Shown here: positions 1-64,000 of the stretch, piece after piece
Layout: every line of letters starts with the position of its first letter
Position numbering within the stretch: the first letter of the stretch is position 1
Assembly: GCA_016219175.1 (NCBI GenBank)
Contig: JACRCD010000002.1
Location: 1 to 64,000, forward strand
DNA from: Deltaproteobacteria bacterium
GTDB taxonomy: Bacteria > Desulfobacterota > Desulfobulbia > Desulfobulbales > SURF-16
Direction: 5' to 3'
DNA: 64,000 nucleotides
Translations under genes and position numbers: made by a program
Notes under the pieces: model-generated
Databases searched by the model: none
What the model saw: the letters and a program-made list of their open reading frames with translations, nothing else
Told to the model about the DNA's origin: nothing

Positions 1-79
1 GCTTTCCCTTGGCAACAATGCCTTTAAGCTCGTCACGCTCTTCTAGGCTGAGTGAAAATCGGTATTTGATCTTGGGCAT
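1..79 (-). CDS. IS630-type transposase, N-terminal fragment (runs off the window)
   Basis: Reading the minus strand from the ATG at 77-79 gives 26 codons beginning MPKIKYRFSLSLEERDEL and continuing to the window edge without a stop. This N-terminus resembles the opening of IS630-family (Tc1/mariner-like DDE) transposases, which often start MPKIxYxVxLxxEERxxL. Only the extreme N-terminus is visible, so neither the catalytic triad nor the element ends can be checked. Family assignment is from recalled similarity; the gene could be intact or a remnant. Confidence 0.55.
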   Translation of the reverse strand, partial: MPKIKYRFSLSLEERDELKGIVAKGK

Positions 80-237
80 AGTCGGCTCCGTTTTTGCTGA
101 CTATACCTGATTTTTACTAACATTTCAAATATGACATGACACTAGCCAGAAAAAGTGTATGCATCAGCAAATATCTAAAATATCTGGCCCAGATAAGTGA
201 TTGACTGTTTCGCAAGGCAACACGAGGGGTAGCACCA

Positions 238-282
238 ATAAAAAAAGCACCTGACTCGATGTGAGCCAGGTGCTTTATATTT
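238..282 (-). terminator. Rho-independent terminator downstream of tRNA-Lys
   Basis: The arms at 244-253 and 267-276 are complementary over 10 bp (AAAGCACCTG / CAGGTGCTTT). On the minus strand the hairpin is followed by a run of T (the A-run at 240-246 of the plus strand). It lies directly 3' of the tRNA gene in its direction of transcription. Confidence 0.85.
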
Positions 283-283
283 T

Positions 284-359
284 TGGTGGGCCGTCCCGGG
301 ATCGAACCGGGGACCTGCTGATTAAGAGTCAGATGCTCTACCGATTGAGCTAACGGCCC
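284..359 (-). tRNA. tRNA-Lys (anticodon CTT)
   Basis: The minus strand folds as a 76-nt cloverleaf. The acceptor stem starts GGGCCGT and pairs with ACGGCCC, a CCA end is encoded, and the T-arm is GGTTCGATCC. The anticodon loop is CTCTTAA, so the anticodon is CTT (lysine). The body closely resembles bacterial lysine tRNAs (GTTAGCTCA D-arm start). The outermost anticodon-stem pair looks mismatched. It sits downstream of ftsH on the same strand. Confidence 0.93.
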
Positions 360-414
360 ATGTGATGAACGCGAGTATACTTAGCACATGAGGGCGGTAT
401 CGTCAAGAGACGTT

Positions 415-2199
415 TCAGCTGTTATCCATTACAATTTTTTTGATGTCCTCATGGGAAATGGTCTCATGGTCAAGAAGGGCCTGGGTCATGGCATCAAGAA
501 TTTTTCTTTTGTCCATAATGGTTTTTTTTGAGGTGGAATAGGCGGAAGCGATCAGGGACTTGACCGCGTCATCAATTTTCACCGCGGTTGCTTCACTGAC
601 TATGGGGCCGGGATACCCTGGAGCCGGGCTGGCGGCCTTGAAGGTGATGGTGCCGATTTCTTCACTCATGCCCCATTCGCAAACCATTTTACGGGCAAGA
701 TCGGAGACCCGGTCAATATCATTGCCGGCGCCTGTGGTGACATCGGCGAATACGGTTTCTTCGGCAACTCGGCCTCCCAGCAGGATGCAGAGATTGTTGA
801 AAAGATAGGATTTCGAATGGGAAAGCTTATCTTCTTCCGGAAGCTGCATGGTCAACCCCAGCGCTTTCCCCCTGGGAATAATCGTTACCTTGTGCACCGG
901 ATCCGCACCTGGCAGCATCCAGGCCACCAGGGCATGACCGGCCTCGTGGCAGGCGGTGATCTTCTTTTCCTTATCCGTAATGATAAGGCTGCGCCGTTCC
1001 GCCCCCATCATGACCTTGTCCTTGGCTTTTTCGAGGATATCCATGGTCACCTTGCTGCCGTCTTTTTTGCGCGCCACCAGCAGGGCCGCTTCGTTGACCA
1101 TGTTGGCCAGCTCCGCCCCTGAAAATCCGGGCGTCCCCTTGGCGATGATTTTCCAGTTCACATCATCGCTGACCTGTATTTTTTGGGCATGCACCTTGAG
1201 GATCTGCTCGCGGCCTCCCACATCCGGCAACGGCACCATGACCTGGCGATCAAAACGGCCCGGTCGCAGCAGGGCGGGGTCAAGGATGTCCTGGCGGTTC
1301 GTCGCGGCAATGATGATGACGCCTTCATTGCCCTCAAAGCCGTCCATTTCCACAAGAAGCTGGTTAAGGGTCTGCTCCCGCTCATCATTGCCTCCGCCCC
1401 CGCCGGAACTCCTGTGCCGGCCGACTGCGTCGATTTCATCGATGAAAATAATACAGGGGGCCTTTTTTTTCCCTTCCTTGAAGAGGTCCCTGACCCGGGA
1501 GGCGCCGATGCCGACATACATTTCGACAAAATTTGAACCGCTGATTGAAAAGAAGGGCACACCCGCCTCGCCGGCAATGGCTTTGGCGAGTAAGGTCTTG
1601 CCTGTGCCCGGTTCGCCATAGAGCAACACCCCTTTGGGAATGCGGGCCCCGGCCTCGGTGAATCGTGAGGGGTCCTTGAGAAAGTCAACCACCTCAACCA
1701 ATTCGTCCTTGGCCTCGTCGACGCCGGCAATGTCCTTAAATTTGACCTTGGATTCCTGGTCGTCAATAAGGCGCGCCCTGCTTTTGCCGAAGGCCATGGC
1801 TTTACCGCCGCCGCCCTTGTCCCCGCTTTGCTGGGTAAAGAAAAACCAGAGAACAATGATCAGCAGAAAAGGAACCCAGGAAAGAAAGGTTTGCAGAAAC
1901 CAGTGGGGCTTGGTGGTCTCCCGCACTTCAATGTTGATTCCTGATTTTAACAGGGGATCAATCGCGGCAGGGTTTTCAGGGGAAACGCTTTTAAATGTTT
2001 CTCCGTTGGAGTTTGTCCAGGTTATGGTATTGCCCTGGATCCTGATGTCGGGAATGACTCCCCGCTGAACCTGTTTTAAGAAATCGGTATAACTGACATG
2101 GATTGTGCTGTCCGGCTGCTGCTTGAAAACATTAAGGAGAAGGATGCCAACAAGACCGATGACAAGCCATATGGAGAGATTTTTGTAAAAATATTTCAA
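415..2199 (-). CDS. ftsH: ATP-dependent zinc metalloprotease FtsH
   Basis: A membrane-anchored AAA+ protease that degrades misfolded membrane proteins and short-lived regulators such as sigma-32. The 594 residues show an N-terminal transmembrane helix (about 10-25), a short periplasmic domain (about 30-100) and a second helix (about 105-122). The AAA+ module has Walker A GEPGTGKT (195-202), Walker B IIFIDEID (250-257) and a second region of homology around [19 protein letters not shown]. The M41 peptidase domain has HEAGH (418-422), with D494 in GAGNDID as the likely third zinc ligand. The length is slightly below the usual 610-650 because the C-terminal tail is short. The start is supported by an AGGAGG box about 8 nt upstream. 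The gene appears monocistronic, with tRNA-Lys downstream. A heat-shock link with the rpoH gene at 35 kb is expected from family knowledge only. Confidence 0.97.
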
Positions 2200-2238
2200 A
2201 AAAGGCCTCCTGGAAGGTTGTTATTTTTTTTCTATTGC

Positions 2239-2367
2239 GGCTCTTGCAAAATAAGCAAAAGAGTGCCTCCTGTCATTTCGACCGAAGGGAGAAATCTTAT
2301 AAAATCATGGCAATTAAAGATTCCTCACTACGTTCGGAATGACACGCGGGTTCATTTTGCAAGAGCC
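2239..2367. repeat. Palindromic MITE-like repeat with 14-bp terminal inverted repeats
   Basis: The ends are exact inverted repeats: GGCTCTTGCAAAAT (2239-2252) and ATTTTGCAAGAGCC (2354-2367). Inside, a second imperfect inverted pair is formed by TGTCATTTCGACCGAAGGGA (2271-2290) and a matching segment around 2320-2343 ending GTTCGGAATGACA. This inner motif resembles a palindromic repeat family dispersed through several deltaproteobacterial and Bacteroidetes genomes (recalled, not searched). No target duplication is apparent. It lies just upstream of ftsH, whose leader it could influence. Confidence 0.75.
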
Positions 2368-2588
2368 TCTGTTGGGCGAATTATGCGCTGGTGGACAGGG
2401 TGTCAATCCGGTCCGGCAAAAGTTCAGTAACGCGAATATAAACATAAGTTTAAAGAAAGGTAAAGGAGCTATTGTGTGCTGGAAGGCATAAAAATAGAAC
2501 TGAGGGGTGTGACAGGTTCTTTGGGAGAAGAAGCTGTGATTCAGCGCTTTCGGCCTTCCGCGATACGGATGGCCCATGTGAGTGAAAT

Positions 2589-2618
2589 TGACCTCTTGGG
2601 CCGCCACCCAAGAGGTCA
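2589..2618. other. Perfect 12-bp stem hairpin, 6-nt loop
   Basis: TGACCTCTTGGG (2589-2600) and CCCAAGAGGTCA (2607-2618) are exact complements around the loop CCGCCA. No T-run follows on either strand, so it is not a standard intrinsic terminator. Its role is unknown; it may be an end or foot hairpin of a decayed mobile element or part of a small RNA. Confidence 0.6.
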
Positions 2619-3046
2619 CGAAGGAGAAGCTTTCTCGTTATGGCATTGTTAAGAGCAAGCTGTTGGCTATTGTTAAAGCATTTATTGTACCGCCGCGCCG
2701 TGTTGGTGGAAAATAATTAGTGTTTTAGATTTTCTTATGTATTTCCAGTATGTTGTTGGTTGTTGTCTGCTTTTGGTTTGCTTTGGCTAGTCAGACGCAG
2801 ATGGCGCATTGTGCGCCCATGGTCATTTTATTTTGGGCGAATTTTGCTACGGTTCAGAAAGATATGGCGCGAATTCTCTTCATTGGTTATTTTAGCGCCA
2901 ACATCGCGGGTCTATTTGTGTAATCCATTGATTATATGGATAATGTTGTGGTCTTGCTTGGGTCTTGCGGAGTTCCGCGGGGTGGTCTGGACGTTAAATG
3001 ATCCGGTGATGTTAATGTTAATGTGTAATTGCGTTGATATTTTTTC

Positions 3047-3075
3047 TTGACAATGCAAATGTCCTGTTTTAAATA
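3047..3075 (+). promoter_or_regulatory. Promoter and possible operator ahead of the first NrfD cassette
   Basis: TTGACA at 3047-3052 is followed after 17 nt by TAAATA (3070-3075). The -35 overlaps a dyad GACA-N7-TGTC (3049-3063). The same GACA-N7-TGTC arrangement occurs at the second cassette (10837-10851). MerR-family activators bind dyads inside the promoter spacer, and both cassettes end in a merR gene, so this is a plausible operator. The inference rests on two sites only. Confidence 0.5.
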
Positions 3076-3271
3076 TAAATCTAAATCATGCAAATGGGAG
3101 TTGGCCATTATTCTTTATAATTTTTTTTGAAAATACCTTTTAAAATTTGCCAAAGGAGGTGGGAAGGAGAAAAAATGCGGTGACATCCCGGGGCGGATCC
3201 GCCAATTTGTTCCGGGCGCGAGAGTGAAAAGTTTATGGGCAGTATGCCCGCTTATTGTTAAGGAGAAGCAA

Positions 3272-3388
3272 ATGGACGGCATATTATTTCTCGTTTTCTG
3301 GCTAGGCTGCGCTTCGCTCCATACGGTTTTTGATCTCAAGGTCAGGCCGGTGCTTCGTGCGGTTCGTAAAGAAAGTGATTTTTCCTAG
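3272..3388 (+). CDS. 38-residue putative membrane miniprotein ahead of NrfD-1
   Basis: An ATG at 3272 follows AAGGAGAAGCAA, a good ribosome-binding site, and the frame ends at TAG 3386-3388. The product starts MDGILFLVFWLGCASLHTVF: one hydrophobic segment (about residues 4-20), then a basic tail with several Arg and Lys. It ends 54 bp before the NrfD-1 start. A 75-residue single-helix protein occupies the same relative position in the second cassette. I do not recognise a family. The parallel placement and strong ribosome-binding site are the evidence that it is real; an accessory subunit of the NrfD protein is one possibility. Confidence 0.45.
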   Translation: MDGILFLVFWLGCASLHTVFDLKVRPVLRAVRKESDFS

Positions 3389-3442
3389 TCACATTTTCTA
3401 ATGTCCTTGTGATCCATGAAAAAAATCGAAGGAGTGAAAGCA

Positions 3443-4639
3443 ATGAACAATATATTAGCGCATGTTCTTCCCCAGGAGGGTGAAGGGCTGTCAGTAAAAT
3501 CATCAAGCGGCTATAATGCCGCGATTGCCTTAAGCGGTTTGCTTACAATTGTCGGTATCGCCTTTGGCGTGCACGCATTTTTCCAAGGGTATCATAATGC
3601 CTATAATGTAACCAGGGAAGTTCCATGGGGCATCTTGATCGCCACCTATGTTTTCTTTGTTGTAACCTCGACAGGTTTGTGTCTTGTTTCATCAATCGGT
3701 CACGTTTTCAACGTTGAGGCTTTCAAGCCTATTGCCAAACGTTCGGTTTTCATGGCCATTACCACCATTATCGCCGGTTTTCTGGTTATCGCCTTTGAAA
3801 TTGAAAACCCCTGGCGTATGGCTATTTACAACGTCATCTCCCCCAATCTGACCTCAAACATCTGGTGGATGGGTACCTTGTATGGCGCGTATCTCTTTTT
3901 CATGCTCATAGAATTTGCCCTTTTGCAGGCCGGTAAGCACAAACAGGCAGGCTATCTGGGTCTGCTGGGCGTGATTTCCGGTGTTGCCGCCCACAGTAAT
4001 CTGGGCGCGGTATTCGGTCTGCTTAATGGCCGCGAATTCTGGCATGGCCCCTATATGCCCATTTATTTCATTACTTCGGCTATGATGTCAGGTTGCGCCG
4101 CGGTTATTTTCTTCCATTGGCTCGGCTATAAGGCAAACGGCTGGAAGATGAGCCCTGCCCTCGAGAATTCTCTGCAGTCCGTTGCCAAGCTCGGCGCTCT
4201 TTTGATCACCGTCATCATGTTTTTTACCTGCTGGAAGATTATCTCGGGTGTCAGCGGAGAACCTCCAGGAAAATTTCAGGCCATGCAGGCGATCCTCAGT
4301 GGTCCCTATGCCGTGAATTTCTGGATTGCCGAGGTCATGATGGGTATGGTTATTCCTTTCAGCATTATCCTTGCTGTCCGGGCTAAAAACATAACAGCAC
4401 TCTTTGTCGCTTCATTGTCCAGCATAATCGGTATTTTCTTCATGCGCCTTGATCTCGTCGTGGTCGGCATGATTGTGCCCCAGTTCCATGAAATGGGCAT
4501 CCTGGGTCAGCCTCACCTGTGGTCATACACCCCGAGTCTCCATGAGATCATGGTGGTGGTTGGCGGGCTCTCTTTGGCTGCCATGGGATTTCTGATGGGT
4601 GAGCGTCTTTTCAAGGGCCATCTGTCCGAGGATCACTAA
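3443..4639 (+). CDS. NrfD/PsrC-family membrane protein (cassette 1)
   Basis: A polytopic membrane protein of the NrfD/PsrC/DsrP type, the quinol-interacting anchor subunit of many periplasmic oxidoreductases. About ten hydrophobic helices can be counted across 398 residues, close to the usual length. Characteristic stretches include YNVTREVPWGIL, TSTGLCL, ENPWRMAIYN, NIWWMGTLYG and DLVVVG. I chose the ATG at 3443 because GAAGGAG lies 7-8 nt upstream, whereas the in-frame ATG at 3416 has none. It is clearly paralogous to the protein at 10899-12083, sharing long blocks such as PWRMAIYNV and SPNLTSNIWWMGTLYG. A merR gene follows after a hairpin. No catalytic molybdopterin subunit is encoded nearby, so its electron partner is probably the Tat ferredoxin/c7 cytochrome pair at 8.4-9.6 kb; this is inference. 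Confidence 0.88.
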   Translation: MNNILAHVLPQEGEGLSVKSSSGYNAAIALSGLLTIVGIAFGVHAFFQGYHNAYNVTREVPWGILIATYVFFVVTSTGLCLVSSIGHVFNVEAFKPIAKRSVFMAITTIIAGFLVIAFEIENPWRMAIYNVISPNLTSNIWWMGTLYGAYLFFMLIEFALLQAGKHKQAGYLGLLGVISGVAAHSNLGAVFGLLNGREFWHGPYMPIYFITSAMMSGCAAVIFFHWLGYKANGWKMSPALENSLQSVAKLGALLITVIMFFTCWKIISGVSGEPPGKFQAMQAILSGPYAVNFWIAEVMMGMVIPFSIILAVRAKNITALFVASLSSIIGIFFMRLDLVVVGMIVPQFHEMGILGQPHLWSYTPSLHEIMVVVGGLSLAAMGFLMGERLFKGHLSEDH

Positions 4640-4661
4640 TAAAAAAGCTTTGGAAGGAAAG

Positions 4662-4696
4662 AGAAGAGGGTGAGAACGTCTTTCTCTCCCTCTTCT
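4662..4696 (+). other. Hairpin between nrfD-1 and merR-1
   Basis: AGAAGAGGG (4662-4670) pairs exactly with CCCTCTTCT (4688-4696) across a 17-nt loop. No T-run follows, so partial attenuation or an mRNA-stabilising structure is more likely than full termination. A comparable hairpin sits at the same place in the second cassette (12123-12154). Confidence 0.55.
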
Positions 4697-4737
4697 GAAA
4701 TACAGCATGACGGGACACAGAGTTCAAGGAGAAGAAA

Positions 4738-5181
4738 ATGGCCAGAAAGAAGTCAGATATACATCCCTTACGGCCTGATTTGCCCATCTACCCCATTGGT
4801 GTAGCGGCTAAGTTGCTCAATGTTCATCCGAGAACGCTTCGAATTTATGAGGCGGAAGGATTGATTAAGCCAGCCCACCGCGGATCAAGACGCATGTTCT
4901 CTCCAAACGATATCAGGTGGGTAGAATGTTTGCGAACGATGATCCATGATCAGGGTGTCAGTATTCCGGGTTTGAAGAAGTTGTTGAATCTGATCCCCTG
5001 CTGGGAGGTGGCCGGTTGCCCGGCTGAAATACATGAAGCATGTCAGGCGAGGGTTGACTGGTCGGTTCCACGCACCCTGCACCAGGTTGGCGATAAGGTT
5101 GCCGAGCTTCAGGCAAAGATAGTGGATCTGGAAAAGAAAAAAAAAACCACTGGAAAAAAAAAGCAAGTATCACCTGGCTGA
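4738..5181 (+). CDS. MerR-family regulator with Cys-Trp motif (cassette 1)
   Basis: A transcriptional regulator with an N-terminal winged-helix MerR domain (about 17-87; YPIGVAAKLLNVHPRTLRIYE, then EGLIKP and RMFSPNDIRWVECLR). This resembles HspR-like short MerR proteins. After it comes PCWEVAGCP: Cys88-Trp, Cys94 and Cys102, with Cys64 in the DNA-binding domain. All four cysteines align with those of the second MerR (12184-12555). The tail is a Lys-rich coiled segment ending KKKKTTGKKK. It has a good ribosome-binding site (AAGGAGAAGAAA). It is probably co-transcribed with nrfD-1 and is a candidate regulator of the cassette promoter at 3047. Metal or Fe-S binding or thiol redox sensing by the cysteines is plausible but unproven. 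Confidence 0.85.
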   Translation: MARKKSDIHPLRPDLPIYPIGVAAKLLNVHPRTLRIYEAEGLIKPAHRGSRRMFSPNDIRWVECLRTMIHDQGVSIPGLKKLLNLIPCWEVAGCPAEIHEACQARVDWSVPRTLHQVGDKVAELQAKIVDLEKKKKTTGKKKQVSPG

Positions 5182-5337
5182 TTTTCCCGCGCAGCTCTCC
5201 TCTTGCCGGCTCCTTCCGGGAGCAGGCAAGAAAATTGTGTGGATAAGCAGATACCATCCTGTTGACAGAGCTATGGATGAATCTGTCCGGTTGGCCTCGT
5301 GAAATGAAAGTCTTTATTTGAAAAGGTGGAATATGAT

Positions 5338-5375
5338 AAACGGAACTTCTCGTAGCTGAGGGGTTCCGTTTTTTT
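5338..5375 (+). terminator. Rho-independent terminator after merR-1
   Basis: AAACGGAAC (5338-5346) pairs with GTTCCGTTT (5363-5371), and a T-run follows to 5375. It separates merR-1 from the convergent sigma-54 regulator gene. Confidence 0.85.
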
Positions 5376-5423
5376 GTTGGGGTGAGGGAGGTGCGGAGTG
5401 TTGTTCCGGCGAAAGCGAGGGGC

Positions 5424-7841
5424 TCACGGTTTATTTACGACAAGCTCTTCATCGGGCACTTCTCCCGAGGGGCTTGTTAACCCGTATCGTTCGATTTTCC
5501 GGCGTAAGGTGTCTTTAGAGATCCCGAGTTCGCGGCAGGTGTCCATTCTTCTCCATCTATTTCTCTCCAGGGCAAGATAGATGGCCTGTTTTTCCATCTC
5601 TTCGAGGGTGAGCAGGACTGCGGCGGAAGGTTCTGATTTTGCCTTCATGGCGCTGCCGCCCGTATAGAAGGGCTCGGGCAGATGTTCGGGTTGTATGAGC
5701 CCCCCCTCGCAGAGGATAAAGGCGTATTCAATGATGTTTTCCAGCTCCCTGATGTTGCCGGGGTAATCATAGCGCATGAGAATGTTCAAGGCCGCACTCG
5801 AGATCCCTATGATATCCTTGCCTTGCTGAGCGCTGAATTTTTTAATAAAATTATCGGTCAGGAGAGGGATGTCCTCCCGTCTTTCCCGCAACGGCGGCAG
5901 GCTGATTTTCACCACGTTGAGTCGGTAAAAGAGATCCTCCCTGAACAGACCCTGCTGGACGAGCTCCTGCAGGTTACGGTTTGTGGCGGTGATGATGCGG
6001 GCATCCGCGGTGACCGGCGTATTGGAGCCAAGGGGCTCGTATACCTTGTTTTGCAGCACCCTGAGAAGCTTGACCTGCAGGGATTGCGGGATGTCACCGA
6101 TTTCATCAAGAAAAAGGGTGCCCTTTTCGGCAGCGGCAAAGCGGCCGATTTTATCTTTTTTCGCGTCAGTGAATGCCCCGGCCTTGTACCCGAAAAGTTC
6201 GGATTCCAGCAATGTTTCGGGCAGGGCGCCGCAGTTGACGATGACAAAGGGTTGGTCGGACCGGGTGCTGGCATTGTATATGGCCCTGGCCACGAGTTCC
6301 TTGCCTGTGCCGCTTTCCCCCAGAATGAGAACGGTGCTGGCGCTTTTGGCGATTTCCGGCAGGATATTGAAAATGCGCTGCATTGAGATGCTTTTGCTGA
6401 TTATTTCATCGAAGGTGTAGTTTTTTGTCAGCTGTTTGCGCAGGCTGGTAATGGCGGTAAGGTCACGGAAGGTCTCAACCCCGCCGATGATGTTGCCTTC
6501 CGAATCGATAAGCGGCGCGGCGCTGATGCTGATGGGGATTTTTTCTCCCTTGGCGTTGGCCACGGTGATGGAGAGATTGGAAACCGGCCTGCCGTTGTAA
6601 AAGCATTGGGCTATGGCGCAGTTTTTCCCGCAGATGCTGGAGTGGAAGATATCGCTGCAGAATTTGCCGATGGCGTCCTCGCTTGACCAGCCGGTAATGA
6701 GTTCCGCTGCCCGGTTAAATGATGTTATCTTCCAGTTGCGATCGACCGAGAATACCCCGTCGGCGATGGAGTCAAGAATGAGATGGGTTTTGATGCTGCT
6801 GGTGATATCCCGGAAGGTTTCGACGCCGCCGATGACTTTCCCCAGGTGGTCCAGGAAAGGGGCGGCGCTGATATTAACCGGAATGGTTTCGCCGTTTTTT
6901 GCGGTGATGGAAATAGGCTGGTCAATAATTGTCTTACCCTGCTTGACGCTCTGGGCAAGCAGGCATGACGCCCCGCAGACATTGGAATGGAAAACCTCGC
7001 TGCACGATTTGCCGAGCACCTCTTTCTGTTTCCAGCCGGTAATGGATTCCGCCGCTTTGTTGAATGAACTGATCTTCCAGTTGCGATCAACGGTGAAAAC
7101 ACCATCGGCAATGGAATCAAAAATGAGCTCCTTGTTGATGGTTGCGGTGATATCACGAAATGTTTCAACCCCGCCGATGACCTTGCCTTCATGATCAATC
7201 AATGGCGCCGCGCTGATGCTGACCGGCACGGTAGCGCCGTCTTTATTGCGGATGAAAATGGAGCGGTTGATAATGGTCTTGCCGTCAAGAACGCTCCGGG
7301 CCAGCAGGCACGAGTCGCCACAGACATTGGAATGGAAGATCTCGCTGCAGGTTTTGCCGATAACCTCCTGTTGCGTCCATCCGGTTATATCTTCCGCGGC
7401 CTTGTTGAAGGAGGTGATCTGCCAGTGACTGTCAACCGTAAAGACGCCGTCGGCCAGGGAATCCAGCACCAGCGGGTTGACCAGGGTTGATTTCGTTGTT
7501 TCCTGGAAACTGACAATGGCGCCTGACAGGTTGCCCAGCCGGTCCGGAACGGGGATGGCCGTCACCAGGGCGGCGAGATTTTCATTGCTGACCGGGTTTT
7601 TCAGGACAATTGTGAAGGATGCCATGGTTCGTCCCGAGGCGATGGCGGCGCATTGATTGAAAAGATCCGTAAATCGCTCCTGGTTGCTGAAAACATCATG
7701 ACAGTTCCTGCCGATCATGTCGGCGGCTTTGAGTCCGAGGAGGTCTTCGGCGGCCTGGCTGAAAGAGGTGATCTCCCATTTGGCGTTGACGGTAAATACC
7801 GCGAGGGTAACCTGGGGCGGGAAAGGTGCTTGGGAGTTCAT
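5424..7841 (-). CDS. Sigma-54-dependent activator with four PAS domains, three carrying a Cys triad
   Basis: An 805-residue enhancer-binding protein. An N-terminal PAS domain (about 1-115) is followed by three tandem PAS repeats of about 115 residues (about 121-235, 236-350, 351-465), each ending GGVETFRD. Each repeat carries CSE/DxFHSxxCGxxC: Cys165/174/178, Cys280/289/293 and Cys395/404/408. The AAA+ domain has Walker A GESGTGKE (508-515), a sigma-54 contact loop reading GAFTDA (555-560) instead of GAFTGA, Walker B TLFLDEIGD (about 575-583) and an arginine-finger region. A Fis-type helix-turn-helix is at the C-terminus (about 745-790; ELGISKDTLRRKIERYG). The ribosome-binding site at the chosen ATG is weak. 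It is divergent from the ferredoxin/c7 genes and so a likely regulator of the island. The three Cys-PAS repeats suggest redox, metal or Fe-S sensing (inference). Confidence 0.9.
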   Translation of the reverse strand: MNSQAPFPPQVTLAVFTVNAKWEITSFSQAAEDLLGLKAADMIGRNCHDVFSNQERFTDLFNQCAAIASGRTMASFTIVLKNPVSNENLAALVTAIPVPDRLGNLSGAIVSFQETTKSTLVNPLVLDSLADGVFTVDSHWQITSFNKAAEDITGWTQQEVIGKTCSEIFHSNVCGDSCLLARSVLDGKTIINRSIFIRNKDGATVPVSISAAPLIDHEGKVIGGVETFRDITATINKELIFDSIADGVFTVDRNWKISSFNKAAESITGWKQKEVLGKSCSEVFHSNVCGASCLLAQSVKQGKTIIDQPISITAKNGETIPVNISAAPFLDHLGKVIGGVETFRDITSSIKTHLILDSIADGVFSVDRNWKITSFNRAAELITGWSSEDAIGKFCSDIFHSSICGKNCAIAQCFYNGRPVSNLSITVANAKGEKIPISISAAPLIDSEGNIIGGVETFRDLTAITSLRKQLTKNYTFDEIISKSISMQRIFNILPEIAKSASTVLILGESGTGKELVARAIYNASTRSDQPFVIVNCGALPETLLESELFGYKAGAFTDAKKDKIGRFAAAEKGTLFLDEIGDIPQSLQVKLLRVLQNKVYEPLGSNTPVTADARIITATNRNLQELVQQGLFREDLFYRLNVVKISLPPLRERREDIPLLTDNFIKKFSAQQGKDIIGISSAALNILMRYDYPGNIRELENIIEYAFILCEGGLIQPEHLPEPFYTGGSAMKAKSEPSAAVLLTLEEMEKQAIYLALERNRWRRMDTCRELGISKDTLRRKIERYGLTSPSGEVPDEELVVNKP

Positions 7842-7941
7842 TATATTGGGATTGACGAACTTAATTCAGTATTGATTGTCATTATTATAGTTTATATGAA
7901 AGTCGACGGTGCTCGAAACCGACCATGCCGGAGCGCCGGAC

Positions 7942-8114
7942 TTTTATGATGAATCCGTAAAAAGTCTGCGACAAAGCCCGGATGGCTAAGTAACAAAATT
8001 CGATATACAAGGCGTAGTGTATTTTTGAGAGTGAGGCTATACATGTGGTATGCCGAACGAACAAAAATGCGCTACAACGCGGTAGATCGAATTTTTTACG
8101 ACGCCATCTTTTAT
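7942..8114. mobile_element. MITE copy 1 with 6-bp target duplication TTTTAT
   Basis: The element body is 7948-8108 (161 bp). It begins GATGAATCCGTAAAAAG and ends TTTTTTACGACGCCATC, imperfect terminal inverted repeats. The 6 bp immediately outside each end are identical: TTTTAT at 7942-7947 and 8109-8114. A nearly identical second copy lies at 13343-13521, flanked by a different 6-bp duplication. It has no coding capacity, so a transposase would have to act in trans. Confidence 0.88.
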
Positions 8115-8246
8115 GGTTCGTTGTGGCTGACCAGCCTGGTCCAGCCATGCTGGTTAGCGGCAATAGGCTAATGCTAACTTATCCGTAAGCGTGCGGGCCG
8201 TCAAGCCGCTTGTTTTCTTTGTGAGTTATTTAATTGGAAGAGTGAG

Positions 8247-8290
8247 TGTCACAAAATAGACTTGACAGTTTTCTGTTTGTGTGATTGTGT
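8247..8290 (+). promoter_or_regulatory. Possible promoter/operator for the ferredoxin-c7 pair
   Basis: TTGACA at 8262-8267 overlaps two dyads: TGTCA-N11-TGACA (8247-8267) and ACAG-TTTT-CTGT (8265-8276). No convincing -10 hexamer follows at 16-19 nt. No correctly spaced sigma-54 site (GG-N10-GC) was found either, so the true promoter is uncertain. Confidence 0.3.
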
Positions 8291-8437
8291 GTGCGACGCA
8301 GTTGTCTATCTTTAATATCAGCAAGTTGCCGGTTGGATTTATTAGTAGTTTATTTATAACTTCTTTAAATGATACGTGAAAATTGGCGGACTGCCTTTGC
8401 TGACTGCCGTGTTAACAATTTTTGAGGGAGATGCAAT

Positions 8438-9196
8438 ATGAGAATTAGCGACTTGGAAAAGCTCAAAAACGAGGGAGTGGAAAATCTACCCTCGGAAGAG
8501 CGACGGCGTTTTTTGAAATTCGGCCTCTCGGTAACCGGCGTGTTTCTGAGTGGATCCGTACTGTCACTTGCCGCGGCCCGCAATGTCCACGGCGCGGTTG
8601 AGGTTTTGCCCCCGCAGGCGCAGAAATTTCCTTACAGCCCCCACTATTCCATGGTGATCCGCCAGAACCGCTGTGTCGATTGCGAGCGCTGTAAGGAGGC
8701 ATGTGCAAAAACCAATCATGTCCCTTCCTATGGATACCGGACGACAATTCTTGAGATGGAGAGAGAGTCCGGCCCCGGTCAGACGGAGCGAATTTTTATG
8801 CCGGTTCTCTGCAATCACTGTAATCGCCCTCCCTGTGTACGCGTTTGCCCCACCAAGGCAACCTTTAAAGACAAGAAGACCGGTATCGTTGTAATGGATT
8901 ATAAAAAATGTATCGGTTGTAAAACCTGCATGGCTGCCTGTCCGTACAATGCCCGTTATTTCAAGGAGGAAAACCGGGCGGTTGATAAGTGTAATTTCTG
9001 TTTTGATACACGCCTCTCAAAAGGTGAAACACAGACAGCATGCGCTGCCGCCTGCCCAGCCGATGTCCGGGTTTTCGGGGATCTTTCCGATACCAACAGC
9101 AGGGTATACAAGTTGATCCATGCGCCTGAGAAAGTTGCCTGGGTATTGCGTCCCGAGACCGGCGCCCTTCCCAATATTTACTACATGAACGACTAA
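8438..9196 (+). CDS. Tat-exported ferredoxin with four [4Fe-4S] clusters (DsrO/HmcB/PsrB-like)
   Basis: A periplasmic iron-sulfur electron-transfer subunit. The N-terminus has a twin-arginine signal RRRFLKF (22-28) followed by a hydrophobic stretch and an Ala-rich cleavage region. Four cysteine sets follow the PsrB/DsrO/HmcB pattern: Cys79-82-85-89, Cys125-128-133-137, Cys158-161-164-168 and Cys185-188-202-206. At 252 residues it is normal for the family. A GAGGGAGA ribosome-binding site lies 6-7 nt before the ATG. The triheme c7 cytochrome follows after 18 bp, clearly in one operon. Such subunits usually pass electrons between an NrfD membrane anchor and a catalytic or cytochrome subunit. 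Here the NrfD paralogues at 3443 and 10899 are the obvious partners (inference). No catalytic subunit is present. Confidence 0.93.
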   Translation: MRISDLEKLKNEGVENLPSEERRRFLKFGLSVTGVFLSGSVLSLAAARNVHGAVEVLPPQAQKFPYSPHYSMVIRQNRCVDCERCKEACAKTNHVPSYGYRTTILEMERESGPGQTERIFMPVLCNHCNRPPCVRVCPTKATFKDKKTGIVVMDYKKCIGCKTCMAACPYNARYFKEENRAVDKCNFCFDTRLSKGETQTACAAACPADVRVFGDLSDTNSRVYKLIHAPEKVAWVLRPETGALPNIYYMND

Positions 9197-9214
9197 TTGC
9201 CAGAGAGGATGAAT

Positions 9215-9649
9215 ATGAACATTGATCATAAAGGTGTTGCAAAGTTCCTGAGTATGTTGGCTTTTGCCTCGTTGCTCCTTGTTCTGGGCGGCCAGGCGAT
9301 AGGCGAGGAAGAGTACGATGAAGATACTTATGGCCCAAAGGCGCCCATCATCTTTACCGCGCCGGTAAAGGCCGTTATTTTTACCCATAAGATCCACACC
9401 ATGGATGCCGGTCTTTCCTGCGACAGCTGCCATGATACTTTTTTTGAGATGGAAATCGGAGCAGCCGAGAAAAAAGATGATTTTACCATGCAGTCGCTGT
9501 ATGACGGCAAATACTGTGGTGGATGTCATGACGGACAGACTGCTTTTGCCTCAAACACCCGCTGTACCGTCTGTCATATCGGGGTGAAAGGCTTTGATCG
9601 CCTGCAGGGTGGTCCGAAGACCGATGCCCATGGCGGCGGTCATCACTAA
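9215..9649 (+). CDS. Triheme c7-type periplasmic cytochrome
   Basis: A 144-residue c-type cytochrome. An N-terminal signal peptide (about 1-30, hydrophobic LSMLAFASLLLVLGG) precedes a single c7-type triheme domain. The haem motifs are CDSCH (69-73), CGGCH (101-105) and CTVCH (117-121). The segment VIFTHKIH supplies distal His ligands typical of c7 proteins. The tail is Gly/His-rich (GGGHH). I chose the ATG at 9215 because GAGAGG (9203-9208) is 6 nt upstream. It is co-transcribed with the Tat ferredoxin and resembles in role the DsrJ/DsrO pair of DsrMKJOP, though DsrJ itself is a different fold. Likely function: shuttling electrons between the periplasmic cytochrome pool and the ferredoxin/NrfD complex. 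Confidence 0.92.
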   Translation: MNIDHKGVAKFLSMLAFASLLLVLGGQAIGEEEYDEDTYGPKAPIIFTAPVKAVIFTHKIHTMDAGLSCDSCHDTFFEMEIGAAEKKDDFTMQSLYDGKYCGGCHDGQTAFASNTRCTVCHIGVKGFDRLQGGPKTDAHGGGHH

Positions 9650-9671
9650 TAGGTTGTAGTTGCTGTTTAGC

Positions 9672-9716
9672 GAAACCGCCAAGGAGAAGAGAACCACTCC
9701 TCGCCTTGGCGGTTTC
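9672..9716 (+). terminator. Terminator-like hairpin after the c7 cytochrome gene
   Basis: GAAACCGCCAAGG (9672-9684) and CCTTGGCGGTTTC (9704-9716) are perfect 13-bp complements with a 19-nt loop. Only a short pyrimidine tract follows, so it is either a weak intrinsic terminator or a 3' mRNA-stabilising hairpin. Confidence 0.65.
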
Positions 9717-10484
9717 CTCTCATCTCGTATCCGGAAATTGGCGTTTTTTGCGCCATCCGTTCATTTAAGTTTCACTTCCGCGTGGTGATAATAAAGTACA
9801 CTCGCGATCTGTAGATCCTGCAATCAAGTTGTAACCTCTGATATTCAATATCCTCTCTCCGCTCCTGTTTTATGCTTTGCTGACCCCTGAGCAGGGTCTT
9901 TAGACGTTACTGCTGCCCTTTATTCCCCTCTCAACGACTCATGCTGAGTTGTCATTCATGGTTCGCTGTCTGTCCTGCGTGGATAACGAGTTGTTTATCC
10001 ATAATAAATTGCAATAATCAGCAAGGCTTCCCTTGGTTGTCCCAATATGGAACAGGTGGGCGAAAATTGATCTGTTTGGTGGGGGCGCGCCTGTATTTGG
10101 GCGCATAACTTGCCTGCGGCAGAATGTCGCATGGTTAACAGTATGAAATTATTGTATTTTTTGATATTTCCGTTGCGGCATTTGCCTCGGAAACGAAGCG
10201 ATTCAGCAGTATGCGATGCCTGGTAAGGCGCAATATGCAGCATTTTGCCAATGGCTGCTGGGAGAATTATGAGCCCAGTGGGGTATTTTATCTGGCTATA
10301 ATTTTTTAAGAAGAGTTGTGGAAATGAGAATTTGTATGTGCTTATTTTATCGAATTTTCAGTAGGTTAGGTATTTTGCTGCCCTTTGGAGTTTTCGTTTT
10401 GTGATGGCTGGCATGTCTATTGCTCTTGTTAATAAGCAAACGAGAAAGAAACCTAGTCAAGTACGAGAAAAAAAGGAGGCGAAC
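9717..10484. other. Gene-free stretch before the second NrfD cassette
   Basis: About 770 bp in which I find no supported gene. It contains two DnaA-box-like 9-mers in inverted orientation (about 9979-10003) and a TATAAT-like hexamer near 10300 without a clear -35. The open frames (minus 9995-10243 and the upstream extension 10401-10484) have poor context. The composition is AT-rich toward the 3' end. Confidence 0.5.
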
Positions 10485-10712
10485 ATGAGTGCCTTAATCC
10501 ATTTGCTCTCAACGTATCATCGGAAAAACGAAAAAAAATCAGTTGTAACAAGAGTGGCTGAGAAAATGAATCAGTTAAGTGAGCCTTTCTGGTTCGTTCT
10601 TTCCCTCTCTCTTTTCGTGATCATGGGGCCATTTTCAGTGATTGCCGTCATTGTTGGCCTGCATAACCTGGCTACGAAAGGGCAGAAGCAAAATGAGCCT
10701 GAACCTGCTTAA
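10485..10712 (+). CDS. 75-residue single-helix membrane protein ahead of NrfD-2
   Basis: The ATG at 10485 is preceded by AAAAAAGGAGGCGAAC, an excellent ribosome-binding site, so I prefer it to the longer frame from 10401. The product has a basic N-terminal half, then one hydrophobic helix (about residues 34-58; PFWFVLSLSLFVIMGPFSVI) and an acidic, Gln-rich tail. I do not recognise a family. It precedes the NrfD-2 gene by 186 bp, with a promoter candidate between them. It is positionally equivalent to the 38-residue protein at 3272, though the sequences are not obviously alike. An assembly or regulatory partner of NrfD is possible. Confidence 0.65.
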   Translation: MSALIHLLSTYHRKNEKKSVVTRVAEKMNQLSEPFWFVLSLSLFVIMGPFSVIAVIVGLHNLATKGQKQNEPEPA

Positions 10713-10834
10713 TGTTGTTAGAGTTGATCATATTTTGCTTGTTTTCTCGGATGGCGGTCTGAATTGCATGAAATGATCATTATAAAATAACAAATTTGAG
10801 CAATCAGGACAAGTAATTATCTTTTGGGGTTAAT

Positions 10835-10860
10835 TTGACAGCCTGGCTGTCACGAGCGAT
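10835..10860 (+). promoter_or_regulatory. Promoter with 15-bp palindrome ahead of NrfD-2
   Basis: TTGACA at 10835-10840 overlaps a perfect palindrome GACAGCC-T-GGCTGTC (10837-10851). A weak -10 (GATATT at 17-nt spacing, or TATTTA at 19 nt) lies about 40 bp upstream of the NrfD-2 start. A dyad between -35 and -10, with possible long spacing, is typical of MerR-activated promoters. The outer half-sites GACA-N7-TGTC match those at 3049-3063. Confidence 0.55.
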
Positions 10861-10898
10861 ATTTACATTTATTAATAAAAAGATGAGGAGGAATGAAA

Positions 10899-12083
10899 AT
10901 GTCAAACGGATTTTCACTAGCAGCAACTGCTGAACCTAAAGTTGCCACACCTGGTCTGAACAAAACAGCATTGCTTTTTGTGCTGATGGCTGTGGCGGGT
11001 GTCGGCGCCGGGCTTTATGCCTTTTACGCCGGTCACCATAATGTGTATAACAATACACGCGAGATGCCCTGGGGGATTTTGATTTCCTCCTATGCCTTCT
11101 TTGCCATCACCTCTACCGGCCTTTGCCTGCTGGCCGCCATCAGTCATATTTTTGGCGGAAACAGGCTGGCGCCCCTGGCCAACAGAATGGTCTGGCTGTC
11201 GATTATTACCATCATCGGCGGCTTTACCTTAATCGGACTTGAACTTGAAAGCCCTTGGCGGATGGCGATCTACAACGTCACTTCTCCCAATCTCACCTCA
11301 AACATCTGGTGGATGGGTACTCTCTACGGTTTGGCTGTCGGCTTCATGTTTGTTGAGTTCTTTCTGATTCTTACCAAGCAGTATAAGCTGGCCATAACTT
11401 TGGGCGTACTGGGCGCGCTGGCGGAAGTTGCCGCCAATACCAATCTGGGCGCGGTTTTTGCCACCTTGTCAGGCCGTCCTTACTGGTATGGCGCCCAGCT
11501 GCCTGTTTACTTCCTGGCCTGTTCTTTTATGTCAGGCGCCGCGGCTGCCGTTCTCTTTACAAATTTTGCCTACAAAATGCGCAATGAAGAGATGAATGAA
11601 GCAACATATAAAGGTGTCCAGAGCGCCGCCAAGGTGCTGTTCCTGATGCTTTTTCTGGTCAGCGTCGCCACGGCATGGAGAACAATCACCTTCTACGTCG
11701 GTGGTTCTGAAAGCGGCCGTGTCGCGGCAAATGCGCTGATGAATGGTCCTCTGGCAACCAATTTCTGGATTTTCGAAATTAGTATCGGCTTGATTTTCCC
11801 TCTTGCCATCCTGGCCATGACCAAGATGAGAAGCCTGCCCGCCATGTCAGCCGCGGCACTGATGACGCTTGTTGGCCAGTTCTTCTCCCGCTACGACCTG
11901 GTTGTCGCCGGTCAGCTTGTTCCCCAGTATGAGGGATGGGATAAGCTGCCGTCTTACTTCAGCTATGTCCCATCAGTGTCGGAATTGTTGGTTACCTTAG
12001 CTGGTATTGGCTTTGTCGGTGCAGCTTTCATCCTTGGTGAAAGATTTTTCGGACGCGCCTTTGAGTTTCATGGAGAGCATTAA
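10899..12083 (+). CDS. NrfD/PsrC-family membrane protein (cassette 2)
   Basis: A paralogue of the protein at 3443-4639, 394 residues with about ten transmembrane helices. It shares YNxTREMPWGIL, TSTGLCL, SPWRMAIYNV, SPNLTSNIWWMGTLYG, NLGAVF, NFWIFE and DLVVAGQLVPQ. Both paralogues end in a conserved GERxF motif and a short His/acidic tail. I chose the ATG at 10899 because GGAGG (10887-10891) is 7 nt upstream; the ATG at 10893 is too close to it. NrfD-like proteins exchange electrons with the quinone pool. The lack of an adjacent catalytic subunit and the duplication suggest two alternative membrane anchors for one soluble partner, or two conditions of use. That is inference. Confidence 0.88.
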   Translation: MSNGFSLAATAEPKVATPGLNKTALLFVLMAVAGVGAGLYAFYAGHHNVYNNTREMPWGILISSYAFFAITSTGLCLLAAISHIFGGNRLAPLANRMVWLSIITIIGGFTLIGLELESPWRMAIYNVTSPNLTSNIWWMGTLYGLAVGFMFVEFFLILTKQYKLAITLGVLGALAEVAANTNLGAVFATLSGRPYWYGAQLPVYFLACSFMSGAAAAVLFTNFAYKMRNEEMNEATYKGVQSAAKVLFLMLFLVSVATAWRTITFYVGGSESGRVAANALMNGPLATNFWIFEISIGLIFPLAILAMTKMRSLPAMSAAALMTLVGQFFSRYDLVVAGQLVPQYEGWDKLPSYFSYVPSVSELLVTLAGIGFVGAAFILGERFFGRAFEFHGEH

Positions 12084-12122
12084 GAGCACAGGCGGATGAC
12101 CTCGAACCGGATCATCTCAATG

Positions 12123-12154
12123 GGCCGGGGTAGAGAAGGTGTGATACCCCGGCC
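12123..12154 (+). other. Strong hairpin between nrfD-2 and merR-2
   Basis: GGCCGGGGTA (12123-12132) and TACCCCGGCC (12145-12154) form a perfect GC-rich 10-bp stem with a 12-nt loop. No T-run follows. It mirrors the hairpin at 4662-4696 in cassette 1 and may reduce transcription or protect mRNA at the nrfD/merR boundary. Confidence 0.6.
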
Positions 12155-12183
12155 ATCACTCCCAAAGTGTTGAGAGGTAGAAA

Positions 12184-12555
12184 ATGATATCAGACGATAA
12201 AGCAATCTTTACAATCGGTGTCGCTTCAAAGATGTTGAAGGTTCATCCGCGAACTCTGCGCATATATGAGAAAGAGGGCTTGATTAAGCCGATCCGGCAG
12301 GGCAAATGGCGTTACTTCACCATGGATGATATCAAGTGGGTTGAATGCCTGCGCGGCATGATTCATGAGAGCGGCATCAGCATTGCCGCCATCAAAAAAC
12401 TCCTGCAGTATACCCCGTGCTGGAATATTGCCGACTGTCCGTTTGAGAGAAGAAAACAATGTACAGCCTTCATGGCCAGTGGACTCGTGCCGAGAAAGAT
12501 CGAGCTGCATAAGCCGGAAAAAATAAGAAAGGTGGATGGCGATGTGGCTGCCTGA
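12184..12555 (+). CDS. MerR-family regulator with Cys-Trp motif (cassette 2)
   Basis: A 123-residue MerR-type DNA-binding protein, paralogous to the one at 4738-5181. The wing-helix region reads IGVASKMLKVHPRTLRIYE, then EGLIKP and YFTMDDIKWVECLRGMIHESG. Beyond it is PCWNIADCP with Cys79-Trp, Cys85 and Cys93; Cys55 lies in the DNA-binding domain. These four positions match Cys64/88/94/102 of MerR-1. Unlike MerR-1 it lacks the long Lys-rich tail. It follows nrfD-2 after a hairpin, with GAGAGGT as a modest ribosome-binding site. It is probably a local regulator acting on the GACA/TGTC dyads; the effector is unknown, and the cysteines suggest a metal, Fe-S or redox signal. Confidence 0.85.
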   Translation: MISDDKAIFTIGVASKMLKVHPRTLRIYEKEGLIKPIRQGKWRYFTMDDIKWVECLRGMIHESGISIAAIKKLLQYTPCWNIADCPFERRKQCTAFMASGLVPRKIELHKPEKIRKVDGDVAA

Positions 12556-12567
12556 AAATTGCAGGGG

Positions 12568-13083
12568 CTACGCGGAGCGGATGTGGCCGAGAATAATTTC
12601 TTCCAGCGCGGTTTGCGCCCGCAGAACCGCGGAGGCCGCGGTTTCAAGATTTTGCAAGACGGACGCCTCATTGCCGGTCAGGATATGCCGGCAGTTATAG
12701 TTGAGACAGAAAATGGGTTTCACCCTGAGGGTGCAGCCCTGTAAGCCAAGATAACAGCATTCACAAGAATCATCCCGCCGCTGGCTGGCAACGGTGACGC
12801 CCAGCAGCATATTTAACAGTAATAAAACAGCATCTGTTTCATTGGCCATGTAGGCGCTGCAGCACCCGCCCCCGGCCTTTTCGCCACAGGCCCTGCACAG
12901 AGAAAACATGGACATGGCAGCCATTTGCCGCTGCAGCGCATGGGAAAGAGTTTCAAGCTGCGGCAGTTTTTCTTTTACCGCGGGCAGGGCCAGCAGCTTT
13001 TGACCGAAATGGGCATGGAGTTGGTGGGCGCGGGACAGTTTCTGCTCCACCCGGCCAAAGTATAACTCATTTATGGTAAACAT
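12568..13083 (-). CDS. Cys-rich protein, YkgJ/UPF0153-like
   Basis: A 171-residue protein with about a dozen cysteines arranged as CRACGEKAGGGCC, then DSCECCYLGLQGC and KPIFCLNYNC. The CxxCxxxCC-like opening and the GCxLRxKPxxCLxYxC ending resemble the putative zinc- or iron-chelating YkgJ family, but I am not certain. The flanking regions are helical and contain no signal peptide. The ATG at 13083 has TGGAG 5-6 nt upstream. It lies downstream of the MITE-interrupted gene on the same strand and is convergent with merR-2, whose stop is 12 bp away. Its function is unknown; metal binding is the only thing the sequence suggests. Confidence 0.75.
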   Translation of the reverse strand: MFTINELYFGRVEQKLSRAHQLHAHFGQKLLALPAVKEKLPQLETLSHALQRQMAAMSMFSLCRACGEKAGGGCCSAYMANETDAVLLLLNMLLGVTVASQRRDDSCECCYLGLQGCTLRVKPIFCLNYNCRHILTGNEASVLQNLETAASAVLRAQTALEEIILGHIRSA

Positions 13084-13123
13084 GTTTCTCCATCACATCT
13101 CTGTTGCCTAATATCTAAATGCA

Positions 13124-13596
13124 TCAATTTTCACTTCGTTTTCTGTCGAGAAACCTGACTTTGTCAGTGAGAAGTTCGGCAAGCAACTCCGCTTCCATGG
13201 ATTGCATAAACCCCGAGAGGATGTAGAGATCACCTTCCCGGCAGAATGGGGTGCGGAGAAGTTGTTCAAGATCCCGATGAAAAAACAGCACCGCTGTTTC
13301 ATCCTCAATCCAGACACCGATTAAATCAGGCTCATCAAATTTGATGAACTCGTAAAAAGTCTGCGACAAAACCCGGATGGCTAAGTAACAAAATTCGATA
13401 TACAAGGCGTAGTGTATTTTTGAGAGTGAGGCTATACGTGTGGTATGCCGAACGAACAAAAATGCGCTACAACGCAGTAGATCGGATTTATGCCCTTCAG
13501 GGTATTTTTTACGACGCCATCAAATTTGGAGATGCGCGCCATGTCAAGGTGGTACACATAAAGCCTGCTGTATGATGAATAGGGTGGCCGCAGCAT
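13124..13596 (-). pseudogene. Small gene interrupted by MITE copy 2
   Basis: On the minus strand an ATG at 13594-13596 opens 23 codons (MLRPPYSSYSRLYVYHLDMA...) that run into the MITE and stop inside it. Beyond the MITE, 70 codons (DEPDLIGVWIEDETAVLFFH... to SEN and TGA at 13124-13126) continue a natural-looking protein. Deleting the 179-bp element plus one 6-bp target duplication joins the halves in frame through Lys-Phe into a 95-residue protein. The 185-bp insertion shifts the frame, so the intact protein is not made, although the distal part could be reinitiated from a MITE-borne start. The intact protein reminds me of small DUF4911-like deltaproteobacterial proteins; this is a weak assignment. 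It is probably in one operon with the AsmA-like gene upstream. Confidence 0.8.
13343..13521. mobile_element. MITE copy 2 with 6-bp target duplication AAATTT
   Basis: 179 bp beginning GATGAACTCGTAAAAAG and ending TTTTTTACGACGCCATC, nearly identical to 7948-8108. It has only a few substitutions and an 18-bp extra segment near the right end (a small palindrome around CCCTTCAGGG). The flanks are direct duplications AAATTT at 13337-13342 and 13522-13527. It interrupts the gene at 13124-13596. High identity between the copies suggests recent mobility. Confidence 0.9.
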
Positions 13597-13628
13597 TTTT
13601 TTTGTGAAGATTGTTTTGGGGTGAAGGT

Positions 13629-16600
13629 TTATTTGCCGGCAGCGGACCCGAGTTTCAAGTCAAGTCTGTTGCCTTGCCGCCCAGGGGCATCCGCGGCGAC
13701 AAGCTGAGGATTGCTGTCCTGGATAACACGGGTTTTGGCAATTTTCAAGTTGGCAACAAGAAAATCAACAACAACACCCTGCCGTTTTTTTGCAAGCTGG
13801 AGCAGTTCGCTTTTGGCCACGGATATGGCAACAACAGGCGGAGCAGGTACGGAAACCGTTTTTTGCTGGCCGGCGGGAGGAATCTCCTCCTTGCCGTAAG
13901 CCTGCGTCGCCTGCGCCGATTTTTTCTGCTCCTGGGCAAGATCCCTTTGGCGGGCCTCCGCTTTTTTTGCGGCCAGCATTGTCTCATAATCAGTGCCGGA
14001 GCTGGCATAGCCCTTAACCGTTAAGCTCAGAAGCGGTCTTTGCATCATCATCTGCCCCAGCAGGTTGAGGAATTTTTTGTTGTCTTCGGACAGATCCGCC
14101 TTCCCCGGCGCAAAAAGAAGGGAGTCAGCATATGGGGCAAGGTCCGCAAAACTTTCCTGCAGTTGGGCAAAAGGCGACACGGTTGATTTCAGCACAATAT
14201 TGCGCAGGGCGCGCCCCAGGGAGCTGGGCAGGGAATAGGCGGCGTCGGAGATGGAGCCTGTAACAGGCAGATTAAGTTTGATGTCGCCCTGTTGACCGGT
14301 AAGGATGGCCAGGGTTAACGGAAGCTGGCTGGGCGCCGAACCCTGGGGCTCTCCAAGTTTCAAACCGGTGATGAGCAAGGTGTTGCTGGACGTTACCTTG
14401 TCGCCTTCCTGGTGATAGACCGTGGAAAAATCAAGCATACCCTCACGCAGCCTGTACCCTAATCGAGATGCCAGGTAGGGGGAGAAGCCGGCAATGGGCA
14501 GATTCCGCAGAGTCGCGTTGATATCGGCGTAGAGAGAGTCGTCGAAAAAGCCCAGTTCCCCGGAGATGTTGCCTGCTGTTTCCGGGGCGGTGCTGCTGGT
14601 GATATCCAGATGCAGCCTGTTGCTCTTTGCGTTGATCAGGTTATCGGCGGTGCCGTTTACGATCAGTTTCGAGGAATAAACGGGGGTAACGCGCTGGTCG
14701 GCGAAATCAAGGGTGGCGTCCCGCAGGATGATATGTTCAATGGCAATCTGGCCGTTGTTGGTGTAATCTGTTAAGCCCGGGCTGCGCCGGCTGAATAAAT
14801 CACCAATATTTATCGGACCTTGGACGGGGATGAGCCAGCGCAAATACGATTTGTCGCAGCTCAGATCACCGATTTTCAGGGAAAATGGTCTAAAGTTGAA
14901 TTCCATGCCCGTGGCATCCGCCCGGTCCAATTTGATCAGGTCCGCTCCTTTTTCCCTTGTTGCATTGAAGTTGAGAATAGACAGTGCGCCGGCATAGGAA
15001 AAGTGGGGGATCTTGACTTCGCCCTGTACGTTTGCCTCGCCGGCAAGCCCGGTAATATTCAGCCAATCCGTCACAAGAGAGGGAAGCGTTTCAAGCTTGT
15101 AGCCCTGCAGCCGGCAGGCGAGAGTTGCTGAAAAAGGGGAGAGGCGGGCGGGGCCGGTAAGTGTCAGCGCCCCTCCCCCCAGATCCTCTGTTTCGATGAG
15201 GACATTGCCTTGTTGTTCCGGCGAGGCGGTTGCCAGGTCCGAGGCGTGGATTTTCACCTTGTCCAGGGCAAGCTTGATGGGGGTTGGCAGGGCGTTATTT
15301 TCAATATGAACGCGGGTCTCCATCATGTCAAGGGCGGACAGGGAGATGTGCCATGACCGGCCGTCACCCTCTGCTCCGTCTGCTTCACCAGGCAAGCTCC
15401 AGTTGAACTTATTCTCCTTGTCCCAATTCATGAAAATTTCCGCACTGTCAGTGCTGACCGTCAACTTTTCAAGGCGGGCGGCTTTCGGCTCAAGCTTGGC
15501 AAAGGTGATGCGCGCCTTGGGCACGGAGGCGTAGTTTTGCTCCTGGGCCGTGAGCATGATGTTGTCAAGGTCAAGGGAGGTGTCAAACAAGGTTAAGGAG
15601 CCGGCCTGGTCCTTGGCATTGTCGAGGGTGAAGCGGCTTTGCAAGTTATCAATCTTCCCCTGGGTTATTTTGAGGTTCTTTTCTGGGAGATAGGGAGAGA
15701 ATCTCTGCAGATTGGTCTGGCTGCCAACCAGCAGACCTTTCACGGACAGGGTTGCCGGGGTTATTTCTCCCTGAATGGAGATGGTGCTCTTCTCGGAAGT
15801 TACTCCGGACAGGGCAAAGGAAACAGGCTGATCGATCTGGGAATTCATATCAGCCATGGTACAGCTGAGGTTTGCAACGGTTTCAGCAAATCCTCCCTTG
15901 ACCTTCTGGTCAGTAATGGTAAGAGTGCCGTCGCTGACCGTTAACCTGTTGATGATGAAATTTTTCTTTTTTGCGGAATTTTCCTGGTCCGCGGTTTGAG
16001 TCGGGACAATAACGGGAAAAAACCAGTGGCCGTCGGCAAGCCGGCCAAGGTGCAGAACCGGATTTGTCAGGGTAATTTCCTTAAAAACATAGGTGGAGGT
16101 CAGGGGATGTATGGTAGCGCTGACCGTGGCCGCGGGGATTGTGCTGATATGCTTGCCTTGGTCTCGAAGGGATACGTCTGACAGATGGCTGGTTGTTTCA
16201 ATCTCAATATCGAGAGTCTCTTGCGGCCCGGAGGAAAAGGTTATATCCATCAACACATCGGCGGTTCCCTTATCCAGGGTGAAATTTTGGTGGGCCGGCA
16301 GATAGGAGAGATAAGCGGGAAGATCGACCGCATTGAAGTTCAGTTGCAGCTGCGCTTCAAATTTTTCTCCCTCAACCTTTGTTTTACCGGTTAAATTTAT
16401 CGGGCTCCCGTTGATAATGGCTGAAAATTTGGGATTGATATAGGAGTTGCTGACTGATAAGGCCGGCTTGGAAGCCTGGTCGTTGTCAATGTTTTGAAAG
16501 AGAAGGGGGAGATCAAGATTGATCTGCTCCAGGTTGTGACTCTTGTGCGCCGGCAGATCATCAAAAATGATTCTGCTGTTCGTCACCGTGATGTTTCTCA

Positions 16601-17246
16601 GCAGATAGGCAAAGGGCGGATACGGAACGGGAAAGCCCATGTGCTGGCGGAACGGCAGAATTTCGGCCAGATTGTATGAGTTTTCCTCATTTTTCACCAG
16701 GTGCAGAAAGAGATTGTCCACCGCCAGGCGTGAGCAGTTGAGTTGTAGACCGAAAAAAGATGACCAGGAAAGATCAGCCTCAATGGCGCCCGCTGAAAAC
16801 AAGGGGTCGATCTGGTCGTCCGGTTTGCCAAGATCCGGGCCGATAATGGCGTTGTGGACAATGAGTCGTAAGGTAAACGGGTTAAAACTGGCTGAACCGA
16901 ATGTTATGGGACGGTTGAGCCTCTTTTCCATTATTTGCGGGGCTATTTTTTTTAAAAAATAGGGGACACCGAAAAAACCGGCACAGGCATAAGCGAGAAA
17001 AAAAAACAGGGTGAAAGCTGCCAGACTTATCGAAATCCAAGGCAGCGAGGGGCGAACTTTACTTCTCCGCCGCGGGATGCGGGTTGGGCGGAAATCATCG
17101 GGTTCCGCGGGTCTTGCCGGCGGTTTCTCTTTTTCCGAAGCTGGTTGATCAATGGAAAGATCAAGATCGACATGGCCCGCGGGTCTTTTGTCCGTGTCGG
17201 GTGCGATGGTTATTGATCCAAACGGATCATCGTTTTTTTTTGCCAT
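13629..17246 (-). CDS. Giant AsmA-like (DUF748) envelope protein with OmpA-like tail
   Basis: A 1205-residue protein with a charged cytoplasmic N-terminus (about 1-68), one transmembrane helix (about 70-92; SISLAAFTLFFFLAYACAGFF) and a very long periplasmic region. The region after the helix (KRLNRPITFGSASFNPFTLRL) matches the start of DUF748/AsmA-like proteins, which form long beta-groove structures thought to move phospholipids between membranes. The last about 170 residues contain LLFAPGKADLSEDNKKFL and LTVKGYASSGTDY, reminiscent of an OmpA-type peptidoglycan-binding fold, followed by a Lys/Glu-rich helical insert. The ribosome-binding site before the ATG at 17246 is weak. Its function in envelope maintenance is inferred from the family. 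Confidence 0.85.
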   Translation of the reverse strand: MAKKNDDPFGSITIAPDTDKRPAGHVDLDLSIDQPASEKEKPPARPAEPDDFRPTRIPRRRSKVRPSLPWISISLAAFTLFFFLAYACAGFFGVPYFLKKIAPQIMEKRLNRPITFGSASFNPFTLRLIVHNAIIGPDLGKPDDQIDPLFSAGAIEADLSWSSFFGLQLNCSRLAVDNLFLHLVKNEENSYNLAEILPFRQHMGFPVPYPPFAYLLRNITVTNSRIIFDDLPAHKSHNLEQINLDLPLLFQNIDNDQASKPALSVSNSYINPKFSAIINGSPINLTGKTKVEGEKFEAQLQLNFNAVDLPAYLSYLPAHQNFTLDKGTADVLMDITFSSGPQETLDIEIETTSHLSDVSLRDQGKHISTIPAATVSATIHPLTSTYVFKEITLTNPVLHLGRLADGHWFFPVIVPTQTADQENSAKKKNFIINRLTVSDGTLTITDQKVKGGFAETVANLSCTMADMNSQIDQPVSFALSGVTSEKSTISIQGEITPATLSVKGLLVGSQTNLQRFSPYLPEKNLKITQGKIDNLQSRFTLDNAKDQAGSLTLFDTSLDLDNIMLTAQEQNYASVPKARITFAKLEPKAARLEKLTVSTDSAEIFMNWDKENKFNWSLPGEADGAEGDGRSWHISLSALDMMETRVHIENNALPTPIKLALDKVKIHASDLATASPEQQGNVLIETEDLGGGALTLTGPARLSPFSATLACRLQGYKLETLPSLVTDWLNITGLAGEANVQGEVKIPHFSYAGALSILNFNATREKGADLIKLDRADATGMEFNFRPFSLKIGDLSCDKSYLRWLIPVQGPINIGDLFSRRSPGLTDYTNNGQIAIEHIILRDATLDFADQRVTPVYSSKLIVNGTADNLINAKSNRLHLDITSSTAPETAGNISGELGFFDDSLYADINATLRNLPIAGFSPYLASRLGYRLREGMLDFSTVYHQEGDKVTSSNTLLITGLKLGEPQGSAPSQLPLTLAILTGQQGDIKLNLPVTGSISDAAYSLPSSLGRALRNIVLKSTVSPFAQLQESFADLAPYADSLLFAPGKADLSEDNKKFLNLLGQMMMQRPLLSLTVKGYASSGTDYETMLAAKKAEARQRDLAQEQKKSAQATQAYGKEEIPPAGQQKTVSVPAPPVVAISVAKSELLQLAKKRQGVVVDFLVANLKIAKTRVIQDSNPQLVAADAPGRQGNRLDLKLGSAAGK

Positions 17247-17506
17247 TGCGAGACTGCCCAGTTTGCCGAATTGCTGGCAATTTTTGAATTTTCCGTTTAA
17301 ACAGCGACAATGCTAGTCCAGCACAGCTGGGTAAGATTTTGAGATGAGGTTTTTTGGTCACGATTTCAATATGATGTAAATGCGGGAGATAATTTTTCAG
17401 ACCAAAAGAGTACGACTATAAATAACATGAAATGGACTTCATTTCCATAGATGTCAAGGCAAAAATAAATCGGCTGCGGGATTTGCCGTAAACCGGGATA
17501 AAAATT

Positions 17507-18232
17507 ATGAAATTCTTGATTCTTATCAGAGGGATCCTGGTGCTGATACTGACGCCGCTCCTCACTTTTCTGACCAGCCTGCTGGCCATTGTCTTTCTGG
17601 TGCTATTCAAGGGATCCGCCAGGAAAGCCCAGCTCTTTCCGCGGATGTGGGGTAGAATTATTCTAGCCGCCAGCGGGGTAAAGGTGACAGTGCAGGGGCT
17701 GGAAAACATCACGCCCGGCAGGCCGTATATTTTTGCGGTTAACCACCAGAGCCAGTTTGATATCTTTGCCATGCAGGGATATCTGGATTTTGACTTCCGC
17801 TGGCTGGCTAAAAAGGAGCTGTTCCGGATCCCTTTTTTTGGCCGGGCGATGCATCTGGCCGGTTATATCGCCATTGACCGCTCCCATGGCCGGGAGGCTT
17901 TAAAAAGTTTGACAGAGGCGGCTGGACGAATCGCCTCCGGCACATCAGTCATTCTTTTCCCCGAGGGGACAAGAAGCCCGGATGGCAAGCTGCATGAGTT
18001 CAAATCCGGCGGCATGGTGCTGGCCATTAAGTCCGGAGTCCCCGTGGTGCCTGTAGGTATTTGCGGAACTTACGAGATTCTGCCCAAGGGAAAATTGCTG
18101 GCCAAACCGGGCCATGTCACCATTCGCGTGGGGAAACCGGTTGAGACGAAAGGTTTTTCCTCCGGTCAGAAGCATGAGCTGGCAGCAGTGATCCGCGGTG
18201 AAGTGGCCCGTCTGATCAGTATGGCGGATTAA
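17507..18232 (+). CDS. plsC: 1-acyl-sn-glycerol-3-phosphate acyltransferase (PlsC family)
   Basis: A membrane-associated acyltransferase that makes phosphatidic acid from lysophosphatidic acid. An N-terminal hydrophobic hairpin (about 5-40) is followed by the catalytic HX4D motif NHQSQFD (His80, Asp85). Further on come the substrate-binding FPEGTRS motif (about residues 151-157) and the conserved GVPVVPVGI segment. At 241 residues it is typical of the family. It is convergent with ldcA, 39 bp away. Being a single copy next to an AsmA-like protein gene, it fits a phospholipid-related neighbourhood, but transcription is divergent. Confidence 0.92.
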   Translation: MKFLILIRGILVLILTPLLTFLTSLLAIVFLVLFKGSARKAQLFPRMWGRIILAASGVKVTVQGLENITPGRPYIFAVNHQSQFDIFAMQGYLDFDFRWLAKKELFRIPFFGRAMHLAGYIAIDRSHGREALKSLTEAAGRIASGTSVILFPEGTRSPDGKLHEFKSGGMVLAIKSGVPVVPVGICGTYEILPKGKLLAKPGHVTIRVGKPVETKGFSSGQKHELAAVIRGEVARLISMAD

Positions 18233-18271
18233 GGGCTGTTGCGAAATAGCGGGGTTACAACCCCCATTCCT

Positions 18272-19201
18272 TCATGGATTGCGGCAGCAAGGTCCCGGAA
18301 AGGTAAGCATGCCGTTTGACGAGTCCTGGATGGCCTCACTGCCCAGCGGCACGATCATGTTCCGTTCTCCGTGACCGATGGGGAAGTTGGCCCAGATGGG
18401 GAAGTCTTCCTCCGCCAGGAGTTCCATCACCCTTGACCAGATTATTTCCTCATCCCCGCAGTTGGTGAACGTTCCGAGTATGAGCCCCCTGACTCCCGCA
18501 AATCTGCCTGCCATTTTTAAATGAGACAGCATGCGGTCAATGCGGTAGGGGGCCTCTCCCGTATCTTCCAGGAAGACTATTTTATCGCGCCAGGAGACTT
18601 CATGGGGTGTGGCCAGCAGATGAACCGCTGTGGTCAGATTGCCGCCCACGAGTTTGCCGCGGCCATTTCCTCCCTTCAGGATTTCCAGGGAACGGGCGGT
18701 TAGCGGGCGGCAGCAGCCGGAGGTGAGGGTCTCAAAAAAAGAGAGCAGGGAATCCCGGTCAATTTTGGCCAGGGTGGTGACCATTGGCCCGTGAAAGGTG
18801 ACAAGACCTGTCTTTTGCCAAATGGCGCTGTGCAGGGCGGTGATGTCGCTGAAGCCGATAAGGATTTTCGGGCAGGAGCTGATCAGGTCGTAATCTATGG
18901 CGGAGAGGATGCGCAGACAGCCATACCCGCCCCGGACCGCCAGCACCGCCTTGACTTCCCCATCACGCCAGATGTCATTGAAAAGTGCGCTGCGGTGCGT
19001 ATCCGTCCCTGCCAGATACTTTTCCCGTACAGTCAGGTTGCGGGCTATCTTGACCTTAAAGCCGTACTGGCTAAGGATCCGAACCCCGCGGATCAAGTCC
19101 TCCTCCTCCCAGAACCCTGCCGGCGCCACAAGCCCGATGGTGTCTCCTTTTTTTAAGGGGGCGGGGTAAACGGTTTGGCCCTTTTCAGCTGTTTCTTGCA
19201 T
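18272..19201 (-). CDS. ldcA: Muramoyltetrapeptide LD-carboxypeptidase (peptidase S66)
   Basis: A cytoplasmic peptidase that removes the terminal D-Ala from recycled murein tetrapeptides. S66 hallmarks are KKGDTIGLVAPAG at the start, VRGGYGCLRIL, GFSDITALH (in the nucleophile region), FLEDTGEAPYRIDRML (Glu) and FPIGHGERN (His). I place the start at the ATG at 19201, 309 residues, because the longer frame to 19261 would overlap coaX by 77 bp and adds sequence foreign to the family. The chosen start overlaps the coaX stop by 17 bp, so the two are translationally coupled, coaX first. Confidence 0.9.
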   Translation of the reverse strand: MQETAEKGQTVYPAPLKKGDTIGLVAPAGFWEEEDLIRGVRILSQYGFKVKIARNLTVREKYLAGTDTHRSALFNDIWRDGEVKAVLAVRGGYGCLRILSAIDYDLISSCPKILIGFSDITALHSAIWQKTGLVTFHGPMVTTLAKIDRDSLLSFFETLTSGCCRPLTARSLEILKGGNGRGKLVGGNLTTAVHLLATPHEVSWRDKIVFLEDTGEAPYRIDRMLSHLKMAGRFAGVRGLILGTFTNCGDEEIIWSRVMELLAEEDFPIWANFPIGHGERNMIVPLGSEAIQDSSNGMLTFPGPCCRNP

Positions 19202-19958
19202 AAATGATCTGTAACCCTTCGAGGGTGAGCATCGGTTCCACTGCTTCAATGGAGGGGGCAAAGGGGGCGATCACCCCGGCCATTCCTCCCGTGGCGATTA
19301 CCTTGGGGATCTCCGGCAGGAATTCCCTGGAGATCCGGCTGACAAGCCCCTCCACCATGCCGCCGAAACCGTAAAGAAGCCCGGATTGCAAAGCGGTTTC
19401 CGTACTGGTGCCGATAGCCTTGGCCGGTGGCGAGCTGATGTCGATGCGGGCGAGCTTTGAGGTTTTGCTGATCAGGGCGTCAAAGGAAATCCTAAGCCCT
19501 GGCGCAATAGCCCCGCCCAGATATTCACCTTTCGCGGAAACACAGTCAAAGGTGATTGCCGTGCCGAAGTCGACGATGATCAGTTCTTTTTTATAGCGGC
19601 TGTAAGCGGCCACCGCATTGATGATTCTGTCGGCCCCGACTTCATGCGGATTGTCGGTGCGAATGGGCATGCCGGTGTCAATGGCCGCTCCACTGACAAA
19701 AAGCGGCTGGCGGTTCAGGTATTTTTTGGCAAGTTGTCCCCACACTGACTCCATGGGGGGCACCACGGAACCGATGATAACCCCGGTCACTTCGGCAAAG
19801 CATCGATTCGCGAGCTGGAAAAGGCCGAGAAGACGGCCGGCAAGTTCATCCGCGGTGGCGCCGCGGCTGGTTTGGATCCGCCAGTCGCAGAGAAGATTTT
19901 TGTTGTCAAACAGCCCGATAACCATATGGCTGTTGCCCACATCAACTGCCAGTAACAT
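19185..19958 (-). CDS. coaX: Type III pantothenate kinase
   Basis: Phosphorylates pantothenate in the first step of coenzyme A synthesis. The ASKHA-fold signature is complete: MLLAVDVGNSHMVIGLFD at the N-terminus, EVGADRIINAVAA, VDFGTAITFDCV, GGAIAPGL and the late ATGGMAGVI. I chose the ATG at 19958 (257 residues) because the GGGGG run lies upstream and family members begin ML-x-DxGN. An in-frame ATG at 19970 is possible. Type III kinases need a monovalent cation and are not feedback-inhibited by CoA (family knowledge). Translationally coupled to ldcA. Confidence 0.93.
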   Translation of the reverse strand: MLLAVDVGNSHMVIGLFDNKNLLCDWRIQTSRGATADELAGRLLGLFQLANRCFAEVTGVIIGSVVPPMESVWGQLAKKYLNRQPLFVSGAAIDTGMPIRTDNPHEVGADRIINAVAAYSRYKKELIIVDFGTAITFDCVSAKGEYLGGAIAPGLRISFDALISKTSKLARIDISSPPAKAIGTSTETALQSGLLYGFGGMVEGLVSRISREFLPEIPKVIATGGMAGVIAPFAPSIEAVEPMLTLEGLQIIYARNS

Positions 19959-20107
19959 TTGAACCCCCATGGTAAAATTCTTTTTACAATGCCTTCATTC
20001 TGGAATACTATAACCTAAATTTCCGGGAATCCGCTGAAAAAGTTGACTCTGCTGCCTGTAATCATGGGCTTTATTTGTTTTTTTACGAATCAATATACGA
20101 GAGAAAC

Positions 20108-21199
20108 TTGAAGGTTCAACACAAAATATTAATCGTGGACGATGAGCCGATTATCCTGTTCTACATTCAGGATCTGTTGGCATCGGTCGGCGATTATATT
20201 GTCGAAACCGCTGATTCAGGTGAGCGGGCCCTTGAAATTCTACCGGCCTTTAAACCCGATCTTATTCTCCTTGATATTCAGCTGCCGGGGATTGACGGTT
20301 ATGAGGTCTGTCAGAAAATCAGATCGGACGACAAATATCGGTTTACGAAAATAATCATGGTCTCCGGCCATGCCAGGGTCAATGAGCGTCTGAAGGGCTA
20401 TGAGTCCGGGGCGGATGATTATATAGGCAAGCCGTTTGATAATGAAGAGCTTCTGGCCAAGGTGAGGGTTTTTGCCCAGCTCAAAAACAAGGAGGAGGTT
20501 GATCAGGTCAAGGGAGACCTTTTGACCCTGATCACCCACGAAACCAGAACCCCGGTCAGCGGCATCATCGGTTGCGCTGAATTATTGGCCAACGACCCTA
20601 CTTTATCCGAGGAGGGTAAGGAACTGGCGGTTCTCATTGCCAAATCAGGCCAGCAACTTTTTCAGTTCATGAAAAACGCGGTCCTGCTCTGTAAACTGAA
20701 GGCCGGTATTGAGCTTCATTTAAATCCCGAACCGGTCAGCATCATGCTGGCCAATGTGATCAACAACCTGGTCGAGCAGCACTTAAACGACGATATCCGG
20801 CTGGTTATTGATTTTGATGACTCCATCATCCTGCAGGCTGACTGGCCCCTGCTGATCAATGTCTTTAAATTCGTCATAGAGAATGCCTACAAGTTTTCTC
20901 CCCAATCAGGCACCATCACCATTAAAAGCTGGAGTGAAAACGGCATGCTGGTTGTCAGCGTGGCGGATGAGGGCGAGGGGGTCGAGCCGCATTTGCGTGA
21001 TCAGATCTTCGATGAATTTGCCATTAAGGATGTTGCCCATCATCAGAAAGGGCAGGGGATCAGTCTGGCCATCTGCCGCTATATTCTCCATTTCCATCAC
21101 GGATCCATTCATGTTGAAGGAAATCCCGGTTGCGGGGCAACGTTTGTCATCAAGCTGCCCCTGAAAACGATTGAAGGATTTGACGAACAAAAATTCTGA
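20108..21199 (+). CDS. Response regulator-histidine kinase (REC-HisKA-HATPase)
   Basis: A soluble sensor kinase with a receiver domain at the N-terminus. VQHKILIVDDEPI opens the REC domain, with the phospho-acceptor Asp56 in LILLDIQLP and the conserved Lys in GKPFDNEEL. The kinase part has the phospho-histidine His144 in LITHETRTP and an ATP-binding domain with the N-box VIENAYKFSP, G1 VADEGEGVEP and the late GQGISLAIC. I chose the TTG at 20108 because GAGAGA lies just upstream; the frame is open to a TTG at 20075. There are no transmembrane segments, so the input is probably phosphorylation of its own REC by another kinase. The stop overlaps the start of the next gene (TGATG). Confidence 0.88.
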   Translation: MKVQHKILIVDDEPIILFYIQDLLASVGDYIVETADSGERALEILPAFKPDLILLDIQLPGIDGYEVCQKIRSDDKYRFTKIIMVSGHARVNERLKGYESGADDYIGKPFDNEELLAKVRVFAQLKNKEEVDQVKGDLLTLITHETRTPVSGIIGCAELLANDPTLSEEGKELAVLIAKSGQQLFQFMKNAVLLCKLKAGIELHLNPEPVSIMLANVINNLVEQHLNDDIRLVIDFDDSIILQADWPLLINVFKFVIENAYKFSPQSGTITIKSWSENGMLVVSVADEGEGVEPHLRDQIFDEFAIKDVAHHQKGQGISLAICRYILHFHHGSIHVEGNPGCGATFVIKLPLKTIEGFDEQKF

Positions 21200-21405
21200 T
21201 GGAAGAGCCCAAAAAAACATCCCGGCGGCGCAGCAAGGTGAATGACTATATTTGCCATTGCTGCCGGAAAAAATTCCCTTATTGCCTGAATTGTCCCTGT
21301 GGTTTTCAGATCTGCGAAACCTGCTTCCGGGAGAATCTCTGGGGAATCAGCAATGGTCCCACCTGGGTATGCCCCGACTGTGGCCGGGTGCGCATGACCT
21401 TCTGA
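21199..21405 (+). CDS. 68-residue Cys-rich zinc-ribbon miniprotein
   Basis: The ATG overlaps the stop of the upstream kinase (TGATG), implying translational coupling. Ten cysteines are arranged as Cys19/21/22, Cys29/32/34, Cys39/42 and Cys58/61, with CxxC pairs typical of zinc ribbons or RING-like folds (FQICETCF, WVCPDCG). The N-terminus is basic. There is no signal peptide or membrane segment. I recall similar short proteins in other deltaproteobacteria but know no function. The coupling suggests a partner of the REC-kinase, perhaps a protein- or nucleic-acid-binding output. Confidence 0.75.
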   Translation: MEEPKKTSRRRSKVNDYICHCCRKKFPYCLNCPCGFQICETCFRENLWGISNGPTWVCPDCGRVRMTF

Positions 21406-21551
21406 TACCAGATCAAGGTCATTTGTTTCAGAAGCCGGCCACGGCAACCACGGAATCTCGCGGAAAATCAAGAAAAAAAATACAGGCTCAGCGGATTTTA
21501 CCGGCAAAGGTGTTGGTTTGCCCGCGGATTGGATTGAAAAAAAAACCGTCG

Positions 21552-22397
21552 TTACCTGCGGAATGAATGGTGCAACAGGGGACCGGTTCCGTGGCCGATA
21601 CGTTCCGTGACGCTGTTGCTCAGTAAAATATCCATGAAGGCGCAGGCGTTGCTGAAGGCCTTTTCCGCGTTGCCTGTCAGCATATGATAGGCGGTGAAGG
21701 CCGAGGCAAAGGTGCAGCCGGTGCCGTGGGTGTTGGGAGTAGTTATTCTGGCATGGCGGGCCGGGTGAATATGGAAGGAGGGGGCTGTCCCGCTTCTGTC
21801 GCCGGATTTCCGGACAAGGTAGTCCGTGACGATCTTGTCCCCTTCATTCAGGTGCCCTCCTTTGAGACAAACTCCCTTGAGGGTGGGGGAAAGGGCAAAA
21901 AGGCCCTGGGCGGCTGTCAGGGCTGCGTCCGCATCCGGACATTTTCTGGCCGTGAGGATTTCCAGCTCGGGAATATTCGGAGTGAGAAAAGTCGAATGGC
22001 TGATGATATGTCTGATAACCGTTTCGCAGCCGCCGGCAAAAAGGAAATTGCCGCTGGATGATTTGAGAACCGGGTCATAAATGATCTCTCCCGTAAATCC
22101 GGAGAGAATTTCGCCCAGGACTTCGGCGATTTCCCTGTTTCCTACCATGCCGATTTTAATGTGGGTAACGTTCAGATCGTCCAGCACGTCCCGCACCTGT
22201 TTTTTGACAAAGGCGGCGGGCAGGGACATGAAGGAGGTCACTCCCATGGTGTTTTGCGAGGTGAGGGCGGTTATTGCCGCCCCGCCATACACCCCCAACA
22301 CCGTGAAGGTCTTGATGTCGGCCTGAATGCCTGCCCCGCCCGAAGGATCGGAACCCGCAATGGAAAGGGCCGCTGGGGTCATTGTCTGGATCCGCAT
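21552..22397 (-). CDS. thiD: Hydroxymethylpyrimidine/phosphomethylpyrimidine kinase
   Basis: A thiamine-biosynthesis kinase of the ribokinase superfamily that phosphorylates HMP and HMP-P. Signatures are ALSIAGSDPSGGAGIQADIKTF near the N-terminus, ALTSQNTMGV, KIGMVGN, YDPVLKSSSG and the catalytic HGTGCTFASA anion-hole segment. At 281 residues it is slightly long for ThiD. Its start is at 22397, or at 22382 if the MTPAALSI start is used; neither has a strong ribosome-binding site. No TPP riboswitch was seen upstream. slyD follows upstream on the same strand with a 24-bp gap, so they may be one operon. Confidence 0.92.
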   Translation of the reverse strand: MRIQTMTPAALSIAGSDPSGGAGIQADIKTFTVLGVYGGAAITALTSQNTMGVTSFMSLPAAFVKKQVRDVLDDLNVTHIKIGMVGNREIAEVLGEILSGFTGEIIYDPVLKSSSGNFLFAGGCETVIRHIISHSTFLTPNIPELEILTARKCPDADAALTAAQGLFALSPTLKGVCLKGGHLNEGDKIVTDYLVRKSGDRSGTAPSFHIHPARHARITTPNTHGTGCTFASAFTAYHMLTGNAEKAFSNACAFMDILLSNSVTERIGHGTGPLLHHSFRR

Positions 22398-22421
22398 TAA
22401 ATTTTTTCGCGAGTAATATTC

Positions 22422-22901
22422 TCAGGACGGGGAGCCGTTGCCCGGGAAAGGGGAATTTTCCGGGGGAATGATCTTCCGCAGGGTTATCCTGTAGATGACC
22501 TTGTTGCCGGCAAGAGGGTGGTTGAAATCAATGGTAACCATGTCGCCGGAAACAGCCGTGACCATGGCGGGCACCTGATGCTGGCGGCCTTCTTTTTCCA
22601 TGGTCATGCCCACGACAACCCCGGGCTGGACATCGGCATTTTCCGGCCAGGAAGAACGGGGCACGGTGTGGACCAGTTCCTCCTGGCGTAATCCATAGGC
22701 CTCTTCCGGTTGTATGAGGATTTCCTTGCTTTCATTTACTTCCATCCCGATAACCGCCTCTTCAAAAGCGGCAAAAACGTTTCCCGCGCCTATCTGGAAT
22801 TCCAGCGGCCCGGTATCCTGGGACGATTCGAAAAGATCGCCATTTTCAAGGATTCCATCATAAACGACTGTAACCGTATCGCCGGGTTTTGCTGTTTTCA
22901 T
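22422..22901 (-). CDS. slyD: FKBP-type peptidyl-prolyl isomerase, SlyD-like
   Basis: A 159-residue prolyl isomerase/chaperone. It opens with GDTVTVVYDGILENGDLFESS (FKBP), followed by GAGNVFAAFEEAVIGM and the inserted-in-flap domain PGVVVGMTMEKEGRQ...VTIDFNHPLAGN, characteristic of SlyD. Unlike E. coli SlyD it lacks the His/Cys-rich C-terminal tail, so nickel handling is less likely; the tail is a short Pro/Gly stretch. AAGGA lies 7 nt before the ATG. It sits between thiD and an orphan gene on the same strand. Confidence 0.93.
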   Translation of the reverse strand: MKTAKPGDTVTVVYDGILENGDLFESSQDTGPLEFQIGAGNVFAAFEEAVIGMEVNESKEILIQPEEAYGLRQEELVHTVPRSSWPENADVQPGVVVGMTMEKEGRQHQVPAMVTAVSGDMVTIDFNHPLAGNKVIYRITLRKIIPPENSPFPGNGSPS

Positions 22902-22944
22902 ATCGTAGTCCTTTTTCTGATAACAATAATGCGTGATGAGTTTC

Positions 22945-24399
22945 TTAATTCTGGGGCTGTAAAGAGCGAAGATGGTCTATGCGGGATTCAATTTTAACCA
23001 TGAGTCTGCCGAGTATCACCTCTGGCGCCATAATGGAGGAGAGAGCGTTTTCTTCTCCGTCGATTTCAGGTCTCGGTTCGGTCTGGAAAACGGAAAAATC
23101 CCTTTCGATGAGAGACCCGTAGGCGTCAATGGCGTTTTTGGTAAGAAGGAAAATATCCTCATAGGGGTAAGGTTTCCTGAAATTGCCGATGATGCCGTCA
23201 ATAAAAGCAAAAGCCGGGATCCGCGCCGGCTCTTTATTGCCGCAGCAATAATAGTCAGGACATGTTGTCAGGGCAATGAAAATTTTTTGCGCCAGTATCT
23301 CTTCGTTGAGGGATTCGCTCGCCTCTGTTGATAGAAAGGCGATTTTGAAGCGGCGGATAATCCCTTTCAGTCCCTTGAAATAGCCGTGACCATGCTCAAA
23401 GGCGATGATCTGGGGGTTCAGTCTGGATTTGGGTTCCTTGGTTGCTTTGGCTATGTGGGGCAAATAGGAATAGCGGAGGGCTTCATAAAGTGTTTTTAGA
23501 TTGTAGAGCAGCAGCGCCACGTTTTCAGTCTCTTTCATGTAACTGGACTTGTAGAAGAATTCGTTGATGCTTTTGTGCAGCCTTTTTCCCTCTTTCGGCA
23601 AGGAGGAAAGAATTTCGGAAAAGGGTTTGGACCGTAACTCATCGATTGCCGCGCTGATGGCGTCAATTTTTTTTATTTCTCCTCTGAGGGAGTGCGTTAC
23701 GGAGCCCAGAAACGAATGGATATCCTTAAATACGGCAAGGCATGTGTCGATTTGATACATTATGATGATTTTGCCCAGCTCGGGAATCCGGGGTAATTCC
23801 AGTTTGCGGAATTTGGCTTCGAGCTGTTCTGCTTTTGCCCTGTAATCATCAATGGTTACGTCTTGGCCCAAAAAATTACTGTCCGGGGTTACCAGACGGT
23901 AGACCTTGAATCCTTCTTCAAACATCTCTCGATGTCTGGCGGATTTGGCCGCTTCCGCCCTGGCGAGGGGAATAAGGGTATGGAGGGAAAGTTTTTCCTG
24001 GATAGCGGTTGCCGTGCCAAACAGGATGGCCGCGTATTTTCTGATTGTGGCCTGAAGGGGCTGTAACTCTCGGCAGTCGTGTTGCAGTTTAGCCGTCATG
24101 GCGGCGGTGTCTTTTACGGAAAGGGTTCCCAGGCGCAGGTCCGCCTCTAGATTTTCCAACTCGTTCTCTCTGGTTATAACGGCTCGCAGCATAGCGCCTG
24201 CGGTCTTCTGGTAATCATTGGCGGCTTTGAGCAGTTCCCGGTGATTGATGCCGAGATCATCAAGAACGGATGTGTATTTCTCAATCTCCACGGAATTCCA
24301 CAGCCGGATAACCGGATCTCTTGATATGTTCTGGGCCTCGGCGCGGCACCGGTTTAAAAAAGTCTTGATGCCCGCAATTGATTCTTTCGTGTTTTCCAT
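22945..24399 (-). CDS. Orphan alpha-helical protein of unknown function
   Basis: 484 residues, overwhelmingly helical in appearance, with long charged amphipathic stretches in the first 140 residues that could form coiled coils. There is no signal peptide, membrane segment or catalytic motif I recognise. One short cysteine cluster occurs late in the protein (TTCPDYYCCGNK). It is likely cytoplasmic. The start at 24399 has an AT-rich leader without a clear ribosome-binding site. It sits 43 bp upstream of slyD in the same direction, so it may share a transcript with slyD and thiD, though no functional link is evident. Confidence 0.7.
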   Translation of the reverse strand: MENTKESIAGIKTFLNRCRAEAQNISRDPVIRLWNSVEIEKYTSVLDDLGINHRELLKAANDYQKTAGAMLRAVITRENELENLEADLRLGTLSVKDTAAMTAKLQHDCRELQPLQATIRKYAAILFGTATAIQEKLSLHTLIPLARAEAAKSARHREMFEEGFKVYRLVTPDSNFLGQDVTIDDYRAKAEQLEAKFRKLELPRIPELGKIIIMYQIDTCLAVFKDIHSFLGSVTHSLRGEIKKIDAISAAIDELRSKPFSEILSSLPKEGKRLHKSINEFFYKSSYMKETENVALLLYNLKTLYEALRYSYLPHIAKATKEPKSRLNPQIIAFEHGHGYFKGLKGIIRRFKIAFLSTEASESLNEEILAQKIFIALTTCPDYYCCGNKEPARIPAFAFIDGIIGNFRKPYPYEDIFLLTKNAIDAYGSLIERDFSVFQTEPRPEIDGEENALSSIMAPEVILGRLMVKIESRIDHLRSLQPQN

Positions 24400-24443
24400 A
24401 AGATATATTTTATTAGGCTTAAAAAAAAAATTAACCTAAAGAT

Positions 24444-24473
24444 TTGACAACTTGTTGACCCGCAATATATAAC
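24444..24473 (+). promoter_or_regulatory. Sigma-70-type promoter for the cytochrome/porin operon
   Basis: TTGACA (24444-24449) is followed by TATATA at 16 nt (24466-24471) or TATAAC at 18 nt (24468-24473). The roughly 170-nt leader that follows contains a small hairpin (TGTCTCG with CGAGACA, about 24574-24598). No GEMM-like riboswitch consensus was recognised in it. Confidence 0.6.
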
Positions 24474-24646
24474 ATATTCTATTGTAGTTAAATTATAAAA
24501 AATCATTGTTAAATGAGGTTGTTGTGCGATATGTGTCACGACGGAACCGCCCTGACATACATGCGCATAATTTGTTGTCTCGGTTTGAATACGAGACAGG
24601 GGGAAAGAGTTGTTCAAATTAAACACGAAGTAAGGGGGGAAGAAAA

Positions 24647-24952
24647 ATGAAATGGCGAACTGTTTGCTGTATGGCATTGGCCACAGCAATAACGACCACC
24701 GCCGCGTATGCTGACGGTGGCGCACTTTTTCTGCAGAAATGCGGAAGCTGTCACAAGAAAGGCGGACAGGCCGCGCCGGTGAATCCTGCTGATAAGGCTG
24801 CCGTGGTCTGGGAGAAATTCTTTGACAGAAACCGGCATGCTCCGGATATCTCGGCCTCCATCAGCGCGGATGAGGTAAAAAGCGTTGTCGAGTACCTGAA
24901 AAAATTTGCCGCTGACAGTGACCGTCCTGAGACAGCTGCTATTCCAAAGTAA
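24647..24952 (+). CDS. Small monoheme c-type cytochrome
   Basis: A 101-residue exported cytochrome: signal peptide (about 1-22, ending AAYA), then one haem motif CGSCH (Cys32-His36) in ADGGALFLQKCGSCHKKGG. A later SADEVKSVVEYLKKF helix is typical of class I cytochrome c C-termini. The distal ligand is not certain. A strong GGGGGGAAG-like ribosome-binding site is present. A DUF3373 porin gene follows after 24 bp in the same direction, so the pair may support electron or solute transfer at the outer membrane (inference). Confidence 0.88.
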   Translation: MKWRTVCCMALATAITTTAAYADGGALFLQKCGSCHKKGGQAAPVNPADKAAVVWEKFFDRNRHAPDISASISADEVKSVVEYLKKFAADSDRPETAAIPK

Positions 24953-24976
24953 ACGATTCACAAGGGAGAATACGAG

Positions 24977-26518
24977 ATGAAGAAATATTTACTGACAGCA
25001 GGAGCGCTGCTGTTGTGGTCGGGTTCAGCTTTGGCGGGAGGGGCGGATACTGTTACCGTTCCCACCAATACCTATAAGGCGATTATGGACAAGCTTGATG
25101 CCCTGCAGAAAAGGGTTGATATGCTTGAGGAGACCGGCAAGCCTAAACCGGCTCCGGCTCCTGCCGTTTCCGGGGTAACCCGCGAGGAATACAATAAGCT
25201 GGCCGGTGATGTCAGCAATATTTATGACACCCTGGATGTGGTCGAGACCAAGGCCCTGGGAGATCGGATCAACTGGGGCGGCGAACTGCGAACCAGAGTC
25301 GACAATTATCATCTGTCGGATCTCGGCCCCAATGATCTGCGGATCACGCCGGCCGGGCTGGCCATCCCGGCTGATGGCGACGAGGAATATGACGACAATA
25401 ACTGGACCAACCGGGTCCGTCTGAACATGGACGCCAAGATCAGCCAGTCCTTGAGTTTCCACGGCAGGATGACGGTTTACAAGAACTGGGGTGATTCGGA
25501 TATTACCAGCATTGCCCTGTACAATGACATGAACCGGGCGCATCGGCCTGAGACAAGCGGAGTCAAACTCGACCGCGCCTATGTTGACTGGGTGCCCGAT
25601 TTTGCCGTGCCCGTTGCCTTGACCATCGGCCGTCATCCGTCCACCGAGGGACCTCCCCTGGAGTATAAGGAAAACAGGCAGCGTCAGTCAACCTACCCTG
25701 GTTTGCTTTTTGACGCGGAAAATGACGGGATCGTCGCCACTCTGGGACTTGAGCGTTACACCGGTCTGAAAAACGCCGGATGGCGTCTGGCCTATGGCAA
25801 GGGCTATCATAGCGATGATGATGATTCCTCCAGTTTTTCCTTCTTTGATGACGGCAATCCCGCCGGCGACACCAACATGTACGCCACCTTTCTGGAAAGC
25901 GAGATCCCCGCCCTGGAAAACAGTCTGGCGGTGTTGAGCTATGCCCATATCACGGATCTGCCCTCTTCTTTCCTGGGGCAGGACATGCCCATCGAACTGG
26001 GTGACATGGATCTCTATGGCGTGCACTTGCAGGCCAGCAACCTGATGAACTCAGGCTTTGACCTTTTTGCCTCCTGGGCCATGAACAAAACGGACGGCAA
26101 TGGAAATTCCGTTGATTACTCTTCCCTATTCGGTTATCCCGCCGGTTCCGTGACCATGGGTCTTTTGTCCGCCGATGGCAGCGATGACCGGACCGGCTCA
26201 AGTATCTTTGCCGGCCTGCGCTACACCATCCCCTTTGCTCCGCTCAATGACCCGAAGATCGGTTTTGAGTACAATCACGGCAGCAAATACTGGATGAGCA
26301 TGACCCTGGCCAGTACCGAGATGTTCAACAAACTGGCCACCCGCGGCGATGCGTATGACTTCTACTTTATCCAGCCCGTGGATGAAAATCTTTTCTTCAG
26401 GGTCGGTTATACCTTGATCGAATATGACTATACCGGTAGCGGTTCGCATCTGGGGCAGCCCATGGAAACAGATGCTGAACTGGATAATTACTATCTGTTG
26501 ATGGATGTCCGTTTCTAA
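24977..26518 (+). CDS. DUF3373-type outer-membrane porin
   Basis: A 513-residue exported beta-barrel. A signal peptide (about 1-20) is followed by a short coiled-coil segment (KAIMDKLDALQKRVDMLEE, about 35-55), then a long region of alternating hydrophobic residues and Asp/Gly/Asn turns. It ends in MDVRF, with the C-terminal Phe expected for BAM-dependent outer-membrane proteins. The WGGELRTRVDNY opening and the overall shape match DUF3373 porins, common in deltaproteobacteria. A terminator follows. The close association with a c-type cytochrome is notable, but no heme motif occurs in the porin itself. Confidence 0.85.
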   Translation: MKKYLLTAGALLLWSGSALAGGADTVTVPTNTYKAIMDKLDALQKRVDMLEETGKPKPAPAPAVSGVTREEYNKLAGDVSNIYDTLDVVETKALGDRINWGGELRTRVDNYHLSDLGPNDLRITPAGLAIPADGDEEYDDNNWTNRVRLNMDAKISQSLSFHGRMTVYKNWGDSDITSIALYNDMNRAHRPETSGVKLDRAYVDWVPDFAVPVALTIGRHPSTEGPPLEYKENRQRQSTYPGLLFDAENDGIVATLGLERYTGLKNAGWRLAYGKGYHSDDDDSSSFSFFDDGNPAGDTNMYATFLESEIPALENSLAVLSYAHITDLPSSFLGQDMPIELGDMDLYGVHLQASNLMNSGFDLFASWAMNKTDGNGNSVDYSSLFGYPAGSVTMGLLSADGSDDRTGSSIFAGLRYTIPFAPLNDPKIGFEYNHGSKYWMSMTLASTEMFNKLATRGDAYDFYFIQPVDENLFFRVGYTLIEYDYTGSGSHLGQPMETDAELDNYYLLMDVRF

Positions 26519-26565
26519 GTGAAAACCGGCTGAATGGTCGAATATCATGACCTGTCAGACCGTGA

Positions 26566-26603
26566 TAGACCGCTCATTTTTTTAGTGAGCGGTCTATTTT
26601 GTT
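26566..26603 (+). terminator. Rho-independent terminator after the porin gene
   Basis: TAGACCGCTCA (26566-26576) pairs with TGAGCGGTCTA (26586-26596) around a T-rich loop, followed by TTTTGTTTG. A classical intrinsic terminator closing the cytochrome/porin operon. Confidence 0.9.
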
Positions 26604-26748
26604 TGTAACTTGCTCAGGGGCTTAGACTGAAGACTGAAGGCTTTGGACTGCCGGTGCTGACTTTACTTATGTCCCCGCGCCGTTTGCTCTTCAGCCGATC
26701 CACCTCCACGGTTACAAAATGTGAACGTAAACCCAGGATCAATTAAAA

Positions 26749-28782
26749 ATGAATATTCAACTGAAGATGAATATAAAGAAATTTCTTTCGCGATTTTCTT
26801 TCCGGGGCTCTTTGAAGCTTAAAATTCTCATCCCGTCCTTTATTGTTATTTTTTTCCTCGTGGGCATCGCCGCTCTCAGTTATAAAAACTTTCACTCACT
26901 GGGCGGAACGGTTTCGGATATCATTATCAGCTCGGAAAAAACCCTGTCCTCGGAAAACAGGCTGACCATGCTCATCGGACAGACCCAGCAGACGGCCAGC
27001 CGTTATTTTTATTCAACCGTTGCCGCTGACCGCGATGAAGCAAAAAACACCATTGCCGAACTCAAATCGCTTGAGTCCATTGCCGGTGACGAGAAGGTCA
27101 TGGGCGCTCTTTCCCAGCTTGAGCAGCTTATTGATGCCGCCGGAGTACGTTTTGAATCCCTTGCCAAGCAGCAGAATTCCGCCATGTCCCTGGTCAAGGA
27201 AATACGCGGCGGGCTTTCCGGAGTTTCCCCGGCCAAGGCCAATGACATATTGACTGTTATTGATCTGGTTGCCGCGGATATGCGAGAGCCCAATCAGGAG
27301 CGCAAGGCGGAAATTGAGCTGGCCTTTGCGAAAGCGATGGCCGGTCTTGCCGAGGAGTTGAAATTTAATCTTGAGGATTTTTCCGATATTTGGGCCGGTT
27401 ACGGCGCCGTTTTTTTAAAACTTCGTTCCGATACGACCCAGGCCTTGCAGGATACCCTGAATACCTTGCGCACCTTTCAGGCTGATCATATCAAGATGAG
27501 CCAGGAGAAGATGACGGAAATCCGCCAGAACACTTTAAAACAGATAGGTTCCGCCGGATTGGTTATGGGGTTGGTGGGGCTGGCCGGAATTATCATCAGT
27601 CTCGTACTGGCCTTTGTGGTCGCCATATCCATCACCAAGCCTATCCTGGCCTGCGTGGCCATGGCCGATCGGGTCTCGCTCGGTGATGTGCGGGAACATC
27701 TGAGCATGGAGCAGGCCGATGAGGTGGGGGACCTGGGCCGCAGCATGGATATCATGATCATCGGTTTAAGGAAACGGGCCGAGCTGGCCGAAGCCATCGC
27801 CTCGGGTGATCTGACCCAAAAGGTGACCGTTTATTCGGAACACGATCTCCTTGGCAACTCCTTAAGCCGCATGGTGGAGAATCTGGCCGGCATGATTGAG
27901 CAGATTCAGGGAAACTCGTGGCGCTTGAATCATTCTTCCGATCAGCTGACCGATATCGTTAACCAGCTGGCCACCAGTTCCGATGGCATGATCGCCCATT
28001 CCGCCAAGGTCACCGAAGCGACGGATGAAATGAACCGCCAGGTTGAACAGGCCTCATTGATTGCCGGGGACATGCTGCAGGATATGACAATGGTGGTTGA
28101 ATCATCGCAACAGATGTCCGAGGCGGTGGCCGAGATCGGCAGAAATGCCGGCCAGGGGGCCAGCATAACGGAAACCGCCTTGAGCATGTCGGAACAGGCC
28201 CGGATTTCCATGGAAAAATTGAATGAAGGGACCGAAGAAATCGGCCAGATTACCAAGGTTATTCATGACATTACGGAACAGACAAAACTGCTGGCCTTGA
28301 ATGCCACCATTGAGGCTGCCCGCGCCGGGGAAGCCGGCAAGGGCTTTGCCGTGGTGGCCGGTGAGGTCAAGGAGCTCGCCTTGCAGAGTTCACAGGCTGC
28401 TGACCGCATTGCCGCGCAGATTACCGATGTGCAGAAGAATACCCATGAGGCGGTGAAGGCTATTGCCGATGTTGCCGGTATAGTCAAAAAAGCCCATGCC
28501 TCCTCAACAACCATCTCGGGCTCGGTTGAGAGCCAGAGCAGATTGACCGCCCAGATAGCCAATACCGTTTCCCAGTCGCATTCCGGGGTAAATCATGTGG
28601 CTGAGGCCATCAGTCTCCTTTCTTCCGGAGCCGCGCAGGTCGGTGACAATATTCAACAGATTGATCAGGAGATCAAATCAGGGGGAACGGAACTGCAGAA
28701 GATCAGCTCTTCCACCAGCGAGCTTGTCGAGCTGGCGGGAAATCTGCAGAACCTGGTCGAGAAATTCAAAATTTCCCCCTGA
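26749..28782 (+). CDS. Methyl-accepting chemotaxis protein
   Basis: A membrane chemoreceptor of 677 residues. It has a first transmembrane helix at about 25-45, a helical periplasmic sensor region of about 220 residues with no recognised ligand motif, and a second helix at about 268-295. A HAMP domain follows (about 296-350), then a long cytoplasmic coiled coil. The signalling tip TKLLALNATIEAARAGEAGKG lies around 510-530. No C-terminal CheR-tethering pentapeptide is present. It is not adjacent to other che genes; the nearest cheA/cheW/cheB/cheR are at 49-57 kb. Whether it feeds that array is unknown. A possible alternative start is the ATG 18 nt downstream. Confidence 0.93.
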   Translation: MNIQLKMNIKKFLSRFSFRGSLKLKILIPSFIVIFFLVGIAALSYKNFHSLGGTVSDIIISSEKTLSSENRLTMLIGQTQQTASRYFYSTVAADRDEAKNTIAELKSLESIAGDEKVMGALSQLEQLIDAAGVRFESLAKQQNSAMSLVKEIRGGLSGVSPAKANDILTVIDLVAADMREPNQERKAEIELAFAKAMAGLAEELKFNLEDFSDIWAGYGAVFLKLRSDTTQALQDTLNTLRTFQADHIKMSQEKMTEIRQNTLKQIGSAGLVMGLVGLAGIIISLVLAFVVAISITKPILACVAMADRVSLGDVREHLSMEQADEVGDLGRSMDIMIIGLRKRAELAEAIASGDLTQKVTVYSEHDLLGNSLSRMVENLAGMIEQIQGNSWRLNHSSDQLTDIVNQLATSSDGMIAHSAKVTEATDEMNRQVEQASLIAGDMLQDMTMVVESSQQMSEAVAEIGRNAGQGASITETALSMSEQARISMEKLNEGTEEIGQITKVIHDITEQTKLLALNATIEAARAGEAGKGFAVVAGEVKELALQSSQAADRIAAQITDVQKNTHEAVKAIADVAGIVKKAHASSTTISGSVESQSRLTAQIANTVSQSHSGVNHVAEAISLLSSGAAQVGDNIQQIDQEIKSGGTELQKISSSTSELVELAGNLQNLVEKFKISP

Positions 28783-28816
28783 TGCGGGTGAATTGTGGTC
28801 AAGATGCGCAGGTTCC

Positions 28817-29869
28817 TTATTTGTCGGGGTCTGCGCATTCCTTTTTGATGCGTAACACCTCATCCAGGTTATCAAAAAAGATATCCAACAGGTCCGGATC
28901 AAAGTGATTTCCCCTGCCTTCCTTCAGGATGGCAAGCGCCTTGTCAACCTCTATTGCCGATTTGTAAACCCTGTTGGTGGTGAGGGCATCAAAAACATCG
29001 CTGATAGCCGCTATCCTCCCTTCAATGGGAATGTCAGAGTTTTTCAATCTGCGCGGATAGCCGTTGCCATCAAATTTCTCATGGTGTGTGTAGGCAATGG
29101 AGGCTCCCAGGCGGAGCGAGTCGGATTTTGAGTCGGCCAGAATACGGTAGCCTATTTCCGAATGCTGCTGAATAATAACAAACTCCTCCGGGGTCAGCCG
29201 CCCTGGCTTTAACAAGATAGTGTCGGAAATGCCGATTTTGCCGATATCATGGAGAGGGCTGGCGAGCCGGATGAGTTCGCACTGATTTTCCGGCAGGCCT
29301 GATTGTCGCGCCAGCAACTGGCAATAATGGCTCATTCTGATTGTGTGTTGCGCTGTTTCATTGTCGCGGAACTCCGCAGCCTTGCCCAGGGTCATGATTG
29401 TCTCCTCCCTGGCGAGATTAAGTTCCTCGGTTCGGGCGGCGACAAGCTCCTTAAGCTGCTGGTTGTATCTCTTGTTGACAATTTCCAGGTCCCGGCGGTG
29501 CAGGGCGTTGGCGACATTGATGACAAGTTCGTTCATCTGCACCGGTTTGATGATGTAGCCATAGGCCCCGATCTCAAGACAGTTGATGGCCACATCCCGG
29601 TCGTCCACGCCGCTTATCATTAACACAGCCAGATCGCCATATTTTTCAACGGTCTTGCGTAACAGATCAATACCGCTCATCACCGGCATGTTGATGTCCG
29701 ACAGCATGAGGGAAAACTCTTGTTGCTCCAAAAGTTTCAATGCTTCCCGGCCATTGGCGGCCGTCTGACATTCGTAACCGGCATAGATGAGAAGACGGGA
29801 AAAAGTATCACAGATCACCTCTTCATCGTCGACAATGAGGACTTTATGTAAGGATTTAATTTTTTTCAT
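28817..29869 (-). CDS. Response regulator with HD-GYP phosphodiesterase domain (RpfG-like)
   Basis: 350 residues. An N-terminal REC domain (HKVLIVDDEEV, phospho-Asp in LMLSDINMP, then the YIIKPV lysine) is linked by a coiled helix (KELVAARTEELNLAREE) to an HD-GYP domain. The metal/catalytic HD is in LHDIGKIGI and the second signature is HHEKFDGNGYP, with an intact GYP. This architecture degrades c-di-GMP under phosphorylation control. It is convergent with the MCP gene, 34 bp away. There is no cognate kinase next to it. Confidence 0.93.
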   Translation of the reverse strand: MKKIKSLHKVLIVDDEEVICDTFSRLLIYAGYECQTAANGREALKLLEQQEFSLMLSDINMPVMSGIDLLRKTVEKYGDLAVLMISGVDDRDVAINCLEIGAYGYIIKPVQMNELVINVANALHRRDLEIVNKRYNQQLKELVAARTEELNLAREETIMTLGKAAEFRDNETAQHTIRMSHYCQLLARQSGLPENQCELIRLASPLHDIGKIGISDTILLKPGRLTPEEFVIIQQHSEIGYRILADSKSDSLRLGASIAYTHHEKFDGNGYPRRLKNSDIPIEGRIAAISDVFDALTTNRVYKSAIEVDKALAILKEGRGNHFDPDLLDIFFDNLDEVLRIKKECADPDK

Positions 29870-30391
29870 GATTTAATAAAATTAGCACGTAAACCGCGAT
29901 CTATTCAACAAAAATAAAGGGGGGCGGTCAGACTCTGTCAAATTTATGGGAATCTTGAAAAATTGCCCTCTGGCCCGATTACTGCGGCGCGGCGAAAAGA
30001 AAAATGCTCACATATGCCCAATATGCTGCGCTTTTTATTTTCGCCGCTTCTTGTCCTCGAACGAGATGTCTAATTTTTCAAGGTTCCCTTATGATGGATG
30101 GCAGCGATTCAGGTATTATATCTGAAGGCTGTAAGCTGCAAGGCTGCCGGTACAGACCTAAATCATCCTGTCTGGTGATTTCCGTGCCGCAACCTTCGGT
30201 TTATAGTGATTTTGATTACGCCTCGGCTTTATGGTCAGCACTTACATTGTGGTAATCGACTTTGCTTAGTATTTATTCTTAATGAAGTATGGTGTCCTTG
30301 TCAAGTCCTGTCATTGCCCCGGAAATTCGTAAAACTTGACAAAATCCGCCGATGTGCATAATCTGCTTATCTCAGTTATTAATCCGTTAGT
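29870..30391. other. Gene-free region upstream of the his genes
   Basis: About 520 bp with no credible gene. It includes a run resembling the CTGAAGGCTG...GCTGCCGGT fragments also found near 26630 and 45705, and a 7-bp inverted pair TGTCAAG (30298-30304)/CTTGACA (30335-30341). The his promoter candidate is at the 3' end. Confidence 0.5.
30336..30364 (+). promoter_or_regulatory. Promoter candidate for the hisI-hisG-engB cluster
   Basis: TTGACA (30336-30341), a 17-nt spacer and TAATCT (30359-30364). The -35 forms one arm of an inverted pair with TGTCAAG at 30298-30304. The predicted transcript start would lie only about 20 nt upstream of the small Cys-rich open frame. Confidence 0.45.
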
Positions 30392-30607
30392 ATGCTTTTG
30401 CGGTATAGTGTATGTTTGGGTGACGTTTTGGATTTGGTTTGTGAAAAATATAAGGAAAAGGTCGATTCCGGACAGGCCCGTTGTTCCCATCCTGTTGAAT
30501 ACTGTCGCTTCAGGTCGGCCTGCATGATCCATTTTATCGAGCGGGATAACAAAAGGGAACAGCGTTTGCGGGAGCTGGAAAAAAACGATGAACAAGCTGA
30601 AGTTTGA
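30392..30607 (+). CDS. Small Cys-containing protein overlapping hisI
   Basis: A 71-residue open frame whose last 20 bp overlap the start of hisI, suggesting translational coupling. It carries five cysteines, most tightly in [19 protein letters not shown], followed by a charged helical tail rich in Glu/Lys/Arg. The codon pattern matches the surrounding genes from about residue 10 onward. The start is uncertain: ATG 30392, or a TTG a few codons later. No strong ribosome-binding site is seen. The family is unknown to me; the CxHPxxYCxFRxxC arrangement suggests metal binding. Confidence 0.5.
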
Positions 30608-30965
30608 AAAAGGGGGAGGACTGCTGCCGGTCATAGCCCAGGATTACAGGACCGGTGAGATTCTTATGCTGGCCTATATTAATAGCGAGGCTTGGGAGAA
30701 AACCCTTTCCACGGGCAAGGCCCATTACTGGAGCCGGTCGCGCAACAAACTTTGGCTTAAAGGCGAATCGTCCAACCATGTGCAGCTGGTAAAGGAAATT
30801 TTAGTTGATTGCGATGAGGACACAGTTGTATACCGGGTTGAACAGCTGGGCGGCGCAGCCTGTCACAAAGGCTATCGCAGTTGTTTTTTTCGTAGGCTAG
30901 AGGGGCGTGAGTTCCTTGTCAAGGATGAACCTGTGTTTAATCCGCGGGAGGTATATAAAAAATGA
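30588..30965 (+). CDS. hisI: Phosphoribosyl-AMP cyclohydrolase
   Basis: Opens the adenine ring of PR-AMP in histidine biosynthesis (third step). The 125 residues carry the family motifs [43 protein letters not shown] and [13 protein letters not shown]. Zinc and magnesium ligands lie in CDED and in [10 protein letters not shown]. It lacks the PR-ATP pyrophosphohydrolase (HisE) domain, so hisE must be elsewhere. The stop overlaps the hisG start by 4 bp (ATGA). Confidence 0.95.
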
Positions 30966-31834
30966 ATGAATTAAAACTCGGGCTTCCCAAGGGAAGTCTG
31001 GAAAAAGCGACTATCGAGCTTTTTGCTAAATCCGGCTGGCAGATAAAGCTGTCTTCCCGCAATTACTTCCCGGAGATCGATGATCCCGAGCTTTCCTGTT
31101 CCATTTGCCGTCCCCAGGAGATGTCGCGCTACATCGAACAGGGCATTCTCGATGCCGGTATAACAGGCAAGGACTGGATTCTGGAAAATGAATCCGATGT
31201 GGTGGTGGTTGAGGATCTTATCTATTCAAAGGTCAGCCGTAAACCCACCCGTTGGGTTATCGCCGTGCCGGGGGATTCCGCCATCAAGACGATCGAAGAT
31301 CTGCGGGGTAAGAAAATCGCAACCGAACTTGTTGGTTATACCAAACGCTTTTTCGCGGCCAGGAACATCAATGTGGAAATCGAGTTTTCCTGGGGAGCAA
31401 CCGAGGCCAAGGTTGTTTCCGGCCTGGCTGATGCCATCGTCGAGGTGACGGAAACCGAGTCAACCATCCGTGCCCATGGTTTGAAAATCATCTATGAGCT
31501 GATGACCTCCAACACCCAGCTGATTGCCAACAAGGCAACTTGGGCCGACCCCTGGAAACGGGAAAAAATTGAAAATATCGCCATGCTGCTGCAGGGCGCT
31601 CTCAGGGCCGATAAGATTGTCGGCCTGAAGATGAACGTGCCGGAGGAAAAGATTGACAAGGTTATCGCTATGCTGCCCAGTATGAATGGCCCGACTGTTG
31701 CGCCTCTGTATAATAAAAAATGGTTTTCAGTGGAAACGGTTATTTCCGAGCATCAGGTGCGTGATCTCATTCCCGGGCTTCTCAAGGCCGGAGCGGAAGG
31801 CATTATTGAATATGCCCTAAATAAGGTAATTTGA
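30962..31834 (+). CDS. hisG: ATP phosphoribosyltransferase, long form
   Basis: The first enzyme of histidine biosynthesis, joining ATP and PRPP. At 290 residues it is the long (HisG-L) form with a C-terminal regulatory ACT-like domain (about 215-290), so it should be histidine-feedback-regulated without HisZ. Signatures are [36 protein letters not shown] and [20 protein letters not shown]. It overlaps hisI by 4 bp, and engB starts 4 bp after its stop: a tight three-gene unit. Confidence 0.96.
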
Positions 31835-31837
31835 CCT

Positions 31838-32428
31838 ATGGCTCTGTGGCAGGATGGAGAGGCCAGCTTTGTTAAAAGCGTTTTCAATACAGGCCAATTG
31901 CCTGTAGCCGAATATGCGGAAATCGCCTTTGCCGGCCGGTCAAATGTGGGCAAGTCGAGTCTTATCAATAAACTTTTGAACCGCAAGGATCTTGTCAAGG
32001 TCAGTGCCGTGCCGGGCAAGACCCAGAGCTTGAATTTTTTTCTGGTGGGCCAGGGGCTTTATCTGGTTGATCTGCCTGGCTATGGTTTTGCCAAGGTGCC
32101 GCGCAGGATAAAAAATGACTGGAAGGGGTTGATTTCCTCTTATATCCTCAACCGGCAGTCCTTGACCTGCGTGGTGGTGATCATTGATATCCGCCATGAA
32201 GTGAAAGCCCTGGACCTTGAATTGGTGACCTGGCTGAAAAATGAGCATGTGCCGTTGCTGCTGGTGTATACCAAACAGGATAAGTTGACGGCAAATAAAC
32301 GTCTGCACCAGGCCGCGCTCCTTGATGCCGGATTCGGCATTACCAGGGAGGAGCGGGTATTATTTTCCGCCAAGACCGGGGAAGGGAAGGAAAATCTTAT
32401 TTCAAAGCTTGAAAAGTATGTCGGATAG
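31838..32428 (+). CDS. engB: Ribosome-biogenesis GTPase EngB/YsxC
   Basis: An essential GTPase for 50S assembly. 196 residues with G1 GRSNVGKSSL (about 33-42), the switch region PGKTQSLNFF, G3 DLPGYGFAKVP, G4 TKQDKL and G5 FSAKTG. Co-transcribed with hisG (4-bp gap). The pairing with histidine genes has no obvious logic beyond a shared operon. Confidence 0.95.
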   Translation: MALWQDGEASFVKSVFNTGQLPVAEYAEIAFAGRSNVGKSSLINKLLNRKDLVKVSAVPGKTQSLNFFLVGQGLYLVDLPGYGFAKVPRRIKNDWKGLISSYILNRQSLTCVVVIIDIRHEVKALDLELVTWLKNEHVPLLLVYTKQDKLTANKRLHQAALLDAGFGITREERVLFSAKTGEGKENLISKLEKYVG

Positions 32429-32512
32429 TGGTTAATGATTGAAGTGTAAGCGATAAATTAAACTCTTACTTGTTATCTCCTGATAAAAACCAACGCGCGA
32501 GAGAGGGTGGGA

Positions 32513-32833
32513 ATGTTGAGAGAGACGGTCTTCGACGAGGCAACGGCAGTAAGCGAGAGAGAAGAAGTGCCTGCAAATTCTGATTGGTTTTGTTGGCATA
32601 TCATGCAGTGCGATAATGAAAGATGCGCTGCCCGTGAACGGGGTAACAGCGCCTGTTGGGAGATTGCCAGAGAGTTGGATGACTATCGAACCGCCTTAAA
32701 TGTCTGCGCGGATTGTCTCGTGTACCTCAGTCAGCGGAAAAATTCCATTCTTTCCAAGGTGGAAATTGACGAGATTCTCAAGAAGAAAGGGCTCTGTGTG
32801 CTCCGGAATAAATGCCAAAGCAACAAAGAGTGA
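32513..32833 (+). CDS. Two-CW-type small Cys-rich protein
   Basis: A 106-residue protein with two Cys-Trp motifs, FCWHIMQC (Cys27-Trp28, Cys33, Cys38) and ACWEIARE (Cys48-Trp49), then CADC (Cys65/68) and later single cysteines (95, 101). This matches the small two-CW domain family of deltaproteobacteria, whose function is unknown to me. I chose the ATG at 32513 because GAGAGGG lies 5 nt upstream; the frame is open from a GTG 6 nt earlier. The Cys-Trp motifs recall PCWxxxxCP in the two MerR regulators of this window. It is an isolated gene downstream of engB. Confidence 0.75.
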   Translation: MLRETVFDEATAVSEREEVPANSDWFCWHIMQCDNERCAARERGNSACWEIARELDDYRTALNVCADCLVYLSQRKNSILSKVEIDEILKKKGLCVLRNKCQSNKE

Positions 32834-32976
32834 TGAACCCATAAAAAGCCGGCGTCAACGCCAAATTGGCTAGGTCTGGGTAAGGCCGCGGGACATGAAC
32901 ACGGCCTCCGTGCCATGGCGGTTTATGCAACTTTTTTTGCAGTCCCGTCCAAGTCTCCCCATTTACCTCTGGGTCG

Positions 32977-34779
32977 TTATCTCTCTTCGGATTTAAGCAC
33001 GGCCAGAAAAGCGCTTTGCGGTATATCCACGTTCCCTACTGTTTTCATCCTTTTTTTGCCCGCTTTCTGTTTCTCCAACAGTTTCCGTTTTCTGGAAATA
33101 TCACCACCGTAACATTTGGCCGTTACGTCCTTGCGCAGGGCGGAAATAGTTTCGCGGGCAATGACATTGCCGCCGATGGCCCCCTGGATGGCGATTTTAA
33201 ACATCTGGCGCGGGATTTCCTCTTTCAGCCGTTCGCAGGCGTGCAGGGCCCGTTCCCTGGCCTTGCCGCGGTGCACGAGCTGGGACAGGGCGTCCACCCG
33301 TTCGCCGTTGACGAGAATGTCAAGTTTGGCCAGATCGCTGGGGCGGTAATCAATAAGATGATAATCAAAAGAGCCGTATCCCTGGGTGATGGATTTGAGC
33401 CGGTCATAGAAGTCATAAATGACTTCGGCCAGGGGGAGCTCGCAGACAAACTCAATTCTGCCGGGCATGGGATAATGATAATGGGTGTTTTCTCCCCGTC
33501 TGTCCATGCACAGGGTCATGATGGCGCCCATGTAGCGGTCTGGCATATGAATGGTGGCTTTGATGAAGGGTTCCTCGGTGCGGACGATGGTGGACGGATC
33601 GGGATAATAAGCCGGGTTGTCAATTTCCTGCATGCTGCCGTCCTGCAGGAAAAAATGATAGCAGACCGAGGGGACGGTGAGGATGAGCGGAATGTCGAAT
33701 TCCCTTTCCAGCCGTTCCTGGATGACTTCGAGGTGGAGGAGGCCGAGGAAGCCGCAGCGAAAACCGAAGCCAAGGGCTGTGGAGGAGTCTTTTTGATAGG
33801 CGAGGGAGGCGTCATTTAAGGTGAGTTTTTCCATGGCCGCGGCCAGGTTCTCGTATTCATCGGTGGAAATGGGATAAATCGACGAGAAAACGACCTGCTG
33901 TATCTCCTTGAAGCCCGGGAGGGGCTGGAGACATGGGTTGTCTTTTGTGGTAATGGTGTCTCCCGCCCGGGTATCGCCGACCGTTTTGATCCCCGCCAGG
34001 ATATAGCCGACCTGGCCGGCCTGTAATGTTTTCTGCGGCACGCGATCCAATCTGAACAGGCCGACTTCATCAACCTTGTAGGCTGCCTGGTTTGACATGA
34101 ACATGATGGTATCCCCTGCGGTAACCTGGCCGTTGATGATGCGGCAGGAGATGATGGTGCCGCGGAACGAGTCGTAATGGGCATCAAAGATGAGGGCCTG
34201 CAGCGGGGCCTCTGGGTCGCCCTCGGGAGGAGGAAGCAGGTTGACAATGGCTTCCAGGATGTTGTCAACGCCCTGGCCTGTCTTGGCTGAGCACAACTGG
34301 ATGGTTGCGGGGTCAAGGCCGAGATCTTCCTCAATCTGCAGGGTGATCGCTTCCGGGTCGGCTGAGGGAAGGTCTATTTTGTTAATAACGGGAATGACCT
34401 CCAAATCATTTTCCATGGCCAGGTAGAGGTTGGCCAGGGTCTGGGCCTCAATGCCCTGTGCCGCGTCAATAAGCAGCAAGGCCCCTTCGCAGGAAGAGAG
34501 CGCCCTGGAAACCTCGTAGCTGAAATCAACATGGCCCGGCGTGTCAACCAGGTTGAGCAGATATTCCTTGCCGTCCCTGGCCTTATAGGGGAGGCATATG
34601 GTCTGGCTCTTAATGGTGATTCCCCTCTCTCTTTCAATATCCATGTTGTCCAGCAGCTGGTCCTGGAATTCCCGGTCAGTCACCATGCCGCATAACTGAA
34701 TGAGTCGATCGGCAAGGGTTGATTTACCATGGTCTATATGGGCAATTATGCTGAAATTTCGGATATTTTTTTGCTGCAT
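32977..34779 (-). CDS. lepA: Elongation factor 4 (LepA)
   Basis: A back-translocating ribosomal GTPase. 600 residues with G1 AHIDHGKST, G2 (RERGITIKS), G3 DTPGH, G4 NKIDLP and the LepA-specific C-terminal domain (KRKLLEKQKAGKKRMK near the end). The domain order is EF-G-like without domain IV. The start MQQKNIRNFSIIAH is standard. It is divergent from rpoH, with an approximately 170-bp shared promoter region. Confidence 0.97.
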   Translation of the reverse strand: MQQKNIRNFSIIAHIDHGKSTLADRLIQLCGMVTDREFQDQLLDNMDIERERGITIKSQTICLPYKARDGKEYLLNLVDTPGHVDFSYEVSRALSSCEGALLLIDAAQGIEAQTLANLYLAMENDLEVIPVINKIDLPSADPEAITLQIEEDLGLDPATIQLCSAKTGQGVDNILEAIVNLLPPPEGDPEAPLQALIFDAHYDSFRGTIISCRIINGQVTAGDTIMFMSNQAAYKVDEVGLFRLDRVPQKTLQAGQVGYILAGIKTVGDTRAGDTITTKDNPCLQPLPGFKEIQQVVFSSIYPISTDEYENLAAAMEKLTLNDASLAYQKDSSTALGFGFRCGFLGLLHLEVIQERLEREFDIPLILTVPSVCYHFFLQDGSMQEIDNPAYYPDPSTIVRTEEPFIKATIHMPDRYMGAIMTLCMDRRGENTHYHYPMPGRIEFVCELPLAEVIYDFYDRLKSITQGYGSFDYHLIDYRPSDLAKLDILVNGERVDALSQLVHRGKARERALHACERLKEEIPRQMFKIAIQGAIGGNVIARETISALRKDVTAKCYGGDISRKRKLLEKQKAGKKRMKTVGNVDIPQSAFLAVLKSEER

Positions 34780-34947
34780 GGGGAATTAACAACCTCGTTT
34801 TGCTGGCAGAATCTTCTGAAATATTGTAAAATTTTTTATTTTGTCTCTAGATTAATAGAGAATTACAGGCATTATGTTAAACTAGGTGGATATATAGTGG
34901 GGGCTTCTCCTTGTCAAGAGAGAAGCGAAAGCTGACATTCACTCTAA

Positions 34948-35922
34948 ATGACAATCATGACAAAAGAAAGCGAAATCGAAATAGAGAGCCATGACGAACA
35001 GACTTTTCATCCGCTGCTGGCCCTGTCGGATGATAAGAATCTGCCTGCCCTCAGCCATCCCGGCCTGCATCGTTACCTGCAGGAAATAAACCAGCATAAG
35101 CTGCTCACCAGGGAACAAACCGAAGAGCTTGCCATACGCTTCAACGAAACCCAGGATCCCGAGGCCGCTTATCAGCTGGTTACGGCGAATCTCCGCCTTG
35201 TTGTCAAGGTGGCCATGGATTTTCAGAAATACTGGATGCAGAATTTTCTCGATCTCATCCAGGAGGGGAATGTCGGGCTGGTTCAGGCGGTGAAGAAGTT
35301 TGATCCCTATCGCGGGGTTAAATTCTCTTATTATGCCGCCTATTGGATACGCGCCTATATTCTCAAGTTTATCATGGACAATTGGCGGCTGGTGAAAATC
35401 GGCACCACCCAGGCCCAGCGTAAACTGTTTTTCAGTCTCAACAAGGAGAAGAAGCTGCTGGAGTCCCAGGGATTTAAGGCTGAGACGAAACTTCTGGCGG
35501 AAAGGCTTGGGGTGAAGGAAAGCGAAGTAATCGAGATGTCACAGCGCATGGACAACTGGGATGTCTCTCTGGAAAGCCCGGTGCGGGAAGATTCCGATGA
35601 TGAACAGAAGAATTTTTTGCCGGACGTCAGTCCCTCCGTGGAAGAGTTGGTTGCTGATATTGAGATAAAGGAACGGATGGCTGAACTTTTAGACAAACTA
35701 CAGGACACCTTAAATGAAAAGGAGAAGACTATTCTGGCCGCCCGTCTTTTAAGCGATGAGCCGCTGACCCTGCAGGATATAGCCGATCAGTTCGGCATTT
35801 CCAGGGAGCGCGTGAGGCAGATAGAGGCAAATCTGCTGAAAAAAATGAAGAAATATCTTGAGCAGGAAGTTCCTGATATTCAACATTTTCTGGAGCATGT
35901 AGATAAGCAATGGCAGGTTTGA
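34948..35922 (+). CDS. rpoH: RNA polymerase sigma-32 factor
   Basis: The heat-shock sigma factor. 324 residues with region 1.2 (LSHPGLHRYLQEI), region 2 (LRLVVKVAMDF, then DLIQEGNVGLVQAVKKFDP and FSYYAAYWIRAYI), the RpoH box QRKLFFSLNKEKK, region 3 and region 4 helix-turn-helix LTLQDIADQFGISRERVRQIE. The RpoH box distinguishes it from RpoD/RpoS. The longer start (MTIM) is used; an internal ATG 9 nt on is equally possible. A 7-bp stem (34903-34909 with 34920-34926) lies just upstream of the start codon and could affect translation. Confidence 0.94.
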   Translation: MTIMTKESEIEIESHDEQTFHPLLALSDDKNLPALSHPGLHRYLQEINQHKLLTREQTEELAIRFNETQDPEAAYQLVTANLRLVVKVAMDFQKYWMQNFLDLIQEGNVGLVQAVKKFDPYRGVKFSYYAAYWIRAYILKFIMDNWRLVKIGTTQAQRKLFFSLNKEKKLLESQGFKAETKLLAERLGVKESEVIEMSQRMDNWDVSLESPVREDSDDEQKNFLPDVSPSVEELVADIEIKERMAELLDKLQDTLNEKEKTILAARLLSDEPLTLQDIADQFGISRERVRQIEANLLKKMKKYLEQEVPDIQHFLEHVDKQWQV

Positions 35923-35990
35923 AAAAGGGTTGTGGCCGACAGGTCGCCTGCTTGACCAAATAATTGTGTAAGATAACACGCAACTTTTGA

Positions 35991-37184
35991 ATGAAAATGA
36001 ATATTCCATTATTAGACTTGAAAGCGCAACTCGATCCCATCCATGATGAGATCATGGCTGCCGTCGCCGAGACGGTTGACTCAACCTGTTACATCATGGG
36101 GCCGCGGATTGAACAGTTTGAAAAGAATATGGCGCGGTACTGCGGCGCTAAGGAAGCTATCGGCGTTTCCAGCGGGACGGATGCGCTTCTTGCCAGCTTG
36201 ATGGCCCTGGGGGTGGGAAATGGTGATCTGGTGCTCACCACTCCCTATAGCTTTTTTGCCACCATGGGCAGCATCCTGCGGCTGGGAGCCCAACCCGTTT
36301 TTGCCGATATCGATCCTGTCAGTTATAATATCGATCCGGCCCGGGTGGCGGCTCTTCTCGCCGATTCAGCCATGGCCGGCAGGATAAAGGCGATTTTACC
36401 CGTTCATCTCTTTGGTCAATGCGCCGAAATGGGGCCTCTGTTAAAAATGGCGGGGGAATACAACATCCCGGTTGTTGAAGATGCGGCCCAGGCTATTGGC
36501 GCCGCCTATCCGATGATGACCCATGGCGCGCTGCAGTGGCAAAGGGCCGGCACCATGGGCGACTGTGGCTGTTTTTCTTTTTTCCCCAGTAAGAACCTAG
36601 GCGGGATGGGGGATGGGGGAATGGTGGTTACCAATAATGAAAAACTCGCCAAGGCATTAAGGCTTATCCGCGTGCACGGCGATATAAGCAAATACCAGCA
36701 TGCCGTGGTCGGCGGGAATTTCCGGCTGGATGCCCTGCAGGCCGCGATTCTCAATGTGAAATTGCCATATCTGCACAAGTGGCATGCCGCCAGACGGCAG
36801 AACGCCACGCTCTACAATGGGCTCTTTAAAGAATCCGGTCTTGTTGAGGCAGGGCATGTGGTCCCACCGCGGCCTGTTTATCAGGAGAGTGCCGCCCTGG
36901 GAAACGGCGTTGATTACCATATTTACAATCAGTACGTCATTCGGGCAAAAAACAGGGATGGGCTGCGGGAGTTTCTCCAGGAGCAATCAATAGGGGTGGC
37001 TGTTTACTATCCCATCCCTCTGCATAAGCAGAAGTGCATATCGGGGTTACCGTCCAGCACCCTTTCCTTGCCGGAGGCGGAAAAGGCAGCCGGTGAAACC
37101 CTGGCCCTGCCGATCTATCCTGAACTTACTTCCGATATGCAGGAATACGTGGTCGACAGGATCAGCGCTTTTTACCAGAGATGA
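35991..37184 (+). CDS. DegT/DnrJ/EryC1-family PLP aminotransferase
   Basis: A sugar aminotransferase of 397 residues. Signatures are IPLLDLKAQLDPI at the start, GVSSGTDALLASL, VEDAAQAIGA and the PLP lysine in FFPSKNLGG (Lys201). Substrate-binding segments GGNFRLDALQAAIL and YHIYNQYVIR follow. Such enzymes make amino sugars for cell-surface polysaccharides; which sugar cannot be told. A giant TPR/barrel protein gene follows, consistent with a polysaccharide-related unit. Confidence 0.93.
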   Translation: MKMNIPLLDLKAQLDPIHDEIMAAVAETVDSTCYIMGPRIEQFEKNMARYCGAKEAIGVSSGTDALLASLMALGVGNGDLVLTTPYSFFATMGSILRLGAQPVFADIDPVSYNIDPARVAALLADSAMAGRIKAILPVHLFGQCAEMGPLLKMAGEYNIPVVEDAAQAIGAAYPMMTHGALQWQRAGTMGDCGCFSFFPSKNLGGMGDGGMVVTNNEKLAKALRLIRVHGDISKYQHAVVGGNFRLDALQAAILNVKLPYLHKWHAARRQNATLYNGLFKESGLVEAGHVVPPRPVYQESAALGNGVDYHIYNQYVIRAKNRDGLREFLQEQSIGVAVYYPIPLHKQKCISGLPSSTLSLPEAEKAAGETLALPIYPELTSDMQEYVVDRISAFYQR

Positions 37185-37393
37185 CACGCTCTTGAAGCCT
37201 GATAATCCTGCGGAAAATCGAGAAATGCGTCAAAATGGCCAAGTCTAAAAAAGGTTCGGCACATAAGGCTCAAGCAATAGTCGCGTCTGTTGTCATGCGT
37301 AAAGTTTGTCCGGCTGGCAAGCATGTTCCGCAACCCCGGCGACCGGAAACAGATCCTTCTGGGTTGTTTTTGCGACGCCATCATGCCTTGCGG

Positions 37394-40300
37394 ATGAGCA
37401 GTCTCCTTTCCTTGTTTTGCTGTTCAGCCCTTCTAGGCTTTTCTCAGCCAGGCCAGGCGGCTGATCTGGCAGATTTTTATCAATCCCCCGTGATTCCGCG
37501 GGATCGGCTCGTTTTTCCCGGCCAAGACACTTCTTCTTCCTGGGCCGATTCCTGGCGCGAGGCGCGAAAACTGGCGAGTGACGGTCATTTCGCCGAGGCC
37601 CTGAAGCTGTATGAGCTTTTTTTACAGCGCAACAAGGATGTCATGCAGGCAAATTGGGAACAGGCCTCCATCCTGCTTTCCCGCCGGGAATTCGATAGGG
37701 CGGCCGTGCTTCTGGAAATGCTGCTTGAGGAAACTCCGGACCGGGTTGAATATCTCAATGCCCTTGGTTATGCCATGCAGGCCAAGGGGCATTTTGATCG
37801 ATCCGTGGAGCTTTTTGAGCGGGCTATTAAGATTGAACCGGAAAACCTGGTGGCCGTATTCGGCCTCGGCGAGGGGTTTCTGGCCCTGGGGCGATTGGAC
37901 AGAGCATTGCCCTATCTGGAGAATCTGCTTGCCCGGCAAACTGCTGATGTCGTCTTGCAGGAAAAAATTGCCAATGTGTATGAAAAACTTCATCATTTAG
38001 ATAAGGCCAGGCCCTTTGCCGCGGAATTGGCAAACAGAAAGCATGCTTCCATGGATAATCTGAAAACCGCGGCCAGGATTCATGAAGAGCTTGGTCTTGC
38101 CGATCTTGCCGAACATTACTGGCTGCGGGTTCTGGATAAATCCGCCGACGACGGGCAGGCCCGCGCCTGGCTGGCATCCCGCTTGGAAAAGGAGGGCCGT
38201 TGCGCGGAGGCATTGCCGCATCTTCTCTTTCTGTTGCAGGTGGATGAAAGTAAGCCTGAGCTCCTCGCCCGCACCGGAAACTGCTACCTGAAAATCCAGG
38301 AGCCTGCCAAGGCTATTCCCTATTACGAGAAATTTCTTGAATATTTCCCCAAGGACAAGGATATCATGCGCCAGTTGGTGAATATCAATGTCGCCCTGGG
38401 AAATGACAGGGAGATTCTCGCGGTATTGGACCGTTATTTTCAGGTTGAGACGGATCCGTCTCCGGAGAACTTGCGGCGGGCGGCACGGCTTTATGATGCC
38501 GCCGGCCGTTATCAGGACGCCATTGCAGTTTACCAAAGATTGCTCAAGAGAAACCCGGATGACCTGGAAACACTTGCCACGTTGGCCCAGGATCTGCTGG
38601 CCATTGGCGACAATGATGGCGCTTTGCGGGTCTGGGCTCACCTTGTCACTATTTCTCCGGACCGCAAGGCTGTTTATCATTCCATGCTCGAACTTCTTAC
38701 CCGTCTTGGCCGGCAGGAGGAGCTGCATGGCGTGTTGGTGGAACTGCATAAGCTTGATCCCGAAGATAAGAAGATTACCTTGCGTTTGGCCGCTTCCTTT
38801 TTTGCGAAAGGGGAGATGAAAAATGGGGAAGCGGTATTGCGGGAGGTCGCGGAAACGGAGCTTTCCTCGCCAGATCTTTTACTTGCGCGGGCGTCTCTCT
38901 TTGAACAGCTGCAAATGGCTGATCACGCGCTCAGGGATTATGAAGAGGTGCTGCAAAACCATCAGGCAGGAATCGATTTGCATTTTAAATGCCTGCGGCT
39001 TGCCGGTTCGCTGGGGAAATTGACCCTGGCCCGAAAGCATTTGGCCGCCCTGCAAGGAAATAGTCTCAGTGTACGGGAGCGGCTGCTCGCCGCCAATGCC
39101 TTCAGGGACGGTTGTGATTACGAAACCGCCTCTGTCCTGTATCAGGGCATTGTTGCGGAGCAATCTCTTGCCTCCGAGCTCAGACGGCAGACAGCTATTG
39201 AGCTTGCCGCCTTGTATGAACGGCAAGGACTCATTTATGAAGCGGAACAGGTTTTGAGGGTTGCCCTGCTTGACGCGACTGAGCAAGAGGAGGTGAAGGC
39301 CCGGCTCGTGGAGCTGCAGCTAGACGCCGGCCGTTTGGATGAGGCCGATCGCTGGCTTACCCAGTTGCACCCTGGTGATTTTACGCCCAAACAGGACAAC
39401 AGCGCCAATGAAGACCGGAAATGGTTGGCCGCGCTGATGTCGGTAAAGCATTTGAATGCGGGCGGCAAGTATGCCGCGGCGGTCCGGGAAGGGAGAGGAT
39501 TCCTTACTGAAGTAAATAAACAGGAATACGTTAAGGGAAAAGACCGCGATGTTTCCATCGCTGATCTGCTTAGCTATGAGCTCGCTACGGCTTTTCTGGC
39601 AATGGAGGAATTCGGCGAGGCTGAGAAGCTGTGTCTTTCGCTTCGTGACCGGGAGGTTGCGGGACTCCCCGCCCTGGTTCTGCTCAAGAAAATACAGGCG
39701 AGTCAGGGCAATATGGATGCAGCCTCTGAGACGGATAAGCTGATAATGGCCGAGGCTGGCAAGGATTTGGGCAGAATGCTGATCCTGGCGCAGATCTACC
39801 TGAAGGATGGCAACCGGGAGGCAATGGTCAAAGCAGCCCGGGAAGCACGGGCGATGGACGCTGATTCCTTCAGCGCTGCATTCTGGCTGGCCACGGCCCA
39901 CAGTGCCTCGGGCCGGCTTGGCCAGGCTCGCGCTCTTGTCAATGCCCTGGAGGGTGCTTACCCGGAAAACCTTGCCCTCGAAAGTCTGGCAGCCCGCGTT
40001 GCCTTTGGCCTGGGCCTTAATGAGGAGGCCTTGGCGCACTGTGACGCAGTCCTTTCCCATCATCCGGAAAGAGCGGATATGGAGTTGCTCAGGGCCCGGA
40101 TTTACTGGAGAAAGCTGGATTGGCAGGAGGCACTGAAGGTCTATCAAGGTTATCTGGCTCCGGCTGTGGGGGATCTTTTTTTAGAACAGTCGACAACCGC
40201 CGGTTTGCAGCTGCCTGAAGAGCCGAAGCCGTCGGCTTGGCAGCGTTTGACCTTTACTCAGCCCGCCAAAGGGCGCTTTATTGACGAGATTATGAGCCCC

Positions 40301-41542
40301 TTTTTTGTCGCAACTCCAGAAAATGCGGATATCAACAGGGTTGCCATTCCTCTCTATGCCCGGTATATGTGGCAGCAGAGATTTGCTGAAGAGATGACAG
40401 CCCGCCGCCTGGTTGAGCAGCGAGATGATTTTCAGGCCGTCAACCAGTTGGCTTTGCTCGTCGATAAATATCCGGAGGATGAATCGCTGCTTTTTGATCT
40501 GGCCGGCATTTACAGCAGGCTTGGCAATTTGGGCGAGGAGGCCCAGATCTATGAACGGCTCGCCCGGACCGATCCCGAATATCCGGGCCTTGCCGAATCC
40601 CTGGAGCGCAACAGCTTAAAGCGTATGCCCCGTGCCAACCTCTCCTATAGATATCGTAAAGAGGTGGGCCGGAATGGCTACAAGGCCATCCGTAGTGATG
40701 CGGCGGATATCGGTTCGTGGACATCAATCAAGCCCGGTCATGATGTTGATGTGTCGCTTTCACGCATCAAGTACGCCGATATTGAATCCGACGAAAATGT
40801 CATGTCCAAAAGAACGATGGTCGCCTATGATGCAAGTATATTCAATCGACTGGATGTGCGTCTTGGCGGAGGAGTTGAGAGTTTTGACAGCGGCGTGGAC
40901 AGCACCGCGCTCATAGAGTGCGACGTAACAGGAAAGGTCGGCGACAGGATACAGGGTGAGTTCCGTTATGTGCGGGATGTGGTGAGCGATACCCTGGCCA
41001 GTCTCACCAGAAACATTGCCGCGGACAACCTCAAGGCCGGCCTTTTTCTTGGCATTCTGCCCAGATTAATTACCGGTGGAGATTATGACTATACCATTTA
41101 TTCAGACGGCAATGACAGTAAGGCCTATTCCGTTTGGGCTTCTTATATTCTCTTTCCCGAGCCGACCTCTCTTGAGCTGAAATTTAATTATGAGTTCAGA
41201 CATTCACAGGAAAACGGGGCGATAGAAGGTTCATTGCTGGAGGATGGCTTTAGCCGTGATGATCATCCCTACTGGGCGCCGTCGAACTATTGGAAAAATA
41301 GTTATCTAGTTACGTGGAAGCATAAATTGTCTGCTGACACTCTTGAACGAGGGACGCCAAGTTATTATAGTACGTCATTAATTTTAGATTACGACTCCCA
41401 AGGTCATGTGTTACAGACAGTGAAGGGAGGTTTTTTTTTCGAGCTGACCAAAAATTTCATGCTTGAATCAGCGGTTGAATTTGTTTCTTCAGATGAATAC
41501 CGGGCCAGGGATTTTATTTTGTCAGCAATTTATCGGTGGTAA
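37394..41542 (+). CDS. Giant TPR protein with C-terminal outer-membrane barrel (PgaA/PelB/BcsC-like)
   Basis: A very long periplasmic/outer-membrane protein of about 1380 residues. More than 20 TPR-like helical repeats (LGYAMQAKGHFDRSVELFE and similar) run from about residue 30 to 1080. A beta-rich C-terminal domain of about 300 residues follows, with DHPYWAPSNYW and the ending SAIYRW. This order (signal, TPR scaffold, barrel) is that of exopolysaccharide secretins such as PgaA, PelB and BcsC, and the PYWAPxxYW motif is similar to theirs. The frame is open from 37235, but I chose the ATG at 37394 because a signal peptide begins there (SLLSLFCCSALLGFSQPGQA); there is no strong ribosome-binding site. 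The last about 260 bp are visibly AT-richer. The synthase and deacetylase genes expected for Pga/Pel/Bcs are absent here. Confidence 0.82.
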   Translation: MSSLLSLFCCSALLGFSQPGQAADLADFYQSPVIPRDRLVFPGQDTSSSWADSWREARKLASDGHFAEALKLYELFLQRNKDVMQANWEQASILLSRREFDRAAVLLEMLLEETPDRVEYLNALGYAMQAKGHFDRSVELFERAIKIEPENLVAVFGLGEGFLALGRLDRALPYLENLLARQTADVVLQEKIANVYEKLHHLDKARPFAAELANRKHASMDNLKTAARIHEELGLADLAEHYWLRVLDKSADDGQARAWLASRLEKEGRCAEALPHLLFLLQVDESKPELLARTGNCYLKIQEPAKAIPYYEKFLEYFPKDKDIMRQLVNINVALGNDREILAVLDRYFQVETDPSPENLRRAARLYDAAGRYQDAIAVYQRLLKRNPDDLETLATLAQDLLAIGDNDGALRVWAHLVTISPDRKAVYHSMLELLTRLGRQEELHGVLVELHKLDPEDKKITLRLAASFFAKGEMKNGEAVLREVAETELSSPDLLLARASLFEQLQMADHALRDYEEVLQNHQAGIDLHFKCLRLAGSLGKLTLARKHLAALQGNSLSVRERLLAANAFRDGCDYETASVLYQGIVAEQSLASELRRQTAIELAALYERQGLIYEAEQVLRVALLDATEQEEVKARLVELQLDAGRLDEADRWLTQLHPGDFTPKQDNSANEDRKWLAALMSVKHLNAGGKYAAAVREGRGFLTEVNKQEYVKGKDRDVSIADLLSYELATAFLAMEEFGEAEKLCLSLRDREVAGLPALVLLKKIQASQGNMDAASETDKLIMAEAGKDLGRMLILAQIYLKDGNREAMVKAAREARAMDADSFSAAFWLATAHSASGRLGQARALVNALEGAYPENLALESLAARVAFGLGLNEEALAHCDAVLSHHPERADMELLRARIYWRKLDWQEALKVYQGYLAPAVGDLFLEQSTTAGLQLPEEPKPSAWQRLTFTQPAKGRFIDEIMSPFFVATPENADINRVAIPLYARYMWQQRFAEEMTARRLVEQRDDFQAVNQLALLVDKYPEDESLLFDLAGIYSRLGNLGEEAQIYERLARTDPEYPGLAESLERNSLKRMPRANLSYRYRKEVGRNGYKAIRSDAADIGSWTSIKPGHDVDVSLSRIKYADIESDENVMSKRTMVAYDASIFNRLDVRLGGGVESFDSGVDSTALIECDVTGKVGDRIQGEFRYVRDVVSDTLASLTRNIAADNLKAGLFLGILPRLITGGDYDYTIYSDGNDSKAYSVWASYILFPEPTSLELKFNYEFRHSQENGAIEGSLLEDGFSRDDHPYWAPSNYWKNSYLVTWKHKLSADTLERGTPSYYSTSLILDYDSQGHVLQTVKGGFFFELTKNFMLESAVEFVSSDEYRARDFILSAIYRW

Positions 41543-41585
41543 CCAAGCGAAATGTAAACTATTTATTTGATAATTGTATTTTTTT

Positions 41586-41617
41586 AGAAAGATCTCAAAT
41601 GAGATCTTTCTTTTTTA
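41586..41617 (+). terminator. Rho-independent terminator after the TPR/barrel gene
   Basis: AGAAAGATCTCA (41586-41597) and TGAGATCTTTCT (41600-41611) form a 12-bp stem with a 2-nt loop, followed by TTTTTT. The preceding A/T composition suggests possible bidirectional use. Confidence 0.92.
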
Positions 41618-41678
41618 TAGACATCCCGGAGTTGCCGGTCGTTTGTTGCCGGTGAAGCCGGCTTAGGAGGTTTTATAC

Positions 41679-42164
41679 ATGATTGAACGTGTACCAATGT
41701 CAAAAAACGGGCATACCCGCATGCGGGAAGAACTGCTGCGTCTGCAGAGAGTTGACCGTCTTGAAGTGATTACAGCCATATCAGTGGCCCGCGAGCATGG
41801 CGACTTGAAGGAGAACGCTGAATACCATGCCGCCAAGGAACGGCAGAGCCACATAGAGGGCAGGATTATGGAGTTGAAGGACAAGCTTGGCCGGGCTCAG
41901 GTTATTGACTGCTCATCAGTCAGTTGTGATCGCGTTATCTTTGGAACGGTGGTGACCGTTGAAGATCTTGATTCCGGCCAGGAAATAGTATATCAATTGT
42001 TAGGCCCGGATGAATCCGACGTCAAAAAAGGAAGTATCTCCGTTCTTTCCCCTTGGGGAAGAGCGATGCTTGGCAAGTCGATCGGCGATGAGTTCGAGGT
42101 GAAAACACCATCAGGGGTAAGGTTGCTCGAGGTGATTGATATTGAAAAGGGCTCTGAGGCCTGA
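41679..42164 (+). CDS. greA: Transcription elongation factor GreA
   Basis: Rescues backtracked RNA polymerase. 161 residues, with the N-terminal coiled coil (HTRMREELLRLQRVDRLEV... to LGRAQVID) containing the acidic tip in DLKENAEYHAAKE. The C-terminal FKBP-like domain includes VTVEDLDSGQEIVYQLLGPDESD and SPWGRAMLGKSIGDE. AGGAGG lies 8 nt before the ATG. It is a single gene between a terminator and the convergent tetR. Confidence 0.95.
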   Translation: MIERVPMSKNGHTRMREELLRLQRVDRLEVITAISVAREHGDLKENAEYHAAKERQSHIEGRIMELKDKLGRAQVIDCSSVSCDRVIFGTVVTVEDLDSGQEIVYQLLGPDESDVKKGSISVLSPWGRAMLGKSIGDEFEVKTPSGVRLLEVIDIEKGSEA

Positions 42165-42265
42165 GGAGAGCCCCCCTGCCTTTTCCGCGTCATTAACCGG
42201 CACCGGGAAGAATAACCGGTGCCGGCAATGGTGGCGAAAATCGAGAATGTCTTCTTGAAGAAAAA

Positions 42266-42856
42266 TCAGCTGTTGCGGACAACGATGCCACGCAGAAAAA
42301 TATCGCTGATGTGCTTGGCCGTTTCTTCCAGGGTATAATGCGGTTTTGCCGATAAAGCCCAGAGCCGGGACATTTCATCAAGCGCACCGAAAAAGGCCCG
42401 TTTGATGACGCCGGGCATGATTTCCTTGCGGAAGTGTCCGGAATCCTGGCCCTTGTGGACGATCTCGGAAATAATATCGATATATTCTATAAATTTTGTG
42501 TTGCGGTATTCTTTGATGAATTTGTTGCTCTGTCTGAGTTCCATTTGCAGCACTTCAACCAGTTCCTTCTGGTCCTGCAGGAGGCTCAGATGATGAATGG
42601 CATAGATTTCCAGCATTTTCAGAGGATCTGTTTCGTTTTCCAGTAATAGCTTAACCTTTACGATGATCTTACCTATCTCATCTTCAAAAAGTGAGATCAG
42701 GATGTCGTACTTGTTGTTGAAGTAAAGATATATTGTGCCGTCAGCCACCTTTGCCTCTTTGGCAATGTCGGAAATCCTGGCATTGAAAAAACCTTTGCGA
42801 GCAAAAACCTTTACGGCAGCCTGGGTTATTTTTTGGTGTTTATCTGAAACTCTCAT
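42266..42856 (-). CDS. TetR-family regulator (FadR/YsiA-like)
   Basis: A 196-residue one-component repressor. The N-terminal helix-turn-helix is FARKGFFNARISDIAKEAKV...GTIYLYFNNKYDIL, a textbook TetR domain. The C-terminal ligand domain (ALDEMSRLWAL) resembles acyl-CoA-responsive FadR-type TetR proteins, but no fatty-acid genes are adjacent. It is divergent from purDE; a small inverted repeat at 43043-43058 may be its operator. Confidence 0.9.
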   Translation of the reverse strand: MRVSDKHQKITQAAVKVFARKGFFNARISDIAKEAKVADGTIYLYFNNKYDILISLFEDEIGKIIVKVKLLLENETDPLKMLEIYAIHHLSLLQDQKELVEVLQMELRQSNKFIKEYRNTKFIEYIDIISEIVHKGQDSGHFRKEIMPGVIKRAFFGALDEMSRLWALSAKPHYTLEETAKHISDIFLRGIVVRNS

Positions 42857-43188
42857 CAGTGTGAATCTTTGTTGGGCTTAAAAGGAATAAAAGTTGTACG
42901 ATAAAATTAATCGTCTGCAAGAGCCATGTTAATTCAACAGGTTATCCATAGCAATAACGGCTGAATTCAAAAATGGCAAAATTATGAAAAAGCCATGTGT
43001 TCAAAATATAGTATTGCGGGAAATAAAAATTATGTGCTTATTATGAATAATGATTCATTTTTGTTCCTATGATAGGAAGACAGCTTCTCTCTGTCAAGGG
43101 TAAAATGATGAATTACGCATGTTTTTCAAAGTTTTTGCAAACGTCTTTATTGTCCTTTCATAAATGAAAAAGTTACGGGGAATAATAT
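42857..43188. promoter_or_regulatory. Divergent tetR/purDE regulatory region with inverted repeat
   Basis: 332 bp without a gene. ATGAAT (43043-43048) and ATTCAT (43053-43058) form an inverted repeat with a 4-nt spacer. This resembles the TGAAT/ATTCA half-sites bound by FadR-type TetR repressors (recalled). The purDE start has a GGGGA ribosome-binding site. Clear -35/-10 pairs were not identified for either gene. Confidence 0.4.
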
Positions 43189-44955
43189 ATGGATATCTTG
43201 GTTGTTGGTTCCGGAGGTAGAGAGCACGCCCTGGTCTGGAAATTGGCCCAGAGTAAAAAAGTTGGCAGGATTTTCTGCGCCCCCGGCAACGCGGGGATAG
43301 CCTCTCTGGCTGAATGTGTTGATATAAAGACTTCCGATATGAACGGCTTGCTGGCTTTCGCCATGCAGGAAAAGATCGATTTGACCGTAGTCGGCCCGGA
43401 AGTTTCCCTCACCCTGGGTATTGTTGATCGTTTCGCCGAAAAGGGTCTGCGTATTTTTGGCCCTGACAGCAAGGCGGCAATCCTGGAAGGCAGCAAGGTT
43501 TTCACCAAAAATCTTCTGGAGAAATACGCTATTCCCTCCGGATTTTTTAAGGTCTTCTCCGATCGGAGTCAGGCCATGGACTATCTTGACCAGGCCGAAG
43601 CGCCTCTGGTCGTCAAGGCTGACGGTCTTGCCGCCGGCAAGGGAGTTGTTGTCGCGCACACTATTCCGGAGGCCCGTGAGGCTGTTGATCTCATCATGTC
43701 GGATAAGGCCTTCGGAGAAGCGGGCAACAAGGTAGTGATCGAGGAGTTTCTCACCGGGGAAGAGGCTTCCTTTATAGCGTTTACCGATGGAAAAACAGTC
43801 CTGCCCCTGCCCACTTCACAGGACCATAAAGCTATTTTTGATCATGACCGGGGGCCCAATACCGGCGGGATGGGGGCATACTCACCGGCCCCCGTGGTCA
43901 GCGAGGAGCTGCATCGTCAGGTAATGGACACGATCATGCTGCCCACTGTCAAGGCCATGGCGGCGGAAGGCCGCCCCTATAAGGGCATGCTTTATGCCGG
44001 CTTGATGATCGATAAAGGCAAGGTGAAGGTTCTGGAATTCAACTGCCGCTTCGGTGATCCCGAGGCCCAGCCCCTGCTCATGCGCCTGAAAAATGATCTT
44101 GTCGAGGTCTTTGAGGCGGTGATAGAGGAACGGCTCTCCGACATCGCCCTGGAAATTGACCGGCGGCCCACGGTGTGCGTGGTCATGGCCTCCGGCGGCT
44201 ATCCCGCTTCCTACGAAAAGGGTAAGATTATCAAAGGATTGGAACAGGCGGCCAAACAGGAAGATGTCGTTGTCTTTCATGCCGGGACGGGTTTTGCCGG
44301 CGGCAATTTCGTCAACACCGGCGGACGGGTGCTTGGGGTCACGGCCATAGGTGACACGTTGCAAAAGGCGATAGAAAGGGCTTACGAGACGGTACGCCTT
44401 ATTTCCTGGGAAAAATGTTACTATCGACAGGATATTGGCCAAAAGGCCTTGCGCAGGGAAATGCAGAAGGCCCTGGTCGGCATCGTCATGGGGAGTGGTT
44501 CGGATTTGCCGGTAATGAAGGTGGCTTTTGATTTTCTGCGGGAGATGGGGATTGGCTGTGAAATGACCGTGGCCTCGGCCCATCGCACTCCGGAACGCGC
44601 GGCCGAATACGCTTCTACGGCAAGAAGCAGGGGACTTAAGGTTATCATAGCCGGCGCCGGCATGGCTGCTCACTTGGCGGGCGTTCTTGCCGCGCACACC
44701 ACCCTGCCCGTGATAGGAGTACCGATTGACGCCTCATCCTTAAATGGTCTTGATTCCCTGCTTTCAACTGTGCAGATGCCGCCGGGCATCCCGGTGGCGA
44801 CCATGGGGATCGGCAAGGCAGGGGCGAAAAACGGGGCCATTCTCGCCTGCCAGATACTGGCCGTCGCGGATGAGGCGCTTGCCTCTAAATTGCTTGAATT
44901 CAAGGCTGAAATGGCGCGGCAGGTTGAAGAACAGGCCGGGAAAATCGTATTCTGA
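43189..44955 (+). CDS. purDE: Fused phosphoribosylamine-glycine ligase (PurD) and N5-CAIR mutase (PurE)
   Basis: A single 588-codon frame encoding two purine enzymes. Residues 1-424 are PurD (GARS): [13 protein letters not shown] at the start, the ATP-grasp core ([15 protein letters not shown]), [24 protein letters not shown] and the family-final [12 protein letters not shown]. Residues 425-588 are Pur[64 protein letters not shown] and [20 protein letters not shown]. The PurE part begins exactly at an internal ATG (44461) with no linker and only a weak, too-close AGGGA. Each half looks complete, so both activities are expected. Separate adjacent purD and purE genes are the usual arrangement. 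Confidence 0.93.
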
Positions 44956-44979
44956 CAGAAGGGGAAAACACTACTCTTT

Positions 44980-45654
44980 ATGGTTGCCCGAACAGGAATG
45001 AAGGGAGATGCTTCCGCGCCGCCACCCTTTTTTTCAGACGCGGTGATGGGCGAGGCGGTGACCATCATCCGTCAGGGCGGGGTGGTGGCGATTCCCACGG
45101 AAACATACTATGGCCTTGCCGTTGACCCCTTCAATGAAGATGCGGTTGCCCGTCTTTTTACGCTGAAAAAGAGGCCGTCAGCCAAGCCTCTGCTAACTCT
45201 TGTCGCCTGCAGAAGTCATCTGGCAATGCTTACCCCGGAAATTCCCCCGGTTTACATCCGGCTGATGGATTTCTGGCCAGGTCCGTTAACCCTTGTTTTT
45301 AAGGCTCATCCGGCTTTGTCTCCACGGGTCACCGGCAAAACGGGAACGGTTGGCGCCAGAATTTCATCGCATCCTCTTGCCAATTTTTTGGTCAGCAGAG
45401 TCGATCAACCGGTAACCGCCACCAGCGCCAACATAGCAGGGCAGCCTGCTGCCGTCACCGCCACCGAGGTTTACCGGGCATTCGGGCCGAGAATCGATTA
45501 TGTGGTTGACGGGGGCAGAACCCCGGGAGGTAAGGGCTCAACCCTTGTAGGGCTGGCGGCGGGGAGGCTGGTGCTCATTCGTGAAGGTGTTATTGATTTT
45601 GCAAAAATAAAAGTGGCGGAACTTGAGGTTGGCGGAGAAAAGACTGGTTCATAA
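44980..45654 (+). CDS. Sua5/YciO/YrdC-family threonylcarbamoyl-AMP synthase
   Basis: A 224-residue YrdC-domain protein, the first enzyme of t6A tRNA modification (L-threonylcarbamoyl-AMP formation). Key segments are GGVVAIPTETYYGLAVDPF, LKKRPSAKPL, PGPLTLVFKA and VTATSANIAGQPA. The C-terminus (STLVGLAAGRLVLIREGVI) lacks the extra Sua5 domain, so it is TsaC-like in size. It starts 24 bp after purDE and is probably co-transcribed. tsaE, acting in the same pathway, is at 58.9 kb. Confidence 0.93.
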   Translation: MVARTGMKGDASAPPPFFSDAVMGEAVTIIRQGGVVAIPTETYYGLAVDPFNEDAVARLFTLKKRPSAKPLLTLVACRSHLAMLTPEIPPVYIRLMDFWPGPLTLVFKAHPALSPRVTGKTGTVGARISSHPLANFLVSRVDQPVTATSANIAGQPAAVTATEVYRAFGPRIDYVVDGGRTPGGKGSTLVGLAAGRLVLIREGVIDFAKIKVAELEVGGEKTGS

Positions 45655-45813
45655 CTCTTTAATTTAATATAACTTAAAAAGTACTGTTCAGGGAGTTAAG
45701 GCTGCAGGCTTTAGACTGAAGGCTTGCCGGTGTTTGATCTGATATAGTCCCTTAAGCCTATTTAGCTGAGCAGGTTACTGCAAATATTACACCATGTGAT
45801 TGAGGGGGAGCGT

Positions 45814-46143
45814 ATGGTTGATTTTAAATGGGATAGGGACTTTGCCTTGGAGCAGGCCAGTGATGATGAGGAGTTGCTGCAGGAATTAATAGATTTGTTT
45901 CATTCCTCCTCGGCTGGGGACCTGGCCAGGATTAAGGAAGGGGCCATTCAAGAGGACCCCGTGGCCATGGGAGATGCGGCGCACAGTATCAAGGGTGCGG
46001 CGGCAAGCCTGGGTATCGAGGGCATCAAGTGCGTTGCCGCTGATCTTGAAAGAGCAGGTCGTCTTGGGGACCTGGACGGGGCAAAAGCGTTGTTGCCTGA
46101 CCTTGAGTCGCTGCTTAAGCAGTTTCAGGCCTCGCTGGGGTAG
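45814..46143 (+). CDS. Histidine phosphotransfer (HPt) protein
   Basis: A 109-residue four-helix HPt domain with the phospho-histidine in AAHSIKGAAASLG. I chose the ATG at 45814 because GAGGGGGAG lies 3-4 nt upstream, rather than the in-frame start at 45796. A free-standing HPt can shuttle phosphate between hybrid kinases and receivers. The hybrid kinase at 47219 and the REC proteins downstream are natural partners. It is separated from them by a hairpin-containing gap. Confidence 0.9.
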   Translation: MVDFKWDRDFALEQASDDEELLQELIDLFHSSSAGDLARIKEGAIQEDPVAMGDAAHSIKGAAASLGIEGIKCVAADLERAGRLGDLDGAKALLPDLESLLKQFQASLG

Positions 46144-46274
46144 GGATTTGCGCGCGGGTTGATCGCTTTTCCTCACTCGGCGGAGCTGGGGGAAGAATCC
46201 CGCATATCGCCAATGGACCTCAACCCTGCGGGCGAAATCAACAAATGCTATCCTGCAACGAGTAGGAGTTGTAC

Positions 46275-46334
46275 ATGAACCGTTGTTGCCCGGCTTGTGA
46301 CGGAACCTGCACAAGCCGGGTAATGAACTCATAG
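46275..46334 (+). CDS. Putative 19-residue Cys-rich leader peptide
   Basis: The ATG at 46275 follows GTAGGAGTTGTAC, a good ribosome-binding site, and the frame stops at TAG 46332-46334. The peptide reads MNRCCPACDGTCTSRVMNS, with four of its first twelve residues cysteine. Its codons run through a perfect hairpin (46289-46320), and it ends 24 bp before the HDOD gene. This is the layout of a translated leader controlling a downstream gene, or of a metal-binding microprotein. The evidence is context only. Confidence 0.35.
   Translation: MNRCCPACDGTCTSRVMNS
46286..46323 (+). other. Perfect hairpin between HPt and HDOD genes
   Basis: CCCGGCTTGTG (46289-46299) pairs with CACAAGCCGGG (46310-46320); the stem extends by two A-T pairs and a G-T pair to 46286/46323. 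The loop is 10 nt. No T-run follows. It could attenuate transcription or be unfolded by ribosomes translating the small frame that spans it. Confidence 0.6.
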
Positions 46335-46358
46335 AGAGGACTGTCCCTCAACAATATT

Positions 46359-47219
46359 ATGCCATCAGCCCAGAATCTCGTAGATAAATTCAATGATTTA
46401 AAAACATTGCCCCATGTGGCAATCAAGCTCACCCAGATGGTTGGATCCGAAACCTCCACCATGCAGGATTTCGAGCAGGTCATCAAGCTCGATCCTGTTT
46501 TGGTTGTCCGTCTGCTGCGTCTGGTGAACAGCCCCTATTTCGGGTTAAGCAGCCAGGTGGAATCCATTGCCAAGGCCGTGGTTTTTATCGGGATGAAGCA
46601 CTTGCGCAGCCTTGTCGCCGTTGAAGCTCTGCGCAATCTTTTCAAGGAGAAAACGGATGGGGAGGTATTCTCCCGGAAGAATTTATGGATTCACTCCGCT
46701 ACGGTGGCGATTCTTGGCCAGATGATTACCCGCCGTATTTTCGGGCAGGATGGCGAGGATGTTTTTCTGGCGGGTATTATTCATGATATCGGCTTGATAG
46801 TTGAAGATCAACTGGCCGGAGATGATTTAAGAAAGGTTTGCGCCGAATATCTTGTCAACGGACATGAAGACTCCATAACCGGCATTGAAGACAGCCTTAT
46901 CGGCACCAATCACGCCAAAGTCGGACGTCTGCTGGCGACGGAATGGCATCTTCCGGAAACAGTGATTGAGGCTATCCGCTTTCACCATCGGTATGATAAG
47001 GAATTTCCCCTGCCCAGCGTAATCGGTATTCTCCAGCTCGCCGAGTTCATGGCCTGTAAGATGAACTATGGGGTGGTAAGCGGCCGTTGTGATCCCCTGC
47101 CCGCTTATCTGAACGGGCATGTGAAAAGCAAAATGGCGGACTACAAGGTTCTGCTCAAGGCCTTGCCGGAAGAGATGGCAAAGGCAAAAGAGCTTTATGA
47201 TGCCGAGCCCGAAAAGTAA
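46359..47219 (+). CDS. HDOD-domain signalling protein
   Basis: 286 residues, an HDOD domain (HD-related output domain) spanning most of the protein: LKTLPHVAIKLTQMVGS, KLDPVLVVRLLRLVNSPYFGL and VFIGMKHLRSLV, then GIIHDIGLIVEDQ and IRFHHRYD. HDOD proteins regulate signalling and gene expression without a settled enzymatic role. The ribosome-binding site is weak. The stop overlaps the ATG of the next kinase gene (TAATG), so the two are coupled. Confidence 0.9.
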   Translation: MPSAQNLVDKFNDLKTLPHVAIKLTQMVGSETSTMQDFEQVIKLDPVLVVRLLRLVNSPYFGLSSQVESIAKAVVFIGMKHLRSLVAVEALRNLFKEKTDGEVFSRKNLWIHSATVAILGQMITRRIFGQDGEDVFLAGIIHDIGLIVEDQLAGDDLRKVCAEYLVNGHEDSITGIEDSLIGTNHAKVGRLLATEWHLPETVIEAIRFHHRYDKEFPLPSVIGILQLAEFMACKMNYGVVSGRCDPLPAYLNGHVKSKMADYKVLLKALPEEMAKAKELYDAEPEK

Positions 47220-49021
47220 TGGATAAGCTGATTAACGACGTATTCGCGGAATTAGCCGACGGTGATGAGGATCTGCGGGATCTGCATGGCGTCCTGGAGG
47301 AAATTTTGCCGGAAGCGTCCCTGGCGCTTTATGGAGATAATGGTGCTGTTGTGGGGGCATCATTGCCCGGGCTTTCCGCGGCAATGCTCGATGAGTGCCG
47401 AGGCCGCGCCACGGAGACAGAGATTTGCGGGAGTTTCAGGCTTGCCGGCGCCGGATGGCTCCATGCCATCCGTCTCCAGGATTACAAGGCTGTGCTGGTT
47501 TTTACCCAGGAGGAGCTGACCGAGGATCTTGCCGGTAATCGTCATCTTGCTGCGTTGTATCATAATTCGATTAGACTGGCGCTGCTCCGTTGCCTCCATC
47601 AGGAGGCGATCATTGAAAATAAGCAGCTTTCCCGCCGCATGGAGGTTGTCAGCAGTAAACATGCCCAATTGCTGGATGATAACCACCGCCAGTTTCTTCT
47701 TATTCAGGAGAAGGAAAAGGAATATGCCAAAAAGCTGGAAAGCGAGATTGCCAGTCAGACTAAGCAGCTGCGTGATACCAATGCCAGACTGGAGGCGGCG
47801 AGCCGTTTGAAAAGCGAGTTTCTGGCTAATATGAGCCATGAGCTGCGCACCCCCATGAATGCCATTATCGGTTTCAGCGGGCTGCTGCTGGAAACACCAC
47901 TCACCGGAGAACAAAAGGAGTTTGCCGAAACGATAAGTAAGGCATCGTCGAGCCTGCTTGTTCTCATCAATGACATTCTTGATCTCGCCAAGATCGAGGC
48001 GGGAAAACTTGAACTTGATCTCCATCCGTTTAAGGTGGAGGGACTGGTGAAAAGCGTTGAGGCCATGTTCCGGTCCCAGGCCCTCGCTAAAGAAAACAGG
48101 CTCTCTTACCAGTTTGATCCGGACCTGAATGCCAGTCTGATAGGTGATGAGAACCGGCTCCGGCAGATTCTGGTGAATCTGGTTGGTAATGCGATGAAGT
48201 TTACCAGCAAGGGAGAGGTTGTCATTAAGGCCTCGAAGGCGAAAGAGGAAGAGAAGACGGTAAGCCTCCTTTTCGCGGTAAGCGATACAGGTATCGGCAT
48301 TCCGGCTGACCGGCAGAAGGCTGTCTTTGAGAAATTCACCCAGGCTGACGGTTCAACCACGCGCAAATATGGGGGGACCGGACTGGGTCTCTCCATTACC
48401 AGCCAGCTCGTCAGTCTGATGGATGGCAGGATAGAGCTTGTCAGCGCACCCGGCATGGGCAGCACCTTCAGTTTTGTCATTTCCTTTGCCAAGGCTGCCG
48501 GAAAGGAAGAAGGCGCTCCCCCGGTGGTCCATGGCGCGGTAATGCCGGTCCGGGCGGATTATGGCAGCGATAAGGCCCTGACTAATGAGCAGCCCTCAAC
48601 CAGCGGCGCGGATTTCAAAGTGCTTGTGGTCGAGGATAATCTTGTTAATCAACGTCTGGCGACTTTGCTGTTGAAAAAGGCGGGCTATGAGGTGGATGTG
48701 GCCGACGACGGTTTGAAAGGTTTGCTCATGCTCAAGGAGCAGAGATACGATCTGGTGCTGATGGATGTGCAGATGCCGAACATGGACGGTCACACCGCCA
48801 CGCGTAAGGTCAGAGAGCTTGAGGCCTCGGCCCAAAAAGATGAGTATGCTTCCCTTGCCGGCCGTGCGGCGCCCCTCTGCATCGTCGGGCTCACCGCCCA
48901 TGCCAGGAAAGAGGATGAACAGCAGTGTTACGATGCAGGTATGAATGATTTTCTGACCAAGCCCATTATCAAGGATAAGCTTGTTTCTCTTATAGACAGG
49001 ATAAGGTTTCCAAAAATATGA
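47219..49021 (+). CDS. Soluble hybrid sensor histidine kinase (HisKA-HATPase-REC)
   Basis: 600 residues. The N-terminal about 190 residues are a sensor region of unclear fold, followed by a coiled linker. HisKA has the phospho-histidine His207 in NMSHELRTPMNAIIGF. HATPase has the N-box NLVGNAMKFTSKGE, G1 VSDTGIGIPADRQ and G2 YGGTGLGLSI. A C-terminal REC domain has Asp516 in LVLMDVQMPNMDG. There are no membrane segments. It is translationally coupled to the HDOD gene upstream and to cheB downstream (ATGA overlap), so it probably phosphorylates members of this island. Confidence 0.92.
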   Translation: MDKLINDVFAELADGDEDLRDLHGVLEEILPEASLALYGDNGAVVGASLPGLSAAMLDECRGRATETEICGSFRLAGAGWLHAIRLQDYKAVLVFTQEELTEDLAGNRHLAALYHNSIRLALLRCLHQEAIIENKQLSRRMEVVSSKHAQLLDDNHRQFLLIQEKEKEYAKKLESEIASQTKQLRDTNARLEAASRLKSEFLANMSHELRTPMNAIIGFSGLLLETPLTGEQKEFAETISKASSSLLVLINDILDLAKIEAGKLELDLHPFKVEGLVKSVEAMFRSQALAKENRLSYQFDPDLNASLIGDENRLRQILVNLVGNAMKFTSKGEVVIKASKAKEEEKTVSLLFAVSDTGIGIPADRQKAVFEKFTQADGSTTRKYGGTGLGLSITSQLVSLMDGRIELVSAPGMGSTFSFVISFAKAAGKEEGAPPVVHGAVMPVRADYGSDKALTNEQPSTSGADFKVLVVEDNLVNQRLATLLLKKAGYEVDVADDGLKGLLMLKEQRYDLVLMDVQMPNMDGHTATRKVRELEASAQKDEYASLAGRAAPLCIVGLTAHARKEDEQQCYDAGMNDFLTKPIIKDKLVSLIDRIRFPKI

Positions 49022-50157
49022 TTTCCAGAAAAATACGGGTTCTTGTGGTGGATGATACGGTTCTCTACCGCAAGGTGTTGAGTGAAGTTCTGGCCATGCT
49101 TCCTGAAGTTGAGGTGGTCGGTACCGCCAACAACGGGAAAATTGCCCTGGCCAAGATTGAGCAGCTTAAGCCGGATCTCATGACCCTGGACTTTGAGATG
49201 CCGGAGATGGATGGTTTGACGACACTGCGTGAATTGCAGCGCCTCAAGCATGAGGTGGCCGTGGTCATGGTAAGCGCCCACACCAGTGAAGGGGCGGCTA
49301 TTACCATGAAAGCCCTGGAAGCGGGGGCCTTCGATTTTATCGCCAAGCCCGAGGGAACGTCGCTGGAAAAAAATCGGCAGTCACTGCTGAGTCAGCTGCG
49401 TCCGGTTATCAAAACCGTGGCCATGCGGCAACTCCTGCGTCCCGCCCTGGCAGGGGCCGGAAAAGCCGGACCTGCCGCAAGGCCTGCTGCGCCTGTCAGA
49501 CCTCCGGTTGCCCCGGTGGAAGCAAAGGCGCAAGAGCTGGCAAGAACCGTTGATGCGGTAAGACCCGTCCAGGCACTACCCCCAGGCCGCGTTGCCGTTG
49601 TGGCCATAGGCATTTCCACCGGCGGCCCCAATGCCCTGGCTGAGGTGATTCCAAAGCTGCCGCGTAATCTGCGTGTTCCGGTTGTTATTGTGCAGCACAT
49701 GCCGCCGGTTTTTACCAAGGCCCTGGCGGATTCACTCAACCAGAAAAGCGCGCTCACTGTCGTTGAGGCCCAGGGTGAAGAGCGGCTTGAGCAGGGAAAG
49801 GTCTATATCGCACCCGGGGGTAAACAGATGAAGGTGGTGAAAAAGGCGGCAGGGGAATTTCTGCAATTGACCGACGATGCGCCGGAAAATCACTGCAAAC
49901 CCGCGGCGGATTACCTTTTTCGTTCTGTGTCCGCTGTTTACGGCAACAGGGCGCTCGGGGTGATCATGACCGGCATGGGGGCTGATGGCGTCAAGGGCTT
50001 GCAGATGATGAAACAGCAGGGCGCCCAGGTTATTGCCCAGGACGAGGCAAGTTGCGTTGTTTTCGGCATGCCCATGGAGGCGATCAAGGCAGGGGTTGCC
50101 GATGGTGTCATTCCCTTAAGTCAGATTTCCGTTGAAATCGTGAGCCGGGTCAAGTAA
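49018..50157 (+). CDS. cheB: Chemotaxis methylesterase CheB
   Basis: Removes methyl groups from receptors. 379 residues: a REC domain (RVLVVDDTVLYRKVL; Asp58 in LMTLDFEMPEMDG), an Ala/Pro-rich linker (about 140-190) and the methylesterase domain. The catalytic triad is Ser200 in GISTGGP, His in VQHMPP and Asp in TGMGADG. It overlaps the kinase upstream by 4 bp and cheR downstream by 1 bp. Confidence 0.95.
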   Translation: MISRKIRVLVVDDTVLYRKVLSEVLAMLPEVEVVGTANNGKIALAKIEQLKPDLMTLDFEMPEMDGLTTLRELQRLKHEVAVVMVSAHTSEGAAITMKALEAGAFDFIAKPEGTSLEKNRQSLLSQLRPVIKTVAMRQLLRPALAGAGKAGPAARPAAPVRPPVAPVEAKAQELARTVDAVRPVQALPPGRVAVVAIGISTGGPNALAEVIPKLPRNLRVPVVIVQHMPPVFTKALADSLNQKSALTVVEAQGEERLEQGKVYIAPGGKQMKVVKKAAGEFLQLTDDAPENHCKPAADYLFRSVSAVYGNRALGVIMTGMGADGVKGLQMMKQQGAQVIAQDEASCVVFGMPMEAIKAGVADGVIPLSQISVEIVSRVK

Positions 50158-50987
50158 TGAAGATTACGCCGGAAGAGTTGCAGCGGCTTGCCAAATTTGT
50201 CCATGATAAAAGCGGGATAGTGCTTGATTCCTCCAAGTCATACCTGGTTGAATCAAGGCTTTTGCCTCTTATCAGGCAGAAGTCCTTTACCTCTTTTGGC
50301 GATCTTCATAACCAGGCATTGCGCAATCCCGATCTGGCAAATGAAATTATCGACGCCATCAGTACAAATGAAACCTCTTTTTTCCGGGATCAGAAGCCCT
50401 TTGAGTTGCTGAAGTTCAAAATTTTTCCGGATGTGATTGACGCCCTGTCAAGCAAACAGGGAGCTAACCCCAAATCCATTTCTATCTGGAGCGCCGCCTG
50501 TTCCACCGGGCAGGAGGCCTATACCATTGCCGTTACACTCCATGAACTGCTCGGCGGTTCGGTTTCCCAGTACCGTATCAAAATTACCGGCACTGATATC
50601 TGCGATACGGCAATCGTCCAGTCAAGCCGGGGATGTTATTCCCAGTTTGAGATTGGCCGCGGTTTTCCCCGGAATCTCCTGAACAAGTATTTTGTGCCGG
50701 ACGGCCTGAACTGGCGGGTAAAGGATGAACTGCGGGCCTTGACCTTTTTTCGAAAAATCAATCTGATGGAACCCTTCGGCGCCATTGGGAAATTTGATAT
50801 TATCTTCTGTCGCAATGTCGCCATTTACTTCAGCATGCCCAACCGCAAATCGCTTTTTGAACGCCTTGCCGCGCAGCTTAATCCTCATGGCGCCTTGATT
50901 ATCGGCTCGACGGAATCTCTTTTCGGGGTGACCGACTGTTTTGTCCGTCGTGAATATCATAATTCGGTTTTTTACGCTTTAAAATAG
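50157..50987 (+). CDS. cheR: Chemotaxis methyltransferase CheR
   Basis: S-adenosylmethionine-dependent receptor methyltransferase, 276 residues. An N-terminal helical domain (KFVHDKSGIVL...SRLLPLIRQ) precedes the SAM-binding fold with IWSAACSTGQEAYTIA, KITGTDICDTAI and FDIIFCRNVAIYF. There is no TPR tail. Coupled to cheB (TAATG). Its substrate receptor is not in this cluster. Confidence 0.95.
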   Translation: MKITPEELQRLAKFVHDKSGIVLDSSKSYLVESRLLPLIRQKSFTSFGDLHNQALRNPDLANEIIDAISTNETSFFRDQKPFELLKFKIFPDVIDALSSKQGANPKSISIWSAACSTGQEAYTIAVTLHELLGGSVSQYRIKITGTDICDTAIVQSSRGCYSQFEIGRGFPRNLLNKYFVPDGLNWRVKDELRALTFFRKINLMEPFGAIGKFDIIFCRNVAIYFSMPNRKSLFERLAAQLNPHGALIIGSTESLFGVTDCFVRREYHNSVFYALK

Positions 50988-51002
50988 GAAGCAGGAGGAT
51001 AG

Positions 51003-51362
51003 GTGAAAAACGAAAAAAGAAGGTATCCTCGGGTTGATTTTGTCATTGAAGCCCTCTTTGAAGCGGAAAGCCGCGCGATCACGGACCTGCACTGTGAAAA
51101 CATCAGCATGTCCGGCCTTTTTCTGCGCACGGATGCCCCCCTGCCTGTCGGGACCAGGGGCAATCTCAACATTTTGCTGGAGTGCGGCGAAGAGCGGCTG
51201 GAGGTGAGGGCGCAGTGCCGGGTCGCAAGGGTGGTCGGCGTTGAAAGCGGCCAACCTTTGGGAATGGGTCTGGAATATATCAGTCTTGATCCGGATAGCT
51301 CGCTTGCTCTTTATAATGTGGTACGGTATCAGGGCGGATTTACTACTAACGACCAGGAATAA
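51003..51362 (+). CDS. PilZ-domain protein
   Basis: A 119-residue single PilZ domain, a possible c-di-GMP receptor. The N-terminus KNEKRRYPRVDFVIEA has the RxxxR c-di-GMP-binding signature, and a NISMSGLFLR segment supplies the second, (D/N)xSxxG, motif. The start is GTG at 51003, with AGGAGG about 4 nt upstream. It lies 15 bp after cheR in the same run, tying c-di-GMP (compare the HD-GYP at 28.8 kb) to this pathway. Confidence 0.9.
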   Translation: MKNEKRRYPRVDFVIEALFEAESRAITDLHCENISMSGLFLRTDAPLPVGTRGNLNILLECGEERLEVRAQCRVARVVGVESGQPLGMGLEYISLDPDSSLALYNVVRYQGGFTTNDQE

Positions 51363-51370
51363 CGCAAATT

Positions 51371-53011
51371 ATGACACAAACAATCAATATAGATGATTTC
51401 CTTGCCGAACTGCGGCATGTTGTTGCCGCCAATGACGTTATAAAAGGAACCATCCTTCTGAACCATTTTGATCAGCTTGACGCCAAGGGAGAGAATCAGT
51501 TTCTCTCTTTTCTGGGCGGCGCCGACGGAGAAATGGTTATCACCCTGCTGGCCCGGCTGCTGGTCAGCGACAAGCAGTTCGCCATCCCGAAGGCCGTTAT
51601 CCGCAATCTCCTGCTGGCCCGGGTCATGAAAAGTCCCAAAGAGCTGCTGGGGTTGCTGACCAACGAGCAGATCCGTCAGAAACAGGTTTTTGTTGAGCTG
51701 GCCGGTGAAATCCAGCTGGATGAAGCAATCCCCGTCCTGGAACAGATTCTCGGCTCCACCACGGATGATCTGGCCCTGATGAAGGCCTGCCTGATTGCCC
51801 TGGGCAATATAGGCATGCCTGATCCGATTAACACCTTGAGTGATTTTCTTTATTCCGGACACCGGGAGCTGGTTATTGCCGCCATTAACGCCCTGTCAAA
51901 TATTGATACGCCCGTGTCGGTCAGAAGGCTTGTTGAGCGCATGGGAACGGACAGTGATCTGGATATCATCATCATCGATGCCCTGGCCAATCTGCAGGAT
52001 GCCCTGGCCCTGGATCAGCTGAATAAGGAGCTCAATTCACAGCATGCCTATATCAGAAATCATGTCAAGAGCAGGCTGGCCAAGATCGGCGCGAAAGCCA
52101 TTCCCACGCTGGTCGGGAATCTGGGCAGCAAGGATATCGATCTGCTGGTCCATTCTCTCAACGTGCTGGGCTATATCGGCGATCTGAGCGCGGTGCGGGC
52201 GATACGCAAGCTGCTGCATGAGGAGCCGGCTGACGCCAACGTCCGTTTTGCCGCCTATGAGTCATTGGGCATGATGCCTCTGGCCAAGGGCGCTTATGTG
52301 CTGGCGGAAGGACTTTCCGATCCGGTTGATCAGGTCCGTATCGCCGCGGCCAGGGCCATTGAGTGGAACTGTGATGACATTCTGGTTGCCGGGGTGCGGA
52401 ATCTGGTGGTACAGGGCGGTAAGGAGGCCGAGCACGTGGTCGAGGCGTTTTTGAATTCCGAATCCCACAAGATTGTTTTCAGCGTCATTGATCTTGAGAT
52501 ATTTCAAAAACTGGCAGTGACTTTTCTCAACAAAAAGGCCCACCCGGACCTGAAAAAACGTTATGAGGATCTTTTCAGGGAAAAGGGATATTCTGAACTG
52601 GCCGATAAGCTGTTGAAAAAGAAAATCGGCAAGGAGGAGGAGAAACTGCTCGTTTTCGCGGTTGATGACTCGAGAATGATCCTCTCCATTTACAAGAACA
52701 CCCTGTTCCAGCTTGGCATGGATTCGCAGCTCTTTGAATTTCCGGCGATCGCCATTGAAAAGGCCACGGTGACCAAACCCGATGTTCTGCTGACTGATCT
52801 GAATATGCCTGAAATTACCGGCATTGAGCTGACGCGCCAAATGCGGGCTCTTTATTCACCCCAGGAGCTTCCCATTGTCATGGTGACAACCCAGAGCGAC
52901 AGCCCGGATCACAAGGAAGCCTATGAGGTCGGAGTCAATATGATTCTGGCAAAACCCTTTACGGCGGATCAGCTGCAGGCGGCAATCGGCGAGGTGCTGG
53001 GGAAAAAATGA
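51371..53011 (+). CDS. HEAT-repeat protein with C-terminal receiver domain
   Basis: 546 residues. The first about 415 are helical HEAT-like repeats of roughly 30-35 residues (ALMKACLIALGNIGMPDPINTL, ELVIAAINALSNIDTPVSVRRL, VRIAAARAIEW), a protein-interaction scaffold. The last about 125 form a REC domain, LLVFAVDDSRMILSIYKN, with Asp476 in VLLTDLNMP and Lys in LAKPF. This fusion is uncommon; phosphorylation would control a scaffold. It ends the plus-strand run and is convergent with cheW. Confidence 0.9.
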   Translation: MTQTINIDDFLAELRHVVAANDVIKGTILLNHFDQLDAKGENQFLSFLGGADGEMVITLLARLLVSDKQFAIPKAVIRNLLLARVMKSPKELLGLLTNEQIRQKQVFVELAGEIQLDEAIPVLEQILGSTTDDLALMKACLIALGNIGMPDPINTLSDFLYSGHRELVIAAINALSNIDTPVSVRRLVERMGTDSDLDIIIIDALANLQDALALDQLNKELNSQHAYIRNHVKSRLAKIGAKAIPTLVGNLGSKDIDLLVHSLNVLGYIGDLSAVRAIRKLLHEEPADANVRFAAYESLGMMPLAKGAYVLAEGLSDPVDQVRIAAARAIEWNCDDILVAGVRNLVVQGGKEAEHVVEAFLNSESHKIVFSVIDLEIFQKLAVTFLNKKAHPDLKKRYEDLFREKGYSELADKLLKKKIGKEEEKLLVFAVDDSRMILSIYKNTLFQLGMDSQLFEFPAIAIEKATVTKPDVLLTDLNMPEITGIELTRQMRALYSPQELPIVMVTTQSDSPDHKEAYEVGVNMILAKPFTADQLQAAIGEVLGKK

Positions 53012-53064
53012 TGGTCAGGGAGCCGGTACCGATGTTATGTCCAACTCCCTTCCGCGTACCTTAT

Positions 53065-53520
53065 TCAGTCTCCTGTTTTGAGCAGTTCCTCAATATCCAG
53101 AATGGATACCAGTTCACGCTCCATCTTGTAGATCCCTTCAAAGAAAATACCGGTAACCCCGCTGATATTTGAGGGGGGAGGGGTGATATTCTTCTCGTCG
53201 GCCCAGATAACATCCCGCACTCTGTCAACAAGAATGCCAATGTTTTCCGTGCCTTTGCGGACAACGACAATTTCCATATTCCCATCGTCCTCGATCGGCT
53301 CCAAGGAGAATTTTTTTCGCAGATCAATGACCGTGGCAATTTCGCCCCGCAGATTAATCACTCCCCTGACGTAATCAGGGGCAAGATGGACTTTGGTGAT
53401 CTGGGTGTTTTTGATGATTTCCCGGACCCAGGCGGTGTCAAGTCCGCACGGCATTTCTCCAACCTGGAATATCGCCAGTTCCTTTATGCTTTGGGTTGAT
53501 TTTCCCACAGTCTGTTGCAT
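53065..53520 (-). CDS. cheW: CheW-type adaptor
   Basis: A 151-residue CheW domain: LAIFQVGEMPCGLDTAWVREI, VHLAPDYVRGVINLRGEIATVIDLRK and NIGILVDRVRDVI. Couples receptors to CheA. I chose the ATG at 53520, with GAGGAAACGAGAT upstream, over the GTG at 53541. It is the last gene of the minus-strand operon that begins with the RsbU-like protein, 63 bp after cheA. Confidence 0.93.
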   Translation of the reverse strand: MQQTVGKSTQSIKELAIFQVGEMPCGLDTAWVREIIKNTQITKVHLAPDYVRGVINLRGEIATVIDLRKKFSLEPIEDDGNMEIVVVRKGTENIGILVDRVRDVIWADEKNITPPPSNISGVTGIFFEGIYKMERELVSILDIEELLKTGD

Positions 53521-53583
53521 ATCTCGTTTCCTCGGGTTCACTCAGTGCGCTCCGCTCCGCGCGATTATCCATGGAGATGGAGT

Positions 53584-56500
53584 CTATTTTCTTTTCAGAT
53601 AATAATCGATTTTTGAAATGATTTGTTCCCTGTCCAGTTTAATCAGATATTCATCAACGCCTGCCTCGCGTCCCCGTTCTTCCGCCGCTTCTCCCGCCAC
53701 CGAGGTGACGGCGATGACGGGGAGTTCCGTCCAGCGCATGTCATGTCTGATCTGTCTGGTCAGTTCCAAACCATCCATGTTCGGCATTTCAATGTCGGTC
53801 AACACCAGATGAATTTTTTCCTCGGCCAGGACCTTCAGTGCCTCAAGCCCGTCTTCTGCGGTGAAGGTTGTGTACCCTGATTCGCTGACGAAATTTTGGA
53901 TCTGGTTCATGAAAAATTTGGAATCTTCGACGATAAGGACATTCAAGCCACCCTCACCACCTTCTTCAGTCTTGTTCTTGATAAGTCCCCATTCGGGCAT
54001 AATGCAGGTTACGACCCCATACAGATCAACCAGCAGGGTTATTTTGTCAAAGATGATCATTGAGCCGAGAATGCCCGGCTGTTTATGGGTGACATCATCT
54101 ATCTTGATCTGGGCATCGAGGATATCCACGATCTCGCTGACCATGATGCCCACCTCGCGGCCCGCCATGGGAAAAACGATGACGTAGCATGATTCGGCTG
54201 CCTGGTCGCGCATGCCGACATTGGCCACTTCCTCAACGCCAAAAAGCGCCAGGCTCCCGCCCCGGTACTGGATGTTTCTACGTCCGGCGGTTACGGATAT
54301 TTCCCCATTTTTGATCCTCTCTATTCTGGAGATAAGACCTAAGGGGATGGCCATCTGTTCATCCGGCCCATTCATGACAATAAGAAGGGATTGTGAATCC
54401 TCCATTCCCGCCTTTTCCTCTTTCATCAGCTGGATCTGCGCCTTGACCCTTTCGGAAACCATGTTCAGCTTCATCTGGGCGCTGATGCCAACCACGTCAA
54501 GGATCAGAGCAACACGTCCGTCACCCTGGATGGTGGCTCCCGCGTAACATTTGCAGTTACGGAGATGCGAACCCAGAGGTTTGACCACGATTTCCTCGGA
54601 ATCAAGGAGCTGGTCGACAATCAAGCCATAGTGAAAATCCCCGGAGGAAAGAACAAGAATATTGTAAGCGCTCATCGGGTTGGTGCGGCGGTCCTCGGCG
54701 CTCCGTTTGTCGACGAATTCTTCCTGCTGCTCGGTCTGGGATTCATTTTCAGGTGACGGAAAACGATTTTTTCCGCTGCCGCGCGGATCGGATATGTTGA
54801 GCCGGCGATCCCTTTTGCTTTCCTGGGTATGCGGGTCAACAAACGAGTAGCTGCTGAAGCCCAGGGCGTTACGCAGATGGATGAGGGGGAGAAGCTCGCC
54901 GCGCAAACGGATAACCAGGGCATCCCCGATTTTTTCAATTCTTTCCTTTACCTGGTTTGCCGGCACACGGACAAGTTCAACAAGGTTGACCTGGGGAATG
55001 GCAAAGCGCTCCTGCTGGCAGGTGACGATAAGGCTGGGGATAATAGCCAGGGTCAGAGGCAGCTTGATTGAGATGGTGGTGCCGGTGCCGATGGAGCTGT
55101 CGATGTCGATCACTCCGCCCAGTCTGGAGAGGTTTGTGTTGACCACGTCCATGCCGACGCCGCGTCCCGATACATCCGTCACCTCCTTGGCGGTGGAAAG
55201 TCCCGGGGTAAAGATGAGTTTGTTTAATTCTTTCTGGGACATGGATTCCAGCTGGGCCCTGTCGTGCAGCCCCATTTCCAGAACCTTGGCCTTGAGTTTT
55301 TCGGTGTTGATGCCGGCGCCGTCGTCCTCTATCTCAATAATGACCTGCCCGCCTTCGTGGAAGGCGGACAAGCGCAGAAGACCGATCTCCGGTTTATTGC
55401 TCTTGATGCGCACCGCCGGTAATTCAATACCGTGATCAACCGAATTCCTGACAAGATGGGTCAGTGGGTCGCCGATGGCCTCAATAATGGTTTTGTCCAG
55501 TTCAACCTCTTCCCCTTCAATAATAAGGTTGATCTCCTTGGCCAGATCCTTGGAAAGATCACGGACAACTCGTTTGAATTTATTGAAAATATTGCCGACA
55601 GGCTGCATTCTGGTCGACATGATCGCCTCCTGCAGTTCGGAGGTCACCAGATCAAGCCGCTGGGAAACGGTGTCAACACCCTGCTGGTTGCGGGAGGCGA
55701 CTGCCTGCACGAGCTGATTCCTGGTCAACACCAGCTCTCCCGCCAAGGTCATCAGGTTGTCCAGGATTTTGACGCTGACCCGCAGGTTTGTTTCCGCCTT
55801 GATCTGGGGCGGTTCTTTCGCTGCTGGCCCGGCCTTTGCCGCGGCTGAGGTGTCGGGGGCGGCATCCTGGGCTGTTTCCTGGAGGGTGGAAGCCGGGGCT
55901 GTCATAACCGGGGCTGGCTGGACTTCGGTTTTCGGTTGCTGGGGAGCCGCCGTTTTGGTTGGAGCCGGCTTTGCCGCTGGTTTGGGTTTTTCCGGCTCTT
56001 TGGCCGGCATGGTTTGTGCCTGGGCCTCCGGTTTTGCAGGGGCAGGGGCTTCTGTTTTCACGGGATGAATTTTCGACGAATCAAGTCCGAGAAACCCGGT
56101 CAGGAGATCGATCTCCATGATGGTGGCAAAAAGGGCAAAAAAAGGAATCCTCATGGCCCCGATATCAGTATTAAGGTCGCCGACCGAGGAAATATCCACC
56201 TTGCTGTCAACCATCTGTCCGGTTTGCTGCAGTTCCCTGATGACGGCAAGAGGCGTTTTGCCGTGCTGTTCAATGTCTGAGATCAGGTCGTATTCCAGGA
56301 CAAAGAGGTTGTTTCCGCCTTTCATGGTGGAATTTAACTCAAATTCGGTGAGTTGGAAGAGATCGGCATTGCCTGGTATGCCAAGCGAAATTCTGTTTTC
56401 CAGGGTTGGCTTTTCCTCCTCGGCCAGATTGGAGGATACGGCTTTCTGCAGGGCGGTAATGTGCGCGGCTATATCCACTTCATTGCTGGTGGAGGCATTG

Positions 56501-56817
56501 TTGATCATGGTGCCGAGAAGATCGGTGGCGTCAAGAAGGGTGCTGACGATCGCCGGAGTCGGCACAAGCTCCGCGTTTCTGATGAGATTCATCAGGTTCT
56601 CCGAGGCATGCGCCAATTCCTTCACCTTATCAAGACCAAGAAATCCCGCCCCGCCCTTCAGCGAATGCACGGCGCGGAAAACTTTGTTGACCAGATCCGA
56701 GTCAATATTGGCGCCCGCCTCTTCTATGGCCAGCAGATCGGCTTCAATCCCATCCAGGTGCTCTTTGGATTCCTCAACAAAAGCCAACAGGGTTTCATCA
56801 TCATCAATCAAGGGCAT
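53584..56817 (-). CDS. cheA: Hybrid CheA kinase with two CheW-like domains and a receiver
   Basis: 1077 residues. An HPt domain with phospho-His51 in FRAVHSLKGGAGFL is followed by a divergent region (about 150-260) and an Ala/Pro/Lys linker (about 265-350). Dimerisation and HATPase domains come next (HLVRNSVDHGIELP, IEIEDDGAGIN, DVSGRGVGMDVV). Two CheW-like domains then follow: one after the kinase core (LAIIPSLIVTCQQERFAIP...), a second around 840-960 (SLLIVMNGPDEQMAIPLG). A C-terminal REC has Asp1008 in LVLTDIEMPNMDG. Typical CheA proteins have 650-750 residues and one CheW domain. GAGGAG lies 9 nt before the ATG. No MCP gene is adjacent. Control of the STAS/RsbW pair upstream is an attractive hypothesis. 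Confidence 0.92.
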   Translation of the reverse strand: MPLIDDDETLLAFVEESKEHLDGIEADLLAIEEAGANIDSDLVNKVFRAVHSLKGGAGFLGLDKVKELAHASENLMNLIRNAELVPTPAIVSTLLDATDLLGTMINNASTSNEVDIAAHITALQKAVSSNLAEEEKPTLENRISLGIPGNADLFQLTEFELNSTMKGGNNLFVLEYDLISDIEQHGKTPLAVIRELQQTGQMVDSKVDISSVGDLNTDIGAMRIPFFALFATIMEIDLLTGFLGLDSSKIHPVKTEAPAPAKPEAQAQTMPAKEPEKPKPAAKPAPTKTAAPQQPKTEVQPAPVMTAPASTLQETAQDAAPDTSAAAKAGPAAKEPPQIKAETNLRVSVKILDNLMTLAGELVLTRNQLVQAVASRNQQGVDTVSQRLDLVTSELQEAIMSTRMQPVGNIFNKFKRVVRDLSKDLAKEINLIIEGEEVELDKTIIEAIGDPLTHLVRNSVDHGIELPAVRIKSNKPEIGLLRLSAFHEGGQVIIEIEDDGAGINTEKLKAKVLEMGLHDRAQLESMSQKELNKLIFTPGLSTAKEVTDVSGRGVGMDVVNTNLSRLGGVIDIDSSIGTGTTISIKLPLTLAIIPSLIVTCQQERFAIPQVNLVELVRVPANQVKERIEKIGDALVIRLRGELLPLIHLRNALGFSSYSFVDPHTQESKRDRRLNISDPRGSGKNRFPSPENESQTEQQEEFVDKRSAEDRRTNPMSAYNILVLSSGDFHYGLIVDQLLDSEEIVVKPLGSHLRNCKCYAGATIQGDGRVALILDVVGISAQMKLNMVSERVKAQIQLMKEEKAGMEDSQSLLIVMNGPDEQMAIPLGLISRIERIKNGEISVTAGRRNIQYRGGSLALFGVEEVANVGMRDQAAESCYVIVFPMAGREVGIMVSEIVDILDAQIKIDDVTHKQPGILGSMIIFDKITLLVDLYGVVTCIMPEWGLIKNKTEEGGEGGLNVLIVEDSKFFMNQIQNFVSESGYTTFTAEDGLEALKVLAEEKIHLVLTDIEMPNMDGLELTRQIRHDMRWTELPVIAVTSVAGEAAEERGREAGVDEYLIKLDREQIISKIDYYLKRK

Positions 56818-56855
56818 ATCATATTTCTCCTCAGCAGCTTTACCGGTACCGTTTA

Positions 56856-57158
56856 TTAGCTGATTTTAAAATGATTATCCAGCCGCATCACTTTGAAAAG
56901 CTGGCGGAGATCCTCGGTCAGATTAATCAGTTCAATCTCGCCTCCGCCGTTATTGGCAAGGCTGTTGCGGATGGAGATAAGCAAGCCGATGCCGGAGGAG
57001 TCAATCATCTCGGTGCCGGAAAGATCAATGATAATCTTTTTTTCCCCGCTGTTGATGATTTCGAGAAATTCCTGCTTCAGACCGGCGCATTGCGAGGCAA
57101 CGATATCAATTCCAGGCTTCATGGTGACAACGCCGTTTTTTCTTTCGATAAGGCTCAT
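56856..57158 (-). CDS. STAS-domain anti-sigma-factor antagonist
   Basis: A 100-residue SpoIIAA/RsbV-like protein. Core: KIIIDLSGTEMIDSSGIGLLISIRNSL, with the phosphorylatable serine in DSSGIG. In partner switching the unphosphorylated form sequesters an RsbW-type kinase. It sits between the kinase (57211-57633) and cheA in one operon, with an AAGGA ribosome-binding site. Confidence 0.93.
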   Translation of the reverse strand: MSLIERKNGVVTMKPGIDIVASQCAGLKQEFLEIINSGEKKIIIDLSGTEMIDSSGIGLLISIRNSLANNGGGEIELINLTEDLRQLFKVMRLDNHFKIS

Positions 57159-57210
57159 AGTTCAATCCTTTTTGTTTTTATTATGGCTCGTAAATAACCA
57201 TCATAATACA

Positions 57211-57633
57211 TTATATGATTTTTTTTGTTAAATAAAGCGTATTGCCGGAATCATTAAATCTTATTTCAAAACCGAAATGGGCCATGGATTTCAGACCGCG
57301 GCCGGAAGAGGAGTCGGTTGAGACGGGGCCTTTCATGATCTGTTCTCTCCAGTCAAAACCTTTTCCCTGGTCGGTAACGGTTATGGAGACAACATTCTGA
57401 TCAACGCCTATGGTGCAGCTGACTTTTAAGGCGCTGTTCTTCTTGTTGCCATGGATGACGGCGTTATTCAAGGCCTCCCTCAGGATGTAGATCAACTCGA
57501 ACTGACGGCAATGAATCTCTCGGGAGCTGAAAAAAAATTTTATGGACTCAACGGCCTTGTCAACATTGTCCAGGGTCGAGGAAAAGGTGCAGGAGATGGC
57601 GCTGTCCTCTTCCCTGACAATAAAATCCTGCAT
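57211..57633 (-). CDS. RsbW/SpoIIAB-like serine kinase (HATPase_c_2)
   Basis: A 140-residue ATP-binding anti-sigma-factor-type kinase. It has the N-box ILREALNNAVIHGNKKN, the G1-like TVTDQGKGFDW and the G2-like SSGRGLKSMAHFG. Expected to phosphorylate the STAS protein encoded next. It begins 2 bp after the RsbU-like gene. No sigma factor of the SigB type is nearby, so its target may not be a sigma factor. Confidence 0.9.
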   Translation of the reverse strand: MQDFIVREEDSAISCTFSSTLDNVDKAVESIKFFFSSREIHCRQFELIYILREALNNAVIHGNKKNSALKVSCTIGVDQNVVSITVTDQGKGFDWREQIMKGPVSTDSSSGRGLKSMAHFGFEIRFNDSGNTLYLTKKII

Positions 57634-57635
57634 GT

Positions 57636-58757
57636 TTATACCTCAATGGCCATGATGACGATATCATCATCCGGTTCACTTTTATAGTAACAGACCATTT
57701 CGTTTAATTTGGTCGCGGCATCGTGGATCGGAATGTTTCTCATCTCCTCGACAAAGGGCAGCAGTTCCTTGGTCAACGCCGTCCATACCTGGCGTGACTG
57801 AGCCCGTTCAAGCAGCCCGTCCGAATAGATATAGAAACGGTCTCCCGGCGCCACCTTCATTTCACATGTCTCAAAATACGCGTCACTGAGGATGCCGACG
57901 GGGGTGCCTCGGGCCGAGATAAATTCAGCCGGTTTGTTGACCGGTACGTAGACAACAGGAGGATGTCCCGCATTGACCAGGGACATCATCAATGTCTGCC
58001 GGTTCAGGCGGGCAAAGACAGCGGTCAGGTATTTCGCCTCAGGCAGAATATCAATGAGTACGCTGTTCATCATTTTCATGCTGTCGGAGGGGCTGTAGAT
58101 CAGCGATGAGTTCTGCTGGAGGAGGGCTTTCACCGCGGCGGTAATAAAACTCGTGCCGATGTCATGACCCGAGACGTCGGCCACCATGTAAACGGAGATA
58201 TTTTCAGCAACCTGCAGGACATCGTAAAAATCTCCCCCCGCCTCAAACAGTGAGGAATAATAGATGCCGAATTTTGCCTGGGGCAGATCGGATGGATTGA
58301 CCAGCATGGCAGCCTGGGCGTCATGGATCTGTTTGAGTTTCTCCGTCTGTCTTTGCACCAGGGCCTTGGTGGCCAGGCTTAATTTCAGATGCAGCCTGAC
58401 GCGGGCTATTACCTCCGTGGTGTTGAAGGGTTTGACGATGTAATCCACCGCGCCGAGTTCAAAACCCTTGACCTTGGAGGAAACATCATCGTTGCCCGTG
58501 AGAAAGATGACCGGAATGGAATTGGTCTTCGGGTTTCTCTGCATCTTTTCCAGCACCTCAAAGCCGCTCTCCTTGGGCATGATGATATCCATCAGGACCA
58601 GGTCCGGCAGGTGGGTGGCCACAAGTTGCCTGGCATCCAGGCCGTTACTCGCGGAGATGACGCTGTATCCCTCTCGCTGCAGTGAAATCTGCAAAAGTTT
58701 CAGATTGATGGGAGTGTCGTCAACAATGAGGATGGTAATTTCTTGTTTGCTTTCCAT
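57636..58757 (-). CDS. Response regulator-PP2C phosphatase (RsbU-like)
   Basis: 373 residues: a REC domain (TILIVDDTPINLKLLQ; Asp in LVLMDIIMPKESG; VKPFNTTEV), a short coiled linker (LATKALVQRQTEKLKQIHDAQ) and a SpoIIE/PP2C domain. Metal-binding segments include EAGGDFYDV, VADVSGHDIGTSF and YSDGLLERAQ. It should dephosphorylate the STAS protein when its REC is phosphorylated. First gene of the rsbU-rsbW-STAS-cheA-cheW operon. Confidence 0.94.
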   Translation of the reverse strand: MESKQEITILIVDDTPINLKLLQISLQREGYSVISASNGLDARQLVATHLPDLVLMDIIMPKESGFEVLEKMQRNPKTNSIPVIFLTGNDDVSSKVKGFELGAVDYIVKPFNTTEVIARVRLHLKLSLATKALVQRQTEKLKQIHDAQAAMLVNPSDLPQAKFGIYYSSLFEAGGDFYDVLQVAENISVYMVADVSGHDIGTSFITAAVKALLQQNSSLIYSPSDSMKMMNSVLIDILPEAKYLTAVFARLNRQTLMMSLVNAGHPPVVYVPVNKPAEFISARGTPVGILSDAYFETCEMKVAPGDRFYIYSDGLLERAQSRQVWTALTKELLPFVEEMRNIPIHDAATKLNEMVCYYKSEPDDDIVIMAIEV

Positions 58758-58919
58758 TGCCCGGCTGGAATGAGAGTGAATGATGAACCCGCTGTCTGCG
58801 ATAAAAAATATTATTTTCTTTTCGGCGGGGAAAAGTCAATTTTTTTATTCTTGCGGGAGAAGCGAACAGGCGGAAGGCAAGAGGGAAAAAGGCAAAAGGC
58901 GGGAGATGAGGCGGGCTCG

Positions 58920-59393
58920 CTACAGCTCCCGCAGCAGGGAGGGCAGGCGCGGTTGCATGCCGCCCCAGGCGGTTAAGCGGGCCAGGCGGGAATATTCACT
59001 GATCAGGACGAGGTTGATGTCAAGGCGGTCAGCCGGCATGAGGTTTTCCAGCCGGTCAGGCCATTCAATGACAGTCAGCCCCTGGCCATACATGTAGTCT
59101 TCAAAGCCGAGTTCCTCTACTTCTTCCATGGAGCCGAGACGATAGAGGTCCATATGGTACATGGGCATGCGTCCGGGATACTCGTGCAGGAGGCTGAAGG
59201 TGGGGCTGGTGATGTAACAGCCGGCGGGGACGGCAAGTCCCTGTCCGATCGCCTGGGTGAGGGTGGTTTTGCCGGCGCCAAGATCACCCGACAGGGTGAA
59301 AATGTCGCCGGGACGGGCAAATAGACCCAGGTGACGGCCAAGATGGACGGTATCTTCCAGCCGGTCGAGGGCAAGTTTGATGGCAGGGTTCAT
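58920..59393 (-). CDS. tsaE: tRNA threonylcarbamoyladenosine biosynthesis ATPase TsaE
   Basis: A 157-residue P-loop ATPase of the t6A pathway. Motifs are LSGDLGAGKTTLTQAIGQGL (Walker A), SPTFSLLHEYPG and MYHMDLYRL; a later VIEWPDRLENLMP is family-typical. Works with TsaB, TsaD and the TsaC-like product at 44980. The C-terminus ends abruptly near the next gap. Upstream (21 bp) is a small diheme protein gene. Confidence 0.94.
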   Translation of the reverse strand: MNPAIKLALDRLEDTVHLGRHLGLFARPGDIFTLSGDLGAGKTTLTQAIGQGLAVPAGCYITSPTFSLLHEYPGRMPMYHMDLYRLGSMEEVEELGFEDYMYGQGLTVIEWPDRLENLMPADRLDINLVLISEYSRLARLTAWGGMQPRLPSLLREL

Positions 59394-59413
59394 CAGCGGA
59401 AACGATAAAGAAT

Positions 59414-59686
59414 TTATTTCGTCCTCTTATGGCAGAAGAGGCAGCGGTATTTGGGGGGATGGTCCGGGGGAAGGGGGGCTTCACCATCAGGATTGTGGCA
59501 GCTTTCACAAAATTTTTCCGCCTCCTTTTTTTCCATGGTAAAAAAGCGTTCATGCTTTTCGTCATGGGGAATAAATGCGGTCGTTTCCGGGGGGGCATTC
59601 CACAGGAACAGGAATACCCCTCCGCAGACAAGAAGGAAGATCAGGTTGAGCAGGATTGTTTTTTTGGTTTTATTGTTCATCGCCAT
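59414..59686 (-). CDS. Membrane-anchored small diheme protein
   Basis: A 90-residue protein with one N-terminal transmembrane helix (about 10-29) and a periplasmic tail carrying two c-type haem motifs, CESCH (60-64) and CLFCH (82-86), with HPP/Pro-rich spacing between them. The second motif lies 5 residues from the C-terminus. A GAGAGGA box precedes the ATG pair (positions 1 and 3). It is too short for a known multihaem cytochrome family I can name. It lies between tsaE and a flavoprotein gene on the same strand. A membrane electron-transfer role is plausible. Confidence 0.75.
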   Translation of the reverse strand: MAMNNKTKKTILLNLIFLLVCGGVFLFLWNAPPETTAFIPHDEKHERFFTMEKKEAEKFCESCHNPDGEAPLPPDHPPKYRCLFCHKRTK

Positions 59687-59714
59687 TTTGTCCTCTCATG
59701 ACTGGATTCATGTT

Positions 59715-60740
59715 TTATTCGCCCATCTCAAGGGCATTGAACCGGATGATTTTCATTCTCAGGGCACCGACCAGGGATTCCAGGATCAAGCCGGCCAAAT
59801 GGTTGTTTATTCCGCAGATGTCAAGCAGGCGGCTGTGACGCCGGTGTTTTTTAAGCAGCCGCAGGAATTTCAAGTCGTTGAGGGCCGGATCAATAATTGT
59901 CCGGGCCACCGTTTCACCGGAGAAAACAGCGGGATAAATTCCCTCGCCGGTCAGCCCGGAAGCCAGCCCCGCGGCGTCGCCGGCCAGAAATCTGTTGCCG
60001 AAGCGATACCCCCGGTAATCAAAATTGATGGTGGCTGCCTGGGCTTGCAATCCCTTTCTCTTCATACCATGTTTGCTCATCCACAGGTGTAATTTTTCTT
60101 TGAGTTTTCCGGGCGGCATGTCGGCGCGCTTGGCGTAAATCCCGACTGATGCCCAATTCCCGTGGGGGAAGATCCAGGCATAGCCGGTGGCGAATTGTTT
60201 GGGGTCAAGATGCCAGATCATCTCAGCAAAATTGCCGGGAACCTGATACTGAATACCGGCGCCCATAAGGGTTGTGGGAATTTTCAGAAAGCGGCGCACC
60301 AGGGAGTTGCTGCCGTCGGCTCCCACCAGAAAGTCATAGGTGAAACGGGAGGAGGTTGTGTAGACCTCTTTTTCCGTAACCGCTCTGACCTGGGTGTTAG
60401 TGATGATGGTTGCTCCAGCCTGGCTGGCTTTTTCCGCCATCCACCGGCCGAGGTTTTCCCGATTGACCGTGGAGATGATGGGATTTTCCGAAGAGATGAC
60501 GGTTTTCTGGAGGGCGGAGCGGATGTGCTGCCTGGTAAACGACTTTTCGATCAGTTCAGCCGGCAGATGGCGGGCAAGACCCGACCAGGTGACCCCCCCG
60601 GCGCAGACTTTTCTGCCGATCCGGCTGCTGCGTTCGAGCACAAGGGCGTCAACGCCATTTTCAGCAAGCAGGGCCGCGCAGGCAAGACCTGCCGGGCCAC
60701 CGCCAATGATGATGGTATGGAAATGATTTCGTGATTTCAT
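59715..60740 (-). CDS. Geranylgeranyl-reductase-type FAD-dependent oxidoreductase
   Basis: A 341-residue flavoprotein of the GGR/p-hydroxybenzoate-hydroxylase superfamily. The N-terminal dinucleotide motif is HTIIIGGGPAGLACAALLAE. The family DG motif is DFLVGADGSNSLVR, and GNRFLAGDAAGLASGLTGEG is the FAD-binding GD motif. These enzymes reduce isoprenoid chains or other lipids; the substrate is unknown. It may be co-transcribed with the diheme protein 28 bp downstream, which could supply or accept electrons (inference). Confidence 0.87.
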   Translation of the reverse strand: MKSRNHFHTIIIGGGPAGLACAALLAENGVDALVLERSSRIGRKVCAGGVTWSGLARHLPAELIEKSFTRQHIRSALQKTVISSENPIISTVNRENLGRWMAEKASQAGATIITNTQVRAVTEKEVYTTSSRFTYDFLVGADGSNSLVRRFLKIPTTLMGAGIQYQVPGNFAEMIWHLDPKQFATGYAWIFPHGNWASVGIYAKRADMPPGKLKEKLHLWMSKHGMKRKGLQAQAATINFDYRGYRFGNRFLAGDAAGLASGLTGEGIYPAVFSGETVARTIIDPALNDLKFLRLLKKHRRHSRLLDICGINNHLAGLILESLVGALRMKIIRFNALEMGE

Positions 60741-60859
60741 AATGAAGAAATAAAAAGAATGTAACGGTAAACTAGCCGAGTCGCAAAGGTTTTATTTTGT
60801 CCGACTTTATGGTAATGTCACCTGCGCTTTGATATTTATTTTTTTTATAACAGTTTAAT

Positions 60860-60887
60860 TTGACAGGGTTTTCATTATTTTTACATA
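60860..60887 (+). promoter_or_regulatory. Promoter candidate for the M23 peptidase-mutL unit
   Basis: TTGACA (60860-60865) followed after about 16-17 nt by TACATA/ACATAG. The -10 is weak. It lies about 55 bp upstream of the peptidase start. Confidence 0.4.
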
Positions 60888-60921
60888 GCATTCCGGCACT
60901 GCCGGTTCAGGAGTTATGATT

Positions 60922-62331
60922 ATGACAAGTTCATTACGCATGGATAAAACGAAACAGAAAAAACCTCTCATTGTTTTTCTTATTCCCCTTATTCTTCTTG
61001 CCGGACTCGGCATAGCCCTGTTTTTGCTTCTGGAGTGGGAAAAGCCCCGGATTGAGGTGGCCGGGAAGCTCGACCTGATCGGAACACAACGCCAGATCGA
61101 TTTTGTCGTCAGCGACGGGAAAAGCGGTATACGTCATGTGGCTGTCGTGGTCAGACAGGGAGGGGAAGAGAAAAAACTCCATGAGCAGACTTTTGAGAGG
61201 CAGGGCTATTTCCGCGGGGCAGGCCAGCACCGGATTGAGGGTCATGTGAGTATTGACGCCAATAGTCTTGGGATAAAAGAGGGGGCGGCTGAGCTTGTTT
61301 TTACGGCCTGGGATTTTTCTTACTGGAACCTGCTGCGCGGTAACGTGGTTGAGCTTGTTTTTCCGGTTACCCTGGATACCCAGCCTCCCAAGCTGACCAG
61401 CATGGATTCCTCCCTCTATATCAGTTCCGGCGGCGCAGGCCTTGTCACTTATAAAATAAGCGAAACCGCGGTGAAACACGGGGCCATAACCAACGGTTTT
61501 TTTCATCCGGGTTTTCTTATCCCGGGCAACAAGGACCTTTATGGCGCTATGGTCGCTTTTCCTTATGACGCCCAGGAGATCAAGGAAGCATATGTTATCG
61601 CCGAGGATGCGGCCGGCAATGTCGGCAAGACACCTTTTACCATGATTTTTAAAAAGGTGAACTTCAAGCAGGACAAAATAACCATCCCGGAGACCTTCCT
61701 TGATGTCAAAATACCTGAATTTTCCCAGTATTATCCGGAGATGAGCGGCAGCCAGCTTGATAAGTATCTTTATGTGAACAGTAAGGTCAGAAATGAAAAT
61801 AACCAGAAAATCATGGAGATATGCAGCAGCTCAACGCCGGAGCAACTCTGGCGGGGCCGTTTCGGACGGATGCCCGGCAGCCCCAGGGCCGGTTACGCCG
61901 ACCACCGCACCTATTTTTATAATGAACAAGAGGTGGACAAGCAGGTTCATCTGGGCATCGATATCGCCTCCACCGAACGGGACAAGGTCGGAGCGGCCAA
62001 CCGGGGGAAGGTTGTTTTTGCCGATTATCTCGGCATCTATGGCAATATGGTTATTCTTGATCACGGCCTGGGTCTGTTCAGCCTTTACTCGCACCTGAGC
62101 GCCATTGAGGCGGCAAAGGGTGATCTGCTGGAAAAGGGAGCGGTGCTGGGTATCACCGGCACCACCGGCATGGCGGGAGGCGACCATCTGCATTTCAGCA
62201 TGCTGGTCAACGGCATTCTTGTCAACCCGATTGAGTGGTGGGACGACAGTTGGGTGGAGTTGCATATCCTCAACTTTCTGAAACCGGCCAAGGATCAAAC
62301 TCCGGTTGATAGCGTCAATGTCAAAAATTAA
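60922..62331 (+). CDS. M23-family (LytM-type) peptidoglycan endopeptidase
   Basis: 469 residues. A short cytoplasmic N-terminus is followed by one transmembrane/signal-anchor helix (about 16-38; PLIVFLIPLILLAGLGIALFLLL), a beta-rich periplasmic middle region and a C-terminal M23 domain. The zinc ligands are in VHLGIDIAS (His and Asp) and GGDHLHFSM (HLH), so the enzyme looks active. I chose the ATG at 60922 because GGAG lies 8 nt upstream; an ATG at 60916 is too close to it. The mutL start overlaps its 3' end by 14 bp. Confidence 0.92.
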   Translation: MTSSLRMDKTKQKKPLIVFLIPLILLAGLGIALFLLLEWEKPRIEVAGKLDLIGTQRQIDFVVSDGKSGIRHVAVVVRQGGEEKKLHEQTFERQGYFRGAGQHRIEGHVSIDANSLGIKEGAAELVFTAWDFSYWNLLRGNVVELVFPVTLDTQPPKLTSMDSSLYISSGGAGLVTYKISETAVKHGAITNGFFHPGFLIPGNKDLYGAMVAFPYDAQEIKEAYVIAEDAAGNVGKTPFTMIFKKVNFKQDKITIPETFLDVKIPEFSQYYPEMSGSQLDKYLYVNSKVRNENNQKIMEICSSSTPEQLWRGRFGRMPGSPRAGYADHRTYFYNEQEVDKQVHLGIDIASTERDKVGAANRGKVVFADYLGIYGNMVILDHGLGLFSLYSHLSAIEAAKGDLLEKGAVLGITGTTGMAGGDHLHFSMLVNGILVNPIEWWDDSWVELHILNFLKPAKDQTPVDSVNVKN

Positions 62332-64000
62332 AATTCTCCCTGAAAATCTGGCCAACCAGATCGCCGCTGGCGAGGTTGTCGAAAGACCGGCCTCCGTGGT
62401 CAAGGAGCTTGTCGAGAACAGCATTGATGCCGGGGCAGGGCGGATAACCGTCCAGATAGAAGGAGGGGGAAGCCGGCTGATCCGGGTTATTGATGATGGC
62501 GAGGGCATGGACCAGGATGACATGCTTCTCTCCCTTGAGCGGCACGCCACCAGCAAACTGCAAAGTTCCGAGCAGATGTCCCGTATTCTCACCCTTGGTT
62601 TTCGGGGGGAAGCATTGCCGAGCATTGCTTCGGTTTCCCGGTTGACCATTACCTCAAGGGTTGGAGGGGCAACCCTGGGCAGCCGGGCCGAGATCCGCTT
62701 CGGCGAACTGCGCAAGGTTCATGAGATGGGGTGCGGCCAGGGCACGGTGATGGAGATCCGTGATCTGTTCGGCAACGTCCCGGCCCGCAAAAAATTTTTG
62801 AAAAGCGTGCGAACGGAACTGGCCCATGTTGACGGGATTATTGTCAACAGTGCACTGGCCTTTCCGCAACTGGGACTGACCTATGCGGTGGATGGCCGGA
62901 CTATCTGGTCGTTTGCCGCGGGTGTTGATACGCTTGCCGCCCGGGTACATCAGATAACGGGTCATCAGTCCGCTCTGATTGAGGTTGGCGGTCAAGAACA
63001 CCATGAGGTGTCGGTCACCGGCTTTCTTTTGCCCCCTGACGCATCTTGTGGGCCCTCCGCCAGACTGCGGATTTTCGTCAACAGGCGGGCAGTGCGTGAC
63101 CGTATGGTCACCCACGCCGTGGCGGAAGGACTCCATGGTTTTCTGATGAAAGGTTGCGGTCCGTCGGGAGCCCTTTTTCTCGAACTTGATCCGGAGATGA
63201 TAGACGTGAATGTTCACCCCACCAAGCAGGAAATCCGCTTCCGTCAGTCAGCCGAGATTCATCAGCTGATCGTCGCGGCTGTCCGGGCGGCCATGCAGCG
63301 CTATCAGAAAGATATTCAATACGCGGTGTTCGGCGCCCCTGCCCGGGAAGGTCATTCTTCGCAATCCGCCCAGGGGGAAGCCTTGGCCTTTCCTGCCGGG
63401 GAGGCATGGCAGGTCAATGAGCCCCCTCCCTCTGCCGCGTACATGGAAAAGCCCAAAATCCCCTCTCTCAGGGAGCATGGCAATGACGCGGGAGTCAAGA
63501 CGTATCAAGACGAAAGGGTGATACCCCTTTCCAGGGAAGAGCATTACGAACCCCGGCCTGCCGGGGGGCTGGAAAAAGTTCCTTTTCTGCCGGACTTTTC
63601 CGGCAAGAAGAGGGGGGGCGGCTTCCAATATATCGGTCAGTTCAGAAACTCCTATCTGCTCTGTGAAAGCGAGGAAGGAATCGCCGTGATCGACCAGCAC
63701 GCCGCCCACGAAAGGCTCCTCTTTGAGCGCCTGAAGAAACAGTATATGGAACTGGCGGTGCCTGCCCAACCCCTGCTTTTTCCTGAAATGATCGAGTGCA
63801 CCCCGGAGCAGATCGATGTGTTGGCAAAGCATGGCGACGAGTTTGCAAGGATCGGGGTAATCATCCAGGAATTCGGCGGGGAAAGCTATGTCATCAAGGC
63901 GGTACCGGCAATCCTCAGCCAGGTTGGGCCCCGGGAAGTCGTTCAAGGAATTTTTGATCATTTCCTGAGCAATGACAGCAAGGGAAAAGGGGCGGCCATG
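62318..64000 (+). CDS. mutL: DNA mismatch repair protein MutL (cut by the window end)
   Basis: 561 codons are visible, open to the last base. The N-terminal GHKL ATPase has KILPENLANQIAAGEVVERP, ELVENSIDAGAGRI, IDDGEGM, RHATSKL and TLGFRGEALPSIA. Next is FVNRRAVRDRM...DVNVHPTKQEIRF, ending the N-terminal domain, then a variable Pro/Lys linker. The C-terminal dimerisation domain opens with YIGQFRNSYLLCESEEGIAVIDQHAAHERLLFE. The conserved QHAAHER is followed by the expected distance to the cut. The start ATG at 62318 overlaps the M23 gene. Confidence 0.95.
   Translation, partial: MSKIKILPENLANQIAAGEVVERPASVVKELVENSIDAGAGRITVQIEGGGSRLIRVIDDGEGMDQDDMLLSLERHATSKLQSSEQMSRILTLGFRGEALPSIASVSRLTITSRVGGATLGSRAEIRFGELRKVHEMGCGQGTVMEIRDLFGNVPARKKFLKSVRTELAHVDGIIVNSALAFPQLGLTYAVDGRTIWSFAAGVDTLAARVHQITGHQSALIEVGGQEHHEVSVTGFLLPPDASCGPSARLRIFVNRRAVRDRMVTHAVAEGLHGFLMKGCGPSGALFLELDPEMIDVNVHPTKQEIRFRQSAEIHQLIVAAVRAAMQRYQKDIQYAVFGAPAREGHSSQSAQGEALAFPAGEAWQVNEPPPSAAYMEKPKIPSLREHGNDAGVKTYQDERVIPLSREEHYEPRPAGGLEKVPFLPDFSGKKRGGGFQYIGQFRNSYLLCESEEGIAVIDQHAAHERLLFERLKKQYMELAVPAQPLLFPEMIECTPEQIDVLAKHGDEFARIGVIIQEFGGESYVIKAVPAILSQVGPREVVQGIFDHFLSNDSKGKGAAM

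Follow-up and report, generated by a model that had tools for sequence, protein, structure and literature searches.

Chunjie of Geobacter uraniireducens is a bacterial MITE of 178 to 235 bp (review PMC10969869). The MITE family analyzed here resembles Chunjie as described there: its members are short and non-coding, possess terminal inverted repeats and direct repeats, and occur in tens of copies of varied length that are mostly intergenic. The likeness is one of description, and the present family differs in having no known parent transposase. One of its copies lies in a gene related to PrmA, the ribosomal protein L11 methyltransferase (PF06325/TIGR00406). With a probability of about 0.93, we interpret this locus as a multiply inactivated PrmA-like methyltransferase pseudogene containing a member of a high-copy MITE family, the insertion being one lesion among several.

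The source DNA is from a Deltaproteobacteria bacterium (SURF-16, Desulfobulbales; GCA_016219175.1, contig JACRCD010000002.1, positions 1 to 64,000, forward strand). This whole 64,000-nt stretch is referred to as the window, and the locus studied spans approximately positions 13100 to 13630.

Layout of the locus and the inserted element

The locus and its neighbors comprise the following features.

12568..13083, minus strand: intact downstream neighbor, 171 aa, syntenic in congeners
13100..13336, minus strand: 3′ piece of the PrmA-like pseudogene, orthologue residues 26 to 46 fused to residues from 215 on
13115..13117, minus strand: second premature stop, a conserved Trp codon reading TAG (codon alignment)
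13124..13126, minus strand: first premature stop, a conserved Trp codon reading TGA, the C-terminus of the 95-aa frame
13271..13276, minus strand: junction of the internal 168-codon deletion, Arg46 and then one scar codon, GAT
13337..13342, no strand: left target-site duplication AAATTT (sequence and comparison of copies)
13343..13521, no strand: MITE, 179 bp, ends GATG...CATC, self-complementary, without coding capacity
13522..13527, no strand: right target-site duplication AAATTT (sequence and comparison of copies)
13528..13596, minus strand: 5′ piece of the PrmA-like pseudogene, codons 1 to 23 from ATG, matching the N-terminus of the 275-aa orthologues
13629..17246, minus strand: upstream neighbor, DUF748/AsmA-like protein, 1205 aa, syntenic in congeners

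The initial annotation had proposed a 179-bp MITE between AAATTT duplications, and its boundaries proved right to the base when copies of the element, mostly flanked by 6-bp repeats, were compared. The terminal inverted repeats (13336 to 13358 and 13506 to 13528) have 23-nt arms that are 87% complementary. The left repeat is found a single time in the window and in 0 of 100 shuffled windows, and the element folds on itself better than shuffled sequences do (z = −3.1). Its ORFs are short and non-conserved, indicating that it has no coding capacity. The element is thus classed as a MITE from its short, non-coding sequence, terminal inverted repeats, target-site duplication, and many dispersed copies. 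This copy departs from the consensus of its class at 3 of 179 positions, and its AAATTT duplication is perfect. Rfam gave no credible match to the element and the plasmid collection no match, while a literature search with the letters of the terminal repeat returned unrelated occurrences only.

The MITE and one copy of the duplication together amount to 185 bp and therefore shift the reading frame. When the flanks are joined without the MITE, they yield MLRPPYSSYSRLYVYHLDMARIS-KF-DEPDL...RKRSEN*, a frame of 95 aa; both points had been reported previously and were reproduced when the frame was rebuilt from the flanks. Directly 3′ of the pseudogene, the 171-aa neighbor is Cys-rich, has no Pfam or NCBIfam match, and keeps its position in the congeners.

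Identity of the interrupted gene

The 95-residue frame has no match in Pfam and was searched against 58 genomes, comprising 57 relatives and the window's own. Matches were found in 29 relatives, mostly to frames of 270 to 312 aa, with two longer ones of 422 and 444 aa. In most of these 29 genomes, the query matches twice, with residues 1 to ∼60 near the start of the gene and residues 44 to 94 approximately 600 bp further on. Where both halves were found, ∼168 residues separate them. An uninterrupted 95-residue protein had been predicted to exist in relatives, but the halves were seen to be contiguous in 0 of the 29, the very outcome that the initial annotation had named as refuting its proposal.

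An intact 275-aa orthologue is present in the four species of the same genus in which a relative was detectable (G001, G002, G003, and G005), where the DUF748 and 171-aa genes flank it as they flank the window copy. The upstream part of the window frame corresponds to residues 1 to 46 of this orthologue, and the downstream part to its last ∼60 residues. The two sides of the insertion therefore belong to one gene, and the earlier statement that the MITE was inserted in a coding frame is upheld. The G005 orthologue matches PF06325 (PrmA) over residues 88 to 266 with 119.6 bits, against a cut-off of 22. Unlike canonical PrmA, the intact orthologue does not reach the TIGR00406 equivalog (103.6 bits versus a cut-off of 183.15), and its N-terminus lies outside the PF06325 match. 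Because the TIGR00406 score falls below the cut-off, the gene is called PrmA-like only. All four congeners bear a second, canonical PrmA (210 to 224 bits). As judged from these sequence comparisons, the window gene is a pseudogene of a PrmA-like paralogue. No intact copy of the gene and no PrmA protein were detected across all contigs of the window's own genome, in an assembly estimated to be 98.4% complete, where the best PF06325 match scored 34 bits. A literature search on prmA null mutants gave no useful result.

Relative to the intact syntenic orthologues, the window copy carries a 168-codon deletion, two stops, and the MITE, by which it is identified as a pseudogene. In the codon alignment, the missing codons correspond to orthologue residues 47 to 214; the deletion is in frame, leaves one codon at the junction, and removes the SAM-binding core (LDLGTGTGLLSIAAA and its surroundings). 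The hexamer ACCGGG is found at both ends of the deleted stretch in three of the four congeners. A conserved TGG that has become TGA ends the 95-aa frame at RKRSEN, and three codons further on a second conserved TGG has become TAG; homology continues past both stops in the 3′ piece. A conserved Phe-Trp pair is also replaced by Cys-Arg. In total, the window copy breaks 4 of 23 near-invariant columns in the retained part (F to C, W to R, and W to stop twice), while 27 intact homologues break zero or one each, except for one distant outlier with three. The MITE is inserted at codon 25 and would by itself truncate the protein after 25 native codons. The retained codons show neither a raised dN/dS nor clear relaxation, which suggests that the gene was under selection until recently and probably died recently; this point weighs against the favored reading.

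These lesions alter the reading given in the initial annotation. The joined 95-residue sequence had been described as the exact ancestral allele, but the congeners have 275 aa, and the window copy lacks 168 codons and has acquired two stops. The locus had also been presented as a fresh knockout of an intact gene, a view that is not supported. The window gene has undergone no fewer than three other inactivating changes that have nothing to do with the MITE. The insertion itself could plausibly be recent, given the perfect duplication and the 3/179 differences. A frame that re-opens once an insertion is removed need not be the ancestral gene. Removal of the MITE does not restore the ancestral gene here, and the locus represents ordinary genome decay.

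The element family in this and other genomes

The window's own genome yielded 43 BLAST matches to the MITE, a few of which are two pieces of one copy, so that about 41 copies or more are present. When up to three mismatches were allowed, the left terminal repeat matched 124 times in the genome, and many of these matches fall at contig ends, where the assembly is broken within the element. Comparison of copies fixed the ends at GATG...CATC. There are two main length classes, of 179 and 161 bp, which differ by the 18-bp block TATGCCCTTCAGGGTATT. Among 39 copies with readable flanks, 26 have a 6-bp duplication, 7 a 7-bp one, and 1 an 8-bp one; the consensus is AANNTT. The family is a main cause of fragmentation of the GCA_016219175.1 assembly.

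The flanks of 39 copies were joined by script and examined for frames spanning the site (at least 150 codons in total and at least 20 on each side). Long spanning frames were present at 4/39 MITE sites, compared with 73% of random window positions. Among the four, some look non-coding or artefactual by eye; the frame at L102 includes element sequence, and that at L024 seems to contain a gene starting after the site. The family is thus located almost wholly between genes, owing to target preference or selection. Because nearly all other copies with readable flanks are intergenic, the present locus is weak evidence that the MITE knocks out working genes, and the proposal that the element can disrupt genes is borne out to that extent only.

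Related elements are present in the same genus, family, and order. Among the matches listed, the exact 19-base terminal repeat was found in many genomes, mostly of Desulfobacterota, and also in a few records named Nitrospirae, Bacteroidales, and Neomarinimicrobiota. The terminal repeat GATGAACTCGTAAAAAGTC flanks elements of varied interior, 59 to 344 bp long, with 6-bp duplications (L131 to L210). Candidate partner elements were sought in 20 own-genome stretches around terminal-repeat matches and at 80 loci of other genomes, with a second end within 6 kb; long ORFs beside a terminal-repeat end were checked at a dozen loci. The stretches scanned contained only the short elements of 59 to 344 bp and no autonomous transposon sharing the MITE ends, and no transposase was recognized between terminal-repeat ends at the loci scanned when ORF translations were judged by eye. 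The loss of a gene is itself ordinary. The data also document a MITE family that is present in great numbers, has a terminal repeat common to many Desulfobacterota, and is moved by a transposase yet to be named.

Several individual copies are unusual. At L102 (G000:C15:16965-18279), two copies adjoin with only one shared AACCTT-type duplication between them. L100 (G000:C6:14594-15880) holds a 275-bp version with its own 6-bp duplication, which seems to be a MITE copy with an extra ∼96-bp insert. Many contigs end approximately 140 bp inside a copy (e.g., C2, C4, C12, C23, C25, C38, C40, C61, C82, and C85).

Sequence of events and alternative explanations

A transposase would have recognized the GATG...TCGTAAAAA ends, and the MITE would have been inserted at an AANNTT-like site by cuts staggered by about 6 bp. 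Slippage or end-joining between short repeats such as ACCGGG may have produced the internal deletion, the deleted bases being no longer visible. Most likely, the MITE arrived late, in a gene that was already dead or dispensable; if the gene was already dead, insertion into a coding remnant fits the intergenic pattern of the family. The order of MITE, deletion, and stops is not proven, as it cannot be read from one genome.

The MITE may instead have been what first inactivated an intact 275-codon gene, with the deletion, stops, and substitutions following in decay. In favor of this order are the truncation after 25 native codons that the MITE would cause by itself and the unraised dN/dS, which implies a recent death by any route. 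This order must nevertheless accommodate three or more additional, independent disabling changes, the perfect duplication and near-consensus copy suit a late arrival, and the family is otherwise almost absent from genes; we consider it unlikely, although it retains appreciable weight. Rather unlikely, too, is the composite proposal that the MITE was the primary inactivating event in a lineage without any recognizable PrmA and that the element represents an undescribed Desulfobacterota-wide MITE superfamily with an unnamed transposase. The 95-residue frame could also be a real shortened functional protein recently broken by the MITE, as joining the flanks gives an open frame and the deletion left the reading frame unchanged. 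Such a protein would lack the SAM-binding core and terminate at a nonsense codon past which homology extends, and it has no contiguous counterpart in the relatives searched, which makes this reading very improbable. An assembly chimera at a repeated element has even less to commend it: many contigs of the assembly do end within MITE copies, but here both flanks derive from one gene in one orientation with a common duplication, the copy has its own variants, and both sides are syntenic with four congeners. The chimera was rejected on this synteny.

The multiply inactivated pseudogene, with the MITE as one of its lesions, is therefore the reading we retain. In another genus, a short PrmA-like match (L060; G039:C111:2505-2648) contains an internal TGA and a 55-aa open frame, and is perhaps an independent decayed copy.
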